Of a stretch of DNA of 64,000 nt, positions 1 through 64,000 are shown one piece after another (the stretch's first letter is position 1; every line of letters begins with the position of its first letter). Origin of the DNA: Flavobacterium sp. SM15 (lineage in GTDB: Bacteria > Bacteroidota > Bacteroidia > Flavobacteriales > Flavobacteriaceae); the NCBI RefSeq assembly GCF_022012335.1, contig NZ_JAKLTO010000001.1, positions 124,001 through 188,000 of the forward strand, read 5' to 3'. The position numbers and the translations under genes are program-made. Under the pieces are notes generated by a model. That model was not told where the DNA came from. It did no database searches and was given only the letters and a program-made list of their open reading frames with translations.

Positions 1-2
1 AC

Positions 3-749
3 AATGAGGAAAAATCATTTTTAAGCATTTCTTGCAGTTTACCATATCTAACACATGGTCACAATTATTGCAATTACTATCCTTCTGAAGCATTTGAAAC
101 AATAACCCTCCTATCAAGAATCTTAAAAGTTGACCTATTTAAGTCGACTGTAAAACAGTATGAGTTTGCTATAATTCATAATGCTCAAAGTCCAACTTCG
201 GATATCCTTAAAAACATTTTGTCTATACAAGGATCGAATCTGCTAAAAAAGGAGAAATATATTTCTATTTATTCAAATCCAAATTTTGATTTCAAAATCT
301 ATGATGTCAAATATAATCTCAAGAAAAAACCACCTAAAGTTCTTTTTGACAGTATAATTTTTGAAAGCGAGAATATTGTTAAAACCGAAGTAAAATTCTT
401 AAAACCTAAAAATCTAACATTAAATCAATTATTGAAATCAGATTTCAGACCTGAAATAGCAATAATTGAAGAAGTTCTATACCAAAAGCTAATTTATTCT
501 TCTATATCAAATGCGATCGTCGGTGAAAAATTTGATGACATCCTTTATTATACACTACAAAAAATTGGACTGATTTGTGATGTTGACATAAACAATTTCG
601 TCCTACAAACTATTGATGAAATGAACATTTCCCACAGCAAAAAAACCGCTAGAAGGAACTCATTAAAAGTAAAACAACTTGTCATTTCAGACTCAACAAA
701 AAACAAATTCATTACCAATGATTTAAACTATGATGACCTATCCTTTTAA
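3..749 (+). CDS. Truncated protein, possibly replication-initiator-like (C-terminal part)
   Basis: The frame is open from the first bases of the window, so this is the last 248 residues of a longer protein whose start lies outside. The visible N-terminal part (SLPYLTHGHNYCNYYPSEA) loosely resembles the replication initiators of filamentous phages and small rolling-circle plasmids, which share an S-L-P-x-L-x-x-G-x-N motif. That likeness is weak and from memory. The rest is lysine- and asparagine-rich with no motif I recognise. It stops 69 bases before a tyrosine recombinase on the same strand, which fits a mobile-element setting. A plain hypothetical protein is equally possible. Confidence 0.5.
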   Translation, partial: NEEKSFLSISCSLPYLTHGHNYCNYYPSEAFETITLLSRILKVDLFKSTVKQYEFAIIHNAQSPTSDILKNILSIQGSNLLKKEKYISIYSNPNFDFKIYDVKYNLKKKPPKVLFDSIIFESENIVKTEVKFLKPKNLTLNQLLKSDFRPEIAIIEEVLYQKLIYSSISNAIVGEKFDDILYYTLQKIGLICDVDINNFVLQTIDEMNISHSKKTARRNSLKVKQLVISDSTKNKFITNDLNYDDLSF

Positions 750-818
750 AAATTTATTGAATAAAATAAAAAGTAGGGACCTTCCCGAAAAATTGTACCA
801 CTTAATAAAATTGTAATT

Positions 819-2060
819 ATGGCTATTCTTAAATTGATTGTAAAACAGTCTCAGTCACAAAAAAAGACTAAAAGTAATATGTATATGCTAATGTACCGTT
901 ACACACACAAAGAACCATCTGTATATTTTTATACTGGAAAAAATATTGACATTCAATATTTTGATACTAAAAACCAATGCATCAAAAAATCATATTCTGG
1001 TTATAACAAATTCAACGTTCTACTTTCCAAACAAAGGCAAAAAATTGAAGATTTTATCAATTCTGCCTTGGCAAACGACATTGATCCGACAAGTACATAC
1101 ATCAAAGCACTTTACAATGGTGATAAACAGGAAAAAATCAAAAAAGTATCAATTACTTTTTGGGATTTTGTAGACTTGTACATTAATGATGCTAAAATGA
1201 AATTGAAACCCAATACACTTAGAAGTTATAATAACATCATTAACAATCTTAAAGCCTATGAACTTAATAAAGATGTTACTTTAAATTGGGAAAGTTTCGA
1301 TACTGACTTTTATTTTTCATTCTTTGATTTCTATACCAATGTTAAAGAACTTGGAAATAATGGTTTTGGAAAGATCATTAAAGTTTTAAAGTCTATTTTA
1401 AATAGTGCTACAGAAAGAGGTTATAATCATAGTATGGCGTATAAGAGTCGTGAATTTAAGGCTCTAAGGGAAGAAGTAGACAACATCTACTTAAGCGAGG
1501 AAGAACTTAAAACGATAATTGATCTGGATTTAAGCTATTGTAAAAAATATGAACAGGCGAGAGACTTGTTTATTATTGGTTGTTACACTGGTTTGCGCTT
1601 CAGTGATTTCTCAACACTTACCACCAATAATATTTCATTGAACAGGATAACTCTCAAAACCCAAAAAACGGGTGCAAGAGTGGTCTTACCGCTATTCCCA
1701 GAAGTAAAAGCGATTCTTGACAAATATAACGGAACACTCCCAAAAGTATATTGCAATCAAAAAATGAATCAATATTTGAAAATCATTGCCAAAGAAGCTA
1801 AACTTAATGAGATGATTGAAAAAACACATACTAGAGGAAGTAAAACCATTAAGAAGTTTTATCCAAAACATGACATGGTCTGTACACATACCGCAAGACG
1901 GAGTTTTGCTACCAATTTATATAAAAGAGGAATTGACACACTGGCTATCATGCAGTTAACCGGACATTCAACTGAAAAGTCCTTTATGAGTTATATCAAA
2001 ATATCAAAAGAAGAAAATGCACAACGCATTTTAGATCAATTCCTAAGCAAATCGGCTTAA
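819..2060 (+). CDS. Tyrosine recombinase / integrase (phage integrase family)
   Basis: Site-specific recombinase expected to integrate and excise a mobile element. The first 200 residues form the arm-binding and SAM-like core-binding region of Bacteroidota integrases. The catalytic domain shows Arg about residue 260 (CYTGLRFSDF), His-x-x-Arg at about 356 (HTARRSF) and the nucleophile Tyr about 392 (SFMSYIK), with LTGH just before it. At 413 residues it is full length. The ATG follows a non-coding spacer after the upstream gene, and a clear hairpin terminator follows the stop. It is about 30 kb from the second integrase in this window, is clearly divergent from it, and faces the opposite way. 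I could not find a matching pair of att repeats for it, so its element probably extends left of the window. Confidence 0.9.
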   Translation: MAILKLIVKQSQSQKKTKSNMYMLMYRYTHKEPSVYFYTGKNIDIQYFDTKNQCIKKSYSGYNKFNVLLSKQRQKIEDFINSALANDIDPTSTYIKALYNGDKQEKIKKVSITFWDFVDLYINDAKMKLKPNTLRSYNNIINNLKAYELNKDVTLNWESFDTDFYFSFFDFYTNVKELGNNGFGKIIKVLKSILNSATERGYNHSMAYKSREFKALREEVDNIYLSEEELKTIIDLDLSYCKKYEQARDLFIIGCYTGLRFSDFSTLTTNNISLNRITLKTQKTGARVVLPLFPEVKAILDKYNGTLPKVYCNQKMNQYLKIIAKEAKLNEMIEKTHTRGSKTIKKFYPKHDMVCTHTARRSFATNLYKRGIDTLAIMQLTGHSTEKSFMSYIKISKEENAQRILDQFLSKSA

Positions 2061-2084
2061 GGGTGATATCTACATATCAGAATT

Positions 2085-2113
2085 AAAGGATAGCGAAATG
2101 CTATCCTTTTTAT
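2085..2113 (+). terminator. Rho-independent terminator of the integrase
   Basis: Ten-base perfect stem (AAAGGATAGC / GCTATCCTTT) with a five-base loop, followed by a T-rich run, 24 bases after the integrase stop codon. Confidence 0.85.
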
Positions 2114-2209
2114 TTGCGTCAAAAACACATGTTTGCAATTGATTGTAAATTCTTTGTATTTTTACATCTGAAAATATCGAAAATATAAAAGCGTAAGCTA
2201 TTTTATTCT

Positions 2210-2323
2210 TGCAAGGGAAAACTGGTAATTTAAATCTGCACTAGAATAAATAGACTCTACGCCCACCCTCTGGCGTGGGCTGTCTGTTTATTTGTGTAGC
2301 GGTATACCAGTACCTCCCTTGCA
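2210..2323 (+). repeat. Long multi-tier hairpin element (copy A)
   Basis: Five nested inverted repeats fold this stretch into one extended hairpin: TGCAAGGGA/TCCCTTGCA, ACTGGTA/TACCAGT, CTGCAC/GTGTAG, AATAAATAGAC/GTCTGTTTATT and GCCCAC/GTGGGC at the tip. It is preceded by GCGTAAGCT and ends 77 bases before a small exported-protein gene. A similar element sits on the minus strand at 27714-27828, in the second mobile region, again about 70 bases before a lipoprotein gene. No TAnnTTTG promoter is evident upstream, so it may act as DNA (folded recombination site) rather than as a leader RNA. Confidence 0.6.
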
Positions 2324-2400
2324 GTAAGCTTTCAGTTCCACGCTTCGTGTTTCTAATCACTTCTGTTCAGGAACTAACAGAAACTAAAAAATGTTAGTTT

Positions 2401-2700
2401 ATGAAAAAAGTTACTGTTTTGACCTTTACATTAATCGGTCTACTATATTTTAACTGCAATTCTTTTAAAAAACCTAAATCCACTAAGTACCACATCGCCG
2501 AATTGGAAAGACTTCATGATTCATTAGGTGAACGCAACCGATTACTTTTAAGAGAGTATTCCTATAATGTTGTACATAATAAACTGACCCGCGACCAAGC
2601 TTTCGATCGTGCGCAAGAAATGAAAAAAATTGGAGAAAGACGTATCGAGATTCAACACCAGATTGACAGTTTAAAATTACTTCCAACACCAAACAAATAG
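2401..2700 (+). CDS. Small exported or lipoprotein-like hypothetical protein
   Basis: A 99-residue protein with a hydrophobic N-terminus and a cysteine at about residue 19 (LLYFNCNS), compatible with a signal peptide and a poor lipobox. The remainder is charged and helical and could form a short coiled coil (about residues 30-90). I do not recognise the family. It directly precedes another predicted secreted protein 12 bases downstream, so the two may be co-transcribed and act together in the envelope. The long hairpin at 2210-2323 lies upstream. Confidence 0.6.
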   Translation: MKKVTVLTFTLIGLLYFNCNSFKKPKSTKYHIAELERLHDSLGERNRLLLREYSYNVVHNKLTRDQAFDRAQEMKKIGERRIEIQHQIDSLKLLPTPNK

Positions 2701-2712
2701 TTTAAACGCCTT

Positions 2713-3828
2713 ATGAGACTAAGACCTTTGTTAAGTACACTTAAATTCGTACTTATTCTATCGACATTAACAGCACATTCACAAGATATTGAAATTGGGC
2801 AAGATGCTGAGTTTGTAAAACAATTTGTAGAATATTCAACCAAGAATCACAGAAAACCTGATCATTTTGGAAATAGAGCAAACTCATATTGGACTTGTGA
2901 TACAAAATACTATAACGGCGAGATAACAGAAGTCTATCAATGTTATCAAAATCAATTACTATATGATTTTGGCATAAAAGCCAACTATTGCAAACGCTTT
3001 ATCATGGAAAAAGACAAACTTTCTTATGTCCTGACACAATTTGAAAACGTATCTTTTAATCAATTAAAGCAGAATTATGCTACACTACATTCAGAAAACA
3101 AAATTGGTGATTTCTATTTCTTTGATAGTTTCAAACACTACTCTAAAATTTACCTTTCCAAAAATGGTCTGGCTACCATTGAAATGAGGAAAACTGATAT
3201 TTCCAAGCTACCGAAAAAAGTACAACAAACTATTAATTTAAGACTAAAAAACTTATACGATTCCGGTTTAGATAATCAAAAAAGCAACTACCCTAATGAA
3301 ATGGTTAGTAAAAGACCTCAAATCAATAACGATTCATTAAATGATGAGCAGATAAAAATTATATTTTTCACTGGTAAATTTGAAAAAATGATTAAAAAGA
3401 CCTTTTCAAAGTGTGGCAATGAAAAGAAGAGAATTAGCTTGAATATATTTAATCTTGGAGAGGGAGACTCTGAAGCAGATGTAACAGGATATTGCATTGA
3501 CGGAGAAGACTATGCCACTATCACACATGTAAAATTAATGACTGAAAATTTGTATAATCAAAATTTCTTTATCTTTAGACACTACTATTTTCAAGGCATT
3601 CTTAGGCTTATATTCAGAACATATGGGTTAGACTTTTCTGTTGATGAAACTGAAGAGCAATTTTCATATAACAACGATGATAAATCCATGTTGAAATTTA
3701 AATTATGGAATTACAACAATCTGAGAAATGCAAAAATTGAATTGTACTTTAATGACAAATTCAACAGAGATTTGATTACAATAACTGAAAATAGTGACAA
3801 TTCATTTACTGTTCACACGACTTTATGA
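2713..3828 (+). CDS. Secreted hypothetical protein
   Basis: A 371-residue protein with a plausible Sec signal peptide (LKFVLILSTLTAHSQ, probable cleavage after AHS). After it there are no membrane segments. Several aromatic and cysteine residues (WTCDTKYYNG, CYQNQLLYDFG) suggest a folded periplasmic or surface protein. It shares a promoter region with the small exported protein immediately upstream. The family is not recognised. Codon use is AT-rich like the rest of the left mobile region. I call it a real gene because of its length, signal peptide and tight spacing. Confidence 0.65.
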   Translation: MRLRPLLSTLKFVLILSTLTAHSQDIEIGQDAEFVKQFVEYSTKNHRKPDHFGNRANSYWTCDTKYYNGEITEVYQCYQNQLLYDFGIKANYCKRFIMEKDKLSYVLTQFENVSFNQLKQNYATLHSENKIGDFYFFDSFKHYSKIYLSKNGLATIEMRKTDISKLPKKVQQTINLRLKNLYDSGLDNQKSNYPNEMVSKRPQINNDSLNDEQIKIIFFTGKFEKMIKKTFSKCGNEKKRISLNIFNLGEGDSEADVTGYCIDGEDYATITHVKLMTENLYNQNFFIFRHYYFQGILRLIFRTYGLDFSVDETEEQFSYNNDDKSMLKFKLWNYNNLRNAKIELYFNDKFNRDLITITENSDNSFTVHTTL

Positions 3829-3841
3829 TTCAAAAAACTAA

Positions 3842-3888
3842 GTTTCTTTCAGTGTCTTTTTTTTATAGAGGAAGGCACTCAAAGAAAC
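3842..3888 (+). terminator. Inverted repeat after the secreted-protein gene
   Basis: GTTTCTTT-c-AGTG pairs with CACT-c-AAAGAAAC around a T-rich loop, 14 bases after a stop codon. The long stem is terminator-like but no T-run follows it on the plus strand, so function is uncertain. Confidence 0.4.
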
Positions 3889-3987
3889 ATTTGCTATTAC
3901 AGCATAAAAAGAAATACGACATAACCTCTTTGACTCATTTATAGAGTCGGTATACCTGTTTGCAAAGTCCTCCCTTTAATAAAAGAT

Positions 3988-4386
3988 ATGCAACAGGTAT
4001 TTTTTATGAAAAGTTGTGAAGGTTACCTCAAAAACAAAATCATGGTAATCAATAAAACAAAACAGCTTTTTGGCGAATTCAAATTGCAAGGCAATTGGAC
4101 AATTAAAACTCAATCCTTCGAGGGTGATTATTGTTTTAACGGTAATATCTATATTTCAAGAGAGGTTCATCTTCGTATCGACAAAAAAATAATTTTTCAG
4201 ATGGTTCAGATAACCAAATTACTTGTAGAGATTAACAACGGACTGGATTATTTAATTGTCTTTGAAAATTCGAAAACTAAAGAAAAACTATTCTTTATTG
4301 ACCAACTTAGTAAAGCTATGATTGAAAGTGGTGATTTCTTACCTGAACACAACTATTGTACTTTGCTATTTTCTAACGAATATTAA
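3988..4386 (+). CDS. Hypothetical protein
   Basis: A 132-residue protein without signal peptide or membrane segment. It is rich in alternating hydrophobic residues (LRIDKKIIFQMV, LDYLIVFEN), suggesting a beta-rich cytoplasmic fold. The first ATG is used here; internal ATGs at 4006 and 4042 would give shorter versions, the last beginning MVINKTKQLFGEF. It is followed by a strong 16-bp inverted repeat. No family recognised; the neighbours suggest accessory cargo of a mobile region. Confidence 0.5.
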   Translation: MQQVFFMKSCEGYLKNKIMVINKTKQLFGEFKLQGNWTIKTQSFEGDYCFNGNIYISREVHLRIDKKIIFQMVQITKLLVEINNGLDYLIVFENSKTKEKLFFIDQLSKAMIESGDFLPEHNYCTLLFSNEY

Positions 4387-4398
4387 ATTGGTCAACGG

Positions 4399-4437
4399 AC
4401 ATCTTGTTGGTTCCTTTTTCTGGAACCAACAAGATGT
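4399..4437 (+). terminator. Strong inverted repeat between hypothetical gene and iterons
   Basis: A perfect 16-bp stem (ACATCTTGTTGGTTCC with its complement) around a seven-base T-rich loop, 12 bases after a stop codon. A T-rich stretch begins about ten bases beyond. Likely an insulating terminator upstream of the iteron array. Confidence 0.6.
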
Positions 4438-4497
4438 TCGTCATTCATCTTTTTAATTATTCTCTTTAATTCAATTCTTAAATAAGTACTTAATTAT

Positions 4498-4601
4498 AAG
4501 TGCAAAATTGGTGTTTTTGAAATGGATGATTGGTTTAAATTGAAGTGCATTTTTGGTGAAACACAAGTGCAAGATTGGTGTGATGAAATGCAAATTTGGT
4601 G
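4498..4601 (+). repeat. Five direct iterons at about 22-bp period
   Basis: Repeats with consensus A-A-R-T-G-C-A-A-A-W-T-T-G-G-T-G begin at 4498, 4520 (degenerate), 4543, 4565 and 4586. The intervals are 22, 23, 22 and 21 bases, so the copies lie on one face of the helix. The array ends 74 bases before a two-winged-helix protein. Arrays of 20-22-bp iterons next to a winged-helix initiator are typical of theta-replicating plasmids; autoregulatory operators look similar. Confidence 0.7.
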
Positions 4602-4674
4602 ATAAAAAGTTTCTTTAGTGTTGCGCAGTGTTTGCGCTTTGAGTACAGTTACAAAAATTCTAAACAGCATCGTA

Positions 4675-5253
4675 ATGGGTAATGAATTAGCTCCATACAA
4701 ACCAAATATCGCTTTTGATAAAAAACTAACAATCATTGTTCCAAGTCAAATCCTAAGCAATCAAGAACTATCATTCAATGAAAAACTTATTTTAGCTCTG
4801 GATTTCACTTTAAGCAAAAAGAAAGGATATAACCAGTTTTCTAATGCTCGTGTGGGGCTTCTACTCCATTTGCATCAAAATATCGTTTCATACTGCCGTA
4901 AAAACCTTGTCTCGCTTGGTTATCTCAAAAAAGAGAAATCAAAATTTATCTTGACAGATAAATTCAAAGAAAACACAGTTTGTGATTTCCGAGATATCAT
5001 CCTTCCTTATCAAGTTTACAATTTCAAAATGAATACCGGAGCTAAGTTACTTTGGGGTGAATATAATTCGATGAAAAAAGGCAAAAAAGCCTATTTTGCA
5101 TCTCGTGAATATTCTGCAAATAGGCTTAATTGTAGTGTTGAAAGTATCTCAAATTGGACAAAGCAGCTTTTTGAAATGGGCTTTCTGAAGCATTATGAAG
5201 TAATTTCTGGATATGAGAAAAAGATTAAGATTGTGATGACAAAGGAATTTTGA
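4675..5253 (+). CDS. Winged-helix protein, possible iteron-binding replication initiator
   Basis: About 192 residues from the chosen ATG (MGNELAPYKPN); a TTG at 4618 would add 19 residues but lies very close to the iterons. Two winged-helix modules can be read: an N-terminal one with an S-x-N-E-K-L-I-L-A-L start, and a C-terminal one (ANRLNCSVESISNWTKQLFE, helix-turn-helix about residues 145-165). This duplicated layout is that of plasmid and phage replication initiators. Lying directly behind five iterons, it is best explained as their binding partner, either to start replication or to repress itself. It is shorter than typical Rep_3 proteins, and a plain transcription regulator remains possible. 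Confidence 0.6.
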   Translation: MGNELAPYKPNIAFDKKLTIIVPSQILSNQELSFNEKLILALDFTLSKKKGYNQFSNARVGLLLHLHQNIVSYCRKNLVSLGYLKKEKSKFILTDKFKENTVCDFRDIILPYQVYNFKMNTGAKLLWGEYNSMKKGKKAYFASREYSANRLNCSVESISNWTKQLFEMGFLKHYEVISGYEKKIKIVMTKEF

Positions 5254-5541
5254 AGTCCAATCTATGATTTACTCAACTTTCTTATTTACAAACTATGAAT
5301 CTTTAAAATCATCTGTTTTGCATAAAAAAAAAAACAACATACATTCTGTTTTAAGTACTGTTTTCTAATTATTAAATTTTAAAACTCAATGTATCTCCTG
5401 ATTATATACACTACCTACCTTACCATCAAAAAACTTTCAGTTGAACACTAAGAAGAGGAGATTATCAATTCAAACAACAGTATTTTCCAAAAACGCAACA
5501 TACTATAATTCAAATTATTACATTTAAACATTAATTAGTCG
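5254..5541. other. Gene-free AT-rich spacer
   Basis: I see no supportable gene here. It joins the mobile-type region on the left to the stress cluster on the right; poly-A/T runs are common. Confidence 0.5.
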
Positions 5542-5549
5542 TATCTTTG
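5542..5549 (+). promoter_or_regulatory. Putative -7 promoter box TATCTTTG
   Basis: Exact match to the Bacteroidota TAnnTTTG -7 element. A TTG inside it could open a longer reading frame for the next gene, but transcription would start after it, so the ATG at 5673 is the better start. Confidence 0.5.
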
Positions 5550-5672
5550 AAGTACACTACACAGAAGACTAAAGACCTTATTTATTTTCACCCGAAAAAT
5601 AAGACTGGCACTCAAGCTTCCGATATAACAAATATTAAATTTTTAATCGATAAATTCGTAAACCATTTTAAA

Positions 5673-5864
5673 ATGAAGCAACAAGAAATCATAACTGTTT
5701 TTACAACTATCCCTGAAGATGTTAAAAAAAAACATACCGTTATAACTACGTATCCTGAACTCGACAAGTTTTTTGAAAAAGGAATGTATGTTGAAAACAT
5801 TGTACAAAGTTGTTTAGCCGATGGGAGATGTGCAATAACATTTGTTTTAAGACACTACAGCTAA
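5673..5864 (+). CDS. Small hypothetical protein
   Basis: A 63-residue cytoplasmic protein (MKQQEIITVFTTIPEDV...) without membrane segments or signal peptide. The frame stays open upstream to a TTG at 5547, but that TTG overlaps a TATCTTTG promoter box. It opens the stress cluster, transcribed toward the cupin and AraC genes. No family recognised. Confidence 0.4.
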   Translation: MKQQEIITVFTTIPEDVKKKHTVITTYPELDKFFEKGMYVENIVQSCLADGRCAITFVLRHYS

Positions 5865-6379
5865 TTATTACTTATGTAATGCTCAAACACGTAATATAGC
5901 TCTAATATAGTATAGGGCTCATATAACGTTGTTTTGTATTAAAGTAAGTTATCGCAATCAACTTTTATTGGTATTGATTTATATTTACATATGAGATATC
6001 GTCTAGTTTTCCGTTTGAAATAAATGCTGTTACTTAATTTCAAGATTTTACATCTCTTTCAATCGGATATCTTTTCTCAATGTTTTTTTTATGAAAAGTT
6101 TAATTGTCTTGGCACGAGCAAGTTGCCCATACCGGAAATCTCGAAGTAACAAACCTCGAAGGTGATTTATTCAAAAACAGTACTCTTTTATAATATTTGG
6201 CTTCGATTCTTCAACAAACAAAAGAACTAAACATGACACTGATTATAGATAAAACAAAAAAATACAACTATTTTTTAAGAAACTAATTATCATATTTTTA
6301 CAAATAAAACTTGTTTTTGTAATAAAAAACCCATATACATTAAAATTCCCTACTGCATGAAACAACAAAACAAATTGTC
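5865..6379. other. Intergenic region with a possible gene relic
   Basis: No intact gene. Around 6091-6193 a short ATG-started frame (MKSLIVLAR) and, one frame away, a coding-looking stretch (HEQVAHTGNLEVTNLEGDLF) can be joined by one frameshift, which may be the remains of a small gene. The rest is AT-rich and probably holds the promoter of the cupin gene. Confidence 0.35.
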
Positions 6380-6721
6380 ATGGATACTACAGACCTTGAA
6401 AAAGAAAAATCTCATATAATTGTTGAAATTATTCAATACATACCCAATGCTGTTTTAAGCAAAACGATTATAAAAAAAGCTACTGGAAACATCACGGCCT
6501 CTTCCTTTGATGCAGGAGAAGAATTGGCTGAAAAAACATCACCGTATGACAACTATATTCAAATTATTGATGGATCTGCCGAAATTACCATTAACGAGAA
6601 AACACATTTTTTAAAACTGGGAGAAGGAATAATTATTCCGGCTCATGCTAAGCATTGTTTTAATGCCAATGTGCAATTTAAAATGATTTCAACAATAATA
6701 AAAAGTGGTTATGAAGACTAG
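6380..6721 (+). CDS. Small cupin-domain protein
   Basis: A 113-residue single cupin domain. The two motifs are partly visible: the first is degenerate (SPYDNYIQIIDGSAEITI, lacking the usual two histidines), the second reads GEGIIIPAHAKHCF and keeps a histidine. Such stand-alone cupins bind a small ligand or metal and often sit beside AraC regulators as sensors. It lies 46 bases upstream of the first of two AraC genes and probably belongs to their operon. The ligand is unknown and the partial loss of metal residues argues against a classical enzyme. Confidence 0.75.
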   Translation: MDTTDLEKEKSHIIVEIIQYIPNAVLSKTIIKKATGNITASSFDAGEELAEKTSPYDNYIQIIDGSAEITINEKTHFLKLGEGIIIPAHAKHCFNANVQFKMISTIIKSGYED

Positions 6722-6767
6722 AAAGATTGTCTTATGTTTCCAAAATTGAAACTACAATCACAAACAA

Positions 6768-7328
6768 ATGAAGCTCTACATAAAATACATGGTTAGCATT
6801 CGTTGCAAAATGGTAGTAAAATCCGAATTAGAAAAAATGGGAATAGACTATAAAACCCTAGAATTGGGGTTTGTGGAAACCTGTAATGACTTAAATACCT
6901 CCCAAATAACAAAGCTAAAAAAAACGCTGTTGAAGTCGGGTCTTGAGCTCATGGATGACAAAAAAGCCGTATTAATTGAGAAAATAAAAAAAGTGATTAT
7001 TGAAATGGTTCATTACTCCGATGAACTTCCTAAAATAAAATATTCCGACTACATCAGTGAAAAATTAGGTCAGGATTATACACATCTGGCTAAGATTTTC
7101 TCTGAAGTAAAGGGTATTACCATTGAACATTATATCATTGCCCATAAAATTGAACGGGTGAAAGAATTGTTGCTCTACGAAGAACTCAACCTCACACAAA
7201 TATCCTACATTCTTAATTACAGCAGTGTTTCACATCTCTCACAACAATTCAAAAAAGTCACCGGGCTCACTCCTTCCTTTTTCAAACAGCTAAAATCTAA
7301 AAAACGCATCGCTTTAGAGAATATCTGA
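6768..7328 (+). CDS. AraC-family regulator, short flavobacterial type (paralogue 1)
   Basis: A 186-residue protein with a C-terminal AraC-type double helix-turn-helix (about residues 85-180: YTHLAKIFSEVKG, LNLTQISYILNYSSVSHLSQ, FKKVTGLTPSFFK). The first 75 residues (MKLYIKYMVS...) form a small alpha/beta domain reminiscent of a ferredoxin-like or HMA-like fold, rather than the larger sensory domains usual in AraC proteins. A close paralogue follows 84 bases downstream. Together with the cupin they probably control the envelope-stress genes that follow; this is inferred from position only. Confidence 0.85.
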   Translation: MKLYIKYMVSIRCKMVVKSELEKMGIDYKTLELGFVETCNDLNTSQITKLKKTLLKSGLELMDDKKAVLIEKIKKVIIEMVHYSDELPKIKYSDYISEKLGQDYTHLAKIFSEVKGITIEHYIIAHKIERVKELLLYEELNLTQISYILNYSSVSHLSQQFKKVTGLTPSFFKQLKSKKRIALENI

Positions 7329-7411
7329 ATTATATAACTTTTTTCAAGAATTCCATAACAGCTTGGTTATTTCAAATCTTAACTTTAACTAAATCAGTAA
7401 AAATTGAGATT

Positions 7412-7996
7412 TTGAAACTTTATATCAAATATATGGTAAGTAACAGCTGTAAAATAGCTGTAAAAGAAGAATTAAGGAAACTTAATCTACGTTCTGTTGT
7501 CATTAAGTTAGGAGAAGTTGAAATAAAGGGAAATCTGCTTTTGGAAGACAAGCAAAAGCTTAACAAAAGCTTATCAGCTTACGGCCTTGAACTCATGGAG
7601 GATAAAAAGTACATTCTGGTTGAGAAAATAAAGAATTGCATCATCGATATGGTTCATTATTCCAATGAAAAAATCAAAATAAATTTTTCGAATTATTTAA
7701 GTGAAAAACTGAACCATAATTACACTTATATGGCTAATATTTTTTCGGTAACACAAGGTCTTACCATCGAACAGTTTATAATTTCTCATAAAATAGAGCG
7801 CATAAAAGAATTAATAATTTACGGTGAACTCAACATAAGTGAAATCGCCCAAAAGCTGCATTACAGCAGTGTTGCCCATTTGTCAAACCAGTTTAAAAAA
7901 TTAACCGGAATTTCTCCATCCTGTTTTAAACGACAAACTGTAAGACAACGAAGTCCTATTGAAAACTTAGGAGCGCCGGGATATTTGGCAACATAA
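7412..7996 (+). CDS. AraC-family regulator, short flavobacterial type (paralogue 2), TTG start
   Basis: A 194-residue paralogue of the preceding gene, colinear throughout: KLYIKYMVS at the N-terminus, YTYMANIFSVTQGLT and LNISEIAQKLHYSSVAHLS in the DNA-binding half. The start is TTG at 7412, because only this start reproduces the M-K-L-Y-I-K-Y-M-V-S beginning of the paralogue; the next ATG is seven codons in. A rare start codon would keep its level low relative to its twin. The C-terminus extends about 12 residues further than in paralogue 1. Confidence 0.85.
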   Translation: MKLYIKYMVSNSCKIAVKEELRKLNLRSVVIKLGEVEIKGNLLLEDKQKLNKSLSAYGLELMEDKKYILVEKIKNCIIDMVHYSNEKIKINFSNYLSEKLNHNYTYMANIFSVTQGLTIEQFIISHKIERIKELIIYGELNISEIAQKLHYSSVAHLSNQFKKLTGISPSCFKRQTVRQRSPIENLGAPGYLAT

Positions 7997-8041
7997 TTCT
8001 TAGGATACGCATGAATTGATTGTGAAATAAAAACATCTGTC

Positions 8042-9142
8042 ATGACGATAACCAATACATCCATTATAAAAAAAATTTTGTTGCTTATCCTTGTTTTCAC
8101 AGGGATATATTATTCAAAAGTGTTTCTGATGCCTTTACTTTTTGCAGGTATTTTAGCCACACTTTTTTTGCCTTTTTGCAATTGGATGGAAACAAAAAAG
8201 CTTTCTAAAAGCATGTCAGTTCTGCTATGTTTTTTAACCCTTACAATTATTGTTTTAGGTATAATCCTGCTTTTATCCTGGAAAATTTCAGAATTAATTA
8301 ACGATATAGCTTTGGTAAAACAAAAAGCAATTGAAACCGGCATTAACATTCAGGATTATATCTTCAATCATCTGAACATTACTGTCGAAGAACAGTTTAA
8401 AATACTGAAAGATGAGCAGCCATCCTATTCCAGCATTGTACAGATTGTAGTGGGGTCTTTAACCTACATTTTCAGCAATTTTATCCTTGTAATGGTCTAT
8501 TTTATTTTTCTACTGTATTATCGTATACACATAAAAAATTTTATTTTAAAACTTGCCGGTATTTCACAACGAAGCGAGATGGAAAAAGTTATTTACAGTG
8601 CTTCAAACATTGCACAACAGTATTTAATAGGCCTTTCCAAAATGATTTTTTATTTGTGGATAATGTATGGTGTTGGTTTCAGTAGTATTGGAGTAAAAAA
8701 TGCGGTCTTTTTCGCCATTCTTTGTGGCTTGTTGGAAATCGTCCCCTACATAGGGAATATTTTTGGTATCACAATCACTGTTTTAGTAAGCGCCTTACAT
8801 GGAGTGTCCTTCCCAATATTAATTGGAATTGTGATTATTTACGGTACCGTTCAATTTATACAAGGTTTTATACTTGAACCACTTCTGTTGGGACCACAGG
8901 TCAAAATCAATTCGTTGTTTACTGTTATAGCCTTAGTTCTTGGCGGATTGCTATGGGGCATAGCGGGCATCATTCTTGCTATTCCAGTTACTGCAATATT
9001 CAAAATCATCTGTGATAATGTGGAAACATTGAAACCTTATGGCTTTTTGATTGGTGTACCCAATGGCATAATAAAAGAAAAAGGGTTTATTGAAAAAGTA
9101 AAAAACATGTTGTGGCATTTCAACACTAAAAAACAACTTTAG
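8042..9142 (+). CDS. AI-2E/PerM-family membrane protein
   Basis: A 366-residue inner-membrane protein with the hydrophobic profile of the AI-2E transporter (PerM/YdiK) family: two segments near the N-terminus, a soluble region about residues 70-140, then five or six segments. The C-terminal family signature is present (EIVPYIGNIFGI, FILEPLLLGPQVKINSLFTV, GILWG-like GGLLWGIAGI). Members export small molecules or ions; some are Na+/H+ antiporters or quorum-signal exporters, so the substrate cannot be told. It starts 45 bases after the second AraC gene, same strand. Confidence 0.85.
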   Translation: MTITNTSIIKKILLLILVFTGIYYSKVFLMPLLFAGILATLFLPFCNWMETKKLSKSMSVLLCFLTLTIIVLGIILLLSWKISELINDIALVKQKAIETGINIQDYIFNHLNITVEEQFKILKDEQPSYSSIVQIVVGSLTYIFSNFILVMVYFIFLLYYRIHIKNFILKLAGISQRSEMEKVIYSASNIAQQYLIGLSKMIFYLWIMYGVGFSSIGVKNAVFFAILCGLLEIVPYIGNIFGITITVLVSALHGVSFPILIGIVIIYGTVQFIQGFILEPLLLGPQVKINSLFTVIALVLGGLLWGIAGIILAIPVTAIFKIICDNVETLKPYGFLIGVPNGIIKEKGFIEKVKNMLWHFNTKKQL

Positions 9143-9170
9143 CCAGACAAGAAGACTGCTGGCTTTCTTT
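9141..9170 (+). terminator. Terminator of the AI-2E-family gene
   Basis: AGCCAG / CTGGCT stem overlapping the stop codon, followed by TTCTTT. Confidence 0.6.
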
Positions 9171-9537
9171 AAAGCTAAATCGGTAATGGTTCCGAAAATC
9201 CATAGACAACAGTAATAGTAGGAATTATGCAACTTATTTAAAAAGTTGTATAACACTTATTTACAAAAATATAACCAACTTTACCTATGATTAAGATACT
9301 TCAATAGTTCGTGAAAACATATAAATAAGTTTTAAAGCGACATATTAACAGATGAAAGTTCGATTTTGATTAGTTTGTTATTTGACAGGGGCTGTTGGTT
9401 TCAATAGCCCCGCTTTTTTTATAACCGTAAAAGGCAATAAAAATAAACACAGGAAATTTCATGTGGTTAAAATACTGGATAAAGTCAACTTCATCTTAAA
9501 AAGATTACTACTAAAAAAATAAATTAAAGATAAACTT
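9171..9537. other. Intergenic region with a second terminator
   Basis: No reading frame is supported. A hairpin GGGGCT/AGCCCC with a following run of seven Ts at 9388-9420 is a textbook terminator although no gene ends near it, so a short untranslated transcript ending there is possible. The remainder probably carries the promoter of the DUF6600 gene. Confidence 0.45.
9388..9420 (+). terminator. Orphan rho-independent terminator
   Basis: Six-base GC-rich stem (GGGGCT/AGCCCC, 9388-9411), 12-base loop, then GCTTTTTTT. It lies 246 bases beyond the nearest upstream stop codon. Confidence 0.7.
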
Positions 9538-10953
9538 ATGAAAACAATAAAAAAAATCGCGATGCTATTCGTTTTACTTACAGTAACAATATGTTTGGCA
9601 CCGCAAAAAGCAACCTCTCAAATATCTGTGAGTTTTCAGTTGTTTTACGATGATTTGAGTCCTCACGGGTATTGGGTAAATGACCCAAATTACGGCTATG
9701 TTTGGGCTCCAAACGTCCAGCAGGGATTTTCACCTTACAGTACTAACGGGTATTGGGTTTTTACCGATTATGGCTGGACCTGGGTATCTAATTATTCTTG
9801 GGGCTGGGCGCCATTTCATTATGGACGCTGGTTTCATGATCCGTATTATGGCTGGCTTTGGGCTCCCGATACGGAGTGGGGACCGGCATGGGTTACCTGG
9901 AGACAATCTGAAGGGTATTACGGATGGGCCCCAATAGGTCCAGGCATAAGTATTAACATTGCTTTTGGCAGTAGCTATAATCTGCCCTATAATCAATGGA
10001 CTTTTGTTAGAGACCGTTATTTTGGAAGCCCTAACATCAATAACTATTACGTAAACTCATCGAACAATGTTACGATAATTAACAATTCGACAGTGATCAA
10101 CAATATCCAAACCAATAATACCACCCGATCAAAATATAATGCAGGGCCGGATAGAGCCGATGTTCAAAAAAGAACCAATGCCCCGATTCGACAGCTATCT
10201 TTAAAAGACAGAGATCAGCCGGGACAACGTTTGAATAAAAATGAACTACAGTTATACAAACCCCGTATTGAGAAAAATGATACGCAAGGTCGAAAACCTG
10301 TTCCTCCCAGAGTGGTAAATAAAGAAGATATAAAACCTATATCCGAAAGAAACAAAGAAGCACAAGTTTTAAAAGAAAATCCAAAAGTTAACCAAAACCG
10401 TAATAAGGAAGTAATTAAACAGCGGGATATAAAAAATCAGAGTAGCGAACCACGGGTTAAACCACAGAATGTCCCAAAAAAACAAAACGGCCAAAATAAA
10501 GAGTCTGGTAACCGACGTGAAACACCTCAAGGAACTCAGCAACAACGAAGTGAAGAGCTAAACAAACAGAAAGAAGCTCAGCAAGAACGTGGGAATCAAC
10601 AAAATAAACAGAGAGATGTTCAACAACAACGAAGTGAAGAGCTAAACAAACAAAAAGAAGCCCAGCAAGAACATGGGAATCAACAAAATAAACAGAGAGA
10701 TGTTCAACAACAACGAAGTGAAGAGCTAAACAAACAAAAAGAAGCTCAGCAAGAACGTGGGAATCAACAAAATAAACAAAGAGAGATTCAGCAACAAAAA
10801 AGTGAAGAGTTGGATAAACACCAAGAAATACTAAGAGAACATGCTGAAAAACAAAATAAACAACTGGATGTAAAACAAGTCGAGCTTGAAAAACAGAGAG
10901 TTGAAAAACAAAGAAAAGAGAAAAAAGATTTTGAAGAGCAACCGGTTAAATAA
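9538..10953 (+). CDS. Exported DUF6600-type protein with Gln/Lys-rich repeat tail
   Basis: 471 residues. A signal peptide (IAMLFVLLTVTICLAPQKATS) is followed by an aromatic domain (about residues 35-160) of repeated Y-G-x-x-W-x-P/W-x-x-x-W motifs (GYWVFTDYGWTWVS, GWAPFHYGRWF, WGPAWVTWRQSEGYYGWAP), typical of DUF6600/YXWV proteins. An Asn-rich linker leads to a very hydrophilic Gln/Glu/Lys-rich tail containing four 28-residue tandem units and likely coiled coil. Probably a cell-envelope protein of the periplasm or surface. It sits between the PerM-like gene and the L,D-transpeptidase, consistent with a role in wall maintenance. Function not established. Confidence 0.8.
   Translation: MKTIKKIAMLFVLLTVTICLAPQKATSQISVSFQLFYDDLSPHGYWVNDPNYGYVWAPNVQQGFSPYSTNGYWVFTDYGWTWVSNYSWGWAPFHYGRWFHDPYYGWLWAPDTEWGPAWVTWRQSEGYYGWAPIGPGISINIAFGSSYNLPYNQWTFVRDRYFGSPNINNYYVNSSNNVTIINNSTVINNIQTNNTTRSKYNAGPDRADVQKRTNAPIRQLSLKDRDQPGQRLNKNELQLYKPRIEKNDTQGRKPVPPRVVNKEDIKPISERNKEAQVLKENPKVNQNRNKEVIKQRDIKNQSSEPRVKPQNVPKKQNGQNKESGNRRETPQGTQQQRSEELNKQKEAQQERGNQQNKQRDVQQQRSEELNKQKEAQQEHGNQQNKQRDVQQQRSEELNKQKEAQQERGNQQNKQREIQQQKSEELDKHQEILREHAEKQNKQLDVKQVELEKQRVEKQRKEKKDFEEQPVK
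10537..10872 (+). repeat. Four 84-bp tandem repeats inside the DUF6600 gene
   Basis: Units start at 10537, 10621, 10705 and 10789, each coding for Q-Q-Q-R-S-E-E-L-N-K-Q-K-E-A-Q-Q then E-R/H-G-N-Q-Q-N-K-Q. The first three are almost identical at DNA level; the fourth is diverged. The multiple-of-three length keeps the frame if copies are gained or lost. Confidence 0.9.
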
Positions 10954-10992
10954 AATCAACAGTGTTTACTCTCTTTTCGAAATGAAAAATAT

Positions 10993-11081
10993 TTGCACTG
11001 CTTTTACTGAATTCTTACTTGTTGATTATGTAAATGGATAACCTGGCAAGTACGAAATACTAAACTCTAAAAGCAGTGCAA
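10993..11081. repeat. 13-bp inverted repeat pair, 63 bases apart
   Basis: TTGCACTGCTTTT at 10993-11005 is exactly complementary to AAAAGCAGTGCAA at 11069-11081. The 89-bp unit in an intergenic gap resembles a miniature inverted-repeat element, or a large hairpin in the leader of the next gene. Confidence 0.5.
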
Positions 11082-11208
11082 TTTTATCAAAAAAAACATC
11101 TTATATTATACAAAATCACAGTTTATTTAATAAACGTTTTTATTGTTACTAAGATGTTTTTATTCTTCTGATCTGTTTTGTCTTCGTTTATTTTCTAATA
11201 CTTGTAAA

Positions 11209-12846
11209 ATGAAAACAATCACACAACTATTTTTATTAGTTGTACTAATTACTTTTAGCTGCAACGATAAAAAAGATCTTACGACTAAATCAAGTATCTA
11301 TACCGATAAAAATTATTCGGATTTACAACTTGAAGAAGCAACCTTAACTGCTTATTTTAAAGTCAATCCAGAGACAGAACCCATTAAAAATGAAGTTTAT
11401 AGATTTTATCGAAACCGAAATTTTCAATATGCATGGTTTACCAAAAAAGGAATGACACAAGCGGTACCTAATTTTTACAGTCAATTGGAAAGCTACAGCA
11501 TTACTTTTAAGGATGATAGTTTTAGCAACCCTGAACTGGATACCCTTATTACCCTTATTAAAACAGACAAAACCAGCACCAATCGTCGCGAAAAAAGCAA
11601 GGAGCAATTAGAAGTATTGCTTACCACCACATTCTTTAAATACTCCAAAAAAGTATATTCCGGTGTTGCAGAAAATTTGAATCAGTTGGACTGGTTTATT
11701 CCCAGAAATAAGAAGAACTATCAGGTTTTGTTAGATTCACTGGTTTTAACAGACAAGAATCATTCAACTTATGAGCCTTTTAACCAATACTATTTAAATT
11801 TAAAACAAAAATTGAAAGAATATAGAAGTATACAGGAAAAAGGAGGTTTCCCGAAAATCGAAACTACTAAAAAACTGTTATTACGTAACGATAAAGATTC
11901 TTGTTTAGTAAAGGTTAAACAGCTTTTAGTCTTAACTGGCGACTTAAGTATAAACGATAAAACTAATTTTTATACAGACAGTTTAGTTTTGGCAATAACT
12001 CGTTTTCAACAGCGATTGGGTTTACCTGAAACCGGTAAAATAGACGCTGAAACTTTAAACGAACTGAAAAAGCCTATAGATTTTCGCATCAAGCAAATTA
12101 TACTCAATTTGGAGCGATTAAGATGGATTCCTGTCGAATTTGAAAACAATTACCTATTGGTAAACATCCCCGAGTTTAAACTACATGTTTTTGAAAACAA
12201 AAAATTGATCTGGACAACCAACGTGGTAGTTGGAAAAGAAGCCAAACAAACCAGTATTTTTAAAGGAGCTCTTTCACAAATCGTTTTAAACCCATATTGG
12301 AATATTCCAAACAGTATTGTTCGGGAAGAAATTCTACCAAAATTAAAACAAAACGCCTCCTATTTATCAAAAAACAATATGGAAGTTTTAGCGGGAAATC
12401 AAGTGGTCAATCCTTCAAAAATAAATTGGAACTCCTATAAGGAAACTATTCCTTTCGAAATCCGCCAAAAACCCGGGAAAAACAATTCTTTGGGAAAAAT
12501 AAAATTTTTATTCCCCAATAGTTTTAATATTTATTTACATGACACACCCGAAAAAAGGCTCTTCAATCAAACCGAAAGGGATTTTAGTCATGGCTGTATC
12601 CGGGTTGAAACCCCAAAAAAGCTAGCGCTTTATTTACTGCGAAACGATAAAAAATGGAATCCTTCAAAAGTGGAAAAAACTCTAGCAACTAACCAGAATA
12701 TCGAAATTTCAATTAATCCCTCCATACCGGTTTATATAACTTATTTCACGGCTTGGGTAGATAATAAAGGCCGGTTAAATTTCCGAAATGATATTTACAA
12801 TCTGGATGAGCAGCTGGAAAAAGAAGTTTTTGCAAACGAACCTTAA
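11209..12846 (+). CDS. L,D-transpeptidase (YcbB-like) lipoprotein
   Basis: Cross-links peptidoglycan through a cysteine acyl-enzyme, at the periplasmic face. From the chosen ATG (MKTITQLFLLVV) it is 545 residues with a lipobox-like ITFSC at about residue 19; a start at 11143 would spoil the signal peptide. Order: scaffold domain about 40-230, peptidoglycan-binding domain about 240-300 (FQQRLGLPETGKIDAETLNE), YkuD catalytic domain about 310-480 with HD at the P-loop region and SHGCIRVE, catalytic Cys about residue 463. Length and layout match the YcbB/LdtD group. It fits the surrounding envelope-stress genes, where 3-3 cross-links reinforce the wall. Confidence 0.9.
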   Translation: MKTITQLFLLVVLITFSCNDKKDLTTKSSIYTDKNYSDLQLEEATLTAYFKVNPETEPIKNEVYRFYRNRNFQYAWFTKKGMTQAVPNFYSQLESYSITFKDDSFSNPELDTLITLIKTDKTSTNRREKSKEQLEVLLTTTFFKYSKKVYSGVAENLNQLDWFIPRNKKNYQVLLDSLVLTDKNHSTYEPFNQYYLNLKQKLKEYRSIQEKGGFPKIETTKKLLLRNDKDSCLVKVKQLLVLTGDLSINDKTNFYTDSLVLAITRFQQRLGLPETGKIDAETLNELKKPIDFRIKQIILNLERLRWIPVEFENNYLLVNIPEFKLHVFENKKLIWTTNVVVGKEAKQTSIFKGALSQIVLNPYWNIPNSIVREEILPKLKQNASYLSKNNMEVLAGNQVVNPSKINWNSYKETIPFEIRQKPGKNNSLGKIKFLFPNSFNIYLHDTPEKRLFNQTERDFSHGCIRVETPKKLALYLLRNDKKWNPSKVEKTLATNQNIEISINPSIPVYITYFTAWVDNKGRLNFRNDIYNLDEQLEKEVFANEP

Positions 12847-13138
12847 AACCAACAGAAATACAAATTAATGACTAATAAATAAACTGTGAATAATGTAAAT
12901 TATAAAAATAATTATACAACACGTGCTAAGGATAATTGCGGAACTTTACTATAGAAAATTAGCTTAACGTTCATAAAATTTTAGAAGAGATTGTCTGAAA
13001 CATAATTCAACCGCAATAAACAAAACCTTTGAAGTAGCAGTGATGTTGTCAAAAAACAAAACAATATACTTTAACGATAACTTGTACGACTTGTGCTTCG
13101 ATTCTGTTAAGGCAGTTTCTTCTTTTTTTTAAATTACA

Positions 13139-13720
13139 ATGAAAAAGGAATCCATAGACAGTCAATTATCGGACGAGCAAAAACACCTCGATAAATTACA
13201 TAAAATTGTAAAAGACACTCTTGATGCCGAGGAGCTTATTATCCATAACCTTTTGCACCCACCATTAGAAATATTGACTTCAGGACAAAAAGTATCTGAT
13301 AAAGTAGCGCGTTTTGGAGGGAGTTGGAAATTCATCATCTCGTTTTTCATAGTATTGGTACTTTGGATAATTTTTAATGTTCTGGCTATTGGGTACCTCA
13401 AATTCGATCCTTACCCTTTCATTTTACTGAATTTACTACTTTCCTGCATTGCCGCTTTACAGGCTCCGGTTATCATGATGAGCCAAAATCGTCAAGAAGA
13501 GAAAGACAGAAAAAGAAGTGAAAACGATTATCTTATTAACCTAAAAGCCGAAATGCAAATCCGGAGCTTAAATAAAAAACTGGATGTGCTGCTGGAAGAA
13601 CAGATTAAAACATTATTCGAAACCCAGGAAAAACAGTTTGAATTACTAAAAGAGATAAACCTTAAAATCAACAACCATAAAACCGGAAATAACAACACCG
13701 CTAAACAAAAGCTGCCATGA
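13139..13720 (+). CDS. DUF1003 membrane protein
   Basis: 193 residues. A soluble N-terminal stretch precedes the DUF1003 core: VARFGGSWKFIISFFIVLVLW, then FDPYPFILLNLLLSCIAALQAP, giving two membrane segments, and MMSQNRQEEKDRKRSENDY just after. The C-terminal 60 residues are charged and probably coiled coil. The family is widespread and of unknown function, often called cyclic-nucleotide-binding-like without proof. It begins the compact stress-protein part of the cluster. Confidence 0.9.
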   Translation: MKKESIDSQLSDEQKHLDKLHKIVKDTLDAEELIIHNLLHPPLEILTSGQKVSDKVARFGGSWKFIISFFIVLVLWIIFNVLAIGYLKFDPYPFILLNLLLSCIAALQAPVIMMSQNRQEEKDRKRSENDYLINLKAEMQIRSLNKKLDVLLEEQIKTLFETQEKQFELLKEINLKINNHKTGNNNTAKQKLP

Positions 13721-13781
13721 CAATTGGCTGTCGGTTAGCAGATATAATAACAAACAAGTTTGAAACAATAAAATTAAAAAG

Positions 13782-14177
13782 ATGGAAGCAGTAAAAAAAA
13801 TAGGAGTTTGTATGGATAGTGCAAGCGCCCATGTAATACAATTTCTTTCAAAACCTTCTGAAATAGCAACAATACGATCAAAATTTACCAAAGAGGAAGA
13901 AGAAATTGTTTCACGTAAAGGTGAAAGTCATATGCACAACAAAGAACAGCATATGCAAAACGAATATTATAAAGAATTAGGTAATATTATCCTGAACTAT
14001 AACGAAGTTATATTGTTCGGCCCAACAAATGCTAAAGCAGAATTGTTCAATATTTTAAGAGAAGACAATCGTTTCAGCAAGATTAAAATTGAAATGAAAG
14101 AAACCGACAAAATGGACCATGATCAGCAACTTTCTTATGTCCAAAGCTATTTTTCAAACACCCGTCCATCGGCTTGA
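13782..14177 (+). CDS. Small cytoplasmic protein, eRF1/host-attachment-like
   Basis: 131 residues, no signal peptide. The pattern IGVCMDSASAHVIQF near the start and EVILFGPTNAKAELFNIL about residues 75-92 resembles proteins with an eRF1 domain-2 or Pelota-like alpha/beta fold, often annotated as translational machinery or host-attachment proteins. A similar gene commonly accompanies CsbD and DUF1003 in Bacteroidota stress clusters. It has a His/Met-rich stretch (SHMHNKEQHMQN) in the middle. The molecular role is unknown. Confidence 0.65.
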   Translation: MEAVKKIGVCMDSASAHVIQFLSKPSEIATIRSKFTKEEEEIVSRKGESHMHNKEQHMQNEYYKELGNIILNYNEVILFGPTNAKAELFNILREDNRFSKIKIEMKETDKMDHDQQLSYVQSYFSNTRPSA

Positions 14178-14328
14178 TTTAAAACTTAAGTAAAGAGTAT
14201 CTCTTTAAAAAGAGCGGGCAACATAAAACTAGGAATATTGCAAGTATTAAACGGAATGATATAACATAAAGGATATACAATTGATGACCTTTACATAACA
14301 ACAATTATGTTGTATTAAATAAAACATT

Positions 14329-14529
14329 ATGGAAGAAAACAAAGCAATTCCAACTCCGGTTGCAGGCAACTGGGCGGATCAGAAAAACAAGTTAAAAGGG
14401 CAATTTCCAACTTTAACAGATGCCGACTTGCATTTTGAAGAAGGTAAAAAAGAGGAAATGCTAACAAGAGTTCAAGCAAAATTAGGTAAAACGAAAGTAG
14501 AGTTCGATACTATAATTTCAAAACTTTAA
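14329..14529 (+). CDS. CsbD-like general stress protein
   Basis: A 66-residue hydrophilic protein with the CsbD pattern: GNWADQKNKLKGQFPTLTDAD, then a four-helix-type charged tail ending in IISKL. Members are strongly induced by general stress (sigma B in Bacillus, nutrient and osmotic stress elsewhere), but the biochemical role is unknown. Own promoter region upstream and a clear terminator downstream suggest a monocistronic, highly expressed mRNA. Confidence 0.9.
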   Translation: MEENKAIPTPVAGNWADQKNKLKGQFPTLTDADLHFEEGKKEEMLTRVQAKLGKTKVEFDTIISKL

Positions 14530-14543
14530 CTGCTTAAAAGTAG

Positions 14544-14576
14544 GAATCGTTAAGTTTTGAATTTAACGATTCTTTT
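14544..14576 (+). terminator. Terminator of the CsbD-like gene
   Basis: Ten-base perfect stem GAATCGTTAA/TTAACGATTC, nine-base loop, followed by TTTTA. Confidence 0.85.
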
Positions 14577-14747
14577 ATACAATATGATTACTGCAAAGCT
14601 AATGCGTTTTTATAGCGCAAAGCACATCAAAATATAGATAAAGCGAAAAGGATTCCTATTCTTAAAAATTCGTAATCTAACACAAAATCGTATAATCCGT
14701 TCAACGATTATACCCTTCGAAAAAACAACTAAATTAAAACAAATATT

Positions 14748-14903
14748 ATGGGTAGTTTACTTTATACATTAGCTGTGATACTATTGATAATTTGGGCAAT
14801 AGGCTTTTTCGGTTACAACGCCGGAAATCTTATTCACATCCTGTTGGTTATTGCTATTGTAGCAATATTATTAAGAATCATACAAGGAAAAAAAGTAATA
14901 TAA
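14748..14903 (+). CDS. Tiny membrane protein (lmo0937/DUF5670-like)
   Basis: A 51-residue protein starting MGSLLYTLAVILLIIWAIGF and continuing with a second hydrophobic stretch (LIHILLVIAIVAILLRIIQG), so two membrane segments with a short G-Y-N-A-G-N turn. This matches the lmo0937 family (DUF5670), which occurs beside CsbD and YtxH genes in many stress clusters. It is followed 17 bases later by the YtxH gene. A short inverted repeat (GTATAATC/GATTATAC, 14690-14713) lies upstream. Confidence 0.85.
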   Translation: MGSLLYTLAVILLIIWAIGFFGYNAGNLIHILLVIAIVAILLRIIQGKKVI

Positions 14904-14920
14904 ATTTAAAAGAACAGATT

Positions 14921-15157
14921 ATGGAATCAGGTAAAGTTATGTTAGGAGTATTAGGTGGCTTGGCTGCCGGGGTTTTGTTAGGAGTTTTGTTTGCTCCTGC
15001 AAAAGGATCAAAAACACGAAAAAGAATCCTTAATAAAGGAAAAGGATATGCCAATGGCTTAAAAGATAAATTTGAAAAAATTTATAAAGAGGGAGCCGAT
15101 AAATATAATGGCTTATTATCAGAGGCAAAAGATAAAATTTCTAAAAGCGAAATTTAA
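14921..15157 (+). CDS. YtxH-domain protein
   Basis: 78 residues from the ATG that gives MESGKVMLGVLGG. One glycine-rich membrane segment (GVLGGLAAGVLLGVLFAP) is followed at once by AKGSKTRKRI, the YtxH hallmark G-x-L-F-A-P-x-x-G-x-x-x-R, and a helical tail. A longer frame from 14792 overlaps the tiny membrane protein and is not used. YtxH proteins are general stress proteins of unknown activity. Confidence 0.9.
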   Translation: MESGKVMLGVLGGLAAGVLLGVLFAPAKGSKTRKRILNKGKGYANGLKDKFEKIYKEGADKYNGLLSEAKDKISKSEI

Positions 15158-15214
15158 CCGATAGAGCATAAACAACTGATTTTAAGATGTCTTTTTTCAA
15201 CTATTTTACAAGTA

Positions 15215-15568
15215 ATGGAAAATAAAACAACAGCAGTAGAAAAATTAATTGAAAACACAGAAACTTATATCAAAACCACCGTAGAATTGTATCACTATAA
15301 TATAATCTATAAATCGGCTGATATAGTATCTGCATTAGCAATTAAATTGGTAGTTATTATTGCCGTTGCTTTATTTTCTTTCCTTATAAATACAGGAATA
15401 GCTCTATGGATAGGAGAACAATTAAATCGTACATACTACGGTTTTTTTATTGTGGCTACTTTCTATCTTTTGGCATTGATACTAATTTATGTTTTTCGGA
15501 AAAATTGGATAAAAAAACCGGTCAGTAATTTCATTATCAATCAATTGTTAAAGAATAGCCAAAAATGA
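15215..15568 (+). CDS. Two-segment membrane protein (phage-holin-family-like)
   Basis: 117 residues with an N-terminal amphipathic helix and two strong membrane segments (VVIIAVALFSFLINTGIALWI and YGFFIVATFYLLALILIYVF) ending in FRKNWIKKPV. This is the size and shape of the phage holin superfamily/Actinobacterial holin proteins that accompany YtxH in Bacteroidota; there is no lysis context, so a holin activity should not be assumed. Its stop overlaps the start of the next gene (ATGA), a sign of translational coupling. Confidence 0.7.
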   Translation: MENKTTAVEKLIENTETYIKTTVELYHYNIIYKSADIVSALAIKLVVIIAVALFSFLINTGIALWIGEQLNRTYYGFFIVATFYLLALILIYVFRKNWIKKPVSNFIINQLLKNSQK

Positions 15569-15885
15569 AAACCCTAGATGAAAGTGAAGTACTGGCAAGT
15601 AAAATTGCTTTTCTGCAAGTTAAACAGGCGGAAGAATTGCGTTTGCTTAAAAACCAATTTCATAATGTTTATGAAAACTTAAAGCCTTGGGAATTATTAA
15701 AAAATACTTTATATGATGTTATTTCTTCTTCAGAAACAAAAAAAGAAATTGCAGCAAGCATTATCGGTTTAGTCTTTGACTATTTATTTAAAAAGAAAGC
15801 TTCTAATTTACAAGCCAAAAGCAGTATAATGGGGACTGTTGCCCTGTTTTTGATCAACACTTTCAATAATTGGCGGGCGAGTTAA
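15565..15885 (+). CDS. Hypothetical protein of the YtxH/CsbD cluster
   Basis: 106 residues, translationally coupled to the preceding membrane protein by a four-base overlap. An N-terminal helical region is followed by two weakly hydrophobic stretches (ASIIGLVFDYLF and SSIMGTVALFLINTF). The usual companion of the YtxH and holin-like proteins in this type of cluster; function unknown. It ends the plus-strand series; the next gene converges on it. Confidence 0.65.
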   Translation: MKTLDESEVLASKIAFLQVKQAEELRLLKNQFHNVYENLKPWELLKNTLYDVISSSETKKEIAASIIGLVFDYLFKKKASNLQAKSSIMGTVALFLINTFNNWRAS

Positions 15886-15927
15886 AACAATAAATACATG
15901 ACATAGTATTACTTATTTAATTGCTTT

Positions 15928-17763
15928 TTACTGATACGGAACCAGTAGCGGCTTTGAAATTTCAAAACTCTGCAAACCAAAATCATAGGTTTTTATAGCA
16001 TTTGTTTTAAATTCGGAACCTGCATCCATTGGAAGATTTGGATAATATGAAAATGAAAACTGAAAAGCATTAAAAACCAGGTAATCATTACTTATGATAA
16101 TTCCCGCTCCAAGTTGGGAGTAGATTTTACTGCTCTTAAAACCACTATTTTTCTGTCCTAATGCTCCCATGGTAAAACTGAGGTAGGGGTTTAATCTAAA
16201 ACCCAAAACTTTCCAAGGAGAGTAGCCCTGCGTCTGGAATGTAAGCAAAAAACGTTTGGTTCCGAAAAGTGTTTGGTTTTTAAATCCTTCTATTCCAGGA
16301 TTTTCATTCAAAGTCAGTTTGTCTGAATTAGACTCCAAACGGTTTGCTCCAGCAATAAGCTGAGGTTTAATAAATTGTCTGAATTTCCAATTTCCCATTT
16401 GATATAAATTGGTAAAATAGACCGCGTTGAAATTAAGCGCATTCTGTACTGCTTTTGAATCTTTAAAAAAGGTTCCGTATTCTATACTGCCACTTAAATA
16501 ACCAAATTTATAATACTTGCCCATCGCGAATCGGGCTCCCGAATAAAATTTATAAACACCATTTTTTCTTTGGTAGCCACTGGTTATGTTGTATAAAATT
16601 CCCGATGCAACATCTTCTATGGTATTGTAATTGAAGATAAACTTATCTTGAGTAAATTTACGGGAAGAGATACCAATGGCAACCAAATATAAATTTTCGT
16701 TGGTGAATATGCCTAAACTATCGGCTAACACTTCTGATTTCTCAAGATAGTTTTTAGTATAGTAACGGGCACTTGTAATTAAATTGGTGATCCTTTCGTA
16801 TTCCGTATTTCCCTTAAAAATCTGAAAGGCATGTCCGGCCCAGTAATCCTGAGAAACAAATTTGAAGTTCTGGATATGTGCAACCTGATTTCTGTCAAAA
16901 GATGTTATTTTTACATATTGTTTATCAAGATATGCGCCGGCTCCCCAACGGGTATAGGGCGAAAAAAAAGGCCGCTCTACATTGACGGATTTTAAATAAT
17001 AATCCTCCAAATCCACCTTATACAGTAAGGTAGCCTTGATAAAGGTGTTTAAAATACTGGGAATCGTATAACTGGTATTGTAGCCGTTTCGACTACTATT
17101 AAGACTGTTGGTATAGGCATTTAAAAACTCGTGTCCTGTTCCAAAAAAGTTCCTTTCCGTTAGATCAAAAGTAGATTTTGAAGATGAAATTGAAAACACG
17201 GGAATCAGACTCCATGAATCCAGAACACGTACATAGACATCCACAGAATCAGAACTTTCTGAACTCAATTCTGTAGTAATTTTAACACCTCTTACATAGC
17301 GTTGACTTCGAATCAACCGCTCCGATTCTTTTGCAAGAAGAGAATCCAAAAGAGTATTCTCTTTTAGTAAAAGTATATTTTTTATTGTCCAGTCCCGGGT
17401 TTTTAGATGTAGTGAATTTCCTGCTCTGGCGATATATTGTTTAGGTTGCTCGGTACTGTCAACTTCTGAATAACCAAAGGGATCAAGAGTTGTTATAGTT
17501 ATCCTCCGGATTATTTTACCCTCACTTTGAGTATAATGCTGTTTTTTTATTTTGTGTAATGCGATGTTCTTAAGTTCTTGCTTGGCAACTGGTTCAAAAA
17601 TTAATTTATGTAAAAATTTGGTGAATTTTCCTTTTTTTGAATACTTCTCAATATTGAGATACATTTTAGAGGTGTCTTTAGCTTTCGGATTATCTTGAGC
17701 AAGTATGAATTGACAACTAAAAAGTATCAAAAAAAACAATATCAGTTTATATTTTAAAAACAT
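15928..17763 (-). CDS. Outer-membrane POTRA/BamA-like beta-barrel protein
   Basis: 611 residues from the ATG giving MFLKYKLILFFLILFSC; a TTG 18 bases upstream is possible. After the signal peptide, about residues 85-200 contain POTRA-like segments (IIRRITITTLDPFGY, RSQRYVRGVKITTE, DSVDVYVRVLDSWS). The rest is built of alternating beta strands with aromatic ends (ERNFFGTGHEF, SFSYYPNLPM), a BamA/TamA-type barrel. Probably an outer-membrane assembly or lipid-transport factor; it is too divergent to be BamA itself. It converges on the stress cluster. Confidence 0.75.
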   Translation of the reverse strand: MFLKYKLILFFLILFSCQFILAQDNPKAKDTSKMYLNIEKYSKKGKFTKFLHKLIFEPVAKQELKNIALHKIKKQHYTQSEGKIIRRITITTLDPFGYSEVDSTEQPKQYIARAGNSLHLKTRDWTIKNILLLKENTLLDSLLAKESERLIRSQRYVRGVKITTELSSESSDSVDVYVRVLDSWSLIPVFSISSSKSTFDLTERNFFGTGHEFLNAYTNSLNSSRNGYNTSYTIPSILNTFIKATLLYKVDLEDYYLKSVNVERPFFSPYTRWGAGAYLDKQYVKITSFDRNQVAHIQNFKFVSQDYWAGHAFQIFKGNTEYERITNLITSARYYTKNYLEKSEVLADSLGIFTNENLYLVAIGISSRKFTQDKFIFNYNTIEDVASGILYNITSGYQRKNGVYKFYSGARFAMGKYYKFGYLSGSIEYGTFFKDSKAVQNALNFNAVYFTNLYQMGNWKFRQFIKPQLIAGANRLESNSDKLTLNENPGIEGFKNQTLFGTKRFLLTFQTQGYSPWKVLGFRLNPYLSFTMGALGQKNSGFKSSKIYSQLGAGIIISNDYLVFNAFQFSFSYYPNLPMDAGSEFKTNAIKTYDFGLQSFEISKPLLVPYQ

Positions 17764-17899
17764 CACGGCTTTAATTGTCAAAATTACAAAATAAACATTT
17801 AACCACCTGTAAATGTGTGAATTATGAAAAATATGATTATAATTCTAAAACTTAATATAACTACATTTATAGAGTATTAATTTTTTAAATAACAGAAAC

Positions 17900-18436
17900 A
17901 TGAAAACTACATTTATAACAGCAATAGCCTTTTTATTTTCATTAAATTTTCAGGCTCAGAATGTAAACATTAAAGAAACGACTAAAACAACAGTTACCAC
18001 TGTAAAAAATTCTGACGGAGACAAAAAATTCACAAAAAATGAAAATGTCCGAGAAGTTCAAAATATTGAATTAAAAGATGTGAAGCCTAATACTTTAAAT
18101 ACAGAAATGAAGGAATCACCAACCCAATCAACCATAACAACTAAAATTACAACACCAAACGGAACAGCGACTTCAACTAATGTTAAACAATCTTCTTATT
18201 ATTTGATAAATGGCAATAAGTATTTGCTAAATCAGGATGGCTCGGGTTATGTTCTTAGTTCCGGAAATAAAAAATCTGCCTTATTAAGAAAAACGTCTAC
18301 AGACAGTTATGTCTACATTTCAAAAAACAAAACAGCTGTTGGACATTTTGATGCAGAAGGAAATTTGATTGTTGAAACTTATGACAACAAATCTGACAAA
18401 GTAATAACTGAAACCTATTTAATTACTAAAAAATAG
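17900..18436 (+). CDS. Secreted hypothetical protein
   Basis: 178 residues with a signal peptide (TAIAFLFSLNFQAQ) and a Thr-rich middle (TTVTTVKNSDGDKKF, TTKITTPNGTATST). The C-terminal half shows short repeating strand-like motifs (YLINGNKYLLNQDGSGYVLS, GHFDAEGNLIVETYD), suggesting a small beta-rich periplasmic or surface domain. No family recognised. It is the last gene left of the integrated element, with its own upstream region divergent from the outer-membrane protein. Confidence 0.65.
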   Translation: MKTTFITAIAFLFSLNFQAQNVNIKETTKTTVTTVKNSDGDKKFTKNENVREVQNIELKDVKPNTLNTEMKESPTQSTITTKITTPNGTATSTNVKQSSYYLINGNKYLLNQDGSGYVLSSGNKKSALLRKTSTDSYVYISKNKTAVGHFDAEGNLIVETYDNKSDKVITETYLITKK

Positions 18437-18651
18437 CTTCCTTGAAAAATTAATTTAAAGTTTCATATACACTGCGAGGTACTAACTTAATTTAGAAATA
18501 GAAGAAAAGAAACAATTATCACTAAACGACAAAAAATGGTCAATTGTTCATATAGGTTTATTTGTATTATTTGATTTTTGAAAGTACTGATCAAATTCAA
18601 AATCATGCAAAATTAGTACATAAAAGTGTTTAAACTTATATAATCTTAAGA

Positions 18652-18666
18652 TACTGGAGGTACCAC
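18652..18666. repeat. Putative attL core, 15-bp direct repeat TACTGGAGGTACCAC
   Basis: Identical in the same orientation to 32811-32825. The two copies enclose an element with its integrase just inside the right copy, and each is followed within six bases by a different rho-independent terminator. This is the pattern left by an integrase acting at the 3' end of a transcribed unit. Confidence 0.75.
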
Positions 18667-18671
18667 TTTAA

Positions 18672-18714
18672 AAATCCGTAATTAGCTTATAAATAAGTCT
18701 TTACGGATTTTTTT
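18672..18714 (+). terminator. Terminator just inside the left end of the element
   Basis: AAATCCGTAA/TTACGGATTT stem with an inner CTTAT/ATAAG stem, followed by seven Ts. Seems to replace the host terminator now found beyond the right repeat. Confidence 0.8.
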
Positions 18715-18722
18715 GTTTTCAA

Positions 18723-18747
18723 GGGTGCTGATTTAGGTGCAAATAAA
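18723..18747 (+). repeat. Putative integrase arm site, left end
   Basis: GGGTGC-tga-TTT-a-GGTGC-a-AATAAA matches 20 of 25 bases at 32663-32687 near the right end, same orientation. Paired GGGTGC motifs near the ends of Bacteroidota elements are likely arm-type binding sites. Confidence 0.5.
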
Positions 18748-19219
18748 ACTCCTAACCACATAGGACAGGTATCTAATTCAATTATTTGTTTAGAAAAAGA
18801 AACATCTTGAATAATCCCCAATCACCTACAAATACTAAAGCATTTAACAACTCAACAGTAAAACTTTACATCCAAAAAGGAGGATTTCGTATGTAGGCTA
18901 AAAGTCCTGCAAAAGGAAACCCAAAACCTACATGCAACTAACCTAGAATCCTTAAAACCTGCTTAGAAAAGTATTGAAAATAGAACCCACCCCCTCTAAA
19001 AAATACCATTTCCTTTTTAAATACAACCCGTAATAATTGGGCATATATCCTGAAACCGGATAGTTTCTTTTCAAATATGTATTTACTCTTTTAAAAAACA
19101 AAAGAGAAACATTTACAAACCCTCTATTTCTATTACCCTTTCTTTGGCTGTTCGAAATTTTATACAAATCTTGTCGTTTTATCGAACAAATCTGCATTTT
19201 ATCGATTTTTGACTTTTTA
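18748..19219. other. Left end of the element, no supported gene
   Basis: About 470 bases without a convincing gene. It contains an inverted TGTAGG/CCTACA pair around 18892-18933 and, nearer the ATPase gene, TTTTATCGA twice (19177 and 19197). It probably holds the promoter of the ATPase pair. Confidence 0.45.
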
Positions 19220-19289
19220 ACAATAAAAAAATTGTCATTTTATTTGACAATAAAAAAATTGTTACTATTTTTGACAATAAAATAATTGT
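19220..19289 (+). repeat. Three palindromes at exact 27-bp period before the ATPase gene
   Basis: ACAAT-N6-ATTGT at 19220-19235, 19247-19262 and 19274-19289. The first two are identical; the third has one changed base in the spacer. The last ends three bases before the ATG. Constant phase and symmetry suggest a multimeric operator for a dimeric DNA-binding protein. Confidence 0.8.
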
Positions 19290-19292
19290 TAA

Positions 19293-20480
19293 ATGAGAAA
19301 TGTTGTAGGGCAAATAGCTTCAAAAGAAGATTTTTACTATCGTAAAAAAGAGATCGGAACAATCATGCGTAATTTAGATGCAAAAGCAAACATTCAAATT
19401 GCCGCCCCACGAAGAGTTGGGAAATCATCTATACTATACTACCTAAAAGACAATCCCTCAAAAGGATATATCAATCTTTATATTGAAGTAGAGAGCTCTC
19501 GAAGTAAAAACGATTATTACAGAAAGATATTTCGAGAGATTTTAAAAAGTGATGTGATAAGCTCTACAAAAAAAATAGCTGAACAGTTTAAATCAAATAA
19601 AAATGGTTTTCTAGGAAGACTTAAGGGAATAAAACTAGCCGGATTAGGATTTGATTTTACAGAACCCGAAGCTATTGATTATGAAGAAGAGCTAACTAAT
19701 CTCCTCTTAGGAATTGATTTAGGAGAAGACAAATTAATATTAATGATTGATGAATTTCCGGAAGTAATGTTAAATATAGTTGAAGACTGTAATGGAGACA
19801 TAGTTGAGGCAAAGAAATTCCTTCAATCAAACAGGGAATTAAGGAATAATCCAAAGCTACATGGAAGAATTCAGTTTATCTATACCGGATCAAACAGTCT
19901 TAATTTAACGGCAGCAAATCTAGAATCAACATCTTTAATCAATGACTTAACTGCCATTTCTGTAAATCCTTTATCCGCTGATGAAGCAAAAGACTTAATA
20001 TTAGAAATTTTAAAAACCTATAAATACACCATTTCACAAGAACAACTTGATTATATGGTGTCTCTTGTAGAATGGAATATCCCTTTCTATTTTCAATTAT
20101 TAATTCAGGAAATAATCAATCAAATTGAGCCAGAAGATATCATTACAAATAAGATAATAGATGAATCATTCTTTAAAATAATGGATCAAAGAAATGATCA
20201 TCATTTTGAGCACTACGTTAGAAGGCTAAAAAGAGTATTCAATGAAAAAGAATTAAGATTTGTCAAAATATTTTTAAATCAACTAGCTCAAAATGAAAAA
20301 ATATCAAAAGGGGATGCGCAAAATATGTCGCATGGAATATTAACAGAAAGTGAAACAAAGAAAGTACTCGAAGCCTTAAGGTATGACGGCTATGTAATTA
20401 ATCAAAGTGAAACCGGTAATTTAGAATACAAATTCAATTCTCCAATTTTAAAACAATGGTGGTATAATCATGAATGCTAA
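19293..20480 (+). CDS. Archaeal-type (AAA/STAND-like) ATPase, first gene of an ATPase pair
   Basis: 395 residues. Walker A at about 38-46 in the form APRRVGKSS, typical of the archaeal ATPase (pfam Arch_ATPase/AAA_35) group; Walker B LILMIDEFPE about 150-160; sensor-1-like IQFIYTGSNS about 190. The C-terminal third is a winged-helix region ending KFNSPILKQWW, common to this group. The stop overlaps the next gene by 11 bases, so the two are co-translated. With the palindromic array at its start codon, the winged helix may bind its own operator. The context (integrative element with CBASS) suggests phage defence; this is inference. Confidence 0.8.
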   Translation: MRNVVGQIASKEDFYYRKKEIGTIMRNLDAKANIQIAAPRRVGKSSILYYLKDNPSKGYINLYIEVESSRSKNDYYRKIFREILKSDVISSTKKIAEQFKSNKNGFLGRLKGIKLAGLGFDFTEPEAIDYEEELTNLLLGIDLGEDKLILMIDEFPEVMLNIVEDCNGDIVEAKKFLQSNRELRNNPKLHGRIQFIYTGSNSLNLTAANLESTSLINDLTAISVNPLSADEAKDLILEILKTYKYTISQEQLDYMVSLVEWNIPFYFQLLIQEIINQIEPEDIITNKIIDESFFKIMDQRNDHHFEHYVRRLKRVFNEKELRFVKIFLNQLAQNEKISKGDAQNMSHGILTESETKKVLEALRYDGYVINQSETGNLEYKFNSPILKQWWYNHEC

Positions 20481-23208
20481 AGAAGTAAATATATTTCTAC
20501 GAAATAACACAGGCAATAAAGCTAAAGAGGCACTTATTGACGGTTTTGTAATACGAACAAAAGTTTTCAACAATATTTTTTCCGAAATTATGTTGTCAAA
20601 AACCGATAAACCTGAGCAAAATTATCTTGTAATAGGTCAAAGAGGAGCCGGTAAGACAACATTGCTTTACCGTCTCAAATATGCTATTGAAGATGAGCCA
20701 AAGTTAAGCCCAAGGATCATCCCAATTATGTTTTCAGAAGAGCAATATAACTTAATGGATCTTATAAATTTATGGGAAAGCATTGCAGAACATCTAGAAG
20801 AACATGAAGGATTTGAATTTTTACAAAAAGAGATTACAAGTATAGATATAAATCATTCATACAGAGAGGAAGAAGCTTATGAATTAATTGAGAAAAAATT
20901 AAGTGATCTAAATAAAAAAGTTATAATCTTTATCGAAAACATTGATGTTTTTTTTAAAAAAATCGGCAAGAATGGGCAAAAAAGATTAAGGGAAGTATTA
21001 ACAACCTCTAAAACTATAAGGCTCATATGTTCGTCTACAACTTACTTTGAAGGCATAATAAATTATACAGATCCATTTTATGAGTTTTTTAAAATAATTC
21101 AATTAGACGGCTTAAATAGAGCCGACAGCGTAAAATTGTTAGGCAAATTAGCCGAGCAAAGAAATCAAACTTTACAAATTGAAGAAATAATAAATAATTA
21201 CCCAAAGAGACTTGAATCATTGAGAAGATTGACGGGTGGAAATCCTAGAATAATTTCGTATTTGTTTCAAATATTTTTAGATAACGAAGACGGGAGGGCA
21301 ATTATTGACTTATATAAATTATTAGATGATATAACTTATTTATATAAGGCAGAATTAGACCAACTTTCAGCTCAGCAACAAAAAATTGTAGATTCAATAG
21401 CAAGAAACTGGGATGCAATTTCTACGAAAGAAATATCTCAAAAAACAAATATAGATAGTAAACACATTTCTTCTATTTTAAACACTTTAGAAAAAAATCA
21501 AATTGTTGAAAGTGTCTCAACGAGAACTAAAAACAACTTATATCGTCTAAAAGATCGCTTTTTAAACATTTGGTATCTAATGCGATTTGGGAAGAAAAGA
21601 GAAAAAGAGAACGTTATTTGGTTAGTTCGCTTTTTTGACACTTGGTGTGACCAATCTGAATTATCTAAAAGAATCGACTCCCACATAATGAATCTCAAAG
21701 CAGGAAAATACGATGTTATTGCGGCTTTAGATATGGGAAATGTTTTTCTCTCGTGTGAAAATGTTCCACATGAACTGAAATATAATCTATATCAGACAAC
21801 TAAATCAGTCTTACCTAAGCAATTAATGAAAGACTTAATAATTTCTGATGATTCACTAGGTGATTCTATCCGAAAATTAGTTAAACAAAAAGATTGGGAA
21901 AAGGCTATTGAAGCTTTAACAGAAATCAAATCTACTGAAAAAAGATTAGCACTAACCAGTTGGATATATTTAAACAAAGGCGAAGTTAAAACCGCAATTG
22001 ATTCCCTCGAAGAGCTTTACAAAATATCTCCCGATGGGGATTTAGCATCTTTAATTGGGGATTTATATAAAATGGAACATTTGAGTAGCAAAGCCATTTA
22101 CTATTACAACGAAGCATTGAAATATGACATTTGGATTTCTTATCACAAATTAGGGGGGATCTATTCAAATGAATTAGGGAATTTCTCTGAAGCTGAAAAA
22201 TATTACAATTTAGCTATTGAACATAACATTGATGAGTCTTTAATAGAGTTAGCTGAAATTTATTTTTTAAATAACCAATTAACCCAAAGTCAAAAATTAA
22301 TTCAATCAGCAATTGTAAGTGGGAAAAAAGACTTAAAAAGCACCCTTGCTGCTATTTTTATGAGACAAGACAAAATTGAAGAAGCCATTTCAACCCTGGA
22401 AGAAGCCATCAAAGACGGCGAAAAGGATGCCCTATTAAATCTCGGAAAATTATATTTAACGAAAGATAATCCAGAAATAGAAAAAGCTAAAGAAATATTT
22501 GAAAATGCCATAAAAAAAGAAACTCCGGGAGCATATAATGCACTCGCAAAACTCTATTTAAAACAGGACAATAAAGAAGAAGCAGAAAAAGCATTATTAA
22601 AAGGTATAGAAAAGCATGATGCTGAGTCGGCACATTTATTAGCCCACTTATACATTGAAAAAGATAATTGGAAAAAGGGAGAACAATTTTTTCTAAAATC
22701 AATAAAATGGGGAAAAATTTCATCCATAATGTGTTTAGCAGAATCTGTTTTCTTTGAAAAAAAGAATGAAAAAAGAGAATTCATCCTAAATCTATTTGAA
22801 AAGCATTATCCAAAAATCCAAATTAAACCAGCGATGGTTATTGGATATGCAAGATTTCTTCTTTGGGATGATCAAATTGAGAAATCAATAAATATTATAA
22901 AACAAATCAACTCAAAATTAATCAATGTTCTTGAGAAAGATGGGGCAGATAAATCTAAAGAAAATATTATAGATGAATTAACTGTCTACTTAATACTATT
23001 AATATCTAAAGGTCAATTAAATATTGCATATGAGTTATTTTCCAACAATGAATTTGACTACAAACAAATTCTAAAGCCTGTTTATTATGCATTAATGAAT
23101 TATATGAAAGATGATTATCCCAATGAATATTTAAAAGCTGGAAATGAACTTAAGGAAACAATAGACGAAATAATAGAAGAAATAGAAAATTTTAAAAAAA
23201 ATTATTAA
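20470..23208 (+). CDS. Large ATPase with TPR/Sel1-like repeats, second gene of the pair
   Basis: 912 residues. N-terminal AAA domain with Walker A VIGQRGAGKTTLL (about 54-66), Walker B KVIIFIENIDVFF (about 156-168), sensor RLICSSTTYFEG and an R-L-T-G-G-N-P-R motif about 250. A winged helix follows (about 290-350, STKEISQKTNIDSKHISSIL). From about 480 to 780 come helical repeats spaced 33-36 residues (AIYYYNEALKYD, AEKYYNLAIEHN, AKEIFENAIKKE), i.e. TPR/Sel1-type. This ATPase-winged helix-TPR order is that of STAND sensors, where repeats recognise a trigger. No nuclease or other killing domain is visible, so the output must come from the partner or be unknown. Confidence 0.8.
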   Translation: MNAKEVNIFLRNNTGNKAKEALIDGFVIRTKVFNNIFSEIMLSKTDKPEQNYLVIGQRGAGKTTLLYRLKYAIEDEPKLSPRIIPIMFSEEQYNLMDLINLWESIAEHLEEHEGFEFLQKEITSIDINHSYREEEAYELIEKKLSDLNKKVIIFIENIDVFFKKIGKNGQKRLREVLTTSKTIRLICSSTTYFEGIINYTDPFYEFFKIIQLDGLNRADSVKLLGKLAEQRNQTLQIEEIINNYPKRLESLRRLTGGNPRIISYLFQIFLDNEDGRAIIDLYKLLDDITYLYKAELDQLSAQQQKIVDSIARNWDAISTKEISQKTNIDSKHISSILNTLEKNQIVESVSTRTKNNLYRLKDRFLNIWYLMRFGKKREKENVIWLVRFFDTWCDQSELSKRIDSHIMNLKAGKYDVIAALDMGNVFLSCENVPHELKYNLYQTTKSVLPKQLMKDLIISDDSLGDSIRKLVKQKDWEKAIEALTEIKSTEKRLALTSWIYLNKGEVKTAIDSLEELYKISPDGDLASLIGDLYKMEHLSSKAIYYYNEALKYDIWISYHKLGGIYSNELGNFSEAEKYYNLAIEHNIDESLIELAEIYFLNNQLTQSQKLIQSAIVSGKKDLKSTLAAIFMRQDKIEEAISTLEEAIKDGEKDALLNLGKLYLTKDNPEIEKAKEIFENAIKKETPGAYNALAKLYLKQDNKEEAEKALLKGIEKHDAESAHLLAHLYIEKDNWKKGEQFFLKSIKWGKISSIMCLAESVFFEKKNEKREFILNLFEKHYPKIQIKPAMVIGYARFLLWDDQIEKSINIIKQINSKLINVLEKDGADKSKENIIDELTVYLILLISKGQLNIAYELFSNNEFDYKQILKPVYYALMNYMKDDYPNEYLKAGNELKETIDEIIEEIENFKKNY

Positions 23209-23225
23209 TGTAGTATAATGTAAAA

Positions 23226-23334
23226 ATAAAAAAGCTCCAGAAAAGTACCAGTTTTCTGAAGCTATAAAGAATTGGATAATGAAAGCTTGAGACTTTACTT
23301 CACCGGATTACTCCGACTGTTACACCTATTCTAT
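23226..23334 (-). ncRNA. Probable small RNA, about 108 nt
   Basis: The minus strand shows a complete Bacteroidota promoter (TTTG at 23366-23369, 19-base spacer, TACCTTTG at 23339-23346). About 100 bases further comes a rho-independent terminator (AGCTTCAGAAAA/TTTTCTGGAGCT with TTTTTTATTTT, 23263-23226). No open reading frame of note lies between. An inner CGGA-gtaa-TCCG hairpin is visible. It lies between the ATPase pair and the CBASS operon and faces the ATPase genes' 3' end. The start is estimated from the promoter. Confidence 0.65.
23233..23263 (-). terminator. Rho-independent terminator of the small RNA
   Basis: Twelve-position stem with one mismatch, seven-base loop; the T-run follows on the minus strand only, so it does not serve the ATPase gene. 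Confidence 0.75.
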
Positions 23335-23338
23335 TGTA

Positions 23339-23369
23339 CAAAGGTAAACATTGAATGCCAATGTTCAAA
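23339..23369 (-). promoter_or_regulatory. Consensus Bacteroidota promoter of the small RNA
   Basis: -33 TTTG and -7 TACCTTTG separated by exactly 19 bases on the minus strand. Confidence 0.7.
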
Positions 23370-23472
23370 CCCTACACTACAATATTTCTTTTGTAAATCA
23401 ACAAGTCTCCGTCATCAGTATCCTCACCGACGTTATCAGATTGAGAAATAAATTTAATAAATCATAAAGAAT

Positions 23473-23742
23473 ATGGCATCAATTGTTACCTATGATATTC
23501 CATCAAAACATGTGGAATTCAAAAAAGAAATGTTTGCATTAGGCTATAAAGATCAAATCTCTGGAAAAACCTGCAAAATAATTTATTTCCCTAACACTAC
23601 CTTGTATCATCCAACCAACACTGCATATACTGCACGTGTTGAAGTTCAGAAAGTATGCAAAAAACTAAATGTAGAATTAGAAAGATGTATTGCAACCATA
23701 TGGGAAGATTGGTCAGCAATTTGCGGAGAGCCTTTTAAGTAA
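23473..23742 (+). CDS. Small protein of unknown function, possibly Cas2/VapD-like fold
   Basis: 89 residues starting MASIVTYDIPSKHVEFKK, then TCKIIYFPNTTLYHP and VCKKLNVELERCIATIWEDW. A first strand ending in Y-D-I-P and the alternation of strands and helices recall small ferredoxin-like proteins such as Cas2 or VapD, but no catalytic residues can be assigned. First of six plus-strand genes with gaps of 1-57 bases or overlaps that end with the CD-NTase and E2 genes, so it may be an accessory of that system or an independent small cassette. Confidence 0.65.
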   Translation: MASIVTYDIPSKHVEFKKEMFALGYKDQISGKTCKIIYFPNTTLYHPTNTAYTARVEVQKVCKKLNVELERCIATIWEDWSAICGEPFK

Positions 23743-23765
23743 TATTAATATATAAAAAACAAATT

Positions 23766-24080
23766 ATGAGTAAATCAAGCCATTATTATATATCCGGTGT
23801 ATGGAAAGATACACACGGTAGAATTACAGATGTGATGTTAAACGAAGTAATCGATGACAGCTCGTTTAAAAAAGGGATAAAGAAAACCAAAGCTGAAGTT
23901 ATACAATTAATAAAGAACAACTATATAGTTAAAACTGTTGTTTGGGAATACCCTCGCTGGTCAATTGGCGCAAAGGTGTCCTATGAAACGGTAAATTATG
24001 TAGAGTATTTAAGAACAGTTCCTGATTTGAATATTAAAAACAATATAGATAATTCAATCAGAATGGAAGCCTTTTTTTAA
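23766..24080 (+). CDS. DUF3892-like protein
   Basis: 104 residues. The pattern YISGVWKDTHGRITDVMLNE, K-x-E-V-I-x-L-I about residues 43-51 and VSYETVNYVEYLRTVPD matches the short beta-alpha-beta DUF3892 family, whose function is unknown. It follows the Cas2-like small gene by 23 bases and precedes the 50-residue membrane protein. DUF3892 genes are often found in genomic islands. Probably co-transcribed with the neighbours. Confidence 0.65.
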   Translation: MSKSSHYYISGVWKDTHGRITDVMLNEVIDDSSFKKGIKKTKAEVIQLIKNNYIVKTVVWEYPRWSIGAKVSYETVNYVEYLRTVPDLNIKNNIDNSIRMEAFF

Positions 24081-24137
24081 AAGCAAGAGCGGAACTCCAC
24101 AGCTCTAAATGGAGAAGTAATAATCAAAAAAAACAAC

Positions 24138-24290
24138 ATGTCAAAAAAATTACAATCAAACGGAGATGTAAGCATTTGTCACAATGGCAATTGCATTCAT
24201 GCAACCGGTCAGAATGCAAATTTAATTGCCACTGGAGTATTCACAATGTTCTTACTCATTGGCATCGCTGCATTAATTAAAGACAATTAA
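24138..24290 (+). CDS. 50-residue single-pass membrane protein
   Basis: MSKKLQSNGDVSICHNGNCI is followed by a linker and one strong membrane segment (LIATGVFTMFLLIGIAALI) ending in KDN. The soluble part has two cysteines four residues apart with nearby histidines (CHNGNCIH), which could bind metal or form a disulphide. Too short for any family call. In an operon with a CD-NTase, small membrane proteins are typical cell-killing effectors, so this is a candidate effector; that is inference only. Confidence 0.6.
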   Translation: MSKKLQSNGDVSICHNGNCIHATGQNANLIATGVFTMFLLIGIAALIKDN

Positions 24291-24339
24291 AAAACATAAA
24301 GGGGTGAAATGCCCCTATTTATAAACTAAAAAAAATAAA

Positions 24340-25091
24340 ATGGGTGAATTATTAATTACAATTTTAAAAACACTTTTTACAAAAGGCGTTACAGTCTTAT
24401 GGGAAAACAAGAATAACCTTTCTCTGTATGTAAAAACACTATTCTGACATATCGAAATAAAGAAATCAGATTTTCTATTAGTTATCTTTTTCGAATAAAA
24501 ATTCCTAATACAAATTCTTATTTACTGGTTTTAAATAGAAGGATAGATAATCAATTACAACCAGTTGGAGGTGTTTACAAAAGATATGGGGACGATAAGC
24601 TATTCGAAAAATGGGAATATACACCGGACAGTAAGAAAAATGGACTTGATGTAGATGAAGAAAGCTCAGAAGATTTAAGATTTAAAGTAAAAGGCAAACA
24701 TGTCATAGATGTTATTAAGTGGTTCGAAGAAGGAAAAGAAAGAGAGATAAGCGCTGAACGAGAATTTTACGAAGAACTTTTAAAACCAGGAATTTTAGAT
24801 AAAAACATCTTTAACAATATTAAGTATAAGCATCTAAAAAGAGTTTCGAAAAATTTAAAATGGAGTGAACATTTCAGTTGTTATGAAGTTTTAATATATG
24901 ACATATTGGAGTTATTACCTTCAGAGCAGCAAAAGGAACATTTGAAACAATTAAGCACACAAAGCTTAGATTTAAACAAAGGATATGCTATTGTCAATTT
25001 TGACGATATAGAACAATTAAGATTGCTTAACAATGGTAAACAAATTGCAAGAATAGGCGAACACACTAAATTAACAATAAACAAAAATTAA
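24340..25091 (+). pseudogene. CBASS-associated NUDIX-like protein, split by a one-base frameshift
   Basis: The ATG at 24340 opens MGELLITILKTLFTKGVTVL and runs to a stop at 24447. From about 24430 another frame continues to 25091 with no start near its beginning: YRNKEIRFSISYLFRIKI, LVLNRRIDNQLQPVGGVYK, then the NUDIX-box-like EISAEREFYEELL. This order matches the SMODS-associated NUDIX (Sa_NUDIX) family. Adding one A to the A5 run at 24432-24436 joins the parts into a 250-residue protein. It ends one base before the CD-NTase gene. It may be a sequencing or assembly error, a phase-variable tract or a real loss of function. Confidence 0.65.
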
Positions 25092-25092
25092 T

Positions 25093-26262
25093 ATGATTGA
25101 TATATTCCATAATTATAGATTACAAAGAGAAGAGCTTTTAGCAAGAATTGCTCAAGAACTTCAATTAGATAAAACAAGGTTAGAAAAAATGGAAAGCGCA
25201 TATAATGCGGTTTATGATTTACTTAAAAAAGATGAGAGTTTCTTTCAAGATTTAGATATAGAGATATATGCTCAAGGATCAAAAAGAATTGGCACGACAG
25301 TTAAACCAATAAATGATGAAGATTTTGATTTGGATACTGTAATGCATATTTACGATTTATTTTCTAAATATAATCCAACTCAAATTTACGATGCTTTAGT
25401 TAAAGTAATTGAAAGCAATGATTACTATAAAAGTATCTATGAAAAAAAGGATAGATGTATTAGACTTAATTATAAAAGTGATTTTCATATGGATATATTG
25501 CCTGCATGTATGCAAGATATTTATGATAAAGAAAAAATTGCAATTCCTGAGAAACGATTGCAATCTTGGTCGTCTGGAAACCCAAAAGGATTTGCAGAAT
25601 GGTTTTTAAAAATTGCTGAAAGCATTCAGACATCCATGCTAAGATCTTATTCCGGGCAGCTATTAGAAGCAAAAATTGAATCTGAACCATTACCCGATGA
25701 ATTATACATTAAGACACCTTTACAAAGATCTGTACAGCTTATTAAAAGATACAGGGATCTATATTACCAAAATAGAGAATATCGAGTTTCAAGTATAGTA
25801 TTGACAACATTAATGGCGAGGTTTTATAATGGCGAAGAATCAATATTTGATTCTATTGACAATATTACTACGAAAATTAAAAGCAGTTATTTGAATGCGG
25901 TAAATTCCAACTTAAGATTCAAAGTACTTAATCCTGTTGACGAAAATGAAGATTTTACCGACTCATGGACTAATAAACATTACCAAAGCTTTTACACCTT
26001 TATTGATGATTTTTACAATAATTGGCAAAAATTAAAAGATGATTTTGAAATAAGTGGCAAAGATTACATTGAATTGTTCGGAGAGGGGATTTATAAAAAA
26101 TCATTAACTGAGCAGATAAAAACCTTCTCAAACAGCTCTACAGATGTTTTTGCAAAAGCTAATGGATTAATCTTAGGAAACAATGCTTTTACTAATCCAC
26201 AAGGACAAATTAACGAAACTAAAGGAACAAAGAATGAGCCTCATCACAATTTTGGAGAATAA
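25093..26262 (+). CDS. CD-NTase (SMODS-type nucleotidyltransferase) of a CBASS system
   Basis: 389 residues. Makes a cyclic (oligo)nucleotide signal on phage infection in known systems. The nucleotidyltransferase core is clear: helix, then QGSKRIGTTVKP with G-S at 62-63, acidic DEDFDLD with the metal-binding pair probably D79/D81, and the third acid in FHMDILPA about residue 137. A helical C-terminal domain (TPLQRSVQLIKRYRDLYY) follows. Length and motif spacing fit CD-NTases rather than poly(A) polymerase or MenA/AbiEii toxins. Neighbours are a NUDIX-like gene before it and an overlapping E2-like gene after it. Confidence 0.85.
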   Translation: MIDIFHNYRLQREELLARIAQELQLDKTRLEKMESAYNAVYDLLKKDESFFQDLDIEIYAQGSKRIGTTVKPINDEDFDLDTVMHIYDLFSKYNPTQIYDALVKVIESNDYYKSIYEKKDRCIRLNYKSDFHMDILPACMQDIYDKEKIAIPEKRLQSWSSGNPKGFAEWFLKIAESIQTSMLRSYSGQLLEAKIESEPLPDELYIKTPLQRSVQLIKRYRDLYYQNREYRVSSIVLTTLMARFYNGEESIFDSIDNITTKIKSSYLNAVNSNLRFKVLNPVDENEDFTDSWTNKHYQSFYTFIDDFYNNWQKLKDDFEISGKDYIELFGEGIYKKSLTEQIKTFSNSSTDVFAKANGLILGNNAFTNPQGQINETKGTKNEPHHNFGE

Positions 26263-26677
26263 AAGAATAGAAAATTATAAAAAAAACTATCGCATTTTAT
26301 TGGAAATTGAAAAATACAACGTTGAGAAAAATTGTAATTGGTTAAATATTGAAATAAAAAATAGAGTTCTAACCGGAAAAGGAACATTAAAAATTGGTGG
26401 TAAAACTTATCCGATTGAACTCTATTATTCTCCTTTTTTTATCGACACAATAAGAAGATTTGACCTGATTTACATTAGAGATAAAAATATCCAATATAAC
26501 AGTAATATACATTTGTATGGAGATTTAAGCCTTTGTCTCTACCATCCAAAAATTGACAAACCAATGTTAGGAACAATACCTTTAGCAAGAATGATTCCCT
26601 GGATATCTGAATGGTGTGTTCATTACGAAGAATGGAAGAAATATGGTGTATGGCTTGGAAGGGAAATAAAGCACTAA
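26234..26677 (+). CDS. E2-like (ubiquitin-conjugating-enzyme fold) CBASS accessory protein
   Basis: 147 residues from the ATG preceded by AAAGGA; it overlaps the CD-NTase end by 29 bases. The bacterial E2 signature H-x-Y-G-D-x-S-L-C-L-Y-x-P is present (HLYGDLSLCLYHP), with the catalytic Cys about residue 101 and His about 93, and aromatic residues in the tail (WISEWCVHYEEWKKYG). In type II short CBASS, such E2-only proteins form a covalent link to the CD-NTase C-terminus and modulate it. No E1 or JAB peptidase gene is nearby, which fits that short subtype. Confidence 0.8.
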   Translation: MSLITILENKRIENYKKNYRILLEIEKYNVEKNCNWLNIEIKNRVLTGKGTLKIGGKTYPIELYYSPFFIDTIRRFDLIYIRDKNIQYNSNIHLYGDLSLCLYHPKIDKPMLGTIPLARMIPWISEWCVHYEEWKKYGVWLGREIKH

Positions 26678-26755
26678 CACTATCAAATTTTATTTTTAGA
26701 CTTAGATTTTTTTACTAAGATTAGGATCAAATATATTTAAGCAGACATTTTTAAG

Positions 26756-26791
26756 AATGAAGAAACCTACGTTAAAACTCATTTCTTCATT
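26756..26791 (+). terminator. Weak hairpin after the CBASS operon
   Basis: AATGAAGAAA/TTTCTTCATT, ten pairs, 16-base loop, AT-rich and without a clear T-run. Confidence 0.35.
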
Positions 26792-26861
26792 TATAACAAA
26801 TGGTAGTAAATTTGAGAATGACACAAAGATTCCTAATAAAAAATGTACTTATCCTTTCCAG

Positions 26862-27155
26862 TTAATCCAGACTAAATACTTTCATAAAATATATTCCTGC
26901 TAGAAATAGTATGAAGATTATAAGTAAATAAATAAATTTCTCATAATTTGGTCTTTTTTCTTTCTGTTGATATCTTCTTATCCATTCCCCAAAGAGAATT
27001 ATAAAGAACAATATACAGAATGGAGTAGTGTAATTGTCATCAAAAGCAGTATGGTCAGATATTATGATAAACAACCTGCACAGTATTAGAACTATTGTAA
27101 GCTCTAATATATTAATCATTATTTTAATGATTTTTGATGGCTTATTCGGTTCCAT
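26862..27155 (-). CDS. Small three-segment membrane protein
   Basis: 97 residues with three hydrophobic segments (INILELTIVLILCRLFIII, PFCILFFIILFGEWI, FIYLLIIFILFLAGIYFM) and a charged loop before the third. No family recognised. It starts 11 bases after the stop of the lipoprotein gene on the same strand, so the two probably form a small operon of envelope cargo. Confidence 0.6.
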   Translation of the reverse strand: MEPNKPSKIIKIMINILELTIVLILCRLFIIISDHTAFDDNYTTPFCILFFIILFGEWIRRYQQKEKRPNYEKFIYLLIIFILFLAGIYFMKVFSLD

Positions 27156-27166
27156 ATTTCTTGTGT

Positions 27167-27643
27167 TTAGTTTGTTTTTTCATAAATTCTTACTTCTTGC
27201 CCTTCTGAATAATTAGTCGTGTGAGGATTAGTACCGGTGGAACTTGTTTCATACAAATACAACAGACTCAATTTTAAGCTTGTTTGTGTTAACTCCAACA
27301 CTTTATATCTGGCTTTGTATATAATTACATTACTACTATTTCTCTGGACATCTTCGACGATGTTATTTGTGAGGGTGTATTTTCCAATCTCAGTATATTG
27401 CACACAGGCACCACTTGAATTTGTATCACCATACTTTGTTATACTACTTCCATCATCAAAAAACTGTGTTACGTCAAAATTTGTATTGCATGTATAACCG
27501 GAAAGAGGAGTTCCGTTTTCAACTATTGAGGTTAAGTGCCATTTATTAACGATGTTCCCTTCTCCGGCGGGACTATTATCACTATCACTTGAACATGAAA
27601 ATAATGTAATTACTGAGATTAATAAGATTAGTGTACTTTTCAT
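27167..27643 (-). CDS. Lipoprotein, lipocalin-like
   Basis: 158 residues from the ATG giving MKSTLILLISVITLFSCSSD, with lipobox LFSC at about residue 17 followed by S-S-D-S-D-N-S, an export signal-like acidic stretch. The mature part starts NIVNKWHLTSIVENG and continues as predicted strands (ITKYGDTNSS, GKYTLTNNIV), as in flavobacterial lipocalin-like lipoproteins. A start 34 codons upstream is rejected because it places the lipobox inside the protein. The long hairpin copy B lies 71 bases upstream. Confidence 0.75.
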   Translation of the reverse strand: MKSTLILLISVITLFSCSSDSDNSPAGEGNIVNKWHLTSIVENGTPLSGYTCNTNFDVTQFFDDGSSITKYGDTNSSGACVQYTEIGKYTLTNNIVEDVQRNSSNVIIYKARYKVLELTQTSLKLSLLYLYETSSTGTNPHTTNYSEGQEVRIYEKTN

Positions 27644-27713
27644 AATTGATGTTTTAATTGTTTTACTTGACTTTATTGCATAAAAAAAGGACGTGAGGTT
27701 TCCAACCTTGCAG

Positions 27714-27828
27714 TCCAAGCGGTATCGCCAAATACCAAGCAACAAACAAGTACTAACTCACGCCCCGTAAGGGCGGAGCATCAGACTTATTATTTTGTTG
27801 CTTTTTAAAATTTGGCGATTTTCTTGAA
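27714..27828 (-). repeat. Long multi-tier hairpin element (copy B)
   Basis: Nested inverted repeats ATCGCCAAAT/ATTTGGCGAT, AAGCAACAAA/TTTGTTGCTT and a CGCCC/GGGCG tip, with a weaker outer TCCAAG/CTTGAA. Read on the minus strand it begins with AAGCGTTAAGCT and has the same length, tip and position before a lipoprotein gene as copy A at 2210-2323, though the stem sequences differ. Confidence 0.6.
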
Positions 27829-27949
27829 CAAATAACAGCTTAACGCTTCCGATAAATATATTTTGACACTCTAGTTTTCTATACTCCTTGATTTTGAATT
27901 CAAACAAAAGTAATAAATCTAACTAGATATTTCTGACCTTTTTAAAGGT

Positions 27950-28372
27950 TCACCTCTTGGTTTTAAATTTGGATTCATATTGAATTTGTGAGAGACATTG
28001 TTTGTCTGCAAAAGCTAACAAAGTATCGTTCCCTTTTTTATTGTGTTCGTAGACGGAAATCTCAACAGGAAATCTGTCATGCTCGAACATGTACTTAAAA
28101 GTTACAACTGCGTAGTGCTGCTTATCTCTCAATAAAGCAAACTCAATACCGCCGTACATAAACTCTATTTTATCTTTATTTATAAATTTCAGGTATGTTT
28201 GAATACCAACAACAGTACCATTAAGAAATTCGTCATTGTAATCTCCAACGTAGGTAATAGGCATTCTAGATAAGTCAATTGTATAGAATCGACCATCCAA
28301 GTCTAGTAAAACTTTAAAAGTAATATCCTCAAAAAAGCTTTTTTTAAATTCAGTATCAACCATTAAAACCAT
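27950..28372 (-). CDS. Hypothetical protein
   Basis: 140 residues, cytoplasmic, beginning MVLMVDTEFKKSFFED. Predicted strand-rich (LDGRFYTIDLS, FALLRDKQHYAVVTFKYMF). The family is not recognised. It has its own promoter (TATATTTG with a 19-base spacer to CTTG) and a structured leader of about 145 bases. Positioned between the lipoprotein pair and the polymerase-like gene, same strand as the integration module. Confidence 0.6.
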   Translation of the reverse strand: MVLMVDTEFKKSFFEDITFKVLLDLDGRFYTIDLSRMPITYVGDYNDEFLNGTVVGIQTYLKFINKDKIEFMYGGIEFALLRDKQHYAVVTFKYMFEHDRFPVEISVYEHNKKGNDTLLAFADKQCLSQIQYESKFKTKR

Positions 28373-28464
28373 AGTAACAGCAATGTTAGATTATAACATT
28401 ACAGAAACAAGAACAACTTAAAAAAGGGAAATAACATATTTTTCCAAGTATGGCTCATTGTTTT

Positions 28465-28517
28465 AGCACCTTCGCCTGTTTAGGCAGGTTGCTATCCCAC
28501 CGAAGGGATTCGTAATG
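28465..28517 (-). promoter_or_regulatory. Structured 5' leader with SAM-riboswitch-like signature (tentative)
   Basis: On the minus strand the transcript expected to start near 28517 folds as ATCCC/GGGAT followed by AGCAACC-stem-AGGTGCTAAA, the stem being GCCT/AGGC with flanking CCT/AGG. G-C-A-A-C-C followed by G-G-T-G-C-T-A-A is the shared core of SAM-I/IV clan riboswitches. The P2 pseudoknot region of the class is not evident, so the match is partial. The aptamer-like part may extend to about 28450 (TCATT/AATGA closing stem). Confidence 0.3.
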
Positions 28518-28716
28518 ATTAACAAATATAAAAACTCTATTTATTTAAACAAGTTTTTACGTCAATAAATAGACCATAATTACCGTTTAACACCTCAACT
28601 AGTTCTTTTGCTACTATCTACTATATTTGGATAGTTAACCTTAAAGTGAATTTACACCATTTAAAAATCATTAAAATAATTCACACTATTTACTTAATCA
28701 GTAACTAAAAAATATC
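28518..28716. other. Spacer between the polymerase-like gene and the structured leader
   Basis: No gene. A perfect ten-base inverted repeat TCTATTTATT/AATAAATAGA (28536-28573) overlaps the promoter. It may act as an operator. Otherwise AT-rich. Confidence 0.4.
28523..28553 (-). promoter_or_regulatory. Promoter of the gene ending at 27950
   Basis: -7 TATATTTG (28523-28530) and -33-like CTTG 19 bases upstream, on the minus strand. Confidence 0.5.
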
Positions 28717-30042
28717 CTACCATTTTTTTACCTCCATTCTTGGAGCAACTGTGAAGAGATTCGTAAACTCTTCTACCATAACATCCTTTAGCTTGGCACC
28801 ATAATCTTTTGTTGTAATTAAACAATCATGTAAGCTGAAAAGTGGTGCCTCCCTCCAAAATTTCCTATTAAAAACTTTGCCAACAAAACCTAGCATCACT
28901 TCTGATTCAAACTGAAATAGAATATGAGAAAATTTTTTATACCCCCACGTTTCCTTAAACTCACATATTACACATAAGACATTTGGAAAAAATTGTCCTA
29001 CAATTTTTTGTACTTCCACGTACTGCATATTATCAGCAAAAAACATAGACAAAACTTGTTTCTTTACAATTTCACGATTTTGTTCATTGCTGCCTACATA
29101 TTCATCATCTTTAATCCTCCTATACATATCAGCCATTTGTTCAAAGTCAAAACTAGCCTCAAAGGATTCAATAAAGCACTCGTAAAATTGTCCATTAACT
29201 GCTAATTCAAAAAGGAGTTCACTCTCAGCAATATCAAGGGATTCCAAAGATTTGTAAAACATATATAGTAGGCTTGCTTCCTTCATAGTATCTTCTTTAA
29301 TCAATCTATTAAAGAGTATAGCTAAAAAATATATTACTGAATTTGATAAATCCACCTCAATTAACTGTTTACCCTTAAACCTAACAAACTGTCTATAAAC
29401 TTTTGGCAAACAACTGATGTTACTATGAATCCTACCGTCTGTTTTTTCCACATGATAAACCTTATAAACACCATTGTAAAGCTCAACTACTGCTGTCATT
29501 TCAGAAGTATATTTGAGTCTATCCTGATGTTCAGTGTATCTTTTATTGCAAAGTGCAACGGCGGCATCTAAATCAATAGTCAAATTTTCAGAATTAAAAA
29601 ATTTTTGCAAATAATTATATTTACCATTTCGGCTAGCCACTTCTAATGGAAAGACCGTCTCCCTATCTTTTATTTTCTTTATCAACTTACTATCATTGAT
29701 ATATGAAATCTCAAGAAATTCATTTCTATATTTCGGACTAAAACAATAACTATAACAACTCCCTTCTTCATAGCTCTTTCTGTGCAATATATTTTGTTCC
29801 CCACCCCAACAAGTACCTAAAAAAGCAATATGCTCTTTATGCTTGTCGTTTCGAACTAGTAACTTCTGTGAACAGATTGGAACATATTCTAAAGATGTCT
29901 TATCTCTATTTTTTTTTCCACCGACAGAAACAACATAATGAACAAGGTGCTTTAAATAATCTACATCCAATTTTGGAGCAAAAGCACTTACTAACTCTTC
30001 AATATTTGCCCCTTTTGGTATCAAAACAGCAAACGGTTTCAT
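28717..30042 (-). CDS. Family-A DNA polymerase-like protein of the element (tentative)
   Basis: 441 residues. Three spaced motifs resemble the palm of family A polymerases: GRIHSNISCLPK...QLIEVDLSNSV (motif A-like, Asp about 245), a basic helix KKQVLSMFF about 330 (motif B position) and FSLHDCLITT about 410 (motif C-like H-D). There is no exonuclease domain. Such palm-only proteins occur in replication modules of mobile elements. Its stop-start junction abuts the excisionase gene, giving a replication/excision operon with it. Other polymerase folds or an unrelated function cannot be excluded. Confidence 0.4.
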   Translation of the reverse strand: MKPFAVLIPKGANIEELVSAFAPKLDVDYLKHLVHYVVSVGGKKNRDKTSLEYVPICSQKLLVRNDKHKEHIAFLGTCWGGEQNILHRKSYEEGSCYSYCFSPKYRNEFLEISYINDSKLIKKIKDRETVFPLEVASRNGKYNYLQKFFNSENLTIDLDAAVALCNKRYTEHQDRLKYTSEMTAVVELYNGVYKVYHVEKTDGRIHSNISCLPKVYRQFVRFKGKQLIEVDLSNSVIYFLAILFNRLIKEDTMKEASLLYMFYKSLESLDIAESELLFELAVNGQFYECFIESFEASFDFEQMADMYRRIKDDEYVGSNEQNREIVKKQVLSMFFADNMQYVEVQKIVGQFFPNVLCVICEFKETWGYKKFSHILFQFESEVMLGFVGKVFNRKFWREAPLFSLHDCLITTKDYGAKLKDVMVEEFTNLFTVAPRMEVKKW

Positions 30043-30308
30043 TATGAAAAACTTAAAACTGCTTTAGACAATTCAATTTGTTTTAATAAGTCTTGTTTGC
30101 TATACAGAACTCTTCTACCGACTTTGTGAGATGGCTTTAAAATCCCATTATTTTTATGATTATTCAGCGTAACCAATGAAATACTTAGAAACTTAGCAAC
30201 TTCTTTTCTTGTCAACATTACATCTTCAACATTGTTCGTTGTTACAACTCCTCTAGAGTTTTCAACTTTTTCTTTTACATTATTCATAGTATTGATTTTA
30301 AAATTCAA
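30042..30308 (-). CDS. Excisionase-like helix-turn-helix protein
   Basis: 88 residues; the last 55 form a MerR/Xis-type DNA-binding domain (MLTRKEVAKFLSISLVTLNN, then HKVGRRVLYSKQDLLKQ). This is the usual excision or recombination-directionality factor of Bacteroidota integrative elements. Its last base is shared with the start region of the polymerase-like gene. Internal starts at MNN or MLT would give 80 or 58 residues. Separated from the integrase operon by a terminator. Confidence 0.8.
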   Translation of the reverse strand: MNFKINTMNNVKEKVENSRGVVTTNNVEDVMLTRKEVAKFLSISLVTLNNHKNNGILKPSHKVGRRVLYSKQDLLKQIELSKAVLSFS

Positions 30309-30372
30309 TACAAATTTTGTGAGTATAGAAACGAATCGAAAAGAATGGGAATAACGGGAATACTAATAAAAA

Positions 30373-30399
30373 AGGGCTTACATGTTATATGCAAGCCCT
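30373..30399 (-). terminator. Terminator of the integrase operon
   Basis: AGGGCTT/AAGCCCT stem with inner CAT/ATG; six Ts follow on the minus strand. Confidence 0.8.
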
Positions 30400-30454
30400 A
30401 AAACAATTTTAAATAAAGTAAATAAAATAAAGAGGGGAATAAAAAAGGGAATGC

Positions 30455-31321
30455 TTATTGAAGAAAATAAAATTCAGCTCTATAATTTTTAAGCTTTTTG
30501 AATTTTGAAGGTTTCTTCTGGTCTCCAAGCTCTATGCTGTAGCGTTCCTCAAAAAATCTCAAAACATCAGTTTTTTGAGCAAATATTTTCTTAATCATTT
30601 CCTTATTGACACAGAACAAAAAGAACTTAACCAAATCTATTTTGTCCTTCTGCCAAACTAAATCTTCATTCAGATACCCTTTGTCTTGTAATTTTTTCTC
30701 AAAAACAATTAATTTTTGTACCGCCGACGGATTTTCGAAATATCTCTTAAAATCTTCTTTATCTGTAGAATCTTGAGCAATAAACAATTCCGGTGCAAAT
30801 TCTTGATATTTAACCTTAAGCTCTTTCAACACTCGAACATAGCTTTTTCTATATAAATCAACAGCAACCTTTTGAACTCTATTAACTGTAATACTCCCTA
30901 AACTACCCATTGATTGATTCAACATCTGAATACACTCTCTAAGATTAATTTTAAAGGATATATCACTAGTAGATGACGACAAGAGCTTATCTAAATCAGC
31001 CTTAAACTCTGCTTCTTGAGCTTCTATAATCTCAAACAATTCATCTTTAAAAACCCCATAATTTAAAACCTGAGAGAGTTTATCGTAATCAAGTTTAAAA
31101 CTATGACTAGAATTTTTAGGGTTGTATTCACGAGCCAAAATCTCTCGTTTTTCAATCTCCTCCTCAAAACCTTCGATGGAATAAAATGTTACACAATTTT
31201 GAATTACCTCAATACAAAGTGGCAATTCTGGAAAAATATCAAGCAACGGATTTTTCATATTGATATAATCAGGTATAAATTCCTTTTCGATATCAGATAA
31301 TTTTTCTTTTATATAAGCCAT
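30455..31321 (-). CDS. Hypothetical protein coupled to the integrase
   Basis: 288 residues, largely helical and charged, without signal peptide or membrane segment. It starts two bases after the integrase stop, so it is translationally coupled. Proteins of this type commonly follow integrases in Bacteroidota elements, but the family has no known role; an excision or regulatory function is plausible from position. No catalytic motif was seen. Confidence 0.6.
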   Translation of the reverse strand: MAYIKEKLSDIEKEFIPDYINMKNPLLDIFPELPLCIEVIQNCVTFYSIEGFEEEIEKREILAREYNPKNSSHSFKLDYDKLSQVLNYGVFKDELFEIIEAQEAEFKADLDKLLSSSTSDISFKINLRECIQMLNQSMGSLGSITVNRVQKVAVDLYRKSYVRVLKELKVKYQEFAPELFIAQDSTDKEDFKRYFENPSAVQKLIVFEKKLQDKGYLNEDLVWQKDKIDLVKFFLFCVNKEMIKKIFAQKTDVLRFFEERYSIELGDQKKPSKFKKLKNYRAEFYFLQ

Positions 31322-31323
31322 AA

Positions 31324-32616
31324 TTAATCGTAAAAACCAGAATCAACTAAATGAGAAGCTCTCTCTTCTCCTTGAATTCTAATATACTTATAAAACTCAC
31401 GTTCTGTGGTGTGTCCTGAAAAAAACATTATATCCATCGCCGACTTCCCAGATTTATATTTGTTAGTACAGAAACTTCTTCTAGCTGTATGTGTTTTAAT
31501 CAATTCATATTTCGGATGTACTTCAATTAATTCCTTTCCCCCTTTGGTAGATTTACAAACAATTTTTTCATCAATCCCTGCCATTTGTCCCACTTGTTTT
31601 AAATAATCATTTATTCTTTGTTCAACCATCTTAGCCGGTGGAAATCCGTCATAACGTTCATTCATTATCTTTCTAATATGAGGCTCAACTAAACAATTAA
31701 CTGTTTTACCTGTCTTCTGTTGCTTAATTCTAAAATACTCTCTCCCTCCTATTTCAATTATATTACTTGCAGTTAAACCATTATAATCACTTATTCTCTG
31801 TCCAGTGCTTAATCCTATTAAAAAAATATCTCTAGCTCTTTCCAAATCCTTGTACTTAGATAAATCCAACTTTAAAATTTTATCAATCTCTAAATCTGTC
31901 AAATATATTTCCGTAGTCTGTTCTGTCGAAGTCCTGAAATCTCTCCCTTTAAATTTTTGATTAACATTATAACCATCTGAAACAGCGGAATTAAGTATTC
32001 CTTTTAAATTTTTTGTATGCTTTACAATCGTGTTTTGTGAAAAATTTTCTTCCTCTAGAAATTTTTTAAATTGATTATAAAAAACTTGGTCAAACGTTTC
32101 AAAGTCAACTTTTATACTATATCGTTCAGAAAAATTCCTTAATTTTTCAATAGTTTGTCTATATGACCTTATTGTAATAATACTTATTGTAGATTTTTTC
32201 AACTCAATAAAGAGTTCAGCATAAGCAAAGAAATCTAATTTCCCGCCATCCTTAACCTCAACAAAATTCTTGTTTGTAAACGAATCTAATTTTGATTTTA
32301 AAGCTTCTTTTGTAACTGGAATCTGTTCAGATATCAATCTAGAGACTTCTCTGTTAAGTTCATTCTCTAAGTCTGTCAGAAAGTCGTTCAGATTGTCTCT
32401 ATCTAAAATACCTGCTTTGTTTCTCACTCTTTGTTTCTCGGAATCCCAATTTTCAAAGCAAACCTTAAAACCAGTTGAATACTTAAATCTTAATGCTCCA
32501 TAACTAAAGTGCATTAAAAGGAGTGAATCTCTTCTTTTATCCCTTTTAAGCTCAGATAGAGGTTCTTTAAATGCAAACCTCACTGTCCCTTTACTTCTTT
32601 CAGTAGTCACTCTCAT
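31324..32616 (-). CDS. Tyrosine recombinase / integrase of the 14-kb element
   Basis: 430 residues. N-terminal arm-binding region, SAM-like core-binding domain about 115-215, catalytic domain with Arg in LSTGQRISDY, His-x-x-Arg in HTARRSF and Tyr in REFYKYIRI; S-G-H precedes the Tyr. It lies just inside the right copy of the 15-bp repeat and points inward, the standard layout for an element inserted at that site. Expected partners are the excisionase-like protein at 30042-30308 and the arm sites near both ends. Confidence 0.92.
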   Translation of the reverse strand: MRVTTERSKGTVRFAFKEPLSELKRDKRRDSLLLMHFSYGALRFKYSTGFKVCFENWDSEKQRVRNKAGILDRDNLNDFLTDLENELNREVSRLISEQIPVTKEALKSKLDSFTNKNFVEVKDGGKLDFFAYAELFIELKKSTISIITIRSYRQTIEKLRNFSERYSIKVDFETFDQVFYNQFKKFLEEENFSQNTIVKHTKNLKGILNSAVSDGYNVNQKFKGRDFRTSTEQTTEIYLTDLEIDKILKLDLSKYKDLERARDIFLIGLSTGQRISDYNGLTASNIIEIGGREYFRIKQQKTGKTVNCLVEPHIRKIMNERYDGFPPAKMVEQRINDYLKQVGQMAGIDEKIVCKSTKGGKELIEVHPKYELIKTHTARRSFCTNKYKSGKSAMDIMFFSGHTTEREFYKYIRIQGEERASHLVDSGFYD

Positions 32617-32662
32617 AATTAGATATTTAATTCTATTTACAAAGTTGTGAATTTTTTACATA

Positions 32663-32687
32663 GGGTGCAAGTTTGGGTGCTAATAAA
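32663..32687 (+). repeat. Putative integrase arm site, right end
   Basis: GGGTGC-aag-TTT-g-GGTGC-t-AATAAA, 20 of 25 bases as at 18723-18747, located between the integrase start and the right repeat. Confidence 0.5.
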
Positions 32688-32810
32688 TCTTTACTATTAT
32701 GCACTTAATTTTACTTTAACATCTCAAAACAATTTACAAATACCTTTATTTACAGTGGCTTATAAAAAAATAAAGTAAACTAACGTAAATCTGAATAAAG
32801 GCAAAAGAAG

Positions 32811-32825
32811 TACTGGAGGTACCAC
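32811..32825. repeat. Putative attR core, 15-bp direct repeat
   Basis: Second copy of TACTGGAGGTACCAC; core chromosome resumes immediately to its right. Confidence 0.75.
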
Positions 32826-32828
32826 ATC

Positions 32829-32856
32829 AAAACCCACTCAATGAGTGGGTTTTTTG
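32829..32856 (+). terminator. Host terminator beyond attR
   Basis: AAAACCCACTCA/TGAGTGGGTTTT with six Ts. Probably ended the transcript that the element interrupted. Confidence 0.8.
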
Positions 32857-32880
32857 TTTTATTCAATTTTCCCCATTAAA

Positions 32881-32907
32881 AAAGCCAATCATTACGATTG
32901 GCTTTTT
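32881..32907 (-). terminator. Terminator of the DUF885 gene
   Basis: AAAGCCAATC/GATTGGCTTT stem adjoining the stop codon, T-rich on both strands, so possibly bidirectional. Confidence 0.8.
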
Positions 32908-32908
32908 A

Positions 32909-34675
32909 TTATTTACCGGTTTTTATCCAGCTGCTTATTTTTTCTTCCAAAAGCGCCAGCGGCATCACACCCGATTCCAGCACCTTTTGATGAAACACTT
33001 TGATATTAAACTTGTTTTTCATTTGATCTTGAGCCTTTTGACGCAATTCCAAAATCTTCATTTGTCCTAGCTTATACGATAAAGCCTGTCCCGGATAAGC
33101 CATATAACGCTCAATTTCCGAAACAATACTCGCCTCGCTTTCTGCTTCGTTCTCTAATGAATATTTAATAGCCTGCTCACGGGTCCAGCCTTTGGAATGC
33201 AATCCGGTATCGACCACCAAACGAATGGCGCGGTGCATCTCATTACCCAACATTCCAAAATATTGATACGGATCGCTATACAAGCCTAATTCTTTTCCTA
33301 AACTCTCGGTATAAAGCGCCCAGCCTTCACCATAAGCTCCAAACCAATTAAACTTCCTAAAATCCGGCAATTCTTTATTCTCCTGCTGCAAGGAAATCTG
33401 AAAATGATGCCCCGGAATCGCCTCATGCAAAAACAAATCCTCATCTCCGTAATAGTTGTAATTTTTTACGTCCGGAATCGGCACATAAAAAATTCCGGGA
33501 CGTGTACCGTCTGCACTTCCCTGAATATATTCCGCACTGGCTGTCTTCTCACGAAACGCCTCTGTCCTTCTTATTTCAAAAGGGGTTTTAGGTTGCAGGG
33601 AAAACAACTTATCTACGTTTGGCTTTATTTTCTGATGAATCGCTTTAAAATTTGCAATTACTTCCTCTGGCTTCTTAAAAGGCTTTAGCTCGGGTTTATT
33701 TCGGACATAATCGAAAAACTCCACAATACTTCCCTGAAAACCTACTTGCTGCTTTACTTTTTCCATTTCAGCCTTAAGACGCACTACTTCGTTCAAGCCT
33801 AACTCATGAATTTCTTCAGGCTTCTTACTTGTGGTAGTCCATTGCTTAACATAAACCGCATACAACTCTTTTCCACCGGGCAAACTACCAATACCGCTGG
33901 TGTTTCTGGAAGCCGGCAAATATTCATCCTTTAAAAACTTTGCCATTTTCTGATATTGTGGCACCAATTTCTCTGTAATTACCTTTGTATAATCATTTTT
34001 AAGAGAAGTCTGTACTTCGGGCGAAAATGCTTTAGGCATTGCTTTAATGGAAGAATAAAAGATGTTGTCTTCAACCTTAGAAAGTGCCTGCTCTTCAAAC
34101 TGCGGAATCAATTTCTCCGTTAATGCCCTAGGCAAAACCACTCGTTTTTGAATCCCTTTTTTCATGTAAATCATTGCAGAATCAATCCAAACGGAATACA
34201 ACTCCATACGTTTTAGAAAGTTGCGGTAATCCTTTTCGGTTTTAAAAGGCTGTGCTGCCGTTGCGCTGGCAAACTGCATGATTTTTAAATGGGTACTTTC
34301 AAATTGGTTGATCGGCATTAAATTCGCCTCTTGCTTGAGTAAATCTTTCCCGATTTGCGTTTCCCACTGAATGATTTTATAACTTATTTTTTCTTCCGGA
34401 CTAAGCGCAGTGGTATCTACATCGGCCAATTCGGATTCGAACTTATCAAAGAATTTAGCCTGCTTTGCACGAAAAGCATCGGTCATTTCAAAAACCAACT
34501 GATCGTTGTACTCACTTTGCCCGTTTAGGGTTGCCTCAAGCGGATTCAGCTCGTTTTTACCGTCAAAATATTCCTGGGTTAGCTTTTTAAAATCAACCAT
34601 TTTTGCTTCTTTTTTACAGTTCACGAAAAACAAAGAAAAAACCAAAGCGGCTGAAAGAAAAACTGTTTTTTTCAT
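32909..34675 (-). CDS. DUF885 family metallopeptidase-like lipoprotein
   Basis: 588 residues from the ATG giving MKKTVFLSAALVFSLFFVNC; the lipobox Cys is about residue 20, so it is a lipid-anchored envelope protein. DUF885 signature: GSADGTRPGIFYVPIPDVKN, then LFLHEAIPGHHFQ (H-E-x-x-P-G-H-H, the metal-binding motif, about residue 430), NWFGAYGEGWALYTESLG and KLGQMKILELR near the C-terminus. Full length. The family belongs to the gluzincin-like peptidases; the substrate is unknown. First core gene right of the integrated element. Confidence 0.9.
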   Translation of the reverse strand: MKKTVFLSAALVFSLFFVNCKKEAKMVDFKKLTQEYFDGKNELNPLEATLNGQSEYNDQLVFEMTDAFRAKQAKFFDKFESELADVDTTALSPEEKISYKIIQWETQIGKDLLKQEANLMPINQFESTHLKIMQFASATAAQPFKTEKDYRNFLKRMELYSVWIDSAMIYMKKGIQKRVVLPRALTEKLIPQFEEQALSKVEDNIFYSSIKAMPKAFSPEVQTSLKNDYTKVITEKLVPQYQKMAKFLKDEYLPASRNTSGIGSLPGGKELYAVYVKQWTTTSKKPEEIHELGLNEVVRLKAEMEKVKQQVGFQGSIVEFFDYVRNKPELKPFKKPEEVIANFKAIHQKIKPNVDKLFSLQPKTPFEIRRTEAFREKTASAEYIQGSADGTRPGIFYVPIPDVKNYNYYGDEDLFLHEAIPGHHFQISLQQENKELPDFRKFNWFGAYGEGWALYTESLGKELGLYSDPYQYFGMLGNEMHRAIRLVVDTGLHSKGWTREQAIKYSLENEAESEASIVSEIERYMAYPGQALSYKLGQMKILELRQKAQDQMKNKFNIKVFHQKVLESGVMPLALLEEKISSWIKTGK

Positions 34676-34713
34676 AATTCTGATTTGAAGATTCAAGAGT
34701 AAAGCTACAAATT

Positions 34714-35076
34714 TTATCCGTGATACACTCGTGATGAAATAATTTTCCCTTCGCGAACCTCCAGAACCTCAGCCACCAACATATCTTCTTCTCCTTCCAC
34801 CTGACGGATGTATTCCATAAAAACCCTATCAGAATTAGCCGTTAAGGAAGTTACTTTATAATGAAGTGTCGGCAATCGGTCAAAAGCATCTTGCCACCAG
34901 GTGCGCATTGCTTCTTTTCCCACCACTAACCCATTAGTTTCCGGCTGACGGATTTTCAGTTTCGGACTGAAATGCTGCGCCTCATCATCATAGAGCGACA
35001 ATAATTTCTCAAGGGTTTTGTTGTTAAAAGCTTCAAACCAACGGTAGGCAATAGATTGTAAATTCTCTGGTGTCAT
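34714..35076 (-). CDS. SnoaL/NTF2-like protein
   Basis: 120 residues with the cone-shaped NTF2 fold pattern: YRWFEAFNNKTLEKLLSLYD near the start, GKEAMRTWWQDAFDRLP in the middle and VAEVLEVREGKIISSRVYHG at the end. Polyketide-cyclase-like proteins of this size bind small ligands or act as isomerases; no specific activity can be assigned. Lies after a terminator of the rluB-like gene. Confidence 0.85.
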   Translation of the reverse strand: MTPENLQSIAYRWFEAFNNKTLEKLLSLYDDEAQHFSPKLKIRQPETNGLVVGKEAMRTWWQDAFDRLPTLHYKVTSLTANSDRVFMEYIRQVEGEEDMLVAEVLEVREGKIISSRVYHG

Positions 35077-35087
35077 AGTTGTATTAA

Positions 35088-35110
35088 AAAATCCCGACAG
35101 TGCGGGATTG
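35088..35110 (-). terminator. Terminator of the RluB-type gene
   Basis: AATCCCG/CGGGATT stem with six Ts on the minus strand. Confidence 0.8.
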
Positions 35111-35115
35111 GGTTA

Positions 35116-36018
35116 TTATATGTTTTTTAAATTGATAATTTCCTGATCGGTTAAAAATCGCCAGTTGCCACGCGGCAGGTTTTTCTTGGTAAGCCCGGCA
35201 AAAACCACACGATCTACTTTTAACACATCGTATTTTAAATGTTCAAAAATAGAACGCACTACTTTTACATTAGAGGTTTTCATCTTCAAACCGATTTCGC
35301 TTTTCGGCTGATCTTCAATATAAGAGATCTCCTCTACAAAAATGCGGAAGTTGTCAATGGTCAAACCTGAGGCAATTCGTTCTAAATCTTCAAATTTCAG
35401 ATTCTTATCCAAAGAAACCTGATAAACCTTCGATGAACGCTGATTAGGCGTAGTAAATTTACGAACCATATCGGTATCGTTGGTAAACAATAACAAACCA
35501 GTAGTGGATTTATCCATTCTCCCCACAGCTTGTAATTTTGCACGTGTTGCATTACGCACTAAATCCAAAACGTTGTTGGAATTCATGTCTTCGTCTTTAG
35601 AAGTTGTGAATCCTTTTGGTTTGTTAAGCAAGATATATTCTTTCTTCTCAGGAGTGATAACGGTTCCGTCAAAATTAACCACATCGCCCGGCATAACCTT
35701 GTACCCCATTTCCGTAATCACCTCGTTGTTTACTTTTACATTTCCGGATTGGATGTAAATATCGGCATCGCGACGGGAACACACCCCAGAATTAGCAATG
35801 TATTTGTTTAAACGGATTTCATCAGGATTAGATGGCTGTTTAGGGGTTTTAAGTCCTTTTGGCTTATCAAAAGACGGTTTAGGCTTTGGAAAACCTGATT
35901 TTTTTTCGTCTTTTTTGAAAGTTGGTTTTCCTGTTCCACTTGGTTTTTTGGGTCCAAATCCGGTTTTCCCTTTTCCTGCAGACGTTCCTCTTTTGTTATT
36001 CCCTTTTCCGTTGATCAT
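35116..36018 (-). CDS. RluB/RsuA-type rRNA pseudouridine synthase
   Basis: 300 residues. The first 65 are a Lys/Gly/Pro-rich tail (GKGNNKRGTSAGKGKTGFGP) typical of flavobacterial members. S4 RNA-binding domain about 68-115 (RLNKYIANSGVCSRRDADIY), then the catalytic domain with GRMDKSTTGLLLFTNDT, where the Asp of G-R-M-D is the nucleophile, and KVYQVSLDK. Isomerises uridine in ribosomal RNA; which position (2605 in 23S or 516 in 16S) cannot be told from sequence alone. The -7 box TATCTTTG lies 17 bases upstream of the ATG. Confidence 0.9.
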   Translation of the reverse strand: MINGKGNNKRGTSAGKGKTGFGPKKPSGTGKPTFKKDEKKSGFPKPKPSFDKPKGLKTPKQPSNPDEIRLNKYIANSGVCSRRDADIYIQSGNVKVNNEVITEMGYKVMPGDVVNFDGTVITPEKKEYILLNKPKGFTTSKDEDMNSNNVLDLVRNATRAKLQAVGRMDKSTTGLLLFTNDTDMVRKFTTPNQRSSKVYQVSLDKNLKFEDLERIASGLTIDNFRIFVEEISYIEDQPKSEIGLKMKTSNVKVVRSIFEHLKYDVLKVDRVVFAGLTKKNLPRGNWRFLTDQEIINLKNI

Positions 36019-36034
36019 TTCGCTTTATTTTTTG

Positions 36035-36042
36035 CAAAGATA
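36035..36042 (-). promoter_or_regulatory. -7 box TATCTTTG of the RluB-type gene
   Basis: TAnnTTTG match 17 bases before the start codon; no good -33 box. Confidence 0.5.
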
Positions 36043-36081
36043 AGAATTTAGAAATTGGGTTTCGGCGATGGTTTTCGGATT

Positions 36082-36999
36082 TTATATTTTAAGAAGGCTT
36101 CTTCCGTGGATTAAAACCACCGGATCAATCAGTACAATGCAAAAAACCCCAGCCACAATCAATGACTTCAAAATATTATGAAGCTGTAGGTATTCACTTT
36201 GTGTTTGCGATTTCCAAAGCTTTAAAAGAAAAAAAATCAACACCATAAGACTGATATAGAAATAGATGTCCATATAACCCACATCGTATTTATCAATCAA
36301 AATAAACACCGGAATCACCGTTGAAATTGTAAGAACAGTAATAAGCTGCTTGGAAATTTTTTCACCAAAACGCACCGGTATGGTTTGGTAATTGTTTGCC
36401 ACATCACCTTTGATATTTTCCAGATCTTTAATCATTTCGCGAATCAGAATCAAAAGAAAAAGGAAGGTGGCATGCGCAAAAATCACATGGTAAAAATTCT
36501 TGAAATACAACAAAATACCAAAGAAAGGCAACACCGCCAACAATGAAGCGGTTAAATTCCCAATCATGGGGTATTTTTTCAGCTTATGAGAATAAAACCA
36601 AATCAGGAAAATGTACACGGCAAAAAACAAGGCCGCTCGCCAGGAAATAATATACGCCAAAGCCGTAGCCAGAAAGTTCAATCCGAAATAGACCTGTAAT
36701 TTTGTTTTCTGACTTACCAAACGGTCCAACATCGACTTGCTGGGACGGTTAATCAAATCTTTCTCAGAATCGTAAAAATTATTAATGATATACCCCGAAG
36801 CTATCGTTAAAGTGGAGACGAAAACAATGATAAAAAGTCTCCAATCCAGAAGCACATCGAGCGCTCTTCTTTCAGGAGCCAAAATAAAGATTGACGATAA
36901 ATATTGCGCTAAAACAATAATGGGAATATTATAACCGCGCACCACAGAAAACAAACTGAGAATTTTCATCAGCAGCAATTTTGTTTTTCGTGTGAGCAT
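36082..36999 (-). CDS. UbiA-family prenyltransferase
   Basis: 305 residues, eight or nine membrane segments. Both Asp-rich prenyl-diphosphate motifs are visible: NNFYDSEKDLINRP (N-x-x-x-D-x-x-x-D, about 68-80) and KDLENIKGD (about 192-200). Flavobacterial relatives are annotated as geranylgeranylglycerol-phosphate geranylgeranyltransferase, but the acceptor is not proven. It follows two mevalonate-pathway genes on the same strand, which makes an isoprenoid substrate likely and suggests one operon for making and using isoprenyl units. Confidence 0.85.
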   Translation of the reverse strand: MLTRKTKLLLMKILSLFSVVRGYNIPIIVLAQYLSSIFILAPERRALDVLLDWRLFIIVFVSTLTIASGYIINNFYDSEKDLINRPSKSMLDRLVSQKTKLQVYFGLNFLATALAYIISWRAALFFAVYIFLIWFYSHKLKKYPMIGNLTASLLAVLPFFGILLYFKNFYHVIFAHATFLFLLILIREMIKDLENIKGDVANNYQTIPVRFGEKISKQLITVLTISTVIPVFILIDKYDVGYMDIYFYISLMVLIFFLLKLWKSQTQSEYLQLHNILKSLIVAGVFCIVLIDPVVLIHGRSLLKI

Positions 37000-37040
37000 G
37001 GCTTGGAATTGAAAATTTGGTTAACGTTTAAAATTACTTT

Positions 37041-37979
37041 TTAAAACTGATACACCACTTCCAATTTATAATCTTTTAACGATTGTTTGGCTTTTTCAAG
37101 GTCTTGGGTAAACCCTAAAATATAACCACCGCCACCGGAACCACATAATTTCAAGTAGTAATCATTGGTGTCGATTCCTTTTTGCCACACTTGATGAAAT
37201 TGCTCCGGAATCATCGGCTTAAAGTTGTTTAACACCACTTTTGAAAGTTTCTTGGTGTTGGCAAACAAGGATTTCATGTCGCCGTGCAGGAAGTTTTCCA
37301 CACAGGCATCGGTATATTTAATGAATTGGGATTTGAGCATTTTGCGAAACCCTTCCTCTTTTAAATTCTCCATAAAAATGCTTACCATCGGAGCGGTTTC
37401 ACCCACAATTCCGGAATCAATCAAGAAAACCGCACCTTTACCCAGAGCGCTTTGTGAAGGAATTCCCGTTGGCTCAATATTATCTTTGGAATTGATTAAA
37501 ATCGGCAAGCTTAGATAACTGTTTAAAGGATCCAATCCGGAACTTTTCCCATGGAAAAATGATTCCATTTGAGAGAAAATTGCTTTTAACTGAAGTAGTT
37601 TTTCACGGGTTAAATTCTCTAAAACTGTAATTTTATTGTTAGCATATTTATCGTAAATCGCTGCAACCAAAGCTCCGCTGCTTCCTACTCCATACCCTTG
37701 CGGAATACTTGAATCGAAATACATCCCGCGTTCCACATCAGCTTTTAAATCTTCCAAATTGAACGTGACTAATTCCGGTTGCTCACTTTGCAAATCTTTC
37801 AAATACACCACAAAACGTTTCAAACTCGTATTCGATTTTACTGCTTCTTCCGACGGATTCTCGTCCACCTTTAAAGCACCATTGTAAAAATTATACGGAA
37901 TTGACAAGCCTTTGGAGTCTTTGATGATTCCATACTCTCCGAAAAGTAGAATTTTTGAGTAAAAAAGCGGTCCTTTCAT
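37041..37979 (-). CDS. Mevalonate kinase-like GHMP kinase
   Basis: 312 residues, cytoplasmic. GHMP kinase motifs: KILLFGEYGIIKDS at the N-terminus, ATP-binding PQGYGVGSSGALVAAIYD (about 113-130) and C-terminal KLCGSGGGGYILGF. Phosphorylates mevalonate, an early step of the mevalonate route to isopentenyl diphosphate; assignment to mevalonate rather than another substrate rests on its place between diphosphomevalonate decarboxylase and a prenyltransferase. Starts 51 bases after the decarboxylase stop. Confidence 0.8.
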   Translation of the reverse strand: MKGPLFYSKILLFGEYGIIKDSKGLSIPYNFYNGALKVDENPSEEAVKSNTSLKRFVVYLKDLQSEQPELVTFNLEDLKADVERGMYFDSSIPQGYGVGSSGALVAAIYDKYANNKITVLENLTREKLLQLKAIFSQMESFFHGKSSGLDPLNSYLSLPILINSKDNIEPTGIPSQSALGKGAVFLIDSGIVGETAPMVSIFMENLKEEGFRKMLKSQFIKYTDACVENFLHGDMKSLFANTKKLSKVVLNNFKPMIPEQFHQVWQKGIDTNDYYLKLCGSGGGGYILGFTQDLEKAKQSLKDYKLEVVYQF

Positions 37980-38030
37980 TTTTTGTTTTGGTTTTATTTT
38001 GGTCTTTACAAAGTAAATGTACTAAAAAAA

Positions 38031-39116
38031 TCAATTGCATCTTACGGCACCAGCACCTATTTCGTCGCAAATGTACTGACCATTTTGACAATAGCCAACT
38101 AATTCGTCTTTAATAAATTGCAAAACGTTTTCTTTTACATTTTCCGGATACAACACGTGTACATTGGCTCCGGCATCAAGGGTAAAACAAACCGGAATTT
38201 GCATTTGGGTCCTGTATTTCCAGATTTTATTTATGATTTCCAAGGTATTTGGTTTCATCAAAATAAAATACGGCATCGAAGTCATCATCATTGCATGCAG
38301 CGTCAGGGCTTCACTTTCCACAATTTTGATAAACTGCTGCACATCACCGTTTTCCAAAACGATTTTTAAAGCTGATAAATTGAGATGTGCCTGTAAAAAA
38401 CGCTGCTGGGCAAACGGATGCCCAAACATCAAATCGTGACCCACCGTACTGGAAACCTGTTTTTCACCTTTATCTACTAACAATATCGTATCCTGATAGT
38501 TTTTAAAATTGTCATGGATGTTCGAAGGAAATTCCACACCAAACAGATCAGAGCTTCCCGAGATTTCTTTATGATTTCCCCAAACAACCACTTCCCCTTT
38601 AATGCTTCTACAGGCACTTCCGGAACCTAATCGGGCTAAAAAGGAAGCCTTTTGATTAAAATATTCTTCTGAAATAGAAGGATTCAGCAATTTCTCCAAA
38701 CTCATCACATTGACTGCTAATGCCGCCATACCGGAAGCCGAAGAAGCAATTCCCGAACTGTGCGGGAAAGTGTTTTCGGTATCAATAGTAAAATGAAACT
38801 CTTTTAAATAAGGACAGTATTGCTCAATACGCTGAAAGAATTTTAAAATTTTAGGCTTAAAATCTTCTTTCGGTTTTCCTTCAAATAACAAATCAAACGA
38901 AAAAGTACCGTTGTTTTGTTTTTTGGCAAACGTTAATTTAGTGATGGTTTTACAATTGTTGAGCGTAAAACTAATGGACGGATTGGCCGGAATCTGATGT
39001 TCCTTTTTTCCCCAATATTTCACCAAGGCGATGTTGCTGGGTGCACTCCACTGAAAACTCCCGTTTTCCACCTGTAAATTATACTCGTTTTGGACAAAAT
39101 TCTTTTCAGAAATCAT
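38031..39116 (-). CDS. mvaD: Diphosphomevalonate decarboxylase
   Basis: 361 residues. Family motifs: SAPSNIALVKYWGKKEHQIP with S-x-S-F-T-L-N after it, the phosphate loop HSSGIASSASGMAALAVN (about 117-135), RLGSGSACRSIKGEVVVWG and the C-terminal FTLDAGANVHVLYP, which includes the catalytic Asp. Converts mevalonate diphosphate to isopentenyl diphosphate with ATP. Head of a minus-strand series with mevalonate kinase and the UbiA-type enzyme. A TATCTTTG box at 39134-39141 lies 18 bases upstream of the start. Confidence 0.92.
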   Translation of the reverse strand: MISEKNFVQNEYNLQVENGSFQWSAPSNIALVKYWGKKEHQIPANPSISFTLNNCKTITKLTFAKKQNNGTFSFDLLFEGKPKEDFKPKILKFFQRIEQYCPYLKEFHFTIDTENTFPHSSGIASSASGMAALAVNVMSLEKLLNPSISEEYFNQKASFLARLGSGSACRSIKGEVVVWGNHKEISGSSDLFGVEFPSNIHDNFKNYQDTILLVDKGEKQVSSTVGHDLMFGHPFAQQRFLQAHLNLSALKIVLENGDVQQFIKIVESEALTLHAMMMTSMPYFILMKPNTLEIINKIWKYRTQMQIPVCFTLDAGANVHVLYPENVKENVLQFIKDELVGYCQNGQYICDEIGAGAVRCN

Positions 39117-39133
39117 ATACTTGAAAATTTGAG

Positions 39134-39141
39134 CAAAGATA
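39134..39141 (-). promoter_or_regulatory. -7 box TATCTTTG before mvaD
   Basis: TAnnTTTG match 18 bases upstream of the start codon on the minus strand. Confidence 0.5.
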
Positions 39142-39215
39142 CTATTTTCGGCTGTTTGATACTCAGCTGTTTTATATTCTTGAAAATTTTCTATTTTTGG
39201 AGAACAAGCAATCCT

Positions 39216-39692
39216 ATGAATAAAATTACTAAAATCCTCACTGTTGTTGTAACCTGCCTTTGTGTTGGCTATTTTTCGAGCCTCTTCACAAAAGAAAGTA
39301 TTGAAGTCTGGTATCCCACACTTACAAAACCAAGTTTCAACCCACCTAATTGGCTTTTTGCTCCGGTTTGGTCGGTTTTATATGTACTGATGGGAATTGC
39401 CGCAGGGTTGATTTGGGATAAGATGGATCTGGATCGCATCAACACCCGCAAAGGATTGCAGTTCTTTGTCATACAATTGGCACTTAATTTTCTATGGTCA
39501 TACCTTTTCTTTGGATTGCACAACCCCTTATTGGCTCTTATCGAATTAGCGTTGCTTTGGCTCATGATTTTCGAAACCTATATCGTTTTTAAAAGAGTAA
39601 GCAAACTAGCCGCTGGGCTTTTGCTCCCTTATTTGGCCTGGGTAACTTTTGCCGGGATTTTGAACGCAGCTATTTTTTGGCTGAACCGTTAA
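39216..39692 (+). CDS. TspO/MBR-family membrane protein
   Basis: 158 residues from the ATG giving MNKITKILTVVV; an upstream start overlaps mvaD and is rejected. Five membrane segments with the family hallmarks: WYPTLTKPSFNPPNWLFAPVW, GIAAGLIWD, ALNFLWSYLFFGL (W-S-x-x-F-F) and LLLPYLAWVTFAGILNAAIFWLN. Binds tetrapyrroles and other hydrophobic ligands; bacterial roles are linked to porphyrin and stress control. Divergent from mvaD with a spacing of about 100 bases. Confidence 0.92.
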   Translation: MNKITKILTVVVTCLCVGYFSSLFTKESIEVWYPTLTKPSFNPPNWLFAPVWSVLYVLMGIAAGLIWDKMDLDRINTRKGLQFFVIQLALNFLWSYLFFGLHNPLLALIELALLWLMIFETYIVFKRVSKLAAGLLLPYLAWVTFAGILNAAIFWLNR

Positions 39693-39846
39693 CCTTTCGT
39701 CGTTTATTTTTGCTTTTCACCCTTTAAACAAAAACACAACTTACTGATAATAAATATTTTAATTAATTTTATAGACTCTCGAATTGGATTCACTCTTTCA
39801 TGAAACCGATTCGCAATTCACTAAAAACAATTAAAATCGTTAGGTT

Positions 39847-40359
39847 ATGGGCGCATTAATAGTGGTTATTATCGGCTTAATTGGTGTTTTATTAGGCTAT
39901 ATCATCGGAAAATCAAGCAGTACGTCTTATCTTGAAAAAGAATTGGATAAATTCAGGCAAAAAGCAGCACATTTACAAACAGAATTGAATGCCATACACG
40001 CAAAAAGCGAATCAGGCAGCCATATTTTAGGATTTTCTTCCGGGCCCGCAGTTCATGCAAATTTCAATCCAGATTTGGCATCTTCTGTTATTGGTAAAAA
40101 AGTAACAGAAAACGATTTAACAGTAATTGAGGGCATCAACCCGAAAGTAGACCAACTACTTACCACTTCTGGTATTTTAAGCTGGAAAGCACTTTCCGAA
40201 ACCTCTGTTGATCGTTGTAATGAGATTTTATCCAAAGCAGGTGAGCGCTTTACCAAGTACAATCCAAGTACCTGGCCAAGGCAAGCCCGTTTGGCTTACG
40301 AGGGAAAATGGCGGGATTTGAAAGCCTGGCAGGATTCACTGGTAGGCGGGGTTGAGTAA
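39847..40359 (+). CDS. Membrane-anchored helix-hairpin-helix protein
   Basis: 170 residues. One N-terminal membrane segment (LIVVIIGLIGVLLGYIIGK), a coiled-coil stretch (SYLEKELDKFRQKAAHLQTE), then a helix-hairpin-helix-like domain: NDLTVIEGINPKVDQLLTTS about 95-114, a second turn (GILSWKALSETSVDR), and a C-terminal WPRQARLAYEGKWRDLKAWQ typical of flavobacterial proteins annotated as flap-endonuclease-like or LPXTG-anchored. Function unknown; followed by a terminator. Confidence 0.75.
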   Translation: MGALIVVIIGLIGVLLGYIIGKSSSTSYLEKELDKFRQKAAHLQTELNAIHAKSESGSHILGFSSGPAVHANFNPDLASSVIGKKVTENDLTVIEGINPKVDQLLTTSGILSWKALSETSVDRCNEILSKAGERFTKYNPSTWPRQARLAYEGKWRDLKAWQDSLVGGVE

Positions 40360-40366
40360 CAATTCA

Positions 40367-40391
40367 GGGTTCTTTTACAGAACCTTTTTTT
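40367..40391 (+). terminator. Terminator of the HhH protein gene
   Basis: GGTTCT/AGAACC with seven following Ts. Confidence 0.8.
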
Positions 40392-41610
40392 ATGCACTTC
40401 CGGATATCGCTTTAGCCACTAAATAACCACCCGTCCAAGCATTTTGAAAATTAAAGCCCCCTGTAATGGCATCGATGTTTAAAATTTCTCCGGCGAAGTA
40501 CAGCTTTTCGTGAAGCTTACTTTCCATGGTTTTGAAATCGACTTCTCTCAAATTGATACCGCCAGCAGTCACGAACTCTTCTTTAAAAGTACTTTTCCCG
40601 TTCACCTGAAATTGACCGTTAGTGAGTTGATTGGTTAAATCGGTAAGCTGTTTTTTAGAAAGATCTGCCCATTTGGTTTCTGAAAAAATACCCGAAGCCA
40701 GAAGCAAACTCTCCCACAAACGTTTAGGAAAATCAAACGGGCAAAACTTAATTACCTGTTTTTTGGCATTTTCTTCTTTGAGTTCTTTAAGCGTTTCCAA
40801 TGCAGATTCAAAATCAATTTCATTGAGCCAATTTACTTGCAAAACGAACTGGTAGTTTTTGTCTGCCAATTCGCGGGCGCCCCAAGCTGAAAGTCTTAAA
40901 ATTCCCGGACCACTCATTCCCCAATGGGTTATCAGTAAAGGCCCTGAAGCTTTTAATTTAGAATCTTTTACTTTCACGGATGCAAGCGCAGAAACCCCCA
41001 TCAAGTCTTTTATTCGGGCATCTTTTATATTAAAAGTAAAAAGTGAAGGAACCGGTTCAATAATAGAATGTCCGATAGACCTAATTAGTTCCCAGATTTT
41101 AGGATTACTCCCTGTGGCCATGACCAATTGTTCGCATTTAAAGTTTTGATGGTTGGTTTCCACTTTCCAATAACCTTCTCCTTTGAAAACGGATTGCACA
41201 CTTTGTCCAGTTAGAACTTCGATGCCTAATTGCTTTGTCGCTGAAACAAAACAGTCGATTATGGTTTGGGAACTATCGGAAACGGGAAACATACGACCAT
41301 CATTTTCAATCTTCAGTTCCACCCCGTGTTTTTCAAACCATTCAATGGTGTCACCGGAGCAAAACTTATGAAACGGCCCTTTAAGTTCCTTCTCGCCTCT
41401 CGGGTAAAATTTCACCAATTCATTGGGTACAAAACAGGCGTGCGTAACATTACAGCGTCCACCTCCGGAAATCCTTACTTTAGTCAAAACCTCTTTTCCG
41501 CGTTCAAGTATTGCTATTTTGAGTTTCGGATTGTTTTCCGCAAGATTGATTGCCGTGAAAAAACCGGCCGCACCACCGCCAACAATAAGCACATCGTAAT
41601 TCATCATCAT
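40390..41610 (-). CDS. NAD(P)/FAD-dependent oxidoreductase (HI0933/YhiN family)
   Basis: 406 residues. Rossmann FAD-binding motif DVLIVGGGAAGFFTAINLAE at the start, RISGGGRCNVTHAC (family-specific), FPVSDSSQTIID, LVMATGSNPK and C-terminal GEILNIDAITGGFNFQNAW with FAD-binding G-x-G. The family (also called BaiN-like) is of uncertain substrate, and the redox role in vivo is unknown. Its stop side converges on the HhH gene; its start overlaps the GDPD gene end by four bases, so the two are coupled. Confidence 0.9.
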   Translation of the reverse strand: MMMNYDVLIVGGGAAGFFTAINLAENNPKLKIAILERGKEVLTKVRISGGGRCNVTHACFVPNELVKFYPRGEKELKGPFHKFCSGDTIEWFEKHGVELKIENDGRMFPVSDSSQTIIDCFVSATKQLGIEVLTGQSVQSVFKGEGYWKVETNHQNFKCEQLVMATGSNPKIWELIRSIGHSIIEPVPSLFTFNIKDARIKDLMGVSALASVKVKDSKLKASGPLLITHWGMSGPGILRLSAWGARELADKNYQFVLQVNWLNEIDFESALETLKELKEENAKKQVIKFCPFDFPKRLWESLLLASGIFSETKWADLSKKQLTDLTNQLTNGQFQVNGKSTFKEEFVTAGGINLREVDFKTMESKLHEKLYFAGEILNIDAITGGFNFQNAWTGGYLVAKAISGSA

Positions 41611-42287
41611 AATCTATCGGGAAAATCGGAAATTATACCATCAATCGTGAAGGATTCCAAACGCTGAATATCTTCCTCATGATTCACAGTCCAAACGTTG
41701 ATTTTATAACCTTTTCGTTTGGCTTCGGCGATATTGTCATCGGTAAGCAGTGAAAAATGAGGATGGATCGCATAAGCCGAAAGCTCATCTGCCCATTCCA
41801 GAGCCTGCTCTACACTGGCCTGAGACAAAGCCGCCAATCGAATTTTAGGGTTCATTTTTTTTACTTGTTCCAATTCTTCTTTCTGAAAACTGGAAACCAC
41901 AAAATCTTCATATTGCCACCCTTTTTCCACTACATACATCTGGATTAAATCACAGGTGGGCTGTGCGGTTTCGTGGCCTTTAAGCTCGACATTTATCCAG
42001 CATTTTCGGTTAATGAGATCGAAAGTTTCTGCCAAAGTTGGAATTTGAAATTCTCCGGATATCTTTAATTCTTTAAGTTCGGACAGGCTTAGTTTGTGTA
42101 CTTCGCCCGAACCATCAGTCATTCGGTCTACCGTAAAATCATGAAAAACAACCAATTCGCCACATTGTGTCACGTGAACATCTAATTCAATGGCATCCAC
42201 ACCCAAATCCAATGCTTTTTGAAAGGATTCCAAGGTGTTTTCGGCTACATAACCTTTTGCTCCACGATGTCCGATTCTGTGTACCAT
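41607..42287 (-). CDS. Glycerophosphodiester phosphodiesterase
   Basis: 226 residues from the ATG giving MVHRIGHRGAKGYVAENTLE. A start 48 bases upstream would lie in front of the TATCTTTG promoter box and is rejected. GDPD signature: HRGAKGYVAENTLESF, then DAIELDVHVTQCGELVVFHD, metal ligands in E-L-D and the catalytic His pair; WINVELKG and KINVWTVNHEEDIQ follow. Hydrolyses glycerophosphodiesters to glycerol 3-phosphate and alcohol. No signal peptide, so cytoplasmic. Upstream partner of the oxidoreductase. Confidence 0.92.
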   Translation of the reverse strand: MVHRIGHRGAKGYVAENTLESFQKALDLGVDAIELDVHVTQCGELVVFHDFTVDRMTDGSGEVHKLSLSELKELKISGEFQIPTLAETFDLINRKCWINVELKGHETAQPTCDLIQMYVVEKGWQYEDFVVSSFQKEELEQVKKMNPKIRLAALSQASVEQALEWADELSAYAIHPHFSLLTDDNIAEAKRKGYKINVWTVNHEEDIQRLESFTIDGIISDFPDRL

Positions 42288-42311
42288 TAAACTTTGACAT
42301 TTATTTAACGC

Positions 42312-42319
42312 TACAAAGA
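42312..42319 (-). promoter_or_regulatory. -7 box TATCTTTG before the GDPD gene
   Basis: TAnnTTTG match on the minus strand, placing transcription start near 42305 and favouring the ATG at 42287. Confidence 0.5.
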
Positions 42320-42373
42320 TACTAGATTGTTGCACGGTTCGTTACACTTAAACCATGAAGATTGAAAATGATT

Positions 42374-42844
42374 ATGAAAAAAGTACTCTTGCTGATGGCT
42401 TTAGGCCTTATTTTAACCTACTGTTCTTCCAAAAAAGCAGCTGCCGAAAAAGTGGGCGAACCTGTAGTGCAATACCGTGACGACTTTAAATCGGTTTCTG
42501 ATAAAAAGAAAGTGGAGTTTCTGAACCAGTTGAATGCCCAAAACAAAACGGCCTCCGTAATCATACTCACCAAAGGGTATAAAGGAGAAGACGTAAGTAT
42601 CTCCAACGAAAAGAAACAGTTGTATAATGGAAACCCGATTACCAATTTAGGAACGGGAATCGCGGGGTACATCAAAATTGACAACACTTCGAATACGAAA
42701 ATCGTGGATAAATTCAGCAAGAAAGAAGCGGTAATTGATAGTGAAAATGCGAAAAAGTACAAATTCATCTATATAATGCAGGATTATACTCTGAGTAATC
42801 CTTTTAAAATTACCTACAGTAATACGTTAAGGCCGTTGAAATAA
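42374..42844 (+). CDS. Lipoprotein of unknown function
   Basis: 156 residues from the ATG giving MKKVLLLMALGLILTYCSSK, with lipobox LTYC at about 17. The mature part has a charged helix (DDFKSVSDKKKVEFLNQLNA), a short strand (ASVIILTKGYKGEDVS) and ends KITYSNTLRPLK. Predicted to sit on the periplasmic side of a membrane. No family recognised. A hairpin that also ends the tRNA-Leu transcript follows directly. Confidence 0.75.
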   Translation: MKKVLLLMALGLILTYCSSKKAAAEKVGEPVVQYRDDFKSVSDKKKVEFLNQLNAQNKTASVIILTKGYKGEDVSISNEKKQLYNGNPITNLGTGIAGYIKIDNTSNTKIVDKFSKKEAVIDSENAKKYKFIYIMQDYTLSNPFKITYSNTLRPLK

Positions 42845-42846
42845 AA

Positions 42847-42869
42847 AAGCCTCTCGAATTGAGAGGCTT
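42847..42869. terminator. Bidirectional terminator between lipoprotein gene and tRNA-Leu
   Basis: GCCTCTC/GAGAGGC stem; A-run on the left and moderate T content on the right, fitting termination of the tRNA on the minus strand and of the lipoprotein gene. Confidence 0.7.
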
Positions 42870-42870
42870 G

Positions 42871-42952
42871 TGCGGGTGATAGGACTCGAACCTACACACC
42901 GTGAGGCACCAGATCCTAAGTCTGGCGTGTCTACCAATTTCACCACACCCGC
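42871..42952 (-). tRNA. tRNA-Leu (anticodon UAG)
   Basis: 82 nt without CCA. Acceptor GCGGGTG/CACCCGC with discriminator A, anticodon stem CCAGA/TCTGG around CTTAGGA (anticodon TAG), an extended variable arm typical of tRNA-Leu, and T-arm GTAGGTTCGAGTCCTAT. Decodes CUN codons. Confidence 0.95.
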
Positions 42953-42990
42953 AGGCTTATAAAACAAGTAGTTGTTTCAATAAGTGGGTG

Positions 42991-43020
42991 CAAAGATAGA
43001 CATATTTTTCAAAATCCAAA
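42991..43020 (-). promoter_or_regulatory. Promoter of tRNA-Leu
   Basis: -7 TATCTTTG (42991-42998) and -33 TTTG (43017-43020), 18-base spacer, about 40 bases before the tRNA. Confidence 0.6.
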
Positions 43021-43171
43021 ATCTAAATTCTAAATTCCAAAAAACTTTTTGGTAAGTCTTTCATTTCTAAAAAATTAAAAATCACTTTTTTTTTGATTCC
43101 CTAACCCGACAACCTCAATTTAATTTCAAAATTTGGGTTTTGGATTTTGAAATTTGTTTTTCGATTTTTTG

Positions 43172-43179
43172 TACATTTG
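43172..43179 (+). promoter_or_regulatory. -7 box TACATTTG before the M20 peptidase gene
   Basis: TAnnTTTG match 24 bases before the chosen ATG; the longer reading frame from 43140 would begin upstream of it. Confidence 0.5.
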
Positions 43180-43202
43180 GCTTTCATCATTTTAACAACA
43201 TA

Positions 43203-44591
43203 ATGGACACTATCAAACAGTACGTTCAAAACAACAAAGAACGTTTTCTTAATGAGTTAATCGAACTATTAAAAATACCATCGGTAAGTGCAGACAGTGC
43301 TTATTCCCAAGACGTTATAGACACGGCCAATGCGGTAAAAGCTAGTCTTGAAAAAGCAGGATGCGATGTAGTAGAACTTTGCGAAACCCCAGGCTATCCA
43401 ATTGTTTTCGGAGAGAAAATCATTGATAAAAATTTACCAACGGTTTTGGTTTATGGCCATTACGATGTACAGCCGGCAGACCCAATCGAATTATGGACTT
43501 CCCCACCGTTTGAACCGGTAATTAAAACTACGGAATTACACCCGGAAGGCGCTATTTTCGCCCGCGGAGCTTGTGACGACAAAGGTCAGATGTATATGCA
43601 CGTGAAAGCTTTCGAGTACATGATTCAGAACAACTGTTTGCCGTGCAACGTGAAATTCATGATTGAAGGGGAAGAAGAAGTCGGTTCGGCAAGTTTAGGC
43701 TGGTTCGTAGAACGCAATCAGGAGAAATTAGCCAACGATGTGATTTTGATTTCGGATACCGGAATGATTTCCAACCAACAACCTTCCATCACCACAGGTT
43801 TACGAGGTTTAAGCTATGTTGAAGTGGAAGTTACCGGACCAAACCGCGATTTACATTCAGGACTATACGGTGGAGCGGTTGCAAACCCTATTAATGTACT
43901 GACAAAAATGATTGCGTCAATGCACGACGAGAACAACCATATTACCATTCCGGGATTTTACGACAAAGTGGAAGAACTTTCCATGACTGAAAGAGAGAAA
44001 ATGGCTCAACGCCCTTATTCTGAAGACGCTTATAAAAAAGCTTTGGACATAGAAGAAGTGTATGGTGAAGCCGGATATACCACCAACGAGAGAAATTCCA
44101 TCCGTCCAACTCTGGATGTAAACGGAATCTGGGGTGGTTATACCGGAGAAGGCGCCAAAACTGTAATCGCAAGCAAAGCCTATGCAAAAATCTCGATGCG
44201 TTTGGTGCCAAATCAAGACTGGGAAGAAATTACGGAATTGTTCAAAAAACATTTCGAAAGTATTGCTCCTAAAGCGGTGAAAGTAAAAGTAACTCCTCAT
44301 CACGGAGGACAAGGTTATGTAACCCCAATTGACAGTATTGGTTATCAGGCTGCTGCTAAAGCTTATGCTGATACTTTTGGTGTTCAACCGATTCCGGTGC
44401 GTTCAGGAGGAAGTATTCCAATTGTAGCGTTGTTTGAAAAAGAGCTGAAATCGAAAACCATCATGATGGGCTTCGGACTGGACAGCGATGCAATTCACTC
44501 ACCAAACGAGCATTTTGGGGTGTTTAACTATTTAAAAGGAATCGAAACTATTCCTTTGTTCTATAAATATTTCGCAGAATTAAGCAAATAA
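43203..44591 (+). CDS. M20-family dipeptidase/carboxypeptidase
   Basis: 462 residues from the ATG giving MDTIKQYVQNNKERF. Zinc-peptidase motifs: VLVYGHYDVQPADP (His ligand and Asp about 80-92), ARGACDDKGQMYMH (Asp ligand), MIEGEEEVGSASLG (catalytic Glu, about 148-161), and the His ligand near the C-terminus in DSDAIHSPNEHFGVF. Dimerisation domain between. Acts in the cytoplasm on dipeptides or small peptides (CNDP-like group); exact specificity unknown. The next gene follows 12 bases later and may be co-transcribed. Confidence 0.92.
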   Translation: MDTIKQYVQNNKERFLNELIELLKIPSVSADSAYSQDVIDTANAVKASLEKAGCDVVELCETPGYPIVFGEKIIDKNLPTVLVYGHYDVQPADPIELWTSPPFEPVIKTTELHPEGAIFARGACDDKGQMYMHVKAFEYMIQNNCLPCNVKFMIEGEEEVGSASLGWFVERNQEKLANDVILISDTGMISNQQPSITTGLRGLSYVEVEVTGPNRDLHSGLYGGAVANPINVLTKMIASMHDENNHITIPGFYDKVEELSMTEREKMAQRPYSEDAYKKALDIEEVYGEAGYTTNERNSIRPTLDVNGIWGGYTGEGAKTVIASKAYAKISMRLVPNQDWEEITELFKKHFESIAPKAVKVKVTPHHGGQGYVTPIDSIGYQAAAKAYADTFGVQPIPVRSGGSIPIVALFEKELKSKTIMMGFGLDSDAIHSPNEHFGVFNYLKGIETIPLFYKYFAELSK

Positions 44592-44603
44592 AACCTTCTT
44601 ACA

Positions 44604-45152
44604 ATGAGCAAAAAGTTCATTTCAGAAGTTATCAAATCAAGAGGAACCATCGGAGCACTGTCTCCGAGTTCCTCTTTTTTGGCTAATAAAATGCTCCAAC
44701 CCATTGATTTTAGTCAAAGTAGATGCATTGTAGAATATGGCCCGGGAACAGGCGTTTTCACTGAAAAAATCCTCCAGAAACTCAATTCAGATTCTTTATT
44801 ACTGGCTTTTGAAATCAATAACGAATTTGCAGACGATTTAAAGAAAATAAACGATAAGCGACTGATTATCATCAATGACAGTGCCGAAAAAATCCAACAA
44901 CACCTCGATTTGCACAATCAAAAAACAGCCGATTACATTATTTCGTCTTTACCCTTAGCCGTGTTGGAAAACGATGTTGTCAGTACCATTCTTTACAATT
45001 CCAGCAAATTACTTTCAGAAAAAGGCAAGTTCATCCAGTTCCAGTATTCTTTGAGTGCCAAAGAACAATTGGAAACTTTTTTCCCAAATGTAGAAATCGG
45101 ATTTACACTTTTAAACTTTCCTCCTGCCTTTATCTACGTCTGTTCTAAATAA
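44604..45152 (+). CDS. SAM-dependent methyltransferase (phospholipid methyltransferase-like)
   Basis: 182 residues. Class I motif I: CIVEYGPGTGVFTEKIL (about 39-55), motif II with LAFEINNEFADDLKK, and a post-I Asp region NDSAEKIQQHL. The N-terminus KFISEVIKSRGTIGALSPSS is that of the PmtA/rRNA-adenine-methyltransferase-like group, which methylates phosphatidylethanolamine in some bacteria. The substrate here is unknown. Twelve bases after the M20 gene on the same strand; converges with the next gene. Confidence 0.85.
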   Translation: MSKKFISEVIKSRGTIGALSPSSSFLANKMLQPIDFSQSRCIVEYGPGTGVFTEKILQKLNSDSLLLAFEINNEFADDLKKINDKRLIIINDSAEKIQQHLDLHNQKTADYIISSLPLAVLENDVVSTILYNSSKLLSEKGKFIQFQYSLSAKEQLETFFPNVEIGFTLLNFPPAFIYVCSK

Positions 45153-45153
45153 A

Positions 45154-45984
45154 TTATTTTTTAAGCTCGGGTACCGATTTATAGATGTAATCGGCATGAA
45201 ACCCTGTAAAATATTTGTCTGACTTTTCTTCAAAGGCTTTACGCTTGTTTTCATCTTTCCAGTTTTCTTTGTACAGCTCTTCCATTTTTTTGTAGGCATT
45301 TTCCAAATCAGCTAAAGATTCTACCGCAATAACTTCTACAAGTTGTCGTTTATCGGAACCCCAAGCATGGACAAACGGATAATAGGCCTTAACATAAGGG
45401 TTTTTATAAACAACCGCCTTGTTGAACTGATCCGACAATTCCATAAATTCCTTTTCAGAACCTTTTTCCGGGAAGGCCAAATGACTGATACGCATATGAT
45501 AGAAAATCGATTTTCCTTCCAGTCCTTTATCTTCTTTCATACCGGGAATGGAAACATAAATTTCATCCGAATGTTTGGTATCATAATATTGATCCAAATC
45601 TTTAAAAAATGCTTCTCGTTTTTTTTCATCGGGCCAAGCTGCTTTTTCCAGTTCCCGATTTTTCTCCCAGGCTTTTTCAATATCACCCCAGTTTTTATAG
45701 GTTTGAACAAAAAGAATCTCGGTATTGTCGTCGGTTAAATAATGCGTACAAACATCACGAGAGAGAATCAGGTCGTTTTTCTTGATGACCTTATCCAGGT
45801 ATTCCTTTTCGCCTGCTTTCCATTTATCTACCGATGGATCTTTAAGACCAAGATTTTTGTGCATTTTGGTAATGGTGATGTACACTTTTTCATCCTCTTT
45901 GGAAGTTTGTCCCATTGCCGAAAAGTGAAACAGAAGCGCCGCTAGTAAAAGTACCGCCATTTTGGAGTAGTGATTGGTTTCCAT
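45154..45984 (-). CDS. Exported hypothetical protein with two similar halves
   Basis: 276 residues with a signal peptide (MAVLLLAALLFHFSAMGQ). The mature part has two related segments of about 110 residues: ITKMHKNLGLKDP...NWGDIEKAWEKNRELEKAAWPD and MRISHLAFPEKGSEKE...SLADLENAYKKMEELYKENWKD, both resembling dimeric alpha/beta-barrel (NIPSNAP-like) proteins that bind small ligands. Periplasmic. The family is not named with confidence. Its stop lies one base from the converging methyltransferase stop. Confidence 0.65.
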   Translation of the reverse strand: METNHYSKMAVLLLAALLFHFSAMGQTSKEDEKVYITITKMHKNLGLKDPSVDKWKAGEKEYLDKVIKKNDLILSRDVCTHYLTDDNTEILFVQTYKNWGDIEKAWEKNRELEKAAWPDEKKREAFFKDLDQYYDTKHSDEIYVSIPGMKEDKGLEGKSIFYHMRISHLAFPEKGSEKEFMELSDQFNKAVVYKNPYVKAYYPFVHAWGSDKRQLVEVIAVESLADLENAYKKMEELYKENWKDENKRKAFEEKSDKYFTGFHADYIYKSVPELKK

Positions 45985-46150
45985 ATTTTCAAAATTTATA
46001 TTAATGAATTGAATTCGTATTTAATTTTGAAATCCGAGGCAGTGTGGCTTTTGAAAATTGTGCGGTATTTGACACAAATTTACAATATTTTAACATAACT
46101 TGTTAAAAATCAATATATTAATCTTTTTTTTTAAAAAAATAAAATTTAAT

Positions 46151-46186
46151 CTCTACATTTGTAGAATATACTCTATATTTGTAGAG
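46151..46186 (+). promoter_or_regulatory. Two BlaI-type operators overlapping tandem -7 boxes
   Basis: CTCTACATTTGTAG (46151-46164) and CTCTATATTTGTAGAG (46171-46186) are dyads of the BlaI/MecI half-site TACA/TGTA, 20 bases apart. Each contains a TAnnTTTG promoter box (46154-46161 and 46174-46181). The BlaI gene is the second gene downstream, so this is very likely its autoregulatory operator. Confidence 0.75.
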
Positions 46187-46603
46187 ATGAAATCAAAATT
46201 ACTTGCTTTACTCCTTTCCATTTTATTTCTGCAATGCGGAATCAATAAGCAGCGCAATGGCGTTAAGGTAGGTAAATGGGTTTACAAACAAACTTTTGAT
46301 GGAATCGTTTGCAAATCCAAAGGGCGTTACGATAAAAACGGAAATGAAAAAGGGGTCTGGAAGCAATATTTCAACGGAAAACTCTACAAGAAAGAAGTTT
46401 ACAAAGGCGTTGTTTGTACCACGACCTTTTACTATCCAAACGGAAAGATCAAAGAAATGGGACTCACCCGAACCGATGAAACCGAACAATACATCACTTG
46501 GTATTATACCGGGGACTGGTTTTATTTTGATGAAAACGAAAATTTAACAGAAGTACGGGTCTTTGAAAAAGGACTTCAAATTGAACAACTAAAAATAAAC
46601 TGA
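46187..46603 (+). CDS. Lipoprotein with MORN-like repeats, first gene of the BlaI operon
   Basis: 138 residues from the ATG giving MKSKLLALLLSILFLQC, lipobox Cys about 17; an in-frame TTG/ATG further up would precede the promoter. The body has toxin-antitoxin/MORN-like hairpins: VGKWVYKQTFDG, KGRYDKNGNEKGVWKQYFNG, TTFYYPNGKIKEMG and TGDWFYFDENENLTE. Predicted envelope lipoprotein. The start codon follows the second operator dyad directly. Only one base separates its stop from the BlaI start, so the product is co-regulated with the sensor pair. Function unknown. Confidence 0.8.
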   Translation: MKSKLLALLLSILFLQCGINKQRNGVKVGKWVYKQTFDGIVCKSKGRYDKNGNEKGVWKQYFNGKLYKKEVYKGVVCTTTFYYPNGKIKEMGLTRTDETEQYITWYYTGDWFYFDENENLTEVRVFEKGLQIEQLKIN

Positions 46604-46604
46604 T

Positions 46605-46976
46605 ATGCAACTTACCAAAGCAGAAGAACAGCTTATGCACCATTTATGGACGCTGGAAAAAGCCTACATGAAAGATTTACTCGAAGCATTTCCAGAACCA
46701 AAACCTGCCACAACAACCGTTGCTACTTTATTAAAACGAATGGCCGACAAAGGTTTTATCGGGTATAATGAATTTGGGAAATCCCGCGAATATTATCCGC
46801 TGATCCAAAAAGAAGCCTATTCCAAAAAGGAAGTAAGCGGCTTTATTAAAGACTTTTTCAATAATTCCACGGCGCAATTTGCCTCTTTTTTCACTAAAGA
46901 AACCAATATGAGTACCGCAGAATTGGAAGAACTGAAAAAGATAATCGAAAACGAACTTCAAAAAAAGAACAAATGA
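46605..46976 (+). CDS. BlaI/MecI-family transcriptional repressor
   Basis: 123 residues. Winged helix: QLTKAEEQLMHHLWTLEKAY, helix-turn-helix PATTTVATLLKRMADKGFIG, wing YNEFGKSREYYPLIQKE, then a dimerisation/cleavage region with KDFFNNSTAQFASFFTKE. Dimers bind TACA...TGTA operators and are cut by a membrane metallopeptidase of the M56 family when a signal arrives. The operator lies in front of the lipoprotein gene; the M56 gene overlaps its stop by four bases. Confidence 0.92.
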   Translation: MQLTKAEEQLMHHLWTLEKAYMKDLLEAFPEPKPATTTVATLLKRMADKGFIGYNEFGKSREYYPLIQKEAYSKKEVSGFIKDFFNNSTAQFASFFTKETNMSTAELEELKKIIENELQKKNK

Positions 46977-48706
46977 TTCTATATCTTATCAAATCCGGAC
47001 TTTGTCTAATGCTGCTTTTCGGAGTTTATCATTTTTTTCTGGGAAGAGAACGCATGTACCGCTTCAATCGTTTTTATTTGTTGATTAGCTTATTCTTTGG
47101 GTTATTAATCCCACTAAATACAATTGAGACAAAAGCCATCTCAGTGGTTCAAGAGGCACCTCAAGCAATTGAACCAATTATCCCTCAGCAATTTACAACA
47201 GCTCCTCAAACAACTAGTTATTTAAGCCCTGAAAATATAATTTTGGCCTTTTATCTTGCAATCACTTTGGTTTTACTAATTCGTTTTACGAATAATTTGG
47301 CCTCAATGTTCCTTAAAATCTATCACGGAAAAAAAGTCAGCCATAACGACTGCACCTTAGTTTTAACGGAAGAAAAATCGCTGCCTTTCACATTTCTAAA
47401 TTATATTTTCATCAACCAAGACGATTACCTTCACAACAACATTGAGCCCGAACTTTGGGAACATGAAAAAGCCCACGTTCAACAGCACCACAGTTTTGAC
47501 ATCATTTTTATTGAATTACTGCAAGTATTTTTTTGGTTTCAGCCTGCACTATATGCTTACAAGAATGCACTGCAGTTCAACCACGAGTTTTTAGCCGATC
47601 AGGCGGTACTGCAAAATTCCGTTCCAACACAAAGCTATCAAAACTTGATTTTAGCCAAAATCACCGATAAAAAACCTTTGCCGTTTTCAAGCAATCTCGC
47701 CTATTTAGTAACCAAAAAACGCTTTATTATGATGACAAAACAAACCTCGACACTTAAATCCGCGCTTTTAAAACTGGCCGTTCTTCCGCTTATTGCCGGA
47801 CTGACCGCATCTTTCAGCGCCTATGAAGAAATCGAAATTACTCCTGCAGTTCCTTCACTTTCAAAACCAATTTTGGCTCCTGATTCCGTAAAAGAAAATT
47901 CTAAAAATCAAGAAGTTACCGACGCTGAATATTTTGCAGGCGTTCGCTTTAATGTTTACGAAAAATTCAACGGTTTTAAAGGAGTTAACTTAAAATGGAG
48001 TAAAACCTACGAAGAATTTACACCTGAAGATTTCCAAAAACACGGAAAATGGTTAAAAATTTGGCGTCAAAAACCACTTGAAAAAAAATCTCCAACAGCA
48101 AAAGAACTAACCGATTTTAAAAACAGTAAAAAATATGCCATTTGGATTGACGGTGTAAATGTTTCAAACAACAAGTTAAACCAATACAACCCAACAGACT
48201 TTGCCCATTTCTCGGGAAGTGTAATTCTGAAAAATGCACGTACTAAAAAACATCCACAACCTTTTCAATATTGGTTTTACACACACAATTATTACAACGA
48301 AAAGAAAATGGGCGAAGCGTTGAAGAAATATCCAGGCAATACCATTGATATGTGCATTGAAAGGAAATCTGAAGTTCAAGACAAAGCCACAACAGCTGTA
48401 CCGGTTCAAGAGACAAAAAACCCAGAATTTCCAGGTGGAATCACTGAGTTTATGAAATACTTCGCAACTAATTTCAAGTATCCCGAAAACTTAAAAACAA
48501 CAGAATCCTTGCGTTTAGTAGCCAGTTACAATGTAACCAAAGACGGAACAATCAATGATATTAAAATTCTGAAAGGCCATTCGCCGGAAGTAGACCAAGA
48601 AATCATCCGGGTATTGAAAGCTTCCCCTAAATGGATTCCTGGAGAAAAAGACGGCAAAAAAGTCGATGCTCAAATGACGCTTCCAATCCAAGTACAGGCG
48701 AAATAA
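46973..48706 (+). CDS. M56 (BlaR1/MecR1-like) membrane metallopeptidase with TonB C-terminus
   Basis: 577 residues. N-terminal segments LIKSGLCLMLLFGVYHFFL, FYLLISLFFGLLIPL and ENIILAFYLAITLVLLI, then the zinc motif WEHEKAHVQQHHSFD (H-E-x-x-H, about 162) and HEFLADQAVL. A further membrane segment about 265 is followed by a periplasmic part; the last 100 residues (PEFPGGITEFMKYFATNFKYPE, ...ASYNVTKDGTINDIKILKG) are a TonB C-terminal domain. The signal is unknown; no beta-lactamase gene is near. Coupled to BlaI by ATGA overlap, so the pair senses and relieves repression. Confidence 0.92.
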   Translation: MILYLIKSGLCLMLLFGVYHFFLGRERMYRFNRFYLLISLFFGLLIPLNTIETKAISVVQEAPQAIEPIIPQQFTTAPQTTSYLSPENIILAFYLAITLVLLIRFTNNLASMFLKIYHGKKVSHNDCTLVLTEEKSLPFTFLNYIFINQDDYLHNNIEPELWEHEKAHVQQHHSFDIIFIELLQVFFWFQPALYAYKNALQFNHEFLADQAVLQNSVPTQSYQNLILAKITDKKPLPFSSNLAYLVTKKRFIMMTKQTSTLKSALLKLAVLPLIAGLTASFSAYEEIEITPAVPSLSKPILAPDSVKENSKNQEVTDAEYFAGVRFNVYEKFNGFKGVNLKWSKTYEEFTPEDFQKHGKWLKIWRQKPLEKKSPTAKELTDFKNSKKYAIWIDGVNVSNNKLNQYNPTDFAHFSGSVILKNARTKKHPQPFQYWFYTHNYYNEKKMGEALKKYPGNTIDMCIERKSEVQDKATTAVPVQETKNPEFPGGITEFMKYFATNFKYPENLKTTESLRLVASYNVTKDGTINDIKILKGHSPEVDQEIIRVLKASPKWIPGEKDGKKVDAQMTLPIQVQAK

Positions 48707-48794
48707 ATTACTTGAAATCCGTTCCTTCCCGAGCGGATTTTTCCTTTAACTAAAATTGTATCAAATATTTACACCAAAAATTAAAATTTGGCGT

Positions 48795-48802
48795 TACATT
48801 TG
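48795..48802 (+). promoter_or_regulatory. -7 box TACATTTG before the DUF4407 gene
   Basis: TAnnTTTG match 30 bases before the ATG. Confidence 0.45.
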
Positions 48803-48831
48803 CAGTATCATCATCAATCAAAATCATCATC

Positions 48832-49932
48832 ATGTTAAAACGTTTTTTTATTCTGTGCTCCGGCGCGGATAGAACTTTGCTCGACACTTGCAGCGAAGGA
48901 GAACAAACCAAGTATGTCGGTGTAGGTGCCACTGTGTTTTTTACTGCAGTTATGGCTTTTATCGCCGGAAGTTATGCCTTATTTACCGTTTTCGACAATG
49001 TGTATTACGCCGTTTTCTTCGGAATCGTTTGGGGCTTGCTCATCTTCAATTTAGACCGTTTCATCGTTTCGACCATTAGAAAACGTGATAATTTCAGAAG
49101 TGAGTTTTTACAGGCTTCCCCACGAATTATCTTAGCCATGATTATCGCCATTGTAATTTCAAAACCATTGGAAATCAAAATCTTTGAAAAAGAAATCAAT
49201 ACCGTTTTACTGAAAGAGAAAAACGAAATGGCCATCGCCAACAAAAATCAGGTAACCAATTATTTCAAAGGCGATGTAACCAAGAATCAGTCGGAAATTG
49301 ACAGCATCAAATCAAGCATCAAAGCCAAAGAAAAAGAAGTTTCTGATTTGTATCAGTCCTACATTACCGAAGCCGAAGGCACCACCGGAACCAAAAAAAT
49401 GGGAAAAGGACCTATTTATAAAGAAAAACGTTCCGCTCACGATTTAGCCTTAAAACAGCTGGACTCCTTAAAAACTGCTTCGGCAAAAACAATCACTGAA
49501 AAAGAAGCCCGAGCCAAAACCCTTCAGGCAGATTTAGACAAAAAAGTAGCCGATTCCAAACCCATTATCGACGGTTTCGACGGACTGATGGCACGCATCA
49601 ATGCCTTAGGTAAATTACCTTGGCTACCGTCGTTCTTTATCATGCTCTTGTTTTTAGCGGTAGAAACTTCGCCGATTATAGCCAAATTATTGTCGCCTCG
49701 AGGCGAATACGATTTCAAACTGGAAGACAACGAAACGGCTTTAAAAACCCATATCGAACAGAATGTGTACCAACGCACGCTTCAAAAACAAACCGATGCC
49801 GGCATTTACGACAAAGTCTATGCAGACATTCGCGACGACAAAGAACTTTACGACTACAAACGCAAAGCCGCCTCCGAATTACTGAAACTGCAATCGGATG
49901 CGTATGTGGAAAAACAGAAAAATGTGATGTAA
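48832..49932 (+). CDS. DUF4407 membrane protein
   Basis: 366 residues. Membrane segments: YVGVGATVFFTAVMAFIAGS, FDNVYYAVFFGIVWGLLIFN (followed by LDRFIVSTIRK, the family mark), FLQASPRIILAMIIAIVISK; a long coiled-coil region (about 140-250) and a fourth segment LPWLPSFFIMLLFLAVETSP. C-terminal helix-rich tail. Function unknown. Monocistronic with a bidirectional terminator downstream. Confidence 0.92.
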   Translation: MLKRFFILCSGADRTLLDTCSEGEQTKYVGVGATVFFTAVMAFIAGSYALFTVFDNVYYAVFFGIVWGLLIFNLDRFIVSTIRKRDNFRSEFLQASPRIILAMIIAIVISKPLEIKIFEKEINTVLLKEKNEMAIANKNQVTNYFKGDVTKNQSEIDSIKSSIKAKEKEVSDLYQSYITEAEGTTGTKKMGKGPIYKEKRSAHDLALKQLDSLKTASAKTITEKEARAKTLQADLDKKVADSKPIIDGFDGLMARINALGKLPWLPSFFIMLLFLAVETSPIIAKLLSPRGEYDFKLEDNETALKTHIEQNVYQRTLQKQTDAGIYDKVYADIRDDKELYDYKRKAASELLKLQSDAYVEKQKNVM

Positions 49933-49946
49933 ATAATCAGTAACAA

Positions 49947-49978
49947 AAAAGGGATAAGCGCAACACTTATCCCTTTTC
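49947..49978. terminator. Bidirectional terminator
   Basis: AAGGGATAAG/CTTATCCCTT with A-run before and T-run after, between converging genes. Confidence 0.85.
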
Positions 49979-49994
49979 TTGTTTATTTACATAA

Positions 49995-50705
49995 TTACAT
50001 ATACTGTAAAACTTCCGCTTTTAATTTGTCGTATTCACCTTGAAGAATTAAACCGTTGTCCAACAGCTTTTTGTAGTTCTGCAATTTGGCAAACAATTCA
50101 TCGCTGGACATTTCGCTTAGTTTTTTCTCTGTGGAAGCTGCTTGTTGTACAGGTTCTGAAATCGTTTCCTGAACAGCTGGTGTTGAAGGCATGATTTCCG
50201 CAAACGACGTTACCTCTTCGGTTTCCACTTCTTCAATGATCTCTTCCTGAATTGGAGCTGTTTCAACACCCGGAGTTACTTCTACAACTACAGGATTTGA
50301 AACCACAGGATTTTTCAAGGCATCCATCTGTTCTTTAGCAAACGTATAGAGTTTTCTTGCCTGGTTTTTAGGAAGATAATCTACGGTATGCGTCAACTCA
50401 TTTTTGGTGGAAAACGTAAAATCGGAACCTAAAATCCCTTCTTTCACAAAGGAAGCGGCAACTTCATCCCAATTGAAATCGATAAATTCCATCGACAACC
50501 CAAGATTTTTAGGCTTACAGATGATAATGCGTTTATTGGTTACTACAATGCTGTCCGGCAATACGGTAATTGCTGGTTTTTTCTGAACCGCGATGTACCC
50601 AACTTCTTCGTTAGTCATTAAAAGGTTTTCCAGTTTCGAAGTGATCTTTTCAATCGCTTTCGGATCTTGGTCTTCGTTTAATATTTTCTTTAAATTGTCA
50701 ATCAT
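49995..50705 (-). CDS. PH-domain and SHOCT protein
   Basis: 236 residues. An N-terminal PH-like domain (about 1-120: ILPDS-type VTNKRIIICKPKNLG, EFIDFNWDEVAASF, GSDFTFSTKNE), an acidic Pro/Val/Glu linker (about 130-190), and a C-terminal SHOCT motif (DELFAKLQNYKKLLDNGLIL then QGEYDKLKAEVL). SHOCT domains are short oligomerisation modules. Cytoplasmic; function unknown, possibly membrane-associated through the PH-like fold. Confidence 0.85.
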   Translation of the reverse strand: MIDNLKKILNEDQDPKAIEKITSKLENLLMTNEEVGYIAVQKKPAITVLPDSIVVTNKRIIICKPKNLGLSMEFIDFNWDEVAASFVKEGILGSDFTFSTKNELTHTVDYLPKNQARKLYTFAKEQMDALKNPVVSNPVVVEVTPGVETAPIQEEIIEEVETEEVTSFAEIMPSTPAVQETISEPVQQAASTEKKLSEMSSDELFAKLQNYKKLLDNGLILQGEYDKLKAEVLQYM

Positions 50706-50754
50706 GATTAAAATGTATGTTTTGTAAAACGTGCCGCAAAAGTAATGCCTAATT

Positions 50755-51120
50755 TTAAGATTCGATAACTTCCTGCTGTTGTTTTTTCGTTAAACTCTTA
50801 AAAACCAAATCGTAAGAATGATCAATAAGTTCCTTCACAAAAGCATCCGGAACCGAACCATTTATCTTAACGGTATTCCAATGTACTTTACTCATGTGAT
50901 AACCCGGCTGAATATCATCGTACTGACCACGCAATTCCATTCCCCAATCAGGATCGCATTTTAAATTAGCTGCCGGCGTTCCGTTTTCCCATTCCTGCAA
51001 TGAAGAAAGTGCAAACATTTTTCCGCCCACTTTAAACACCAAGGTATCTTCGTCGAACGGAAAATGCTCGGTTACGCCTTTTTTGGAGAGGCAATAATCG
51101 TAATACACATCAATGGTCAT
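50755..51120 (-). CDS. MmcQ/YjbR-family protein
   Basis: 121 residues with the double-wing fold signature: DYCLSKKGVTEHFPFDEDTL, VFKVGGKMFALSSL, PGYHMSKVHWNTVKINGSVP and LIDHSYDLVFKSLTKKQQ. Most genomes carry one; DNA-binding has been proposed by structure only. Starts two bases after the cyclase-family stop, probably one operon. Confidence 0.9.
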   Translation of the reverse strand: MTIDVYYDYCLSKKGVTEHFPFDEDTLVFKVGGKMFALSSLQEWENGTPAANLKCDPDWGMELRGQYDDIQPGYHMSKVHWNTVKINGSVPDAFVKELIDHSYDLVFKSLTKKQQQEVIES

Positions 51121-51122
51121 AC

Positions 51123-51890
51123 TTACAAAATTTTATATAAAACGGGTTTACTCGGGCTTGCATCATTTTCAAACGACGCGATTTGCAGGTTTAGTATGTA
51201 GCTGCCGTCTGCTATTGAATCATTAACATAAATCAATTCGGTGATGGTGCAATTCATTCGTGCATCCGCATTTAACTGGTTTACGTTTTTCACATTCCAG
51301 AAGGCTTTGTGTGCCAACAACTTTCCTTCGTCGTGTTCTTTATCCACACTTGGCAAATCAATTAGTAAATGCTGAATTTCGCTTTCGCGGATAAACGCCG
51401 CAGCCTCTTCCAAAAGGTAAGGCCAATTCGTGTTCGAGTATTTTTTTGAGGTTTTTTCTGATGAATTAGGCAAAGTTCTGATGATTATCGCTTCGGGAGA
51501 TTTTCCCTGTAAAGCATTTTCAATCTGTACTTTGGTAATCACAAAATCTTCACCTTGCGCTTGCGGAACAACTGAAATTACTTCTGCCGTAAAGAAGAAC
51601 TGCTTGAGTGATTGGTTGATACTGTAAAACTCACGGGTAATATGCCCCAAACATTCCGTATGCGTCCCATGTCCGTGCGGATTGAAAAAAATGTTATTGA
51701 AATTCGTAGACGAACTCCCTTCCGAAACCTTCCCTACCCAATCCCCAAAACGAACGGGTTCGATTTCCGGCTTTTCGATGTACCAGGCAATCGGATTTTG
51801 ATCCGTATTGGAAAGTGGCAAAGAGATATCAATGGGTTGCGATAAATTGATCTCGAAAATAATATCTTGATGTTTAATAGTTGCTTTCAT
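51123..51890 (-). CDS. Cyclase-family (KynB-like) metal hydrolase
   Basis: 255 residues. Cyclase motif H-x-G-T-H-x-D is present in altered form: FFNPHGHGTHTECLGHI (about 69-85), then EDFVITKVQIENAL, LLIDLPSVDKEHDEGKL and the C-terminal G-S-Y-I-L-N-L. KynB-type enzymes hydrolyse N-formylkynurenine; the final assignment is uncertain because the family covers several amide hydrolases. Overlaps no neighbour; YjbR and VIT genes lie on either side on the same strand. Confidence 0.85.
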   Translation of the reverse strand: MKATIKHQDIIFEINLSQPIDISLPLSNTDQNPIAWYIEKPEIEPVRFGDWVGKVSEGSSSTNFNNIFFNPHGHGTHTECLGHITREFYSINQSLKQFFFTAEVISVVPQAQGEDFVITKVQIENALQGKSPEAIIIRTLPNSSEKTSKKYSNTNWPYLLEEAAAFIRESEIQHLLIDLPSVDKEHDEGKLLAHKAFWNVKNVNQLNADARMNCTITELIYVNDSIADGSYILNLQIASFENDASPSKPVLYKIL

Positions 51891-51898
51891 AAAATATT

Positions 51899-52612
51899 TT
51901 AAACCTGAACGTCAAAAAGATAACCAACCAAAGCGGTTAATCCCATGGCTACTGTTCCCCAGAAGGTAATCCGAAAAATTGCTTTGCTAACATTTGAACC
52001 ACCAACTTTTGCTGATATTGCTCCCAACACGATCAAAAAGAAAATCGCTAAACCGTACAGATAATATTCCATGCCCGAAACCGGCAAATAAAATGTGGCT
52101 AAAAGTGGCAATAATCCTCCGCCGGTAAATGCTGCCCCAGAAGCCAAAGCTGCCTGCAATGGTTTTGCCTGACTGATTTCATTGATTCCTAATTCGTCTC
52201 GGATATGTGCGCCTAAGGCATCATGAGTGGTTAATTCTTTAGCGACCAAATGCGCTGTTTCCTGTGACAATCCTCTTCGGCGATAAATCTCGGTTAAAAG
52301 CTGGAGTTCCAGTTCGGGAGTTTCTGCCAATTCACGTTTCTCCCGTTCGATATCGGATTTTTCAATGTCGGTTTGTGAACTTACCGAAACGTATTCACCG
52401 GCCGCCATCGACAAAGCACCGGCAACCAAACCGGCCATCGCTGCTAAAACAATTGGTTCACGAACATCACTGGCAGCTGCAATTCCTATTGCAATACTGG
52501 CAGTGGATAAAATTCCGTCATTTGCCCCAAGAACAGCAGCTCTTAACCAGTTGCTTCTGTGGATATAGTGACTGTCAAGATAGGTGTCTAAATTTACTTC
52601 AGGCTGTTTCAT
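51899..52612 (-). CDS. VIT1/CCC1-family metal transporter
   Basis: 237 residues, five membrane segments. Hallmarks: RAAVLGANDGILSTASIAIG (segment 1 with the Asn-Asp pair), MAGLVAGALSMAAGEYVSVS and the cytoplasmic region with SQTDIEKSDIEREKRE, ELTTHDALGAHIRDELG, then ALASGAAFTGGGLLPLL. Moves Fe2+ or Mn2+ out of the cytoplasm. Eight bases downstream begins the cyclase gene. Confidence 0.92.
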   Translation of the reverse strand: MKQPEVNLDTYLDSHYIHRSNWLRAAVLGANDGILSTASIAIGIAAASDVREPIVLAAMAGLVAGALSMAAGEYVSVSSQTDIEKSDIEREKRELAETPELELQLLTEIYRRRGLSQETAHLVAKELTTHDALGAHIRDELGINEISQAKPLQAALASGAAFTGGGLLPLLATFYLPVSGMEYYLYGLAIFFLIVLGAISAKVGGSNVSKAIFRITFWGTVAMGLTALVGYLFDVQV

Positions 52613-52644
52613 CGTCTAAACCGAATTAGTTATACTTTTTAGGA

Positions 52645-53781
52645 TTACTCTTCCAAATTTAAGTAAAATAAATCGGAGGCAATTCCGTCGCAGAAGAATT
52701 TTCCTTTTTTAGTGGTACAAAGTATATTATTTTCAAGAATCAGTTTTTCGTCCGCTAAATAACGCTCTGCATTTTGAAGTAAATAATGCAGCATATTTTC
52801 TCCAAATTCAGTTTTGATTCTTTCCAAAGAAACACCCCAAACAGTTCGCAATCCGGTCATGATGTATTCGTTGTAACGGTCGGTTTGGGTTAAAGTTTCA
52901 ATTTCGCTAGGCAATTTATCTTCAGCTAAAGATTTGATGTAAATGGCGTTATTTGCAACATTCCAGCTTCGATTGATTCCGTCGTAGCTGTGTGCTGAAG
53001 GTCCTATTCCTAAGTACTTCTTCCCTAACCAATACGCCGAATTGTTCTTCGAAAAGTATTCCGGTTTTCCAAAATTAGACAGTTCGTAATGCACAAAACC
53101 ATTGGCTTCCAATGTGTCCACCAACATTAAAAACTGCTCATGGGCCACTGCATCATCAGGTTGTGGAACGATTCCTTGCCTGATGAATTGCTGTAAGGCG
53201 GTTTTCGGCTCGACCGTTAAAGCATAACTGGAGATGTGCGGAATGTTCAAATCCAACAAAGTCTGAATATTTTGCAGCCATTTTTCATTGGTAAGCCCAG
53301 GGATTCCGTAAATCAAATCCGCGGTGATGTTATCAAAATATTTAGTGGCAATTTCAAGGCATTTTTTTGCTTCTTCAGCGTTATGCGCGCGGTTCATCAG
53401 CTTTAAATCTTCTTCGTAAAACGATTGGATCCCAATACTTAAACGGTTGATTTTATTTTCTGACAGCGCAATGATTCGCGCTTCGGTTAAATCGTCGGGA
53501 TTGGCTTCTACAGTGATTTCAGGATTTTCTACTACGTTGTAATTTTTATAGACTTCATCAATCAGTATTTTTAAATCCGAAATTTCTAAAATACTCGGAG
53601 TTCCGCCACCGAAATAAATGGTTTCAACGGTTTCATCTGTAAATTCATCTTTGCGCAAACGAATTTCTTTAGCCAATGCCAGTACCATTTCGTCTTTCTT
53701 CTTCAGGGAAGTAGAAAAATGAAAATCGCAGTAATGACAGGCCTGCTTGCAGAAAGGGATATGGATGTAGATACCGCTCAT
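52645..53781 (-). CDS. hemW: Radical SAM heme chaperone HemW
   Basis: 378 residues. Radical SAM motif PFCKQACHYCDFHF (C-x3-C-x2-C), YFGGGTPS, TVEANPDDLTEARI, RLSIGIQSFYEEDLK and the HemW C-terminal domain (YWLGKKYLGIGPSAHSY, NEYIMTGLRTVWGVSL). HemW inserts heme into target proteins; earlier annotated as coproporphyrinogen III oxidase but lacks the fourth Cys x-x-x-C extension of HemN. Cytoplasmic. Transcribed away from ruvC. Confidence 0.92.
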   Translation of the reverse strand: MSGIYIHIPFCKQACHYCDFHFSTSLKKKDEMVLALAKEIRLRKDEFTDETVETIYFGGGTPSILEISDLKILIDEVYKNYNVVENPEITVEANPDDLTEARIIALSENKINRLSIGIQSFYEEDLKLMNRAHNAEEAKKCLEIATKYFDNITADLIYGIPGLTNEKWLQNIQTLLDLNIPHISSYALTVEPKTALQQFIRQGIVPQPDDAVAHEQFLMLVDTLEANGFVHYELSNFGKPEYFSKNNSAYWLGKKYLGIGPSAHSYDGINRSWNVANNAIYIKSLAEDKLPSEIETLTQTDRYNEYIMTGLRTVWGVSLERIKTEFGENMLHYLLQNAERYLADEKLILENNILCTTKKGKFFCDGIASDLFYLNLEE

Positions 53782-53829
53782 ATTTTTAGTTTACGGTTGC
53801 AGTCACAGTTCACAGTTCTGTAACCAAAA

Positions 53830-54384
53830 CTATTTTTTTATTCTTGATTCATTCTGTTTCACAAACGCATCCCAACCGGAATAACTCTTGCCAACTTCCA
53901 CTCTTCCGGAATTGAAAAAATGACAAACTGCTGCCGCCAAACCATCGGTAGAATCCAAATTTTTAGGCAATTCTTTTAAACCTAATAATTGTTGCAGCAT
54001 TTTTGCCACTTGTTCTTTACTGGCATTTCCGTTTCCGGTGATGGCCATTTTGATTTTTTTGGGTTCGTATTCGGTAATTGGAATTTGACGTGATAAACCG
54101 GCAGCCATTGCCACCCCTTGTGCGCGTCCTAACTTTAACATCGATTGTACGTTTTTGCCGAAGAAGGGCGCTTCAATGGCAATTTCGTCCGGATGATAGG
54201 TGTCGATTAATTCGATGGTACGTTCAAAAATACGCTTTAGTCGCATGTAATGGTCGTCCATTTTGTTGAGCTGCAATTCGTTTAACTGTACAAATTCCAT
54301 CTTTTTATTCACCACGCGGATGAGTCCGAAACCCATAATGGTTGTTCCGGGGTCGATGCCTAAGATAATACGTTCGTTTGCCAA
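53830..54384 (-). CDS. ruvC: Holliday junction resolvase RuvC, probable TTG start
   Basis: 184 residues, the usual RuvC length, from a TTG giving (L/M)ANERIILGIDPGTTIMGFGL; an ATG further up (54456) would overlap the divergent gene. Four acidic residues: Asp in GIDPGTT, Glu in IAIEAPFFGKN, Asp pair in NLDSTDGLAAAVCH. Cuts four-way junctions in recombination with RuvAB, which are not in this window. Same strand as hemW; only 22 bases separate the two divergent starts. Confidence 0.92.
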   Translation of the reverse strand: MANERIILGIDPGTTIMGFGLIRVVNKKMEFVQLNELQLNKMDDHYMRLKRIFERTIELIDTYHPDEIAIEAPFFGKNVQSMLKLGRAQGVAMAAGLSRQIPITEYEPKKIKMAITGNGNASKEQVAKMLQQLLGLKELPKNLDSTDGLAAAVCHFFNSGRVEVGKSYSGWDAFVKQNESRIKK

Positions 54385-54406
54385 TTTTAATTCGTTATTT
54401 TGCGTG

Positions 54407-55351
54407 ATGATTTCTTTCAACAACAAAGCTAAACAATTCCTGGTTCTTATAATCAAACTTTTGATTGTAAGCGGTGCATTTTATTTCATTTACAGCCACC
54501 TTGCCCACAACGAGAAACTGGACTGGTCCAAATTCATTTCTCTTTTAAAAGAAAAGCAATCCATCGGAAATATTTCCCTTATTTTGTTCCTTACTTTTTT
54601 AAACCGATTCCTTGAAATCTTGAAATGGCAGAATTTGGTAAAAGTGATTCGAGAAATTTCATTAGGAGAAGCTTCTAAACAAGTACTAGGAGCCTTAACG
54701 GCAGGATTGTTCACCCCCAACGGAATTGGAGAATATGCCGGAAAAGCGTTGTTCTTCTCAAAAGACAAAGCTAAAAAAGTGGTCTTTCTGAACCTTATCT
54801 GCAACGGGATTCAAATGCTGCTCACGATTCTTTTCGGAATTTTCGGTTTGTTGTATTTTAACGCAAATTTCAAGGTAATCACCACAGCAACCGTTGGTGT
54901 TTTATTTGGAGCGCTCACACTTCTTCTGCTTATTTTATTCTTCACCAAAAAAATCAGCATTAAAGGCTACTCACTTGAAAAACTGATCCATAAAATCAAC
55001 GAAATCCCAAAACCGATCCACCGAAAAAACATTTTGTTGGCTATTGGTCGCTATTTGGTTTTCTCGCATCAATATTATTTCCTATTTTTAATTTTCGATG
55101 TACAGCTTCCGTATTTAATTTTGATGGCCACCATTACAAGTGTTTATTTTTTAGCTTCGTCCTTACCTAGTTTTCAATTTCTGGATTTTGCGGTAAAAGG
55201 AAGTGTAGCCGTTTATTTTTTCGGATTACTGGGTGTAAACGAATGGATTGTGGTGTTTATCAGCACTTTGATGTGGTTCCTGAATACCGTAATCCCAGTG
55301 GTTATCGGAAGTTATTTTGTTTTAAATTTTAAAGCGCAATGGAAATCGTAA
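54407..55351 (+). CDS. Lysylphosphatidylglycerol synthase-type (UPF0104) membrane protein
   Basis: 314 residues from the ATG giving MISFNNKAKQFLVLII. Seven or eight membrane segments; family motifs KQSIGNISLILFLTFLNRFLE, ASKQVLGALTAGLFTPNGIGEYAGKALF (T-P-x-G-x-G-E), and ITSVYFLASSLPSFQFLDFAVKG. Flippase- or polyisoprenoid-binding-like domain without a synthase domain. Ends 13 bases inside the glycosyltransferase gene, so the two are coupled; they may act together on a lipid-linked sugar. Confidence 0.85.
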   Translation: MISFNNKAKQFLVLIIKLLIVSGAFYFIYSHLAHNEKLDWSKFISLLKEKQSIGNISLILFLTFLNRFLEILKWQNLVKVIREISLGEASKQVLGALTAGLFTPNGIGEYAGKALFFSKDKAKKVVFLNLICNGIQMLLTILFGIFGLLYFNANFKVITTATVGVLFGALTLLLLILFFTKKISIKGYSLEKLIHKINEIPKPIHRKNILLAIGRYLVFSHQYYFLFLIFDVQLPYLILMATITSVYFLASSLPSFQFLDFAVKGSVAVYFFGLLGVNEWIVVFISTLMWFLNTVIPVVIGSYFVLNFKAQWKS

Positions 55352-56466
55352 ACTTGTTATTTGCACTGATTTTTATCAATTACGTTATTTTTATCGGATT
55401 GCTGATTTGGGGATTTTCAAAAATAAAATCATTCAAAAAAACTGCTTCCGAAAACAAAACGTCTTTTTCTGTAGTTATTCCGTTTCGTAATGAAGAAAAA
55501 AAACTGCCCGAATTATTGGAATCGTTTTCACATCTAAAATACCCCAAAGAACAATTCGAACTTATTTTTGTAAACGATGCTTCCAGCGACGAATCCGAAC
55601 GCACCATCAACCGCTGGCGCATGGAAAATCCGTGGATACATTTAACGATTCTTGACAATGTTCGCATTTCAAAATCACCCAAAAAAGATGCCATACAACG
55701 CGCGGTAACCATAGCCAAAAACCCTTGGATTATCACTACCGATGCCGATTGTGAAGTACAACCCGAGTGGCTTACCACATACGACAATTACATTCAAAAT
55801 AACGAAGTGGAAATGATTGCCGGAGCAGTGCGATTTCCATCCAGAGGATTGCTGCTCTCGCATTTTCAGCAGCTGGATTTACTGAGTTTACAAGGTGCCA
55901 CTATTGGAAGTTTTGGTTTAAAGGAAGCCTTCATGTGCAACGGAGCCAATTTTGCTTACACCAAGAAATTGTTTTGGGACTTGGAAGGCTTCAAAGGCAA
56001 CAACCATATTGCCAGTGGTGACGACGTTTTTCTACTGCAAAAAGCTATGGCAAAAGTTCCCAAAAAAGTGCATTATTTAAAAGCAAAAGAAGCCATCGTA
56101 ACCACAAAACCGGAAAAAAGCTGGGCAAAATTATTCAAACAGCGTGTGCGTTGGGCTTCGAAAGCTACAGCGTATCAAAGTGATTTTTCCAAAGGCCTTG
56201 CCATTATTGTTTTATTGGCTAATTTATCCTTACTGATTGGCGCACTGCTTGTAATTTTCGGATTGATGTCATGGCAATTGCTGACCGTACTGTTCGGAAT
56301 AAAATTCTTGATTGATTTCTTTTTGATGTATAAAACCAATAAATTTCTGGGAATGCGCCTGTATTCGGCACCAATTAGCGCTATTATTTACCCGATTTTC
56401 AGTACGGTTGTCGCCATTTATTCCCTGATAGGTGGTTTTGAGTGGAAACGGGAGAATATTAAATAA
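55339..56466 (+). CDS. Family 2 glycosyltransferase, membrane-bound
   Basis: 375 residues. N-terminal membrane segment, GT-A fold with SVVIPFRNEEKKLPELLESF (about 43-62), LIFVNDASSDESERTI, ITTDADCEVQPEWL (D-x-D), and KQRVRWASKATAYQ (Q/R-x-x-R-W) about 260; three C-terminal membrane segments (LAIIVLLANLSLLIGALLVI and following). Processive or lipid-linked glycosylation at the inner membrane. Co-transcribed with the preceding UPF0104-type gene. Substrate unknown. Confidence 0.9.
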   Translation: MEIVNLLFALIFINYVIFIGLLIWGFSKIKSFKKTASENKTSFSVVIPFRNEEKKLPELLESFSHLKYPKEQFELIFVNDASSDESERTINRWRMENPWIHLTILDNVRISKSPKKDAIQRAVTIAKNPWIITTDADCEVQPEWLTTYDNYIQNNEVEMIAGAVRFPSRGLLLSHFQQLDLLSLQGATIGSFGLKEAFMCNGANFAYTKKLFWDLEGFKGNNHIASGDDVFLLQKAMAKVPKKVHYLKAKEAIVTTKPEKSWAKLFKQRVRWASKATAYQSDFSKGLAIIVLLANLSLLIGALLVIFGLMSWQLLTVLFGIKFLIDFFLMYKTNKFLGMRLYSAPISAIIYPIFSTVVAIYSLIGGFEWKRENIK

Positions 56467-56468
56467 AA

Positions 56469-56951
56469 CTACTCCGACTTTAAAATAACCGGTAACACAA
56501 ACTGGGTTTTCACAGGAACCCCGCGTTTAATTGCTGGATTAACTTTCGGAAAATCGACTAATTTGGCATGGAGGATGCTGTCGATTTTTATGGTATCATA
56601 AGCTACGCTGTCTTTCGGAAATTGAGGTTCGAATTGCAAACGCGCATCGGGAAACACCGTTACTTTTACTTCTATAGTATCAACTTCAGGATAAAGGATT
56701 TTTAAGGTATCAACACTTAATTTTTCCTGAATTGTTTGGGTCAAATATTCAAAAAAACATTGGCGGCGTTGTGCCTCGTCTGTAATCACTTCACAAGCGT
56801 CTACCGTTGGAAACGCATCTACTTTTTTCCAGTCAATTTTCTGTAATTCTTTTTGCAGAAGTTCTTCTTCCGAGGGCGTTTTTTTATCAAACAGCTGACA
56901 AGACACCATCACAAGAGAAAAGAAAAAGAGTACAAAAAGTTTTTTTAGCAT
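56469..56951 (-). CDS. Lipoprotein with TonB-like features
   Basis: 160 residues from the ATG giving MLKKLFVLFFFSLVMVSC, lipobox Cys about 18. Cys-containing mature part (VDACEVITDEAQRRQCFFEY) and a C-terminal segment with VFPDARLQFEPQFPKDS and VNPAIKRGVPVKTQFVLPV; the last stretch recalls the TonB C-terminal P-A-x-x-x-G-x-P pattern. Probably periplasmic. Its start is divergent from DUF456, 40 bases apart. Confidence 0.75.
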   Translation of the reverse strand: MLKKLFVLFFFSLVMVSCQLFDKKTPSEEELLQKELQKIDWKKVDAFPTVDACEVITDEAQRRQCFFEYLTQTIQEKLSVDTLKILYPEVDTIEVKVTVFPDARLQFEPQFPKDSVAYDTIKIDSILHAKLVDFPKVNPAIKRGVPVKTQFVLPVILKSE

Positions 56952-56991
56952 GAAAATTGTAACTTTAAAAGCCAAAAATAGTAAAAATTTT

Positions 56992-57489
56992 ATGGAATAC
57001 TTTTTATTACTCGCGGGATTTACATGCATGATCGTTGGAATTTTAGGAAGCTTCCTTCCGGTTTTGCCCGGACCACCAATCAGCTGGGTAGGTTTACTGC
57101 TATTGTACCTTACCAAAACAGTTCCGAATGACTATTGGGTTTTAGGCATTACGCTGTTAATCGCCTTAATCGTTATAATTCTGGATTATGTGATACCGGC
57201 CAAAGGAACCAAACGTTTTGGAGGCAGCTCGTATGGTGTTTGGGGAACCAATATCGGGTTAGTGGTTGGGTTGATTGCACCAATTCCTTTTGGTGTAATT
57301 ATTGGTCCTTTCCTCGGAGCTTTACTAGGCGAACTTATTTACGACAAAGACCACAAACGCGCTGTAAAAGCGGCAACCGGTTCATTTGTTGGTTTTCTGG
57401 CTTCTACGTTTATGAAATTTGTGGTGTGCGTAATGTATTTTGGTTTATTTCTGATGAAAGTTTGGGAATTCAGAAGCAGTTGGTTCTAA
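56992..57489 (+). CDS. DUF456 membrane protein
   Basis: 165 residues from the ATG giving MEYFLLLAGFTCMIVG; an upstream ATG at 56950 would overlap the divergent lipoprotein gene. Family motifs LGSFLPVLPGPPISWVGLLL, YVIPAKGTKRFGGSSYGVWG, GLIAPIPFGVIIGPFLGALL and GEL...DKDHKRAVKA. About five membrane segments. Function unknown. Its end overlaps the converging DMT-transporter gene by four bases. Confidence 0.9.
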   Translation: MEYFLLLAGFTCMIVGILGSFLPVLPGPPISWVGLLLLYLTKTVPNDYWVLGITLLIALIVIILDYVIPAKGTKRFGGSSYGVWGTNIGLVVGLIAPIPFGVIIGPFLGALLGELIYDKDHKRAVKAATGSFVGFLASTFMKFVVCVMYFGLFLMKVWEFRSSWF

Positions 57490-58343
57490 CTTTCTTTGGT
57501 TTTATAAAAAGTGATTCCGATGCCGATTAAAATGATTAGTCCGCCAATAAGCATCTGAAGGGTAATGATTTCTCCCAAAAACAACCAGGCAATCAATGAG
57601 GTCACCAACACCTGACTAAGCAAACTTAACGAAACGCGGTTGGCTTCCATCTTTTGGGTCACATAACTCAGCAATGTCCAGGCAATCAACTGACAAACAA
57701 TTCCCTGCACCACCAAAACACCCCAAACCGAAGTGGAAAAACCGAAAAACGGTTGTTTATAAACAAGGCAAATCCCGCCTATGAAAAGACTTGAAACCGC
57801 CATGCTGTAGGTAATAAAACTTAAGGACGACATTTGTCGAAGCACGTATTTGCTGAGCAACATGTAAATCGCATAGAAAACGCCGGACAATATTCCAAAG
57901 ACAAAACCAATGTCAAATTTAAACTGATAAAACGTTTCCGTTCCGATTAAAACCACCATACCGACCAGCGCCAAAAATGCCCCGATCCAAAAATTCCTGT
58001 TGGGTTTCTCCGGTAAAAAGAAAAACATGCCCAAACCCACCCAAATTGGCGCCAAATTGGTAAGCAGAGTAGCTTGTGTAGCTGTAGATTTTTGAATGGC
58101 AATGTTCCAAACTGCAATATCAGAACCGAAACAAATTCCGCACAAAACTATAATCCAAGCTGTTCGAGTGTTTGGTTTTTCTAATTTTTTCTTAAACAAA
58201 ACAATGGGAAGAAGTAGGGCAAAAGCAATCGCCATTCTATAAAACGCAGAACTCAAACCGGAAACCGGAGTCGCTTTTACCAAAACCGGAAAAAGGGAAA
58301 TGCAAAAAATACCAATTAGTAAGGCCAGCTTTGGGTTTTTCAT
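57486..58343 (-). CDS. EamA/DMT-superfamily transporter
   Basis: 285 residues from the ATG giving MKNPKLALLIGIFCISLFP. Ten membrane segments in two EamA halves: first half with SSAFYRMAIAFALLLPIVLF and TATQATLLTNLAPIWVG, second with GFVFGILSGVFYAIYMLLSK and RVSLSLLSQVLVTSLIAWLF followed by GEIITLQMLIGGLIILIG. Exports or imports metabolites; substrate unknown. Divergent from nothing; downstream of a T9SS gene's terminator. Confidence 0.9.
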   Translation of the reverse strand: MKNPKLALLIGIFCISLFPVLVKATPVSGLSSAFYRMAIAFALLLPIVLFKKKLEKPNTRTAWIIVLCGICFGSDIAVWNIAIQKSTATQATLLTNLAPIWVGLGMFFFLPEKPNRNFWIGAFLALVGMVVLIGTETFYQFKFDIGFVFGILSGVFYAIYMLLSKYVLRQMSSLSFITYSMAVSSLFIGGICLVYKQPFFGFSTSVWGVLVVQGIVCQLIAWTLLSYVTQKMEANRVSLSLLSQVLVTSLIAWLFLGEIITLQMLIGGLIILIGIGITFYKTKES

Positions 58344-58374
58344 TCTTTTTGACTTGAAAAACAAATATAAAATA

Positions 58375-58400
58375 AAAGCCTCGAATTATCGAGGCTTTCG
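58375..58400 (-). terminator. Terminator of the T9SS protein gene
   Basis: AAAGCCTCGA/TCGAGGCTTT, four-base loop; T-rich on the minus strand. Confidence 0.85.
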
Positions 58401-58401
58401 T

Positions 58402-60876
58402 TTATTCAACTAGTAGTTTCTTAATTGTTTTCAGATTGGATTTCGTGGTAACTTCAATCAAATACATTCCTTTTGCCACTCCCGACAAATCAATGGTTTC
58501 AGAAGCAGTTGCTGTTGTGAACGACTTGGTAGCGATCATTTTTCCTGTCAAATCGTAAACCGCGATACTTGAAAGGAAATCATTATTGTTTTTAACTGAA
58601 ACCGTCACTAAATCTTTTACAGGATTCGGATAGAAGCCAAATACAGCATTTTCAAACTCCTCCACACCAAGTTGGGAAACAAATTCCGTATTGAACGTAT
58701 TGGTCACGATTGCCGGATTGTAATCAAAATAAATTGAGGCAGTACTTGGGATGATATCTCCAACCGCATAACCCGGTTTTGGTTTTATCCTGTAAACAAC
58801 ATATCCCTTGCTTAAATTAGGGTTTTGACTGGTCGCTGCTAAGTTGATGTTCTTAAAATCCCAATTGATGTTCGTTCCAACACGATCCATGATAAAGTTG
58901 TGGCTTGAACTCACCATTTTTAAAGACGTTTCATCCAATTTGGCATCCAAAACATTATTCACTTTTACATTAAGAGCTGATGCCGAGCCTGTGTTTTCAA
59001 AACGCACGGTGTAATACAAGTACTCATCAGAATCAAAACCTGCATGGATAATTTTCGCTCCATGAGACTCCATAATGTCGTTCGGGTCGTAGGAACCAAC
59101 AACTACTGCAATTAATTCTGAAGAGTTATTATCTGCAATAGCATCAACTGTTGGCAGTATTGAAACCGCAACAGAATTAGTTAAAAGATTCCCTAATTCA
59201 ATGATTGGAATAGTCGGCACCTGCATGGTTACTTCAATGGTTCGGGTCTCAAAAGGCTGAAGGTTTGTAAAATCATAGGTAAAACCATTAGCTGTAGAAA
59301 CCGTTCCTGTTTGAGAGACCGCTGTTATACTCAAAGCTGCATCTTTGGTGAAAGCAATTGTACCATTTGCAATCTGATTTCCGTTATTCGTATAAACAAT
59401 CTTGTTTTTATAAGCAAAACCCGGTCGAGGCTGTCCCATAGCAAAAACTTGTGTACTTACATCGTTGTAAGGAGAAGTTGGAACAACTGGAAAATTAATC
59501 TGATTAATTCCAGCCGAGGTTAGTACAATATCATTATAAACAGTCGTGCTCAAAGCATAAAATGGCGCATATTCGGAGTTGATCTGATAACCAAAGTCAT
59601 AGGTATTGGCAGCATTTGCATCAATAATATTCAAAAACCCGCTGGAGGTTGCTATATTGTGCACATCGCCTGTATTATTTTTTTGATAATTGAACTGACC
59701 AGACAGAAAATTAATTTCCCCTGTATCTTTTAACCCATTGGAATTATTGTCCAAAAACGCTTCCAGTTTGAAACCAGCACAACTCAAAACAGCATCTCCT
59801 CCAGTTTGAGTAATCCTGATAAACCCAGGGTCATCACTGAAATTGGTTACCATCAAATAATAATAAGACCCGGCCTGAACGGAAGCCAGATTGATGCTTT
59901 CTACTGATTGAGCCGAATAACTACAACTCAAACTCGCGGTAAGCTGTCCATTGCATGGTGTTACAGGTTCGCTAAAAGGCCCGTATAAAACATAATCGGC
60001 ATCCAAATCAGCTTGTACAAAATCAATGGAAGTACTCTGTTCAATTACCATATTTAAACTTCCGGATGAATTTACGGAAAAATAAAACCACGCCGGATTC
60101 GGTGTAGAACTCAAACACCCCATAGTTCCTTGATTTGCCACACTAGTGGTATTAGGAAAGGCCACCCCCAACATCCCGCATAAAGAAGATGCTCCTAAAC
60201 AAGTTGCATTTCCGGAAGGCACGCACGAAAGGGTTGTAAAAGCTGGAGATGCAATCCAACCACTCGAAGCGGTAGAATCGCAAATAGTTCTAACATAAGC
60301 CTTATATTGGGTATTACATGATAAACCTGTGGCAACAAAAGTATTTGAAGAGACTAAGATTCCAACATCCGACAATAAAGGTGATGGACTTGAAGCAGGC
60401 AATACTAAAACTTCTGATTGCGATCCTGCTGTTGCAGTATTCCAGCTAATAGAAGAAGAAGTTTGACTTATATTGCTTGATGAAACACTTAAAGGTCTTA
60501 TACAACTTGTTGAACAATTAACCATTCCTGAAAATAAAAGACTGTTCTGGGATCCAACGCCAGGTAGTTTTCTATATACCGGATCTCCTGAAGCATTATT
60601 TACTGTAACTCCTACCTGAAAAGACGAAGTCCCTCCTGTGTTCCAAAAAAGCTGAAAAGGCTGATTATCCTGTAAAGCAACCTGAACCGTAACAGGCCCG
60701 GCTCCAGAGGTAAACGTTGAGCCGATAGTTGCTACGGTAACCCCATTTTGTTTAATGCTCATAGTGTTTCCACCCCATCCGTTATTCCCGGAATCAGTCA
60801 TTACAAAACTATAATTACATTGCGAAACAGCAACCAAAGACCAAAAAAAGAAAAATAATAGTAATTGTTTTTTCAT
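58402..60876 (-). CDS. T9SS-secreted multidomain surface protein
   Basis: 824 residues. Signal peptide (LLLFFFFWSLVAVSQ), a beta domain about 20-120, a fibronectin-III-like domain about 130-215 (SSSISWNTATAGSQSEVLVL, GLSCNTQYKAYVRTICDST), Cys-rich and beta domains, and about 590-720 a conserved domain (SYDPNDIMESHG, YYTVRFENTGSASALNVKV, GYVVYRIKPKPGYAVGD, STASIYFDYNPAIVTNT) of DUF7619 type. It ends with a type A sorting domain: GFYPNPVKDLVTVSVKNNND, SIAVYDLTGKMI and KGMYLIEVTTKSNLKTIKKL. Exported by the type IX system and anchored or released; no enzyme domain seen. Confidence 0.9.
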   Translation of the reverse strand: MKKQLLLFFFFWSLVAVSQCNYSFVMTDSGNNGWGGNTMSIKQNGVTVATIGSTFTSGAGPVTVQVALQDNQPFQLFWNTGGTSSFQVGVTVNNASGDPVYRKLPGVGSQNSLLFSGMVNCSTSCIRPLSVSSSNISQTSSSISWNTATAGSQSEVLVLPASSPSPLLSDVGILVSSNTFVATGLSCNTQYKAYVRTICDSTASSGWIASPAFTTLSCVPSGNATCLGASSLCGMLGVAFPNTTSVANQGTMGCLSSTPNPAWFYFSVNSSGSLNMVIEQSTSIDFVQADLDADYVLYGPFSEPVTPCNGQLTASLSCSYSAQSVESINLASVQAGSYYYLMVTNFSDDPGFIRITQTGGDAVLSCAGFKLEAFLDNNSNGLKDTGEINFLSGQFNYQKNNTGDVHNIATSSGFLNIIDANAANTYDFGYQINSEYAPFYALSTTVYNDIVLTSAGINQINFPVVPTSPYNDVSTQVFAMGQPRPGFAYKNKIVYTNNGNQIANGTIAFTKDAALSITAVSQTGTVSTANGFTYDFTNLQPFETRTIEVTMQVPTIPIIELGNLLTNSVAVSILPTVDAIADNNSSELIAVVVGSYDPNDIMESHGAKIIHAGFDSDEYLYYTVRFENTGSASALNVKVNNVLDAKLDETSLKMVSSSHNFIMDRVGTNINWDFKNINLAATSQNPNLSKGYVVYRIKPKPGYAVGDIIPSTASIYFDYNPAIVTNTFNTEFVSQLGVEEFENAVFGFYPNPVKDLVTVSVKNNNDFLSSIAVYDLTGKMIATKSFTTATASETIDLSGVAKGMYLIEVTTKSNLKTIKKLLVE

Positions 60877-60997
60877 ACTTGTCTTAATAAAAATTACTTA
60901 GTCAAACTCAAAGAAAACCATTTCAAAATAAACACTAAACTCTTTAAATAAATTTCACATTTATTTTCGAAAGTAAGAAAAATATAACAAAATAAAA

Positions 60998-61020
60998 AAG
61001 CCCTACAAAATGTAGAGCTT
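60998..61020 (-). terminator. Terminator of the first tRNA-Asp
   Basis: AAG-c-CCTACA/TGTAGaGCTT hairpin downstream of the tRNA 3' end on the minus strand, with A/T-rich flanks. Confidence 0.65.
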
Positions 61021-61029
61021 TTTAATTAC

Positions 61030-61106
61030 TGGCGGTCTGGACGGGACTCGAACCCGCGACCCCATGCGTGACAGGCATGTATTCTAACCAACTGAACTAC
61101 CAAACC
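61030..61106 (-). tRNA. tRNA-Asp (anticodon GUC), copy 1
   Basis: 77 nt including an encoded CCA. GGTTTGG/CCAGACC acceptor with one G-T pair, D-arm AGTTCAGTTGGTT, anticodon stem ATGC/GCAT with loop CTGTCAC (GTC), T-arm CGGGTTCGAGTCCCG. Confidence 0.96.
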
Positions 61107-61233
61107 AGTTTTTTATTTCGAGTGCGAAAATAGCACGTTTTTATTGTATTTGCAAGGATTTAAGCAAGAAAAATAAATATTTTTTATAAGTTACTGAAAG
61201 TCAATTTCAAAGAATCAGAAAGGGTATAAATCA

Positions 61234-61300
61234 AAAAAGCCCTCCAATTAAATGGAAAGCTTTTCATTGGTCTAACTACTAAACCTGGTACTTTCGTACC
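61234..61300 (-). pseudogene. Decayed third tRNA-Asp copy with its terminator (tentative)
   Basis: Between the two tRNAs lies a terminator-like hairpin AAGCCCTCCA/TGGAAAGCTT, then TTGGTCT-AACTACTAAACC, which matches the 3' GGTCT and the 5' ACTACCAAACC of tRNA-Asp with the middle missing. The layout (hairpin then tRNA) copies that of both neighbours. Confidence 0.45.
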
Positions 61301-61340
61301 TAAACAACACAACTATTTTAAATATTTTAAGAGGGCAAAA

Positions 61341-61366
61341 AAGCCTTTCTTTATTTCGAAAGGCTT
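61341..61366 (-). terminator. Terminator of the second tRNA-Asp
   Basis: AAGCCTTTC/GAAAGGCTT hairpin ten bases beyond the tRNA 3' end on the minus strand. Confidence 0.75.
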
Positions 61367-61375
61367 CCTCTTTAC

Positions 61376-61452
61376 TGGCGGTCTGGACGGGACTCGAACC
61401 CGCGACCCCATGCGTGACAGGCATGTATTCTAACCAACTGAACTACCAAACC
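61376..61452 (-). tRNA. tRNA-Asp (anticodon GUC), copy 2
   Basis: Identical in sequence to copy 1, including the encoded CCA. Confidence 0.96.
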
Positions 61453-61470
61453 AGTGCTTTATTGCGGATG

Positions 61471-61478
61471 CAAATATA
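61471..61478 (-). promoter_or_regulatory. -7 box TATATTTG before tRNA-Asp copy 2
   Basis: TAnnTTTG match 18 bases upstream of the tRNA; could drive both copies. Confidence 0.5.
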
Positions 61479-61539
61479 CAACCCTTTTCAAATCCTGCAA
61501 ATATTTTTTCAATAGTTTTTAAATTTTAACATTTAAACA

Positions 61540-62466
61540 TTACCCAAACTTCTGTTTTTCAATAAGATAAGCGGTTAAAATTTTTTCAAATTTTTCATCA
61601 ACCGAGACCGGAACATACTTGATTTTGTATTGCGAACAAGTATTAGCCACTTGCTCAAAATAAACTTCCACCAACTTTTCATATTCCGATTTTACATTTT
61701 CTGCAAAAAGGTTTACCTGTTCTCCGGTTTCCAGATCAATGAATTTTCTCGGAGCATTGTCAAAATCAAACTTAAATTCCGTCTTTTTATCAATTACATG
61801 AAACAAGACCACTTTGTGTTTGTTGTGCTTTAAATGCTGCAACGCTTTAAACAAACGCTCGTTACTTTCTCCCTGAAACATATCGGTAAACAAAATCACC
61901 ATCGAGCGGCGGTGCAATTTCTCGGCAATATGGTGCAGATAGGTAATCGTGTCGGTTGTTTTGGTTTCTTTTGGCGTTTGCAAAATTCCTTCCAACTGAT
62001 TCAACAGCATACGGTGATGCCGCTCACTTCCTTTTTCCGGCGCATAATACTCATAGGTATCCGAATACACGCTCAATCCAACTGCATCGCGTTGTTTCTT
62101 GAGCAAATTCATCAAAACTGCCGAAGCCAATACCGAAAACCCGATTTTATTCTCGTAAAACAACTGCCCTTCTTTCAGTTTCGGATAATGCATTGAAGAG
62201 GAATTGTCGATGATTAAATGACAGCGTAAATTGGTTTCCTCCTCAAAGCGTTTGGTGTACAAACGATCGGTTTTAGCAAAGAGTTTCCAGTCGATGTGCT
62301 TGGTGCTTTCGCCGGCGTTATAAATTTTATGCTCCGCAAATTCTGCGGAAAAACCATGAAACGGCGATTTGTGCATGCCCGAAATAAAGCCTTCCACAAT
62401 TTGGTTGGCCAATAATTCAAGATGCTGAAAACTGGATATTTTCGCGATTTGACTCTCGATCTTCAT
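61540..62466 (-). CDS. DUF58 protein (vWA-like)
   Basis: 308 residues. N-terminal DUF58 motif HKSPFHGFSAEFAEHKIYNAGESTKHIDWKLFAKTD, then a von Willebrand A-like core with LIIDNSSSMHYPK (D-x-S-x-S metal site, about 87-99) and SMVILFTDMFQGESN. Typical partner of a MoxR ATPase in Bacteroidota, although none is visible here. Probably a cytoplasmic chaperone-like or batI-type factor; function unknown. Upstream an AT-rich spacer holds a flavobacterial repeat. Confidence 0.9.
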   Translation of the reverse strand: MKIESQIAKISSFQHLELLANQIVEGFISGMHKSPFHGFSAEFAEHKIYNAGESTKHIDWKLFAKTDRLYTKRFEEETNLRCHLIIDNSSSMHYPKLKEGQLFYENKIGFSVLASAVLMNLLKKQRDAVGLSVYSDTYEYYAPEKGSERHHRMLLNQLEGILQTPKETKTTDTITYLHHIAEKLHRRSMVILFTDMFQGESNERLFKALQHLKHNKHKVVLFHVIDKKTEFKFDFDNAPRKFIDLETGEQVNLFAENVKSEYEKLVEVYFEQVANTCSQYKIKYVPVSVDEKFEKILTAYLIEKQKFG

Positions 62467-62539
62467 CTTCCAAAGATATTGAAAGATTGAATGATTGAAA
62501 AATTTAAAGATTAAAAGATTCCAAAAGAAAAAAATAGTT

Positions 62540-62606
62540 TCCCTCCTAGCCCTGATGGGAGCGAGCTACCGTGTAGCGCGGACAGCAGGAACAAAGTTTT
62601 TAAAAA
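62540..62606 (+). repeat. Flavobacterial intergenic repeat, short copy
   Basis: CCTAGCCCTGATGGGAGCGAG then a small stem GCTACCGTGTAGC and GCGGACAGCAGGAAC. Matches in outline the longer copy downstream of dnaE at 63090-63214. Repeats with TAGCCCYGATRGRAG and AGCGGGA are familiar from Flavobacterium genomes. Confidence 0.6.
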
Positions 62607-62681
62607 CGCCCAAACCCTTCGCTCCAAAACAAAAAAGGCCCGACTTGCGCCGAACCTTATATTGTGAACACTTCTTATCAA

Positions 62682-62999
62682 TTATAATAAAGCGTCGATA
62701 GCCTCTGTGTAGGTATTTTTAGGTGCAACTCCTACTTGTCTTCCAACCACTTCTCCGTTTTGGAACACCAATACCGTAGGAATGTTACGAACCCCGTATT
62801 TTGCAGCAAACTCTTGGTTCGCATCTACATCCACCTTACCGATTACGGCTTTACCAGCATACTCTTCGCTGATTTGGTCGATGATTGGCGCCACCATACG
62901 ACACGGTCCACACCACGCTGCCCAAAAATCTACTAATACCGGTTTATCTGATTTTAATACTACTTCGTCAAAAGTAGCATCTGTAATTGCTAATGCCAT
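62682..62999 (-). CDS. trxA: Thioredoxin
   Basis: 105 residues, the usual length, from the ATG giving MALAITDATFDEVVLKSD; a longer frame to 63053 is rejected. Active site WAAWCGPCRM (W-C-G-P-C, about 28-37), cis-Pro in NIPTVLVFQNGEVV and the C-terminal GVAPKNTYTEAID. General disulphide reductant in the cytoplasm. The TATTTTTG promoter box at 63025-63032 lies 26 bases upstream. Sits next to dnaE, as often in flavobacteria. Confidence 0.97.
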   Translation of the reverse strand: MALAITDATFDEVVLKSDKPVLVDFWAAWCGPCRMVAPIIDQISEEYAGKAVIGKVDVDANQEFAAKYGVRNIPTVLVFQNGEVVGRQVGVAPKNTYTEAIDALL

Positions 63000-63024
63000 T
63001 TTAATGTTGTTTAAAATTGTTGAA

Positions 63025-63032
63025 CAAAAATA
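63025..63032 (-). promoter_or_regulatory. -7 box TATTTTTG of trxA
   Basis: TAnnTTTG match 26 bases upstream of the trxA start on the minus strand. Confidence 0.5.
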
Positions 63033-63089
63033 AAACTTTATTTTGAATCCCAATCGGTTTGAAAATCAGTTTTCATTATGTTATCATTG

Positions 63090-63214
63090 GTATTTTTTAT
63101 TGGTAGCTTTTTCCCGCTGTACGTTCCAATCTTTTCAATTACCACATTTCGACTCCGCTCAACGTGCCAATTAAAAAGGATTTCCACTTCCATCGGGGCT
63201 AGGGGTTTGGCTCT
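63090..63214 (-). repeat. Flavobacterial intergenic repeat, long copy
   Basis: On the minus strand: CCCCTAGCCCCGATGGAAG, TGGAAATCCTTTTTAATTGG, then TTGAGCGGAGTCGAAATGTG and ACAGCGGGAAAAAGCTACC. The ends face each other like a shared flavobacterial repeat (TAGCCCCGAT... ...AGCGGGAAAAGCT). It begins immediately after the dnaE stop. Confidence 0.6.
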
Positions 63215-64000
63215 TTAATTCAGTTTAAAATTAATTTGCAAACGATCCAGTTCGTTCAACACCGCATTGGAAATCCCCACTTTAAGTTTTCTGCTTGGCA
63301 TACTGAGTTTGGTAATCACCTTAATTTCTTCTTTTTCCTCGGGAACGGTTAACTCCACTTCGTCCAAACTTTCATCCGCATCACCCACCTCATCCGAATC
63401 GTTCATTTCACTCACTATGGGCACTTCCACAATGGTTTTCACGCGCTCGAGTTCCATCACTTCAAAAGTTACCGTGGTTTCTCCGGCATTGGCTTTGAAC
63501 AATTCGTTCAGTTCCATGATGAGTTGTTCGCGAAGCTCGGAAATCGAAAACTGTAAAATCAGTTTTTTGGAAAACTTCGGCAACACGTCCTGCAACTGCA
63601 ACACATCCACAAACTGCAAACGCGGATCGGATTTTTTACCGGTTTCCTTATTGGTCCAACCTTCTTTCACGTTCAAACGGATGTACACAAAATGGTTCTG
63701 TCCCAAATAATGACGGAATCTTAGGTATTCCTCATCAAAAATCCTAAACTCATAACTTTCGTCGTAGCCTTCCAAATTGAAGGTCGCCCAGCCTTTTCCG
63801 TTTTTAGCCACTCGGTGCTGTACGTTGGTTACGATTCCTCCAACCGCTATATTTTTTCCAACAAATGGGTTTAAATCTTTTAAAGCCTCCAAACGTGTCG
63901 GGCAGAAATACTTCATTTCAAATTTGTAATCATCCAGCGGATGTCCGGAAATGTAGATCCCAACAACCTCTTTCTCTTTGGCCAATTTTTCCATCGTAAA
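63215..64000 (-). CDS. dnaE: DNA polymerase III alpha subunit, C-terminal part (cut by the window end)
   Basis: The last 262 or so residues of DnaE; the frame continues beyond the right edge, so the start is not visible. It has the conserved KEVVGIYISGHPLDDYKFE region and an OB-fold domain (NIAVGGIVTNVQHRVAKNGK, WATFNLEGYDESYEFRIFDE), an acidic linker (DSDEVGDADESLDEVELTVP) and a C-terminal beta/helix end LNELDRLQINFKLN. Catalytic subunit of the replicative polymerase; the catalytic residues lie outside the window. The flavobacterial repeat and trxA follow. Confidence 0.95.
   Translation of the reverse strand, partial: FTMEKLAKEKEVVGIYISGHPLDDYKFEMKYFCPTRLEALKDLNPFVGKNIAVGGIVTNVQHRVAKNGKGWATFNLEGYDESYEFRIFDEEYLRFRHYLGQNHFVYIRLNVKEGWTNKETGKKSDPRLQFVDVLQLQDVLPKFSKKLILQFSISELREQLIMELNELFKANAGETTVTFEVMELERVKTIVEVPIVSEMNDSDEVGDADESLDEVELTVPEEKEEIKVITKLSMPSRKLKVGISNAVLNELDRLQINFKLN

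What the first reader, a model, noticed from the sequence alone, without database searches (positions are those of the whole stretch)
19293..23208. Two-gene ATPase operon as a possible undescribed defence system
A 395-residue archaeal-type ATPase overlaps by 11 bases a 912-residue protein with its own AAA domain, winged helix and TPR/Sel1-type repeats. Two co-translated ATPases with a repeat-based sensor resemble STAND-type sensing, but no nuclease or membrane effector is visible. They sit in an integrative element directly before CBASS genes, which suggests defence cargo.
Basis: inference. Interest (0 to 1): 0.62.

Follow-up and report, generated by a model that had tools for sequence, protein, structure and literature searches.

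The report
Self-regulated ATPase switch beside immune operons
Two overlapping genes for NLR-like ATPases, found in several bacterial phyla, sit behind a conserved repeated DNA-binding site in their own promoter, and in the branch that includes this window they stand in front of different antiviral operons, which suggests a new kind of switch for bacterial immunity.

Summary
The pair is real: A (395 aa) and B (912 aa) overlap by 11 nt. Both model as STAND ATPases (NTPase plus winged helix); B adds a TPR sensor. A lies directly before B in 88 of 100 B genes from several phyla, with no recurring third gene. (1) Tandem palindromes (TGACAAT-N6-ATTGTCA, 27-nt period) lie across the promoter: 57 of 98 loci have at least two spaced 26-28 nt, against 7 of 979 control upstream regions. 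(2) B's nearest relatives form a clade of ten (SH-aLRT 100), and all ten lie upstream, same strand, of a known or predicted immune operon: CBASS of several kinds (5), MBL/E1-E2-JAB (3), multi-TIR (2). Four of these were found after the idea was formed, and fitted. A long-branch eleventh member (L162), left out of that tree, shows no such operon. Eight of the ten lack A beside B yet keep the repeats. Outside this clade defence genes are not enriched. Best reading: an autoregulated STAND sensor that here accompanies, and probably controls or triggers, immune operons. No effector was found; nothing was tested at the bench. 'Undescribed defence system' is partly supported.

The parts
18652..18666 (+). 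left copy of the 15-nt direct repeat TACTGGAGGTACCAC (probable attL)
   Evidence: two copies in the genome
19218..19237 (+). operator-like palindrome, unit 1 (TAACAAT-N6-ATTGTCA)
19245..19264 (+). operator-like palindrome, unit 2 (TGACAAT-N6-ATTGTTA)
   Evidence: 27 nt after unit 1
19272..19291 (+). operator-like palindrome, unit 3, ending just before the start codon of A
   Evidence: 27 nt after unit 2
19243..19273 (+). promoter-like TTTG-N19-TATTTTTG (Bacteroidota type, form recalled) spanning units 2-3
   Evidence: sequence; statistics
19293..20480 (+). A: STAND-like ATPase with C-terminal winged helix, no sensor domain
20470..23208 (+). B: STAND ATPase, winged helix, TPR sensor; Walker B Glu-Asn
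23233..23263 (.). imperfect inverted repeat just after B
23473..23742 (+). 89-aa ORF, no family
23766..24080 (+). DUF3892 protein; a relative closes the CBASS operon of L069
24325..25091 (+). 2TM-NUDIX CBASS effector gene, broken into two frames
25093..26262 (+). CBASS CD-NTase
   Evidence: E 1.2e-171
26183..26677 (+). CBASS E2-like protein
   Evidence: E 1.4e-47
31324..32616 (-). tyrosine integrase of the element
32811..32825 (+). right copy of the 15-nt repeat (probable attR)

Best explanation
A and B form an autoregulated STAND switch. B is a sensor: its TPR superhelix holds the ATPase closed (inferred from STAND biology), and its winged helix probably reads the tandem 27-nt operators across the operon's own promoter and keeps A and B scarce (inferred). 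When the TPR domain meets its trigger, B opens, binds ATP and multimerises, with or without A (inferred). In the clade of this window B acts as upstream regulator or trigger of the neighbouring immune operon (CBASS, E1-E2-JAB or multi-TIR), either by changing its expression or by touching its proteins (inferred; the choice is open). Shown by sequence and models: the pair, the repeat array and its conservation, the STAND architecture, the position before immune operons, and the loss of A in part of the clade. Not shown: DNA binding, autoregulation, trigger, phage resistance.
For: STAND folds. A directly before B in 88 of 100. Lag 27 is the best self-match in 66 of 98 upstream regions against 25 of 561 controls; two or more operator-like palindromes spaced 26-28 nt in 57 of 98 against 7 of 979; the array coincides with promoter-like elements and is unique in the genome up to matches with three mismatches. 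Clade of ten B proteins, SH-aLRT 100, 10 of 10 before an immune operon (operons), including four of four found after the idea was formed. Solo B keeps the array in genomes without any A (L068, L069, L070). B residue 332 in the recognition helix tends to follow operator base 5.
Against: No operator-like palindrome between B and the immune operon in six clade loci, so the immune operon is not visibly under the same operator. Outside the clade no enrichment of defence genes. L162, a long-branch relative inside the first clade, has no immune operon by reading of its ORFs and was left out of the second tree. Co-variation is not significant after correction for the tree, and mutual information for the recognition helix is only p 0.05-0.10. 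32 of 98 upstream regions have another best period or no clear array. The trees are quick ones without bootstrap.
Confidence: 0.55

Rival explanations
1. A-B is a complete defence system of its own, Avs-like: B senses a phage component, the A-B multimer itself kills or blocks, and it merely shares islands with CBASS and other systems.
For: STAND architecture; Avs3 among the Foldseek hits of B (8dgc, E 1.2e-7); mobile element and plasmid copies; next to Qat genes on a Moraxella plasmid.
Against: No effector domain found in A or B and no recurring third gene; no defence enrichment outside the clade; solo B without A in the most immune-linked members.
Confidence: 0.2
2. A-B is an ordinary autoregulated STAND regulator of host physiology, unrelated to defence in most lineages; the immune link of one clade is a local by-product of insertion sites or islands.
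For: Stable chromosomal neighbours in several genera; neighbours outside the clade like controls.
Against: 10 of 10 clade members, with three unrelated kinds of immune operon, same strand and, in nine of ten, the immune gene as the next gene 210-454 nt away. Sporadic distribution: 29 of 395 genomes of the phylum.
Confidence: 0.15
3. A-B is a toxin-antitoxin-like addiction module: one protein is toxic, the operon is autorepressed through tandem operators.
For: Two overlapping genes with a multi-operator promoter, partly on mobile DNA.
Against: B occurs without A anywhere in the genome in L068, L069, L070, L079 and L139; no toxin fold among the hits.
Confidence: 0.05
4. A-B is an ORC- or TnsC-like DNA-loading ATPase pair and the 27-nt repeats are iterons for replication, partition or transposition.
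For: Fold similarity to ORC/Cdc6 (B: 1w5t Z 17.2, rmsd 5.6, 334 aligned) and TnsC (A: 9g0f Z 15.6, rmsd 4.4, 267 aligned); tandem repeats.
Against: The repeats lie at the promoter of the pair and coincide with promoter elements; no recurring replication or transposase partner.
Confidence: 0.05

Closest known systems
STAND ATPases with TPR sensor (PH0952, PDB 6mfv; MalT)
   Same: NTPase, winged-helix domain, helical TPR sensor; 6mfv is B's best Foldseek hit (E 7e-10). PMC6468293 (passages) describes closed ADP and multimeric ATP forms.
   Different: PH0952 has an extra N-terminal DNA-binding effector domain and MalT a C-terminal one (PMC6468293, passages); B has none, is paired with a second ATPase, and B's Walker B reads Asp/Glu-Asn.
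Avs (AVAST) defence proteins
   Same: STAND core with C-terminal sensor; Avs3 among B's Foldseek hits and Avs5 among A's matches (9jap, Z 14.2, rmsd 4.4, 275 aligned).
   Different: No fused nuclease, protease or SIR2 effector found in A or B.
Regulators upstream of immune operons: CapK-CapS, CapW
   Same: Gene(s) directly upstream of diverse immune operons; CapS binds palindromes at its own promoter and at that of the operon (PMC13373217, passages; CapW from the search listing of PMC9122588).
   Different: Those are a kinase with a wHTH repressor, and a WYL factor; B is a STAND ATPase with TPRs, and no operator was seen before the immune operon.
Archaeal-type STAND-like ATPases (PAB2304, Sso1545)
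   Same: A matches over most of its length (Z 25.6 and 24.3).
   Different: No function for these is known to me; A is tied to B by operon structure.
MADS mad8 ATPase
   Same: Weak PADLOC match of B's ATPase region (E 4.7e-4).
   Different: No other mad family at E up to 0.1 among the ten window proteins scanned.

Membership tests
STAND NTPases | P-loop NTPase with Walker A and B | tested here: met
   A: Lys44 in 64 of 65 rows (one gap), Asp-Glu in 65 of 65; B: Gly-Lys-Thr in 41 of 41, Asp/Glu-Asn in 40 of 41
STAND NTPases | winged-helix domain after the NTPase module | tested here: met
   models of A and B; A aligns over its whole length to STAND cores including resistosomes at Z 19-20
STAND NTPases | C-terminal repeat sensor | tested here: met
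   B: TPR families and helical repeats; A has none, and several B relatives lack or vary it
STAND NTPases | ADP/ATP switch and multimerisation on inducer | not testable with these tools
   needs biochemistry
Avs defence | effector domain fused to the STAND core | tested here: not met
   no such Pfam domain in A or B
Avs defence | recognition of phage terminase or portal | not testable with these tools
   needs binding assay
CBASS | CD-NTase plus effector | tested here: not met
   A and B are neither; they are neighbours of CBASS in 5 of the 10 clade members
Upstream immune-operon regulator (works like CapK-CapS, CapW) | lies directly upstream of diverse immune operons | tested here: met
   10 of 10 rows of the B clade, three kinds of operon; not met in the wider family; L162 left out
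Upstream immune-operon regulator (works like CapK-CapS, CapW) | operator at its own promoter | tested here: met
   sequence array only; binding not tested
Upstream immune-operon regulator (works like CapK-CapS, CapW) | operator at the immune operon's promoter | tested here: not met
   no like palindrome in six clade loci; another motif is not excluded
MADS | mad gene cluster | tested here: not met
   only mad8 at 4.7e-4 among ten window proteins
ORC/TnsC-type DNA-loading ATPases | association with replication origin or transposase genes | tested here: inconclusive
   no recurring neighbour of this kind, but fold similarity exists

The most novel reading that the evidence does not exclude
B is a plug-in immune switch. 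An ancient, phylum-spanning pair of STAND ATPases that represses itself through a tandem 27-nt operator gave rise, in Bacteroidota, to a stand-alone STAND-TPR protein that lost its partner A, retuned its operator (CAA to CGA half-sites) and now sits in front of, and gates, unrelated antiviral operons: CBASS of several types, ubiquitin-like E1-E2-JAB, and multi-TIR. It would be an NLR-like sensor shared between immune pathways as a detachable front end.
Probability: 0.38. Interest if true: 0.85.

Novelty: new variant of a known kind. Interest (0 to 1): 0.7.

Why it matters
How bacteria keep suicidal immune operons silent until needed, and what tells CBASS that a phage has arrived, are open questions in many systems. 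A conserved STAND sensor with its own recognisable operator, found in front of CBASS, ubiquitin-like and TIR operons, would be a testable candidate for such a front end and another link between bacterial immunity and NLR-type sensing. The repeat array also gives a sequence handle for finding the family in new genomes.

Tried and rejected
A third conserved gene (missing effector): clustering 1053 neighbour ORFs gave no family at a fixed position across lineages; the clusters that appeared were, by my reading of their sequences, housekeeping genes within one genus, ABC-F proteins and recombinases.

CBASS as the constant partner: rejected, because five of the ten clade members have other immune operons.

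Operator copies in front of the immune operon: none in six clade loci (window, L067-L071); the only like match in that call is in L083, outside the clade. The stretch after B is conserved within pairs of relatives: L068/L070 75% over 196 nt, L194/L195 77% over 170, L196/L197 90% over 163; its role is unknown.

Co-variation of operator and winged helix: suggestive only. For B's recognition helix the mutual-information test gave p 0.05-0.10, for A's 0.09-0.92; the independent-pairs test was not significant.

Empty site of the element: three other genomes of 61 held one exact copy of the repeat; only a short stretch around the repeat matched the window's right flank in two of them, so no empty site was shown.

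Viral origin: none found in viral contigs (2 stretches; 91 stretches; no relative) or phage records.

Literature: no paper seen that describes this pair or array. Full-text searches; passages seen in PMC13373217, PMC7159879, PMC6468293, PMC13092281; the rest as search listings. The library holds open-licence papers only, so this is weak evidence of absence.

Rows dropped before counts: L078 and L145 repeat L058 and L045; they are in the 100 but not in the trees and array counts. L165 was left out of both trees and the array counts; L162 (long branch) and the repeats L204 and L206 were left out of the second tree. Four very large downstream proteins were left out of A10 (134 of 138 used). Of 17 weaker hits, eight were fetched as outgroup controls; 24 downstream proteins from seven of these were scanned.
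Full report
WHAT WAS CHECKED. The two ORFs are as described: A 19293-20480 (395 aa) and B 20470-23208 (912 aa), same strand, 11 nt shared. Pfam sees only sub-threshold AAA domains in A; in B it sees TPRs (best 1.5e-16) and a sub-threshold match to nSTAND_NTPase5. PADLOC has nothing for A up to E 0.1 and for B ten weak matches, best 3.6e-5, mostly to winged-helix parts, with mad8 at 4.7e-4. The pair lies in a probable 14.2-kb element bounded by a 15-nt repeat that occurs only twice in the genome, with a tyrosine integrase inside one end. A CBASS cyclase and E2 follow. The window's genome is of the class of Runella: a genome listed as 'same class' (G288) has a contig of the same length as Runella aurantiaca NZ_QPIW01000001.

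STRUCTURE. A models at mean pLDDT 90.3 and matches archaeal ATPases PAB2304 (Z 25.6, rmsd 3.4, 324 aligned) and Sso1545 (Z 24.3, rmsd 3.7, 328 aligned), then plant resistosomes and CED-4 at Z 19-20. B models at 85.4: NTPase, winged helix, then helices to the end. Its best Foldseek hit is the STAND protein with TPR sensor 6mfv (E 7e-10, low TM-scores, as the superhelix bends), with Avs3, ORC and Apaf-1 lower; by VIA-align its first 375 residues match archaeal ORC2 (1w5t, Z 17.2, rmsd 5.6, 334 aligned) and its C-terminal half matches TPR proteins. So A is a STAND core without sensor and B a STAND core with sensor. A's Walker B is Asp-Glu in 65 of 65 rows; B has Asp/Glu followed by Asn in 40 of 41. 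My inference is that A hydrolyses ATP well and B poorly.

THE PAIR. Relatives are sporadic: 2 of 101 genomes of the genus carry B at E 1e-20, 29 of 395 of the phylum and 5 of 249 of the family carry A at 1e-12 (the window's own genome counted in each). A genome-contig scan with B found 218 relatives among 280 pattern hits; the best 80 were kept, from Bacteroidota, Pseudomonadota, Campylobacterota, Bacillota, Fusobacteriota, Cloacimonadota and others. In 100 B ORFs, A is the directly upstream gene on the same strand in 88, often overlapping (8, 11, 14 or 20 nt are common). Two of the 100 are repeat loci. Of the 12 others, three begin at a contig end (L077, L125, L144), L086 has A by tblastn and L080 a trace of it, leaving seven without A: L068, L069, L070, L071, L079, L114 and L139. 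Whole-genome search finds no A in the genomes of L068, L069, L070, L079 and L139; those of L071 and L114 have A elsewhere. B is 521-1156 aa long because the TPR stretch varies or is missing (a few are cut by contig ends). No third gene recurs at a fixed place.

THE REPEAT ARRAY. Before A's start codon lie three palindromes (TAACAAT or TGACAAT, N6, ATTGTCA or ATTGTTA) at 19218, 19245 and 19272, 27 nt apart. The same design stands before A in many relatives. Lag 27 is the best self-match in 66 of 98 upstream regions, 50 of them at p 0.05 or less against shuffles; among 561 control upstream regions from the same loci the numbers are 25 and 4 (fewer shuffles for controls). At least two operator-like palindromes 26-28 nt apart occur in 57 of 98 targets and 7 of 979 controls. 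The array coincides with promoter-like elements: TTTG-N18-21-TAnnTTTG in 22 of 51 Bacteroidota targets against 3 of 602 controls, and a sigma70-like pair in 16 of 47 other targets against 0 of 377 (consensus forms recalled; unnamed relatives without a phylum label are counted as 'other'). In the window's genome the double unit occurs exactly only here; three other places match with three mismatches. 32 of the 98 have another best period (such as 26, 28, 30 or 38) or no clear array. Tandem palindromes across a promoter are the usual mark of autorepression. That is inference; binding was not tested.

THE IMMUNE LINK. In a tree of B cores (104 rows, quick IQ-TREE, SH-aLRT only) seven rows around the window form a starred set, five of them CBASS-linked. 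PADLOC and Pfam identify cyclase + E2 + 2TM effector (window, L067), cyclase + HORMA + TRIP13 + 2TM effector (L069), cyclase + E2 + patatin (L070), cyclase + TIR effector (L068), and MBL + E2/JAB protein (L071). L083, in a neighbouring clade, also has CBASS, about 2.5 kb after B. To test the idea I searched two more families for B relatives and fetched the four new hits at 42-47% identity over nearly the whole length, before looking at their neighbours. All four are solo B, 210-301 nt upstream on the same strand of a predicted immune operon: MBL + E2-ThiF-JAB + a third gene (L194, L195), and a run of six ThsB-like TIR proteins with a SLOG protein (L196, L197); families were scanned for L194 and L196, and L195 and L197 follow by similarity and order. 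With these the clade has ten rows, SH-aLRT 100, ten of ten immune-linked. In nine the next gene on that strand belongs to the immune operon; in the window two small ORFs come first. L162, a long-branch row inside the first set, with a 108-aa remnant of A and no immune operon by reading of its ORFs, was left out of the second tree; counted in, it would be ten of eleven. The eight solo-B members keep the array: lag 27 or 26 with p up to 0.03 in L068-L071, and by eye, with mostly CGA half-sites, in L194-L197. L067 is cut by its contig end.

RESULTS AGAINST A GENERAL DEFENCE ROLE. For 57 loci outside the near group, 134 downstream proteins match 36 PADLOC families at 1e-15, with no cyclase among the 25 shown; 134 genes further away in such loci match 29. 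Seven outgroup loci gave one match in 24 proteins, to a mad2 model. Clusters of 3-4 loci represented by Runella, Marinomonas, Pseudoalteromonas and family-f18 loci keep the same neighbours at fixed offsets. So most of the family is not visibly tied to defence.

WHICH PROTEIN READS THE ARRAY. Solo B keeps the array without A, so B (or an unlinked factor) should suffice. B's recognition-helix residue 332 tends to follow operator base 5: Asn, within Ser-Lys-Asn, with CGA in seven solo-B loci (three, four; one clade, so few events), Thr with CTA in 9 of 11 loci. But Asn and Thr also occur with CAA (4 and 8 loci), other columns score as well, and after correction for the tree the result is not significant.

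MECHANISM. The best reading is an autoregulated STAND sensor. STAND biology (PMC6468293, listing and passages) predicts a closed ADP form held by arm and sensor, and an ATP multimer after inducer binding. In this clade the multimer, or released B, would raise or trigger the neighbouring immune operon. No like palindrome lies between B and the immune operon in six clade loci, so protein contact or read-through is as likely as classical regulation.

NOVELTY. Regulators upstream of immune operons are known (CapK-CapS, PMC13373217, passages; CapW, PMC9122588, listing), and STAND regulators are known. A STAND-TPR protein in that position, its partner ATPase and the 27-nt array were not met in ten full-text searches of an open-licence library.

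Noticed in passing
window 24325-25091 (+): The 2TM-NUDIX effector gene of the CBASS operon is broken: its N-terminal part and its NUDIX part lie in different frames. The NUDIX part alone matches PADLOC 2TM effectors (E 3.5e-86). CBASS may be dead here, or the gene may be misread.
   Followed up: partly
window 28428-28523 (-): A SAM-I/IV riboswitch (Rfam, 54 bits) lies inside the integrative element, upstream of a 140-aa ORF without a family.
   Followed up: no
window 18652 and 32811; L065, L066: The 15-nt repeat is followed by a hairpin and T-run at both ends of the element and in two other genomes of the genus, so the integration site may be the end of some transcript.
   Followed up: partly
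L009 3596-11280: On Moraxella plasmid pNP7-2 the A-B pair lies about 3 kb after genes annotated as a deazaguanine synthase and QatD of the Qat defence system.
   Followed up: no
L196 4153-8941 and L197: Runs of six ThsB-like TIR proteins plus a SLOG (LD_cluster3) protein in one operon (PADLOC and Pfam on L196); no ThsA was seen in the genes read. Possibly a multi-TIR defence system.
   Followed up: partly
L071, L194, L195: Three-gene operon of an MBL-fold protein, an E2/E1/JAB protein and a third protein without a family, without a cyclase: a predicted ubiquitin-like defence operon.
   Followed up: partly
L083 13274-13918 (+): A LexA-like HTH + S24 peptidase gene lies between B and the CBASS operon, a possible second regulator.
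   Followed up: no
L159 12393-16583 (+): A 1396-aa ORF near an A-B pair begins like Cas9 (recognised by eye; not searched).
   Followed up: no
family-f18 loci L047-L054: In this Bacteroidota lineage A and B are about 20% identical to the window's and the upstream repeats differ (TGCCAAC-type half-sites, period 38 in two), so the operator seems to have been rebuilt.
   Followed up: no
window 23208-23473; L068/L070, L194/L195, L196/L197: The 160-200 nt after B are conserved within pairs of relatives (75-90%), also where the downstream immune operons differ (L068 and L070).
   Followed up: partly
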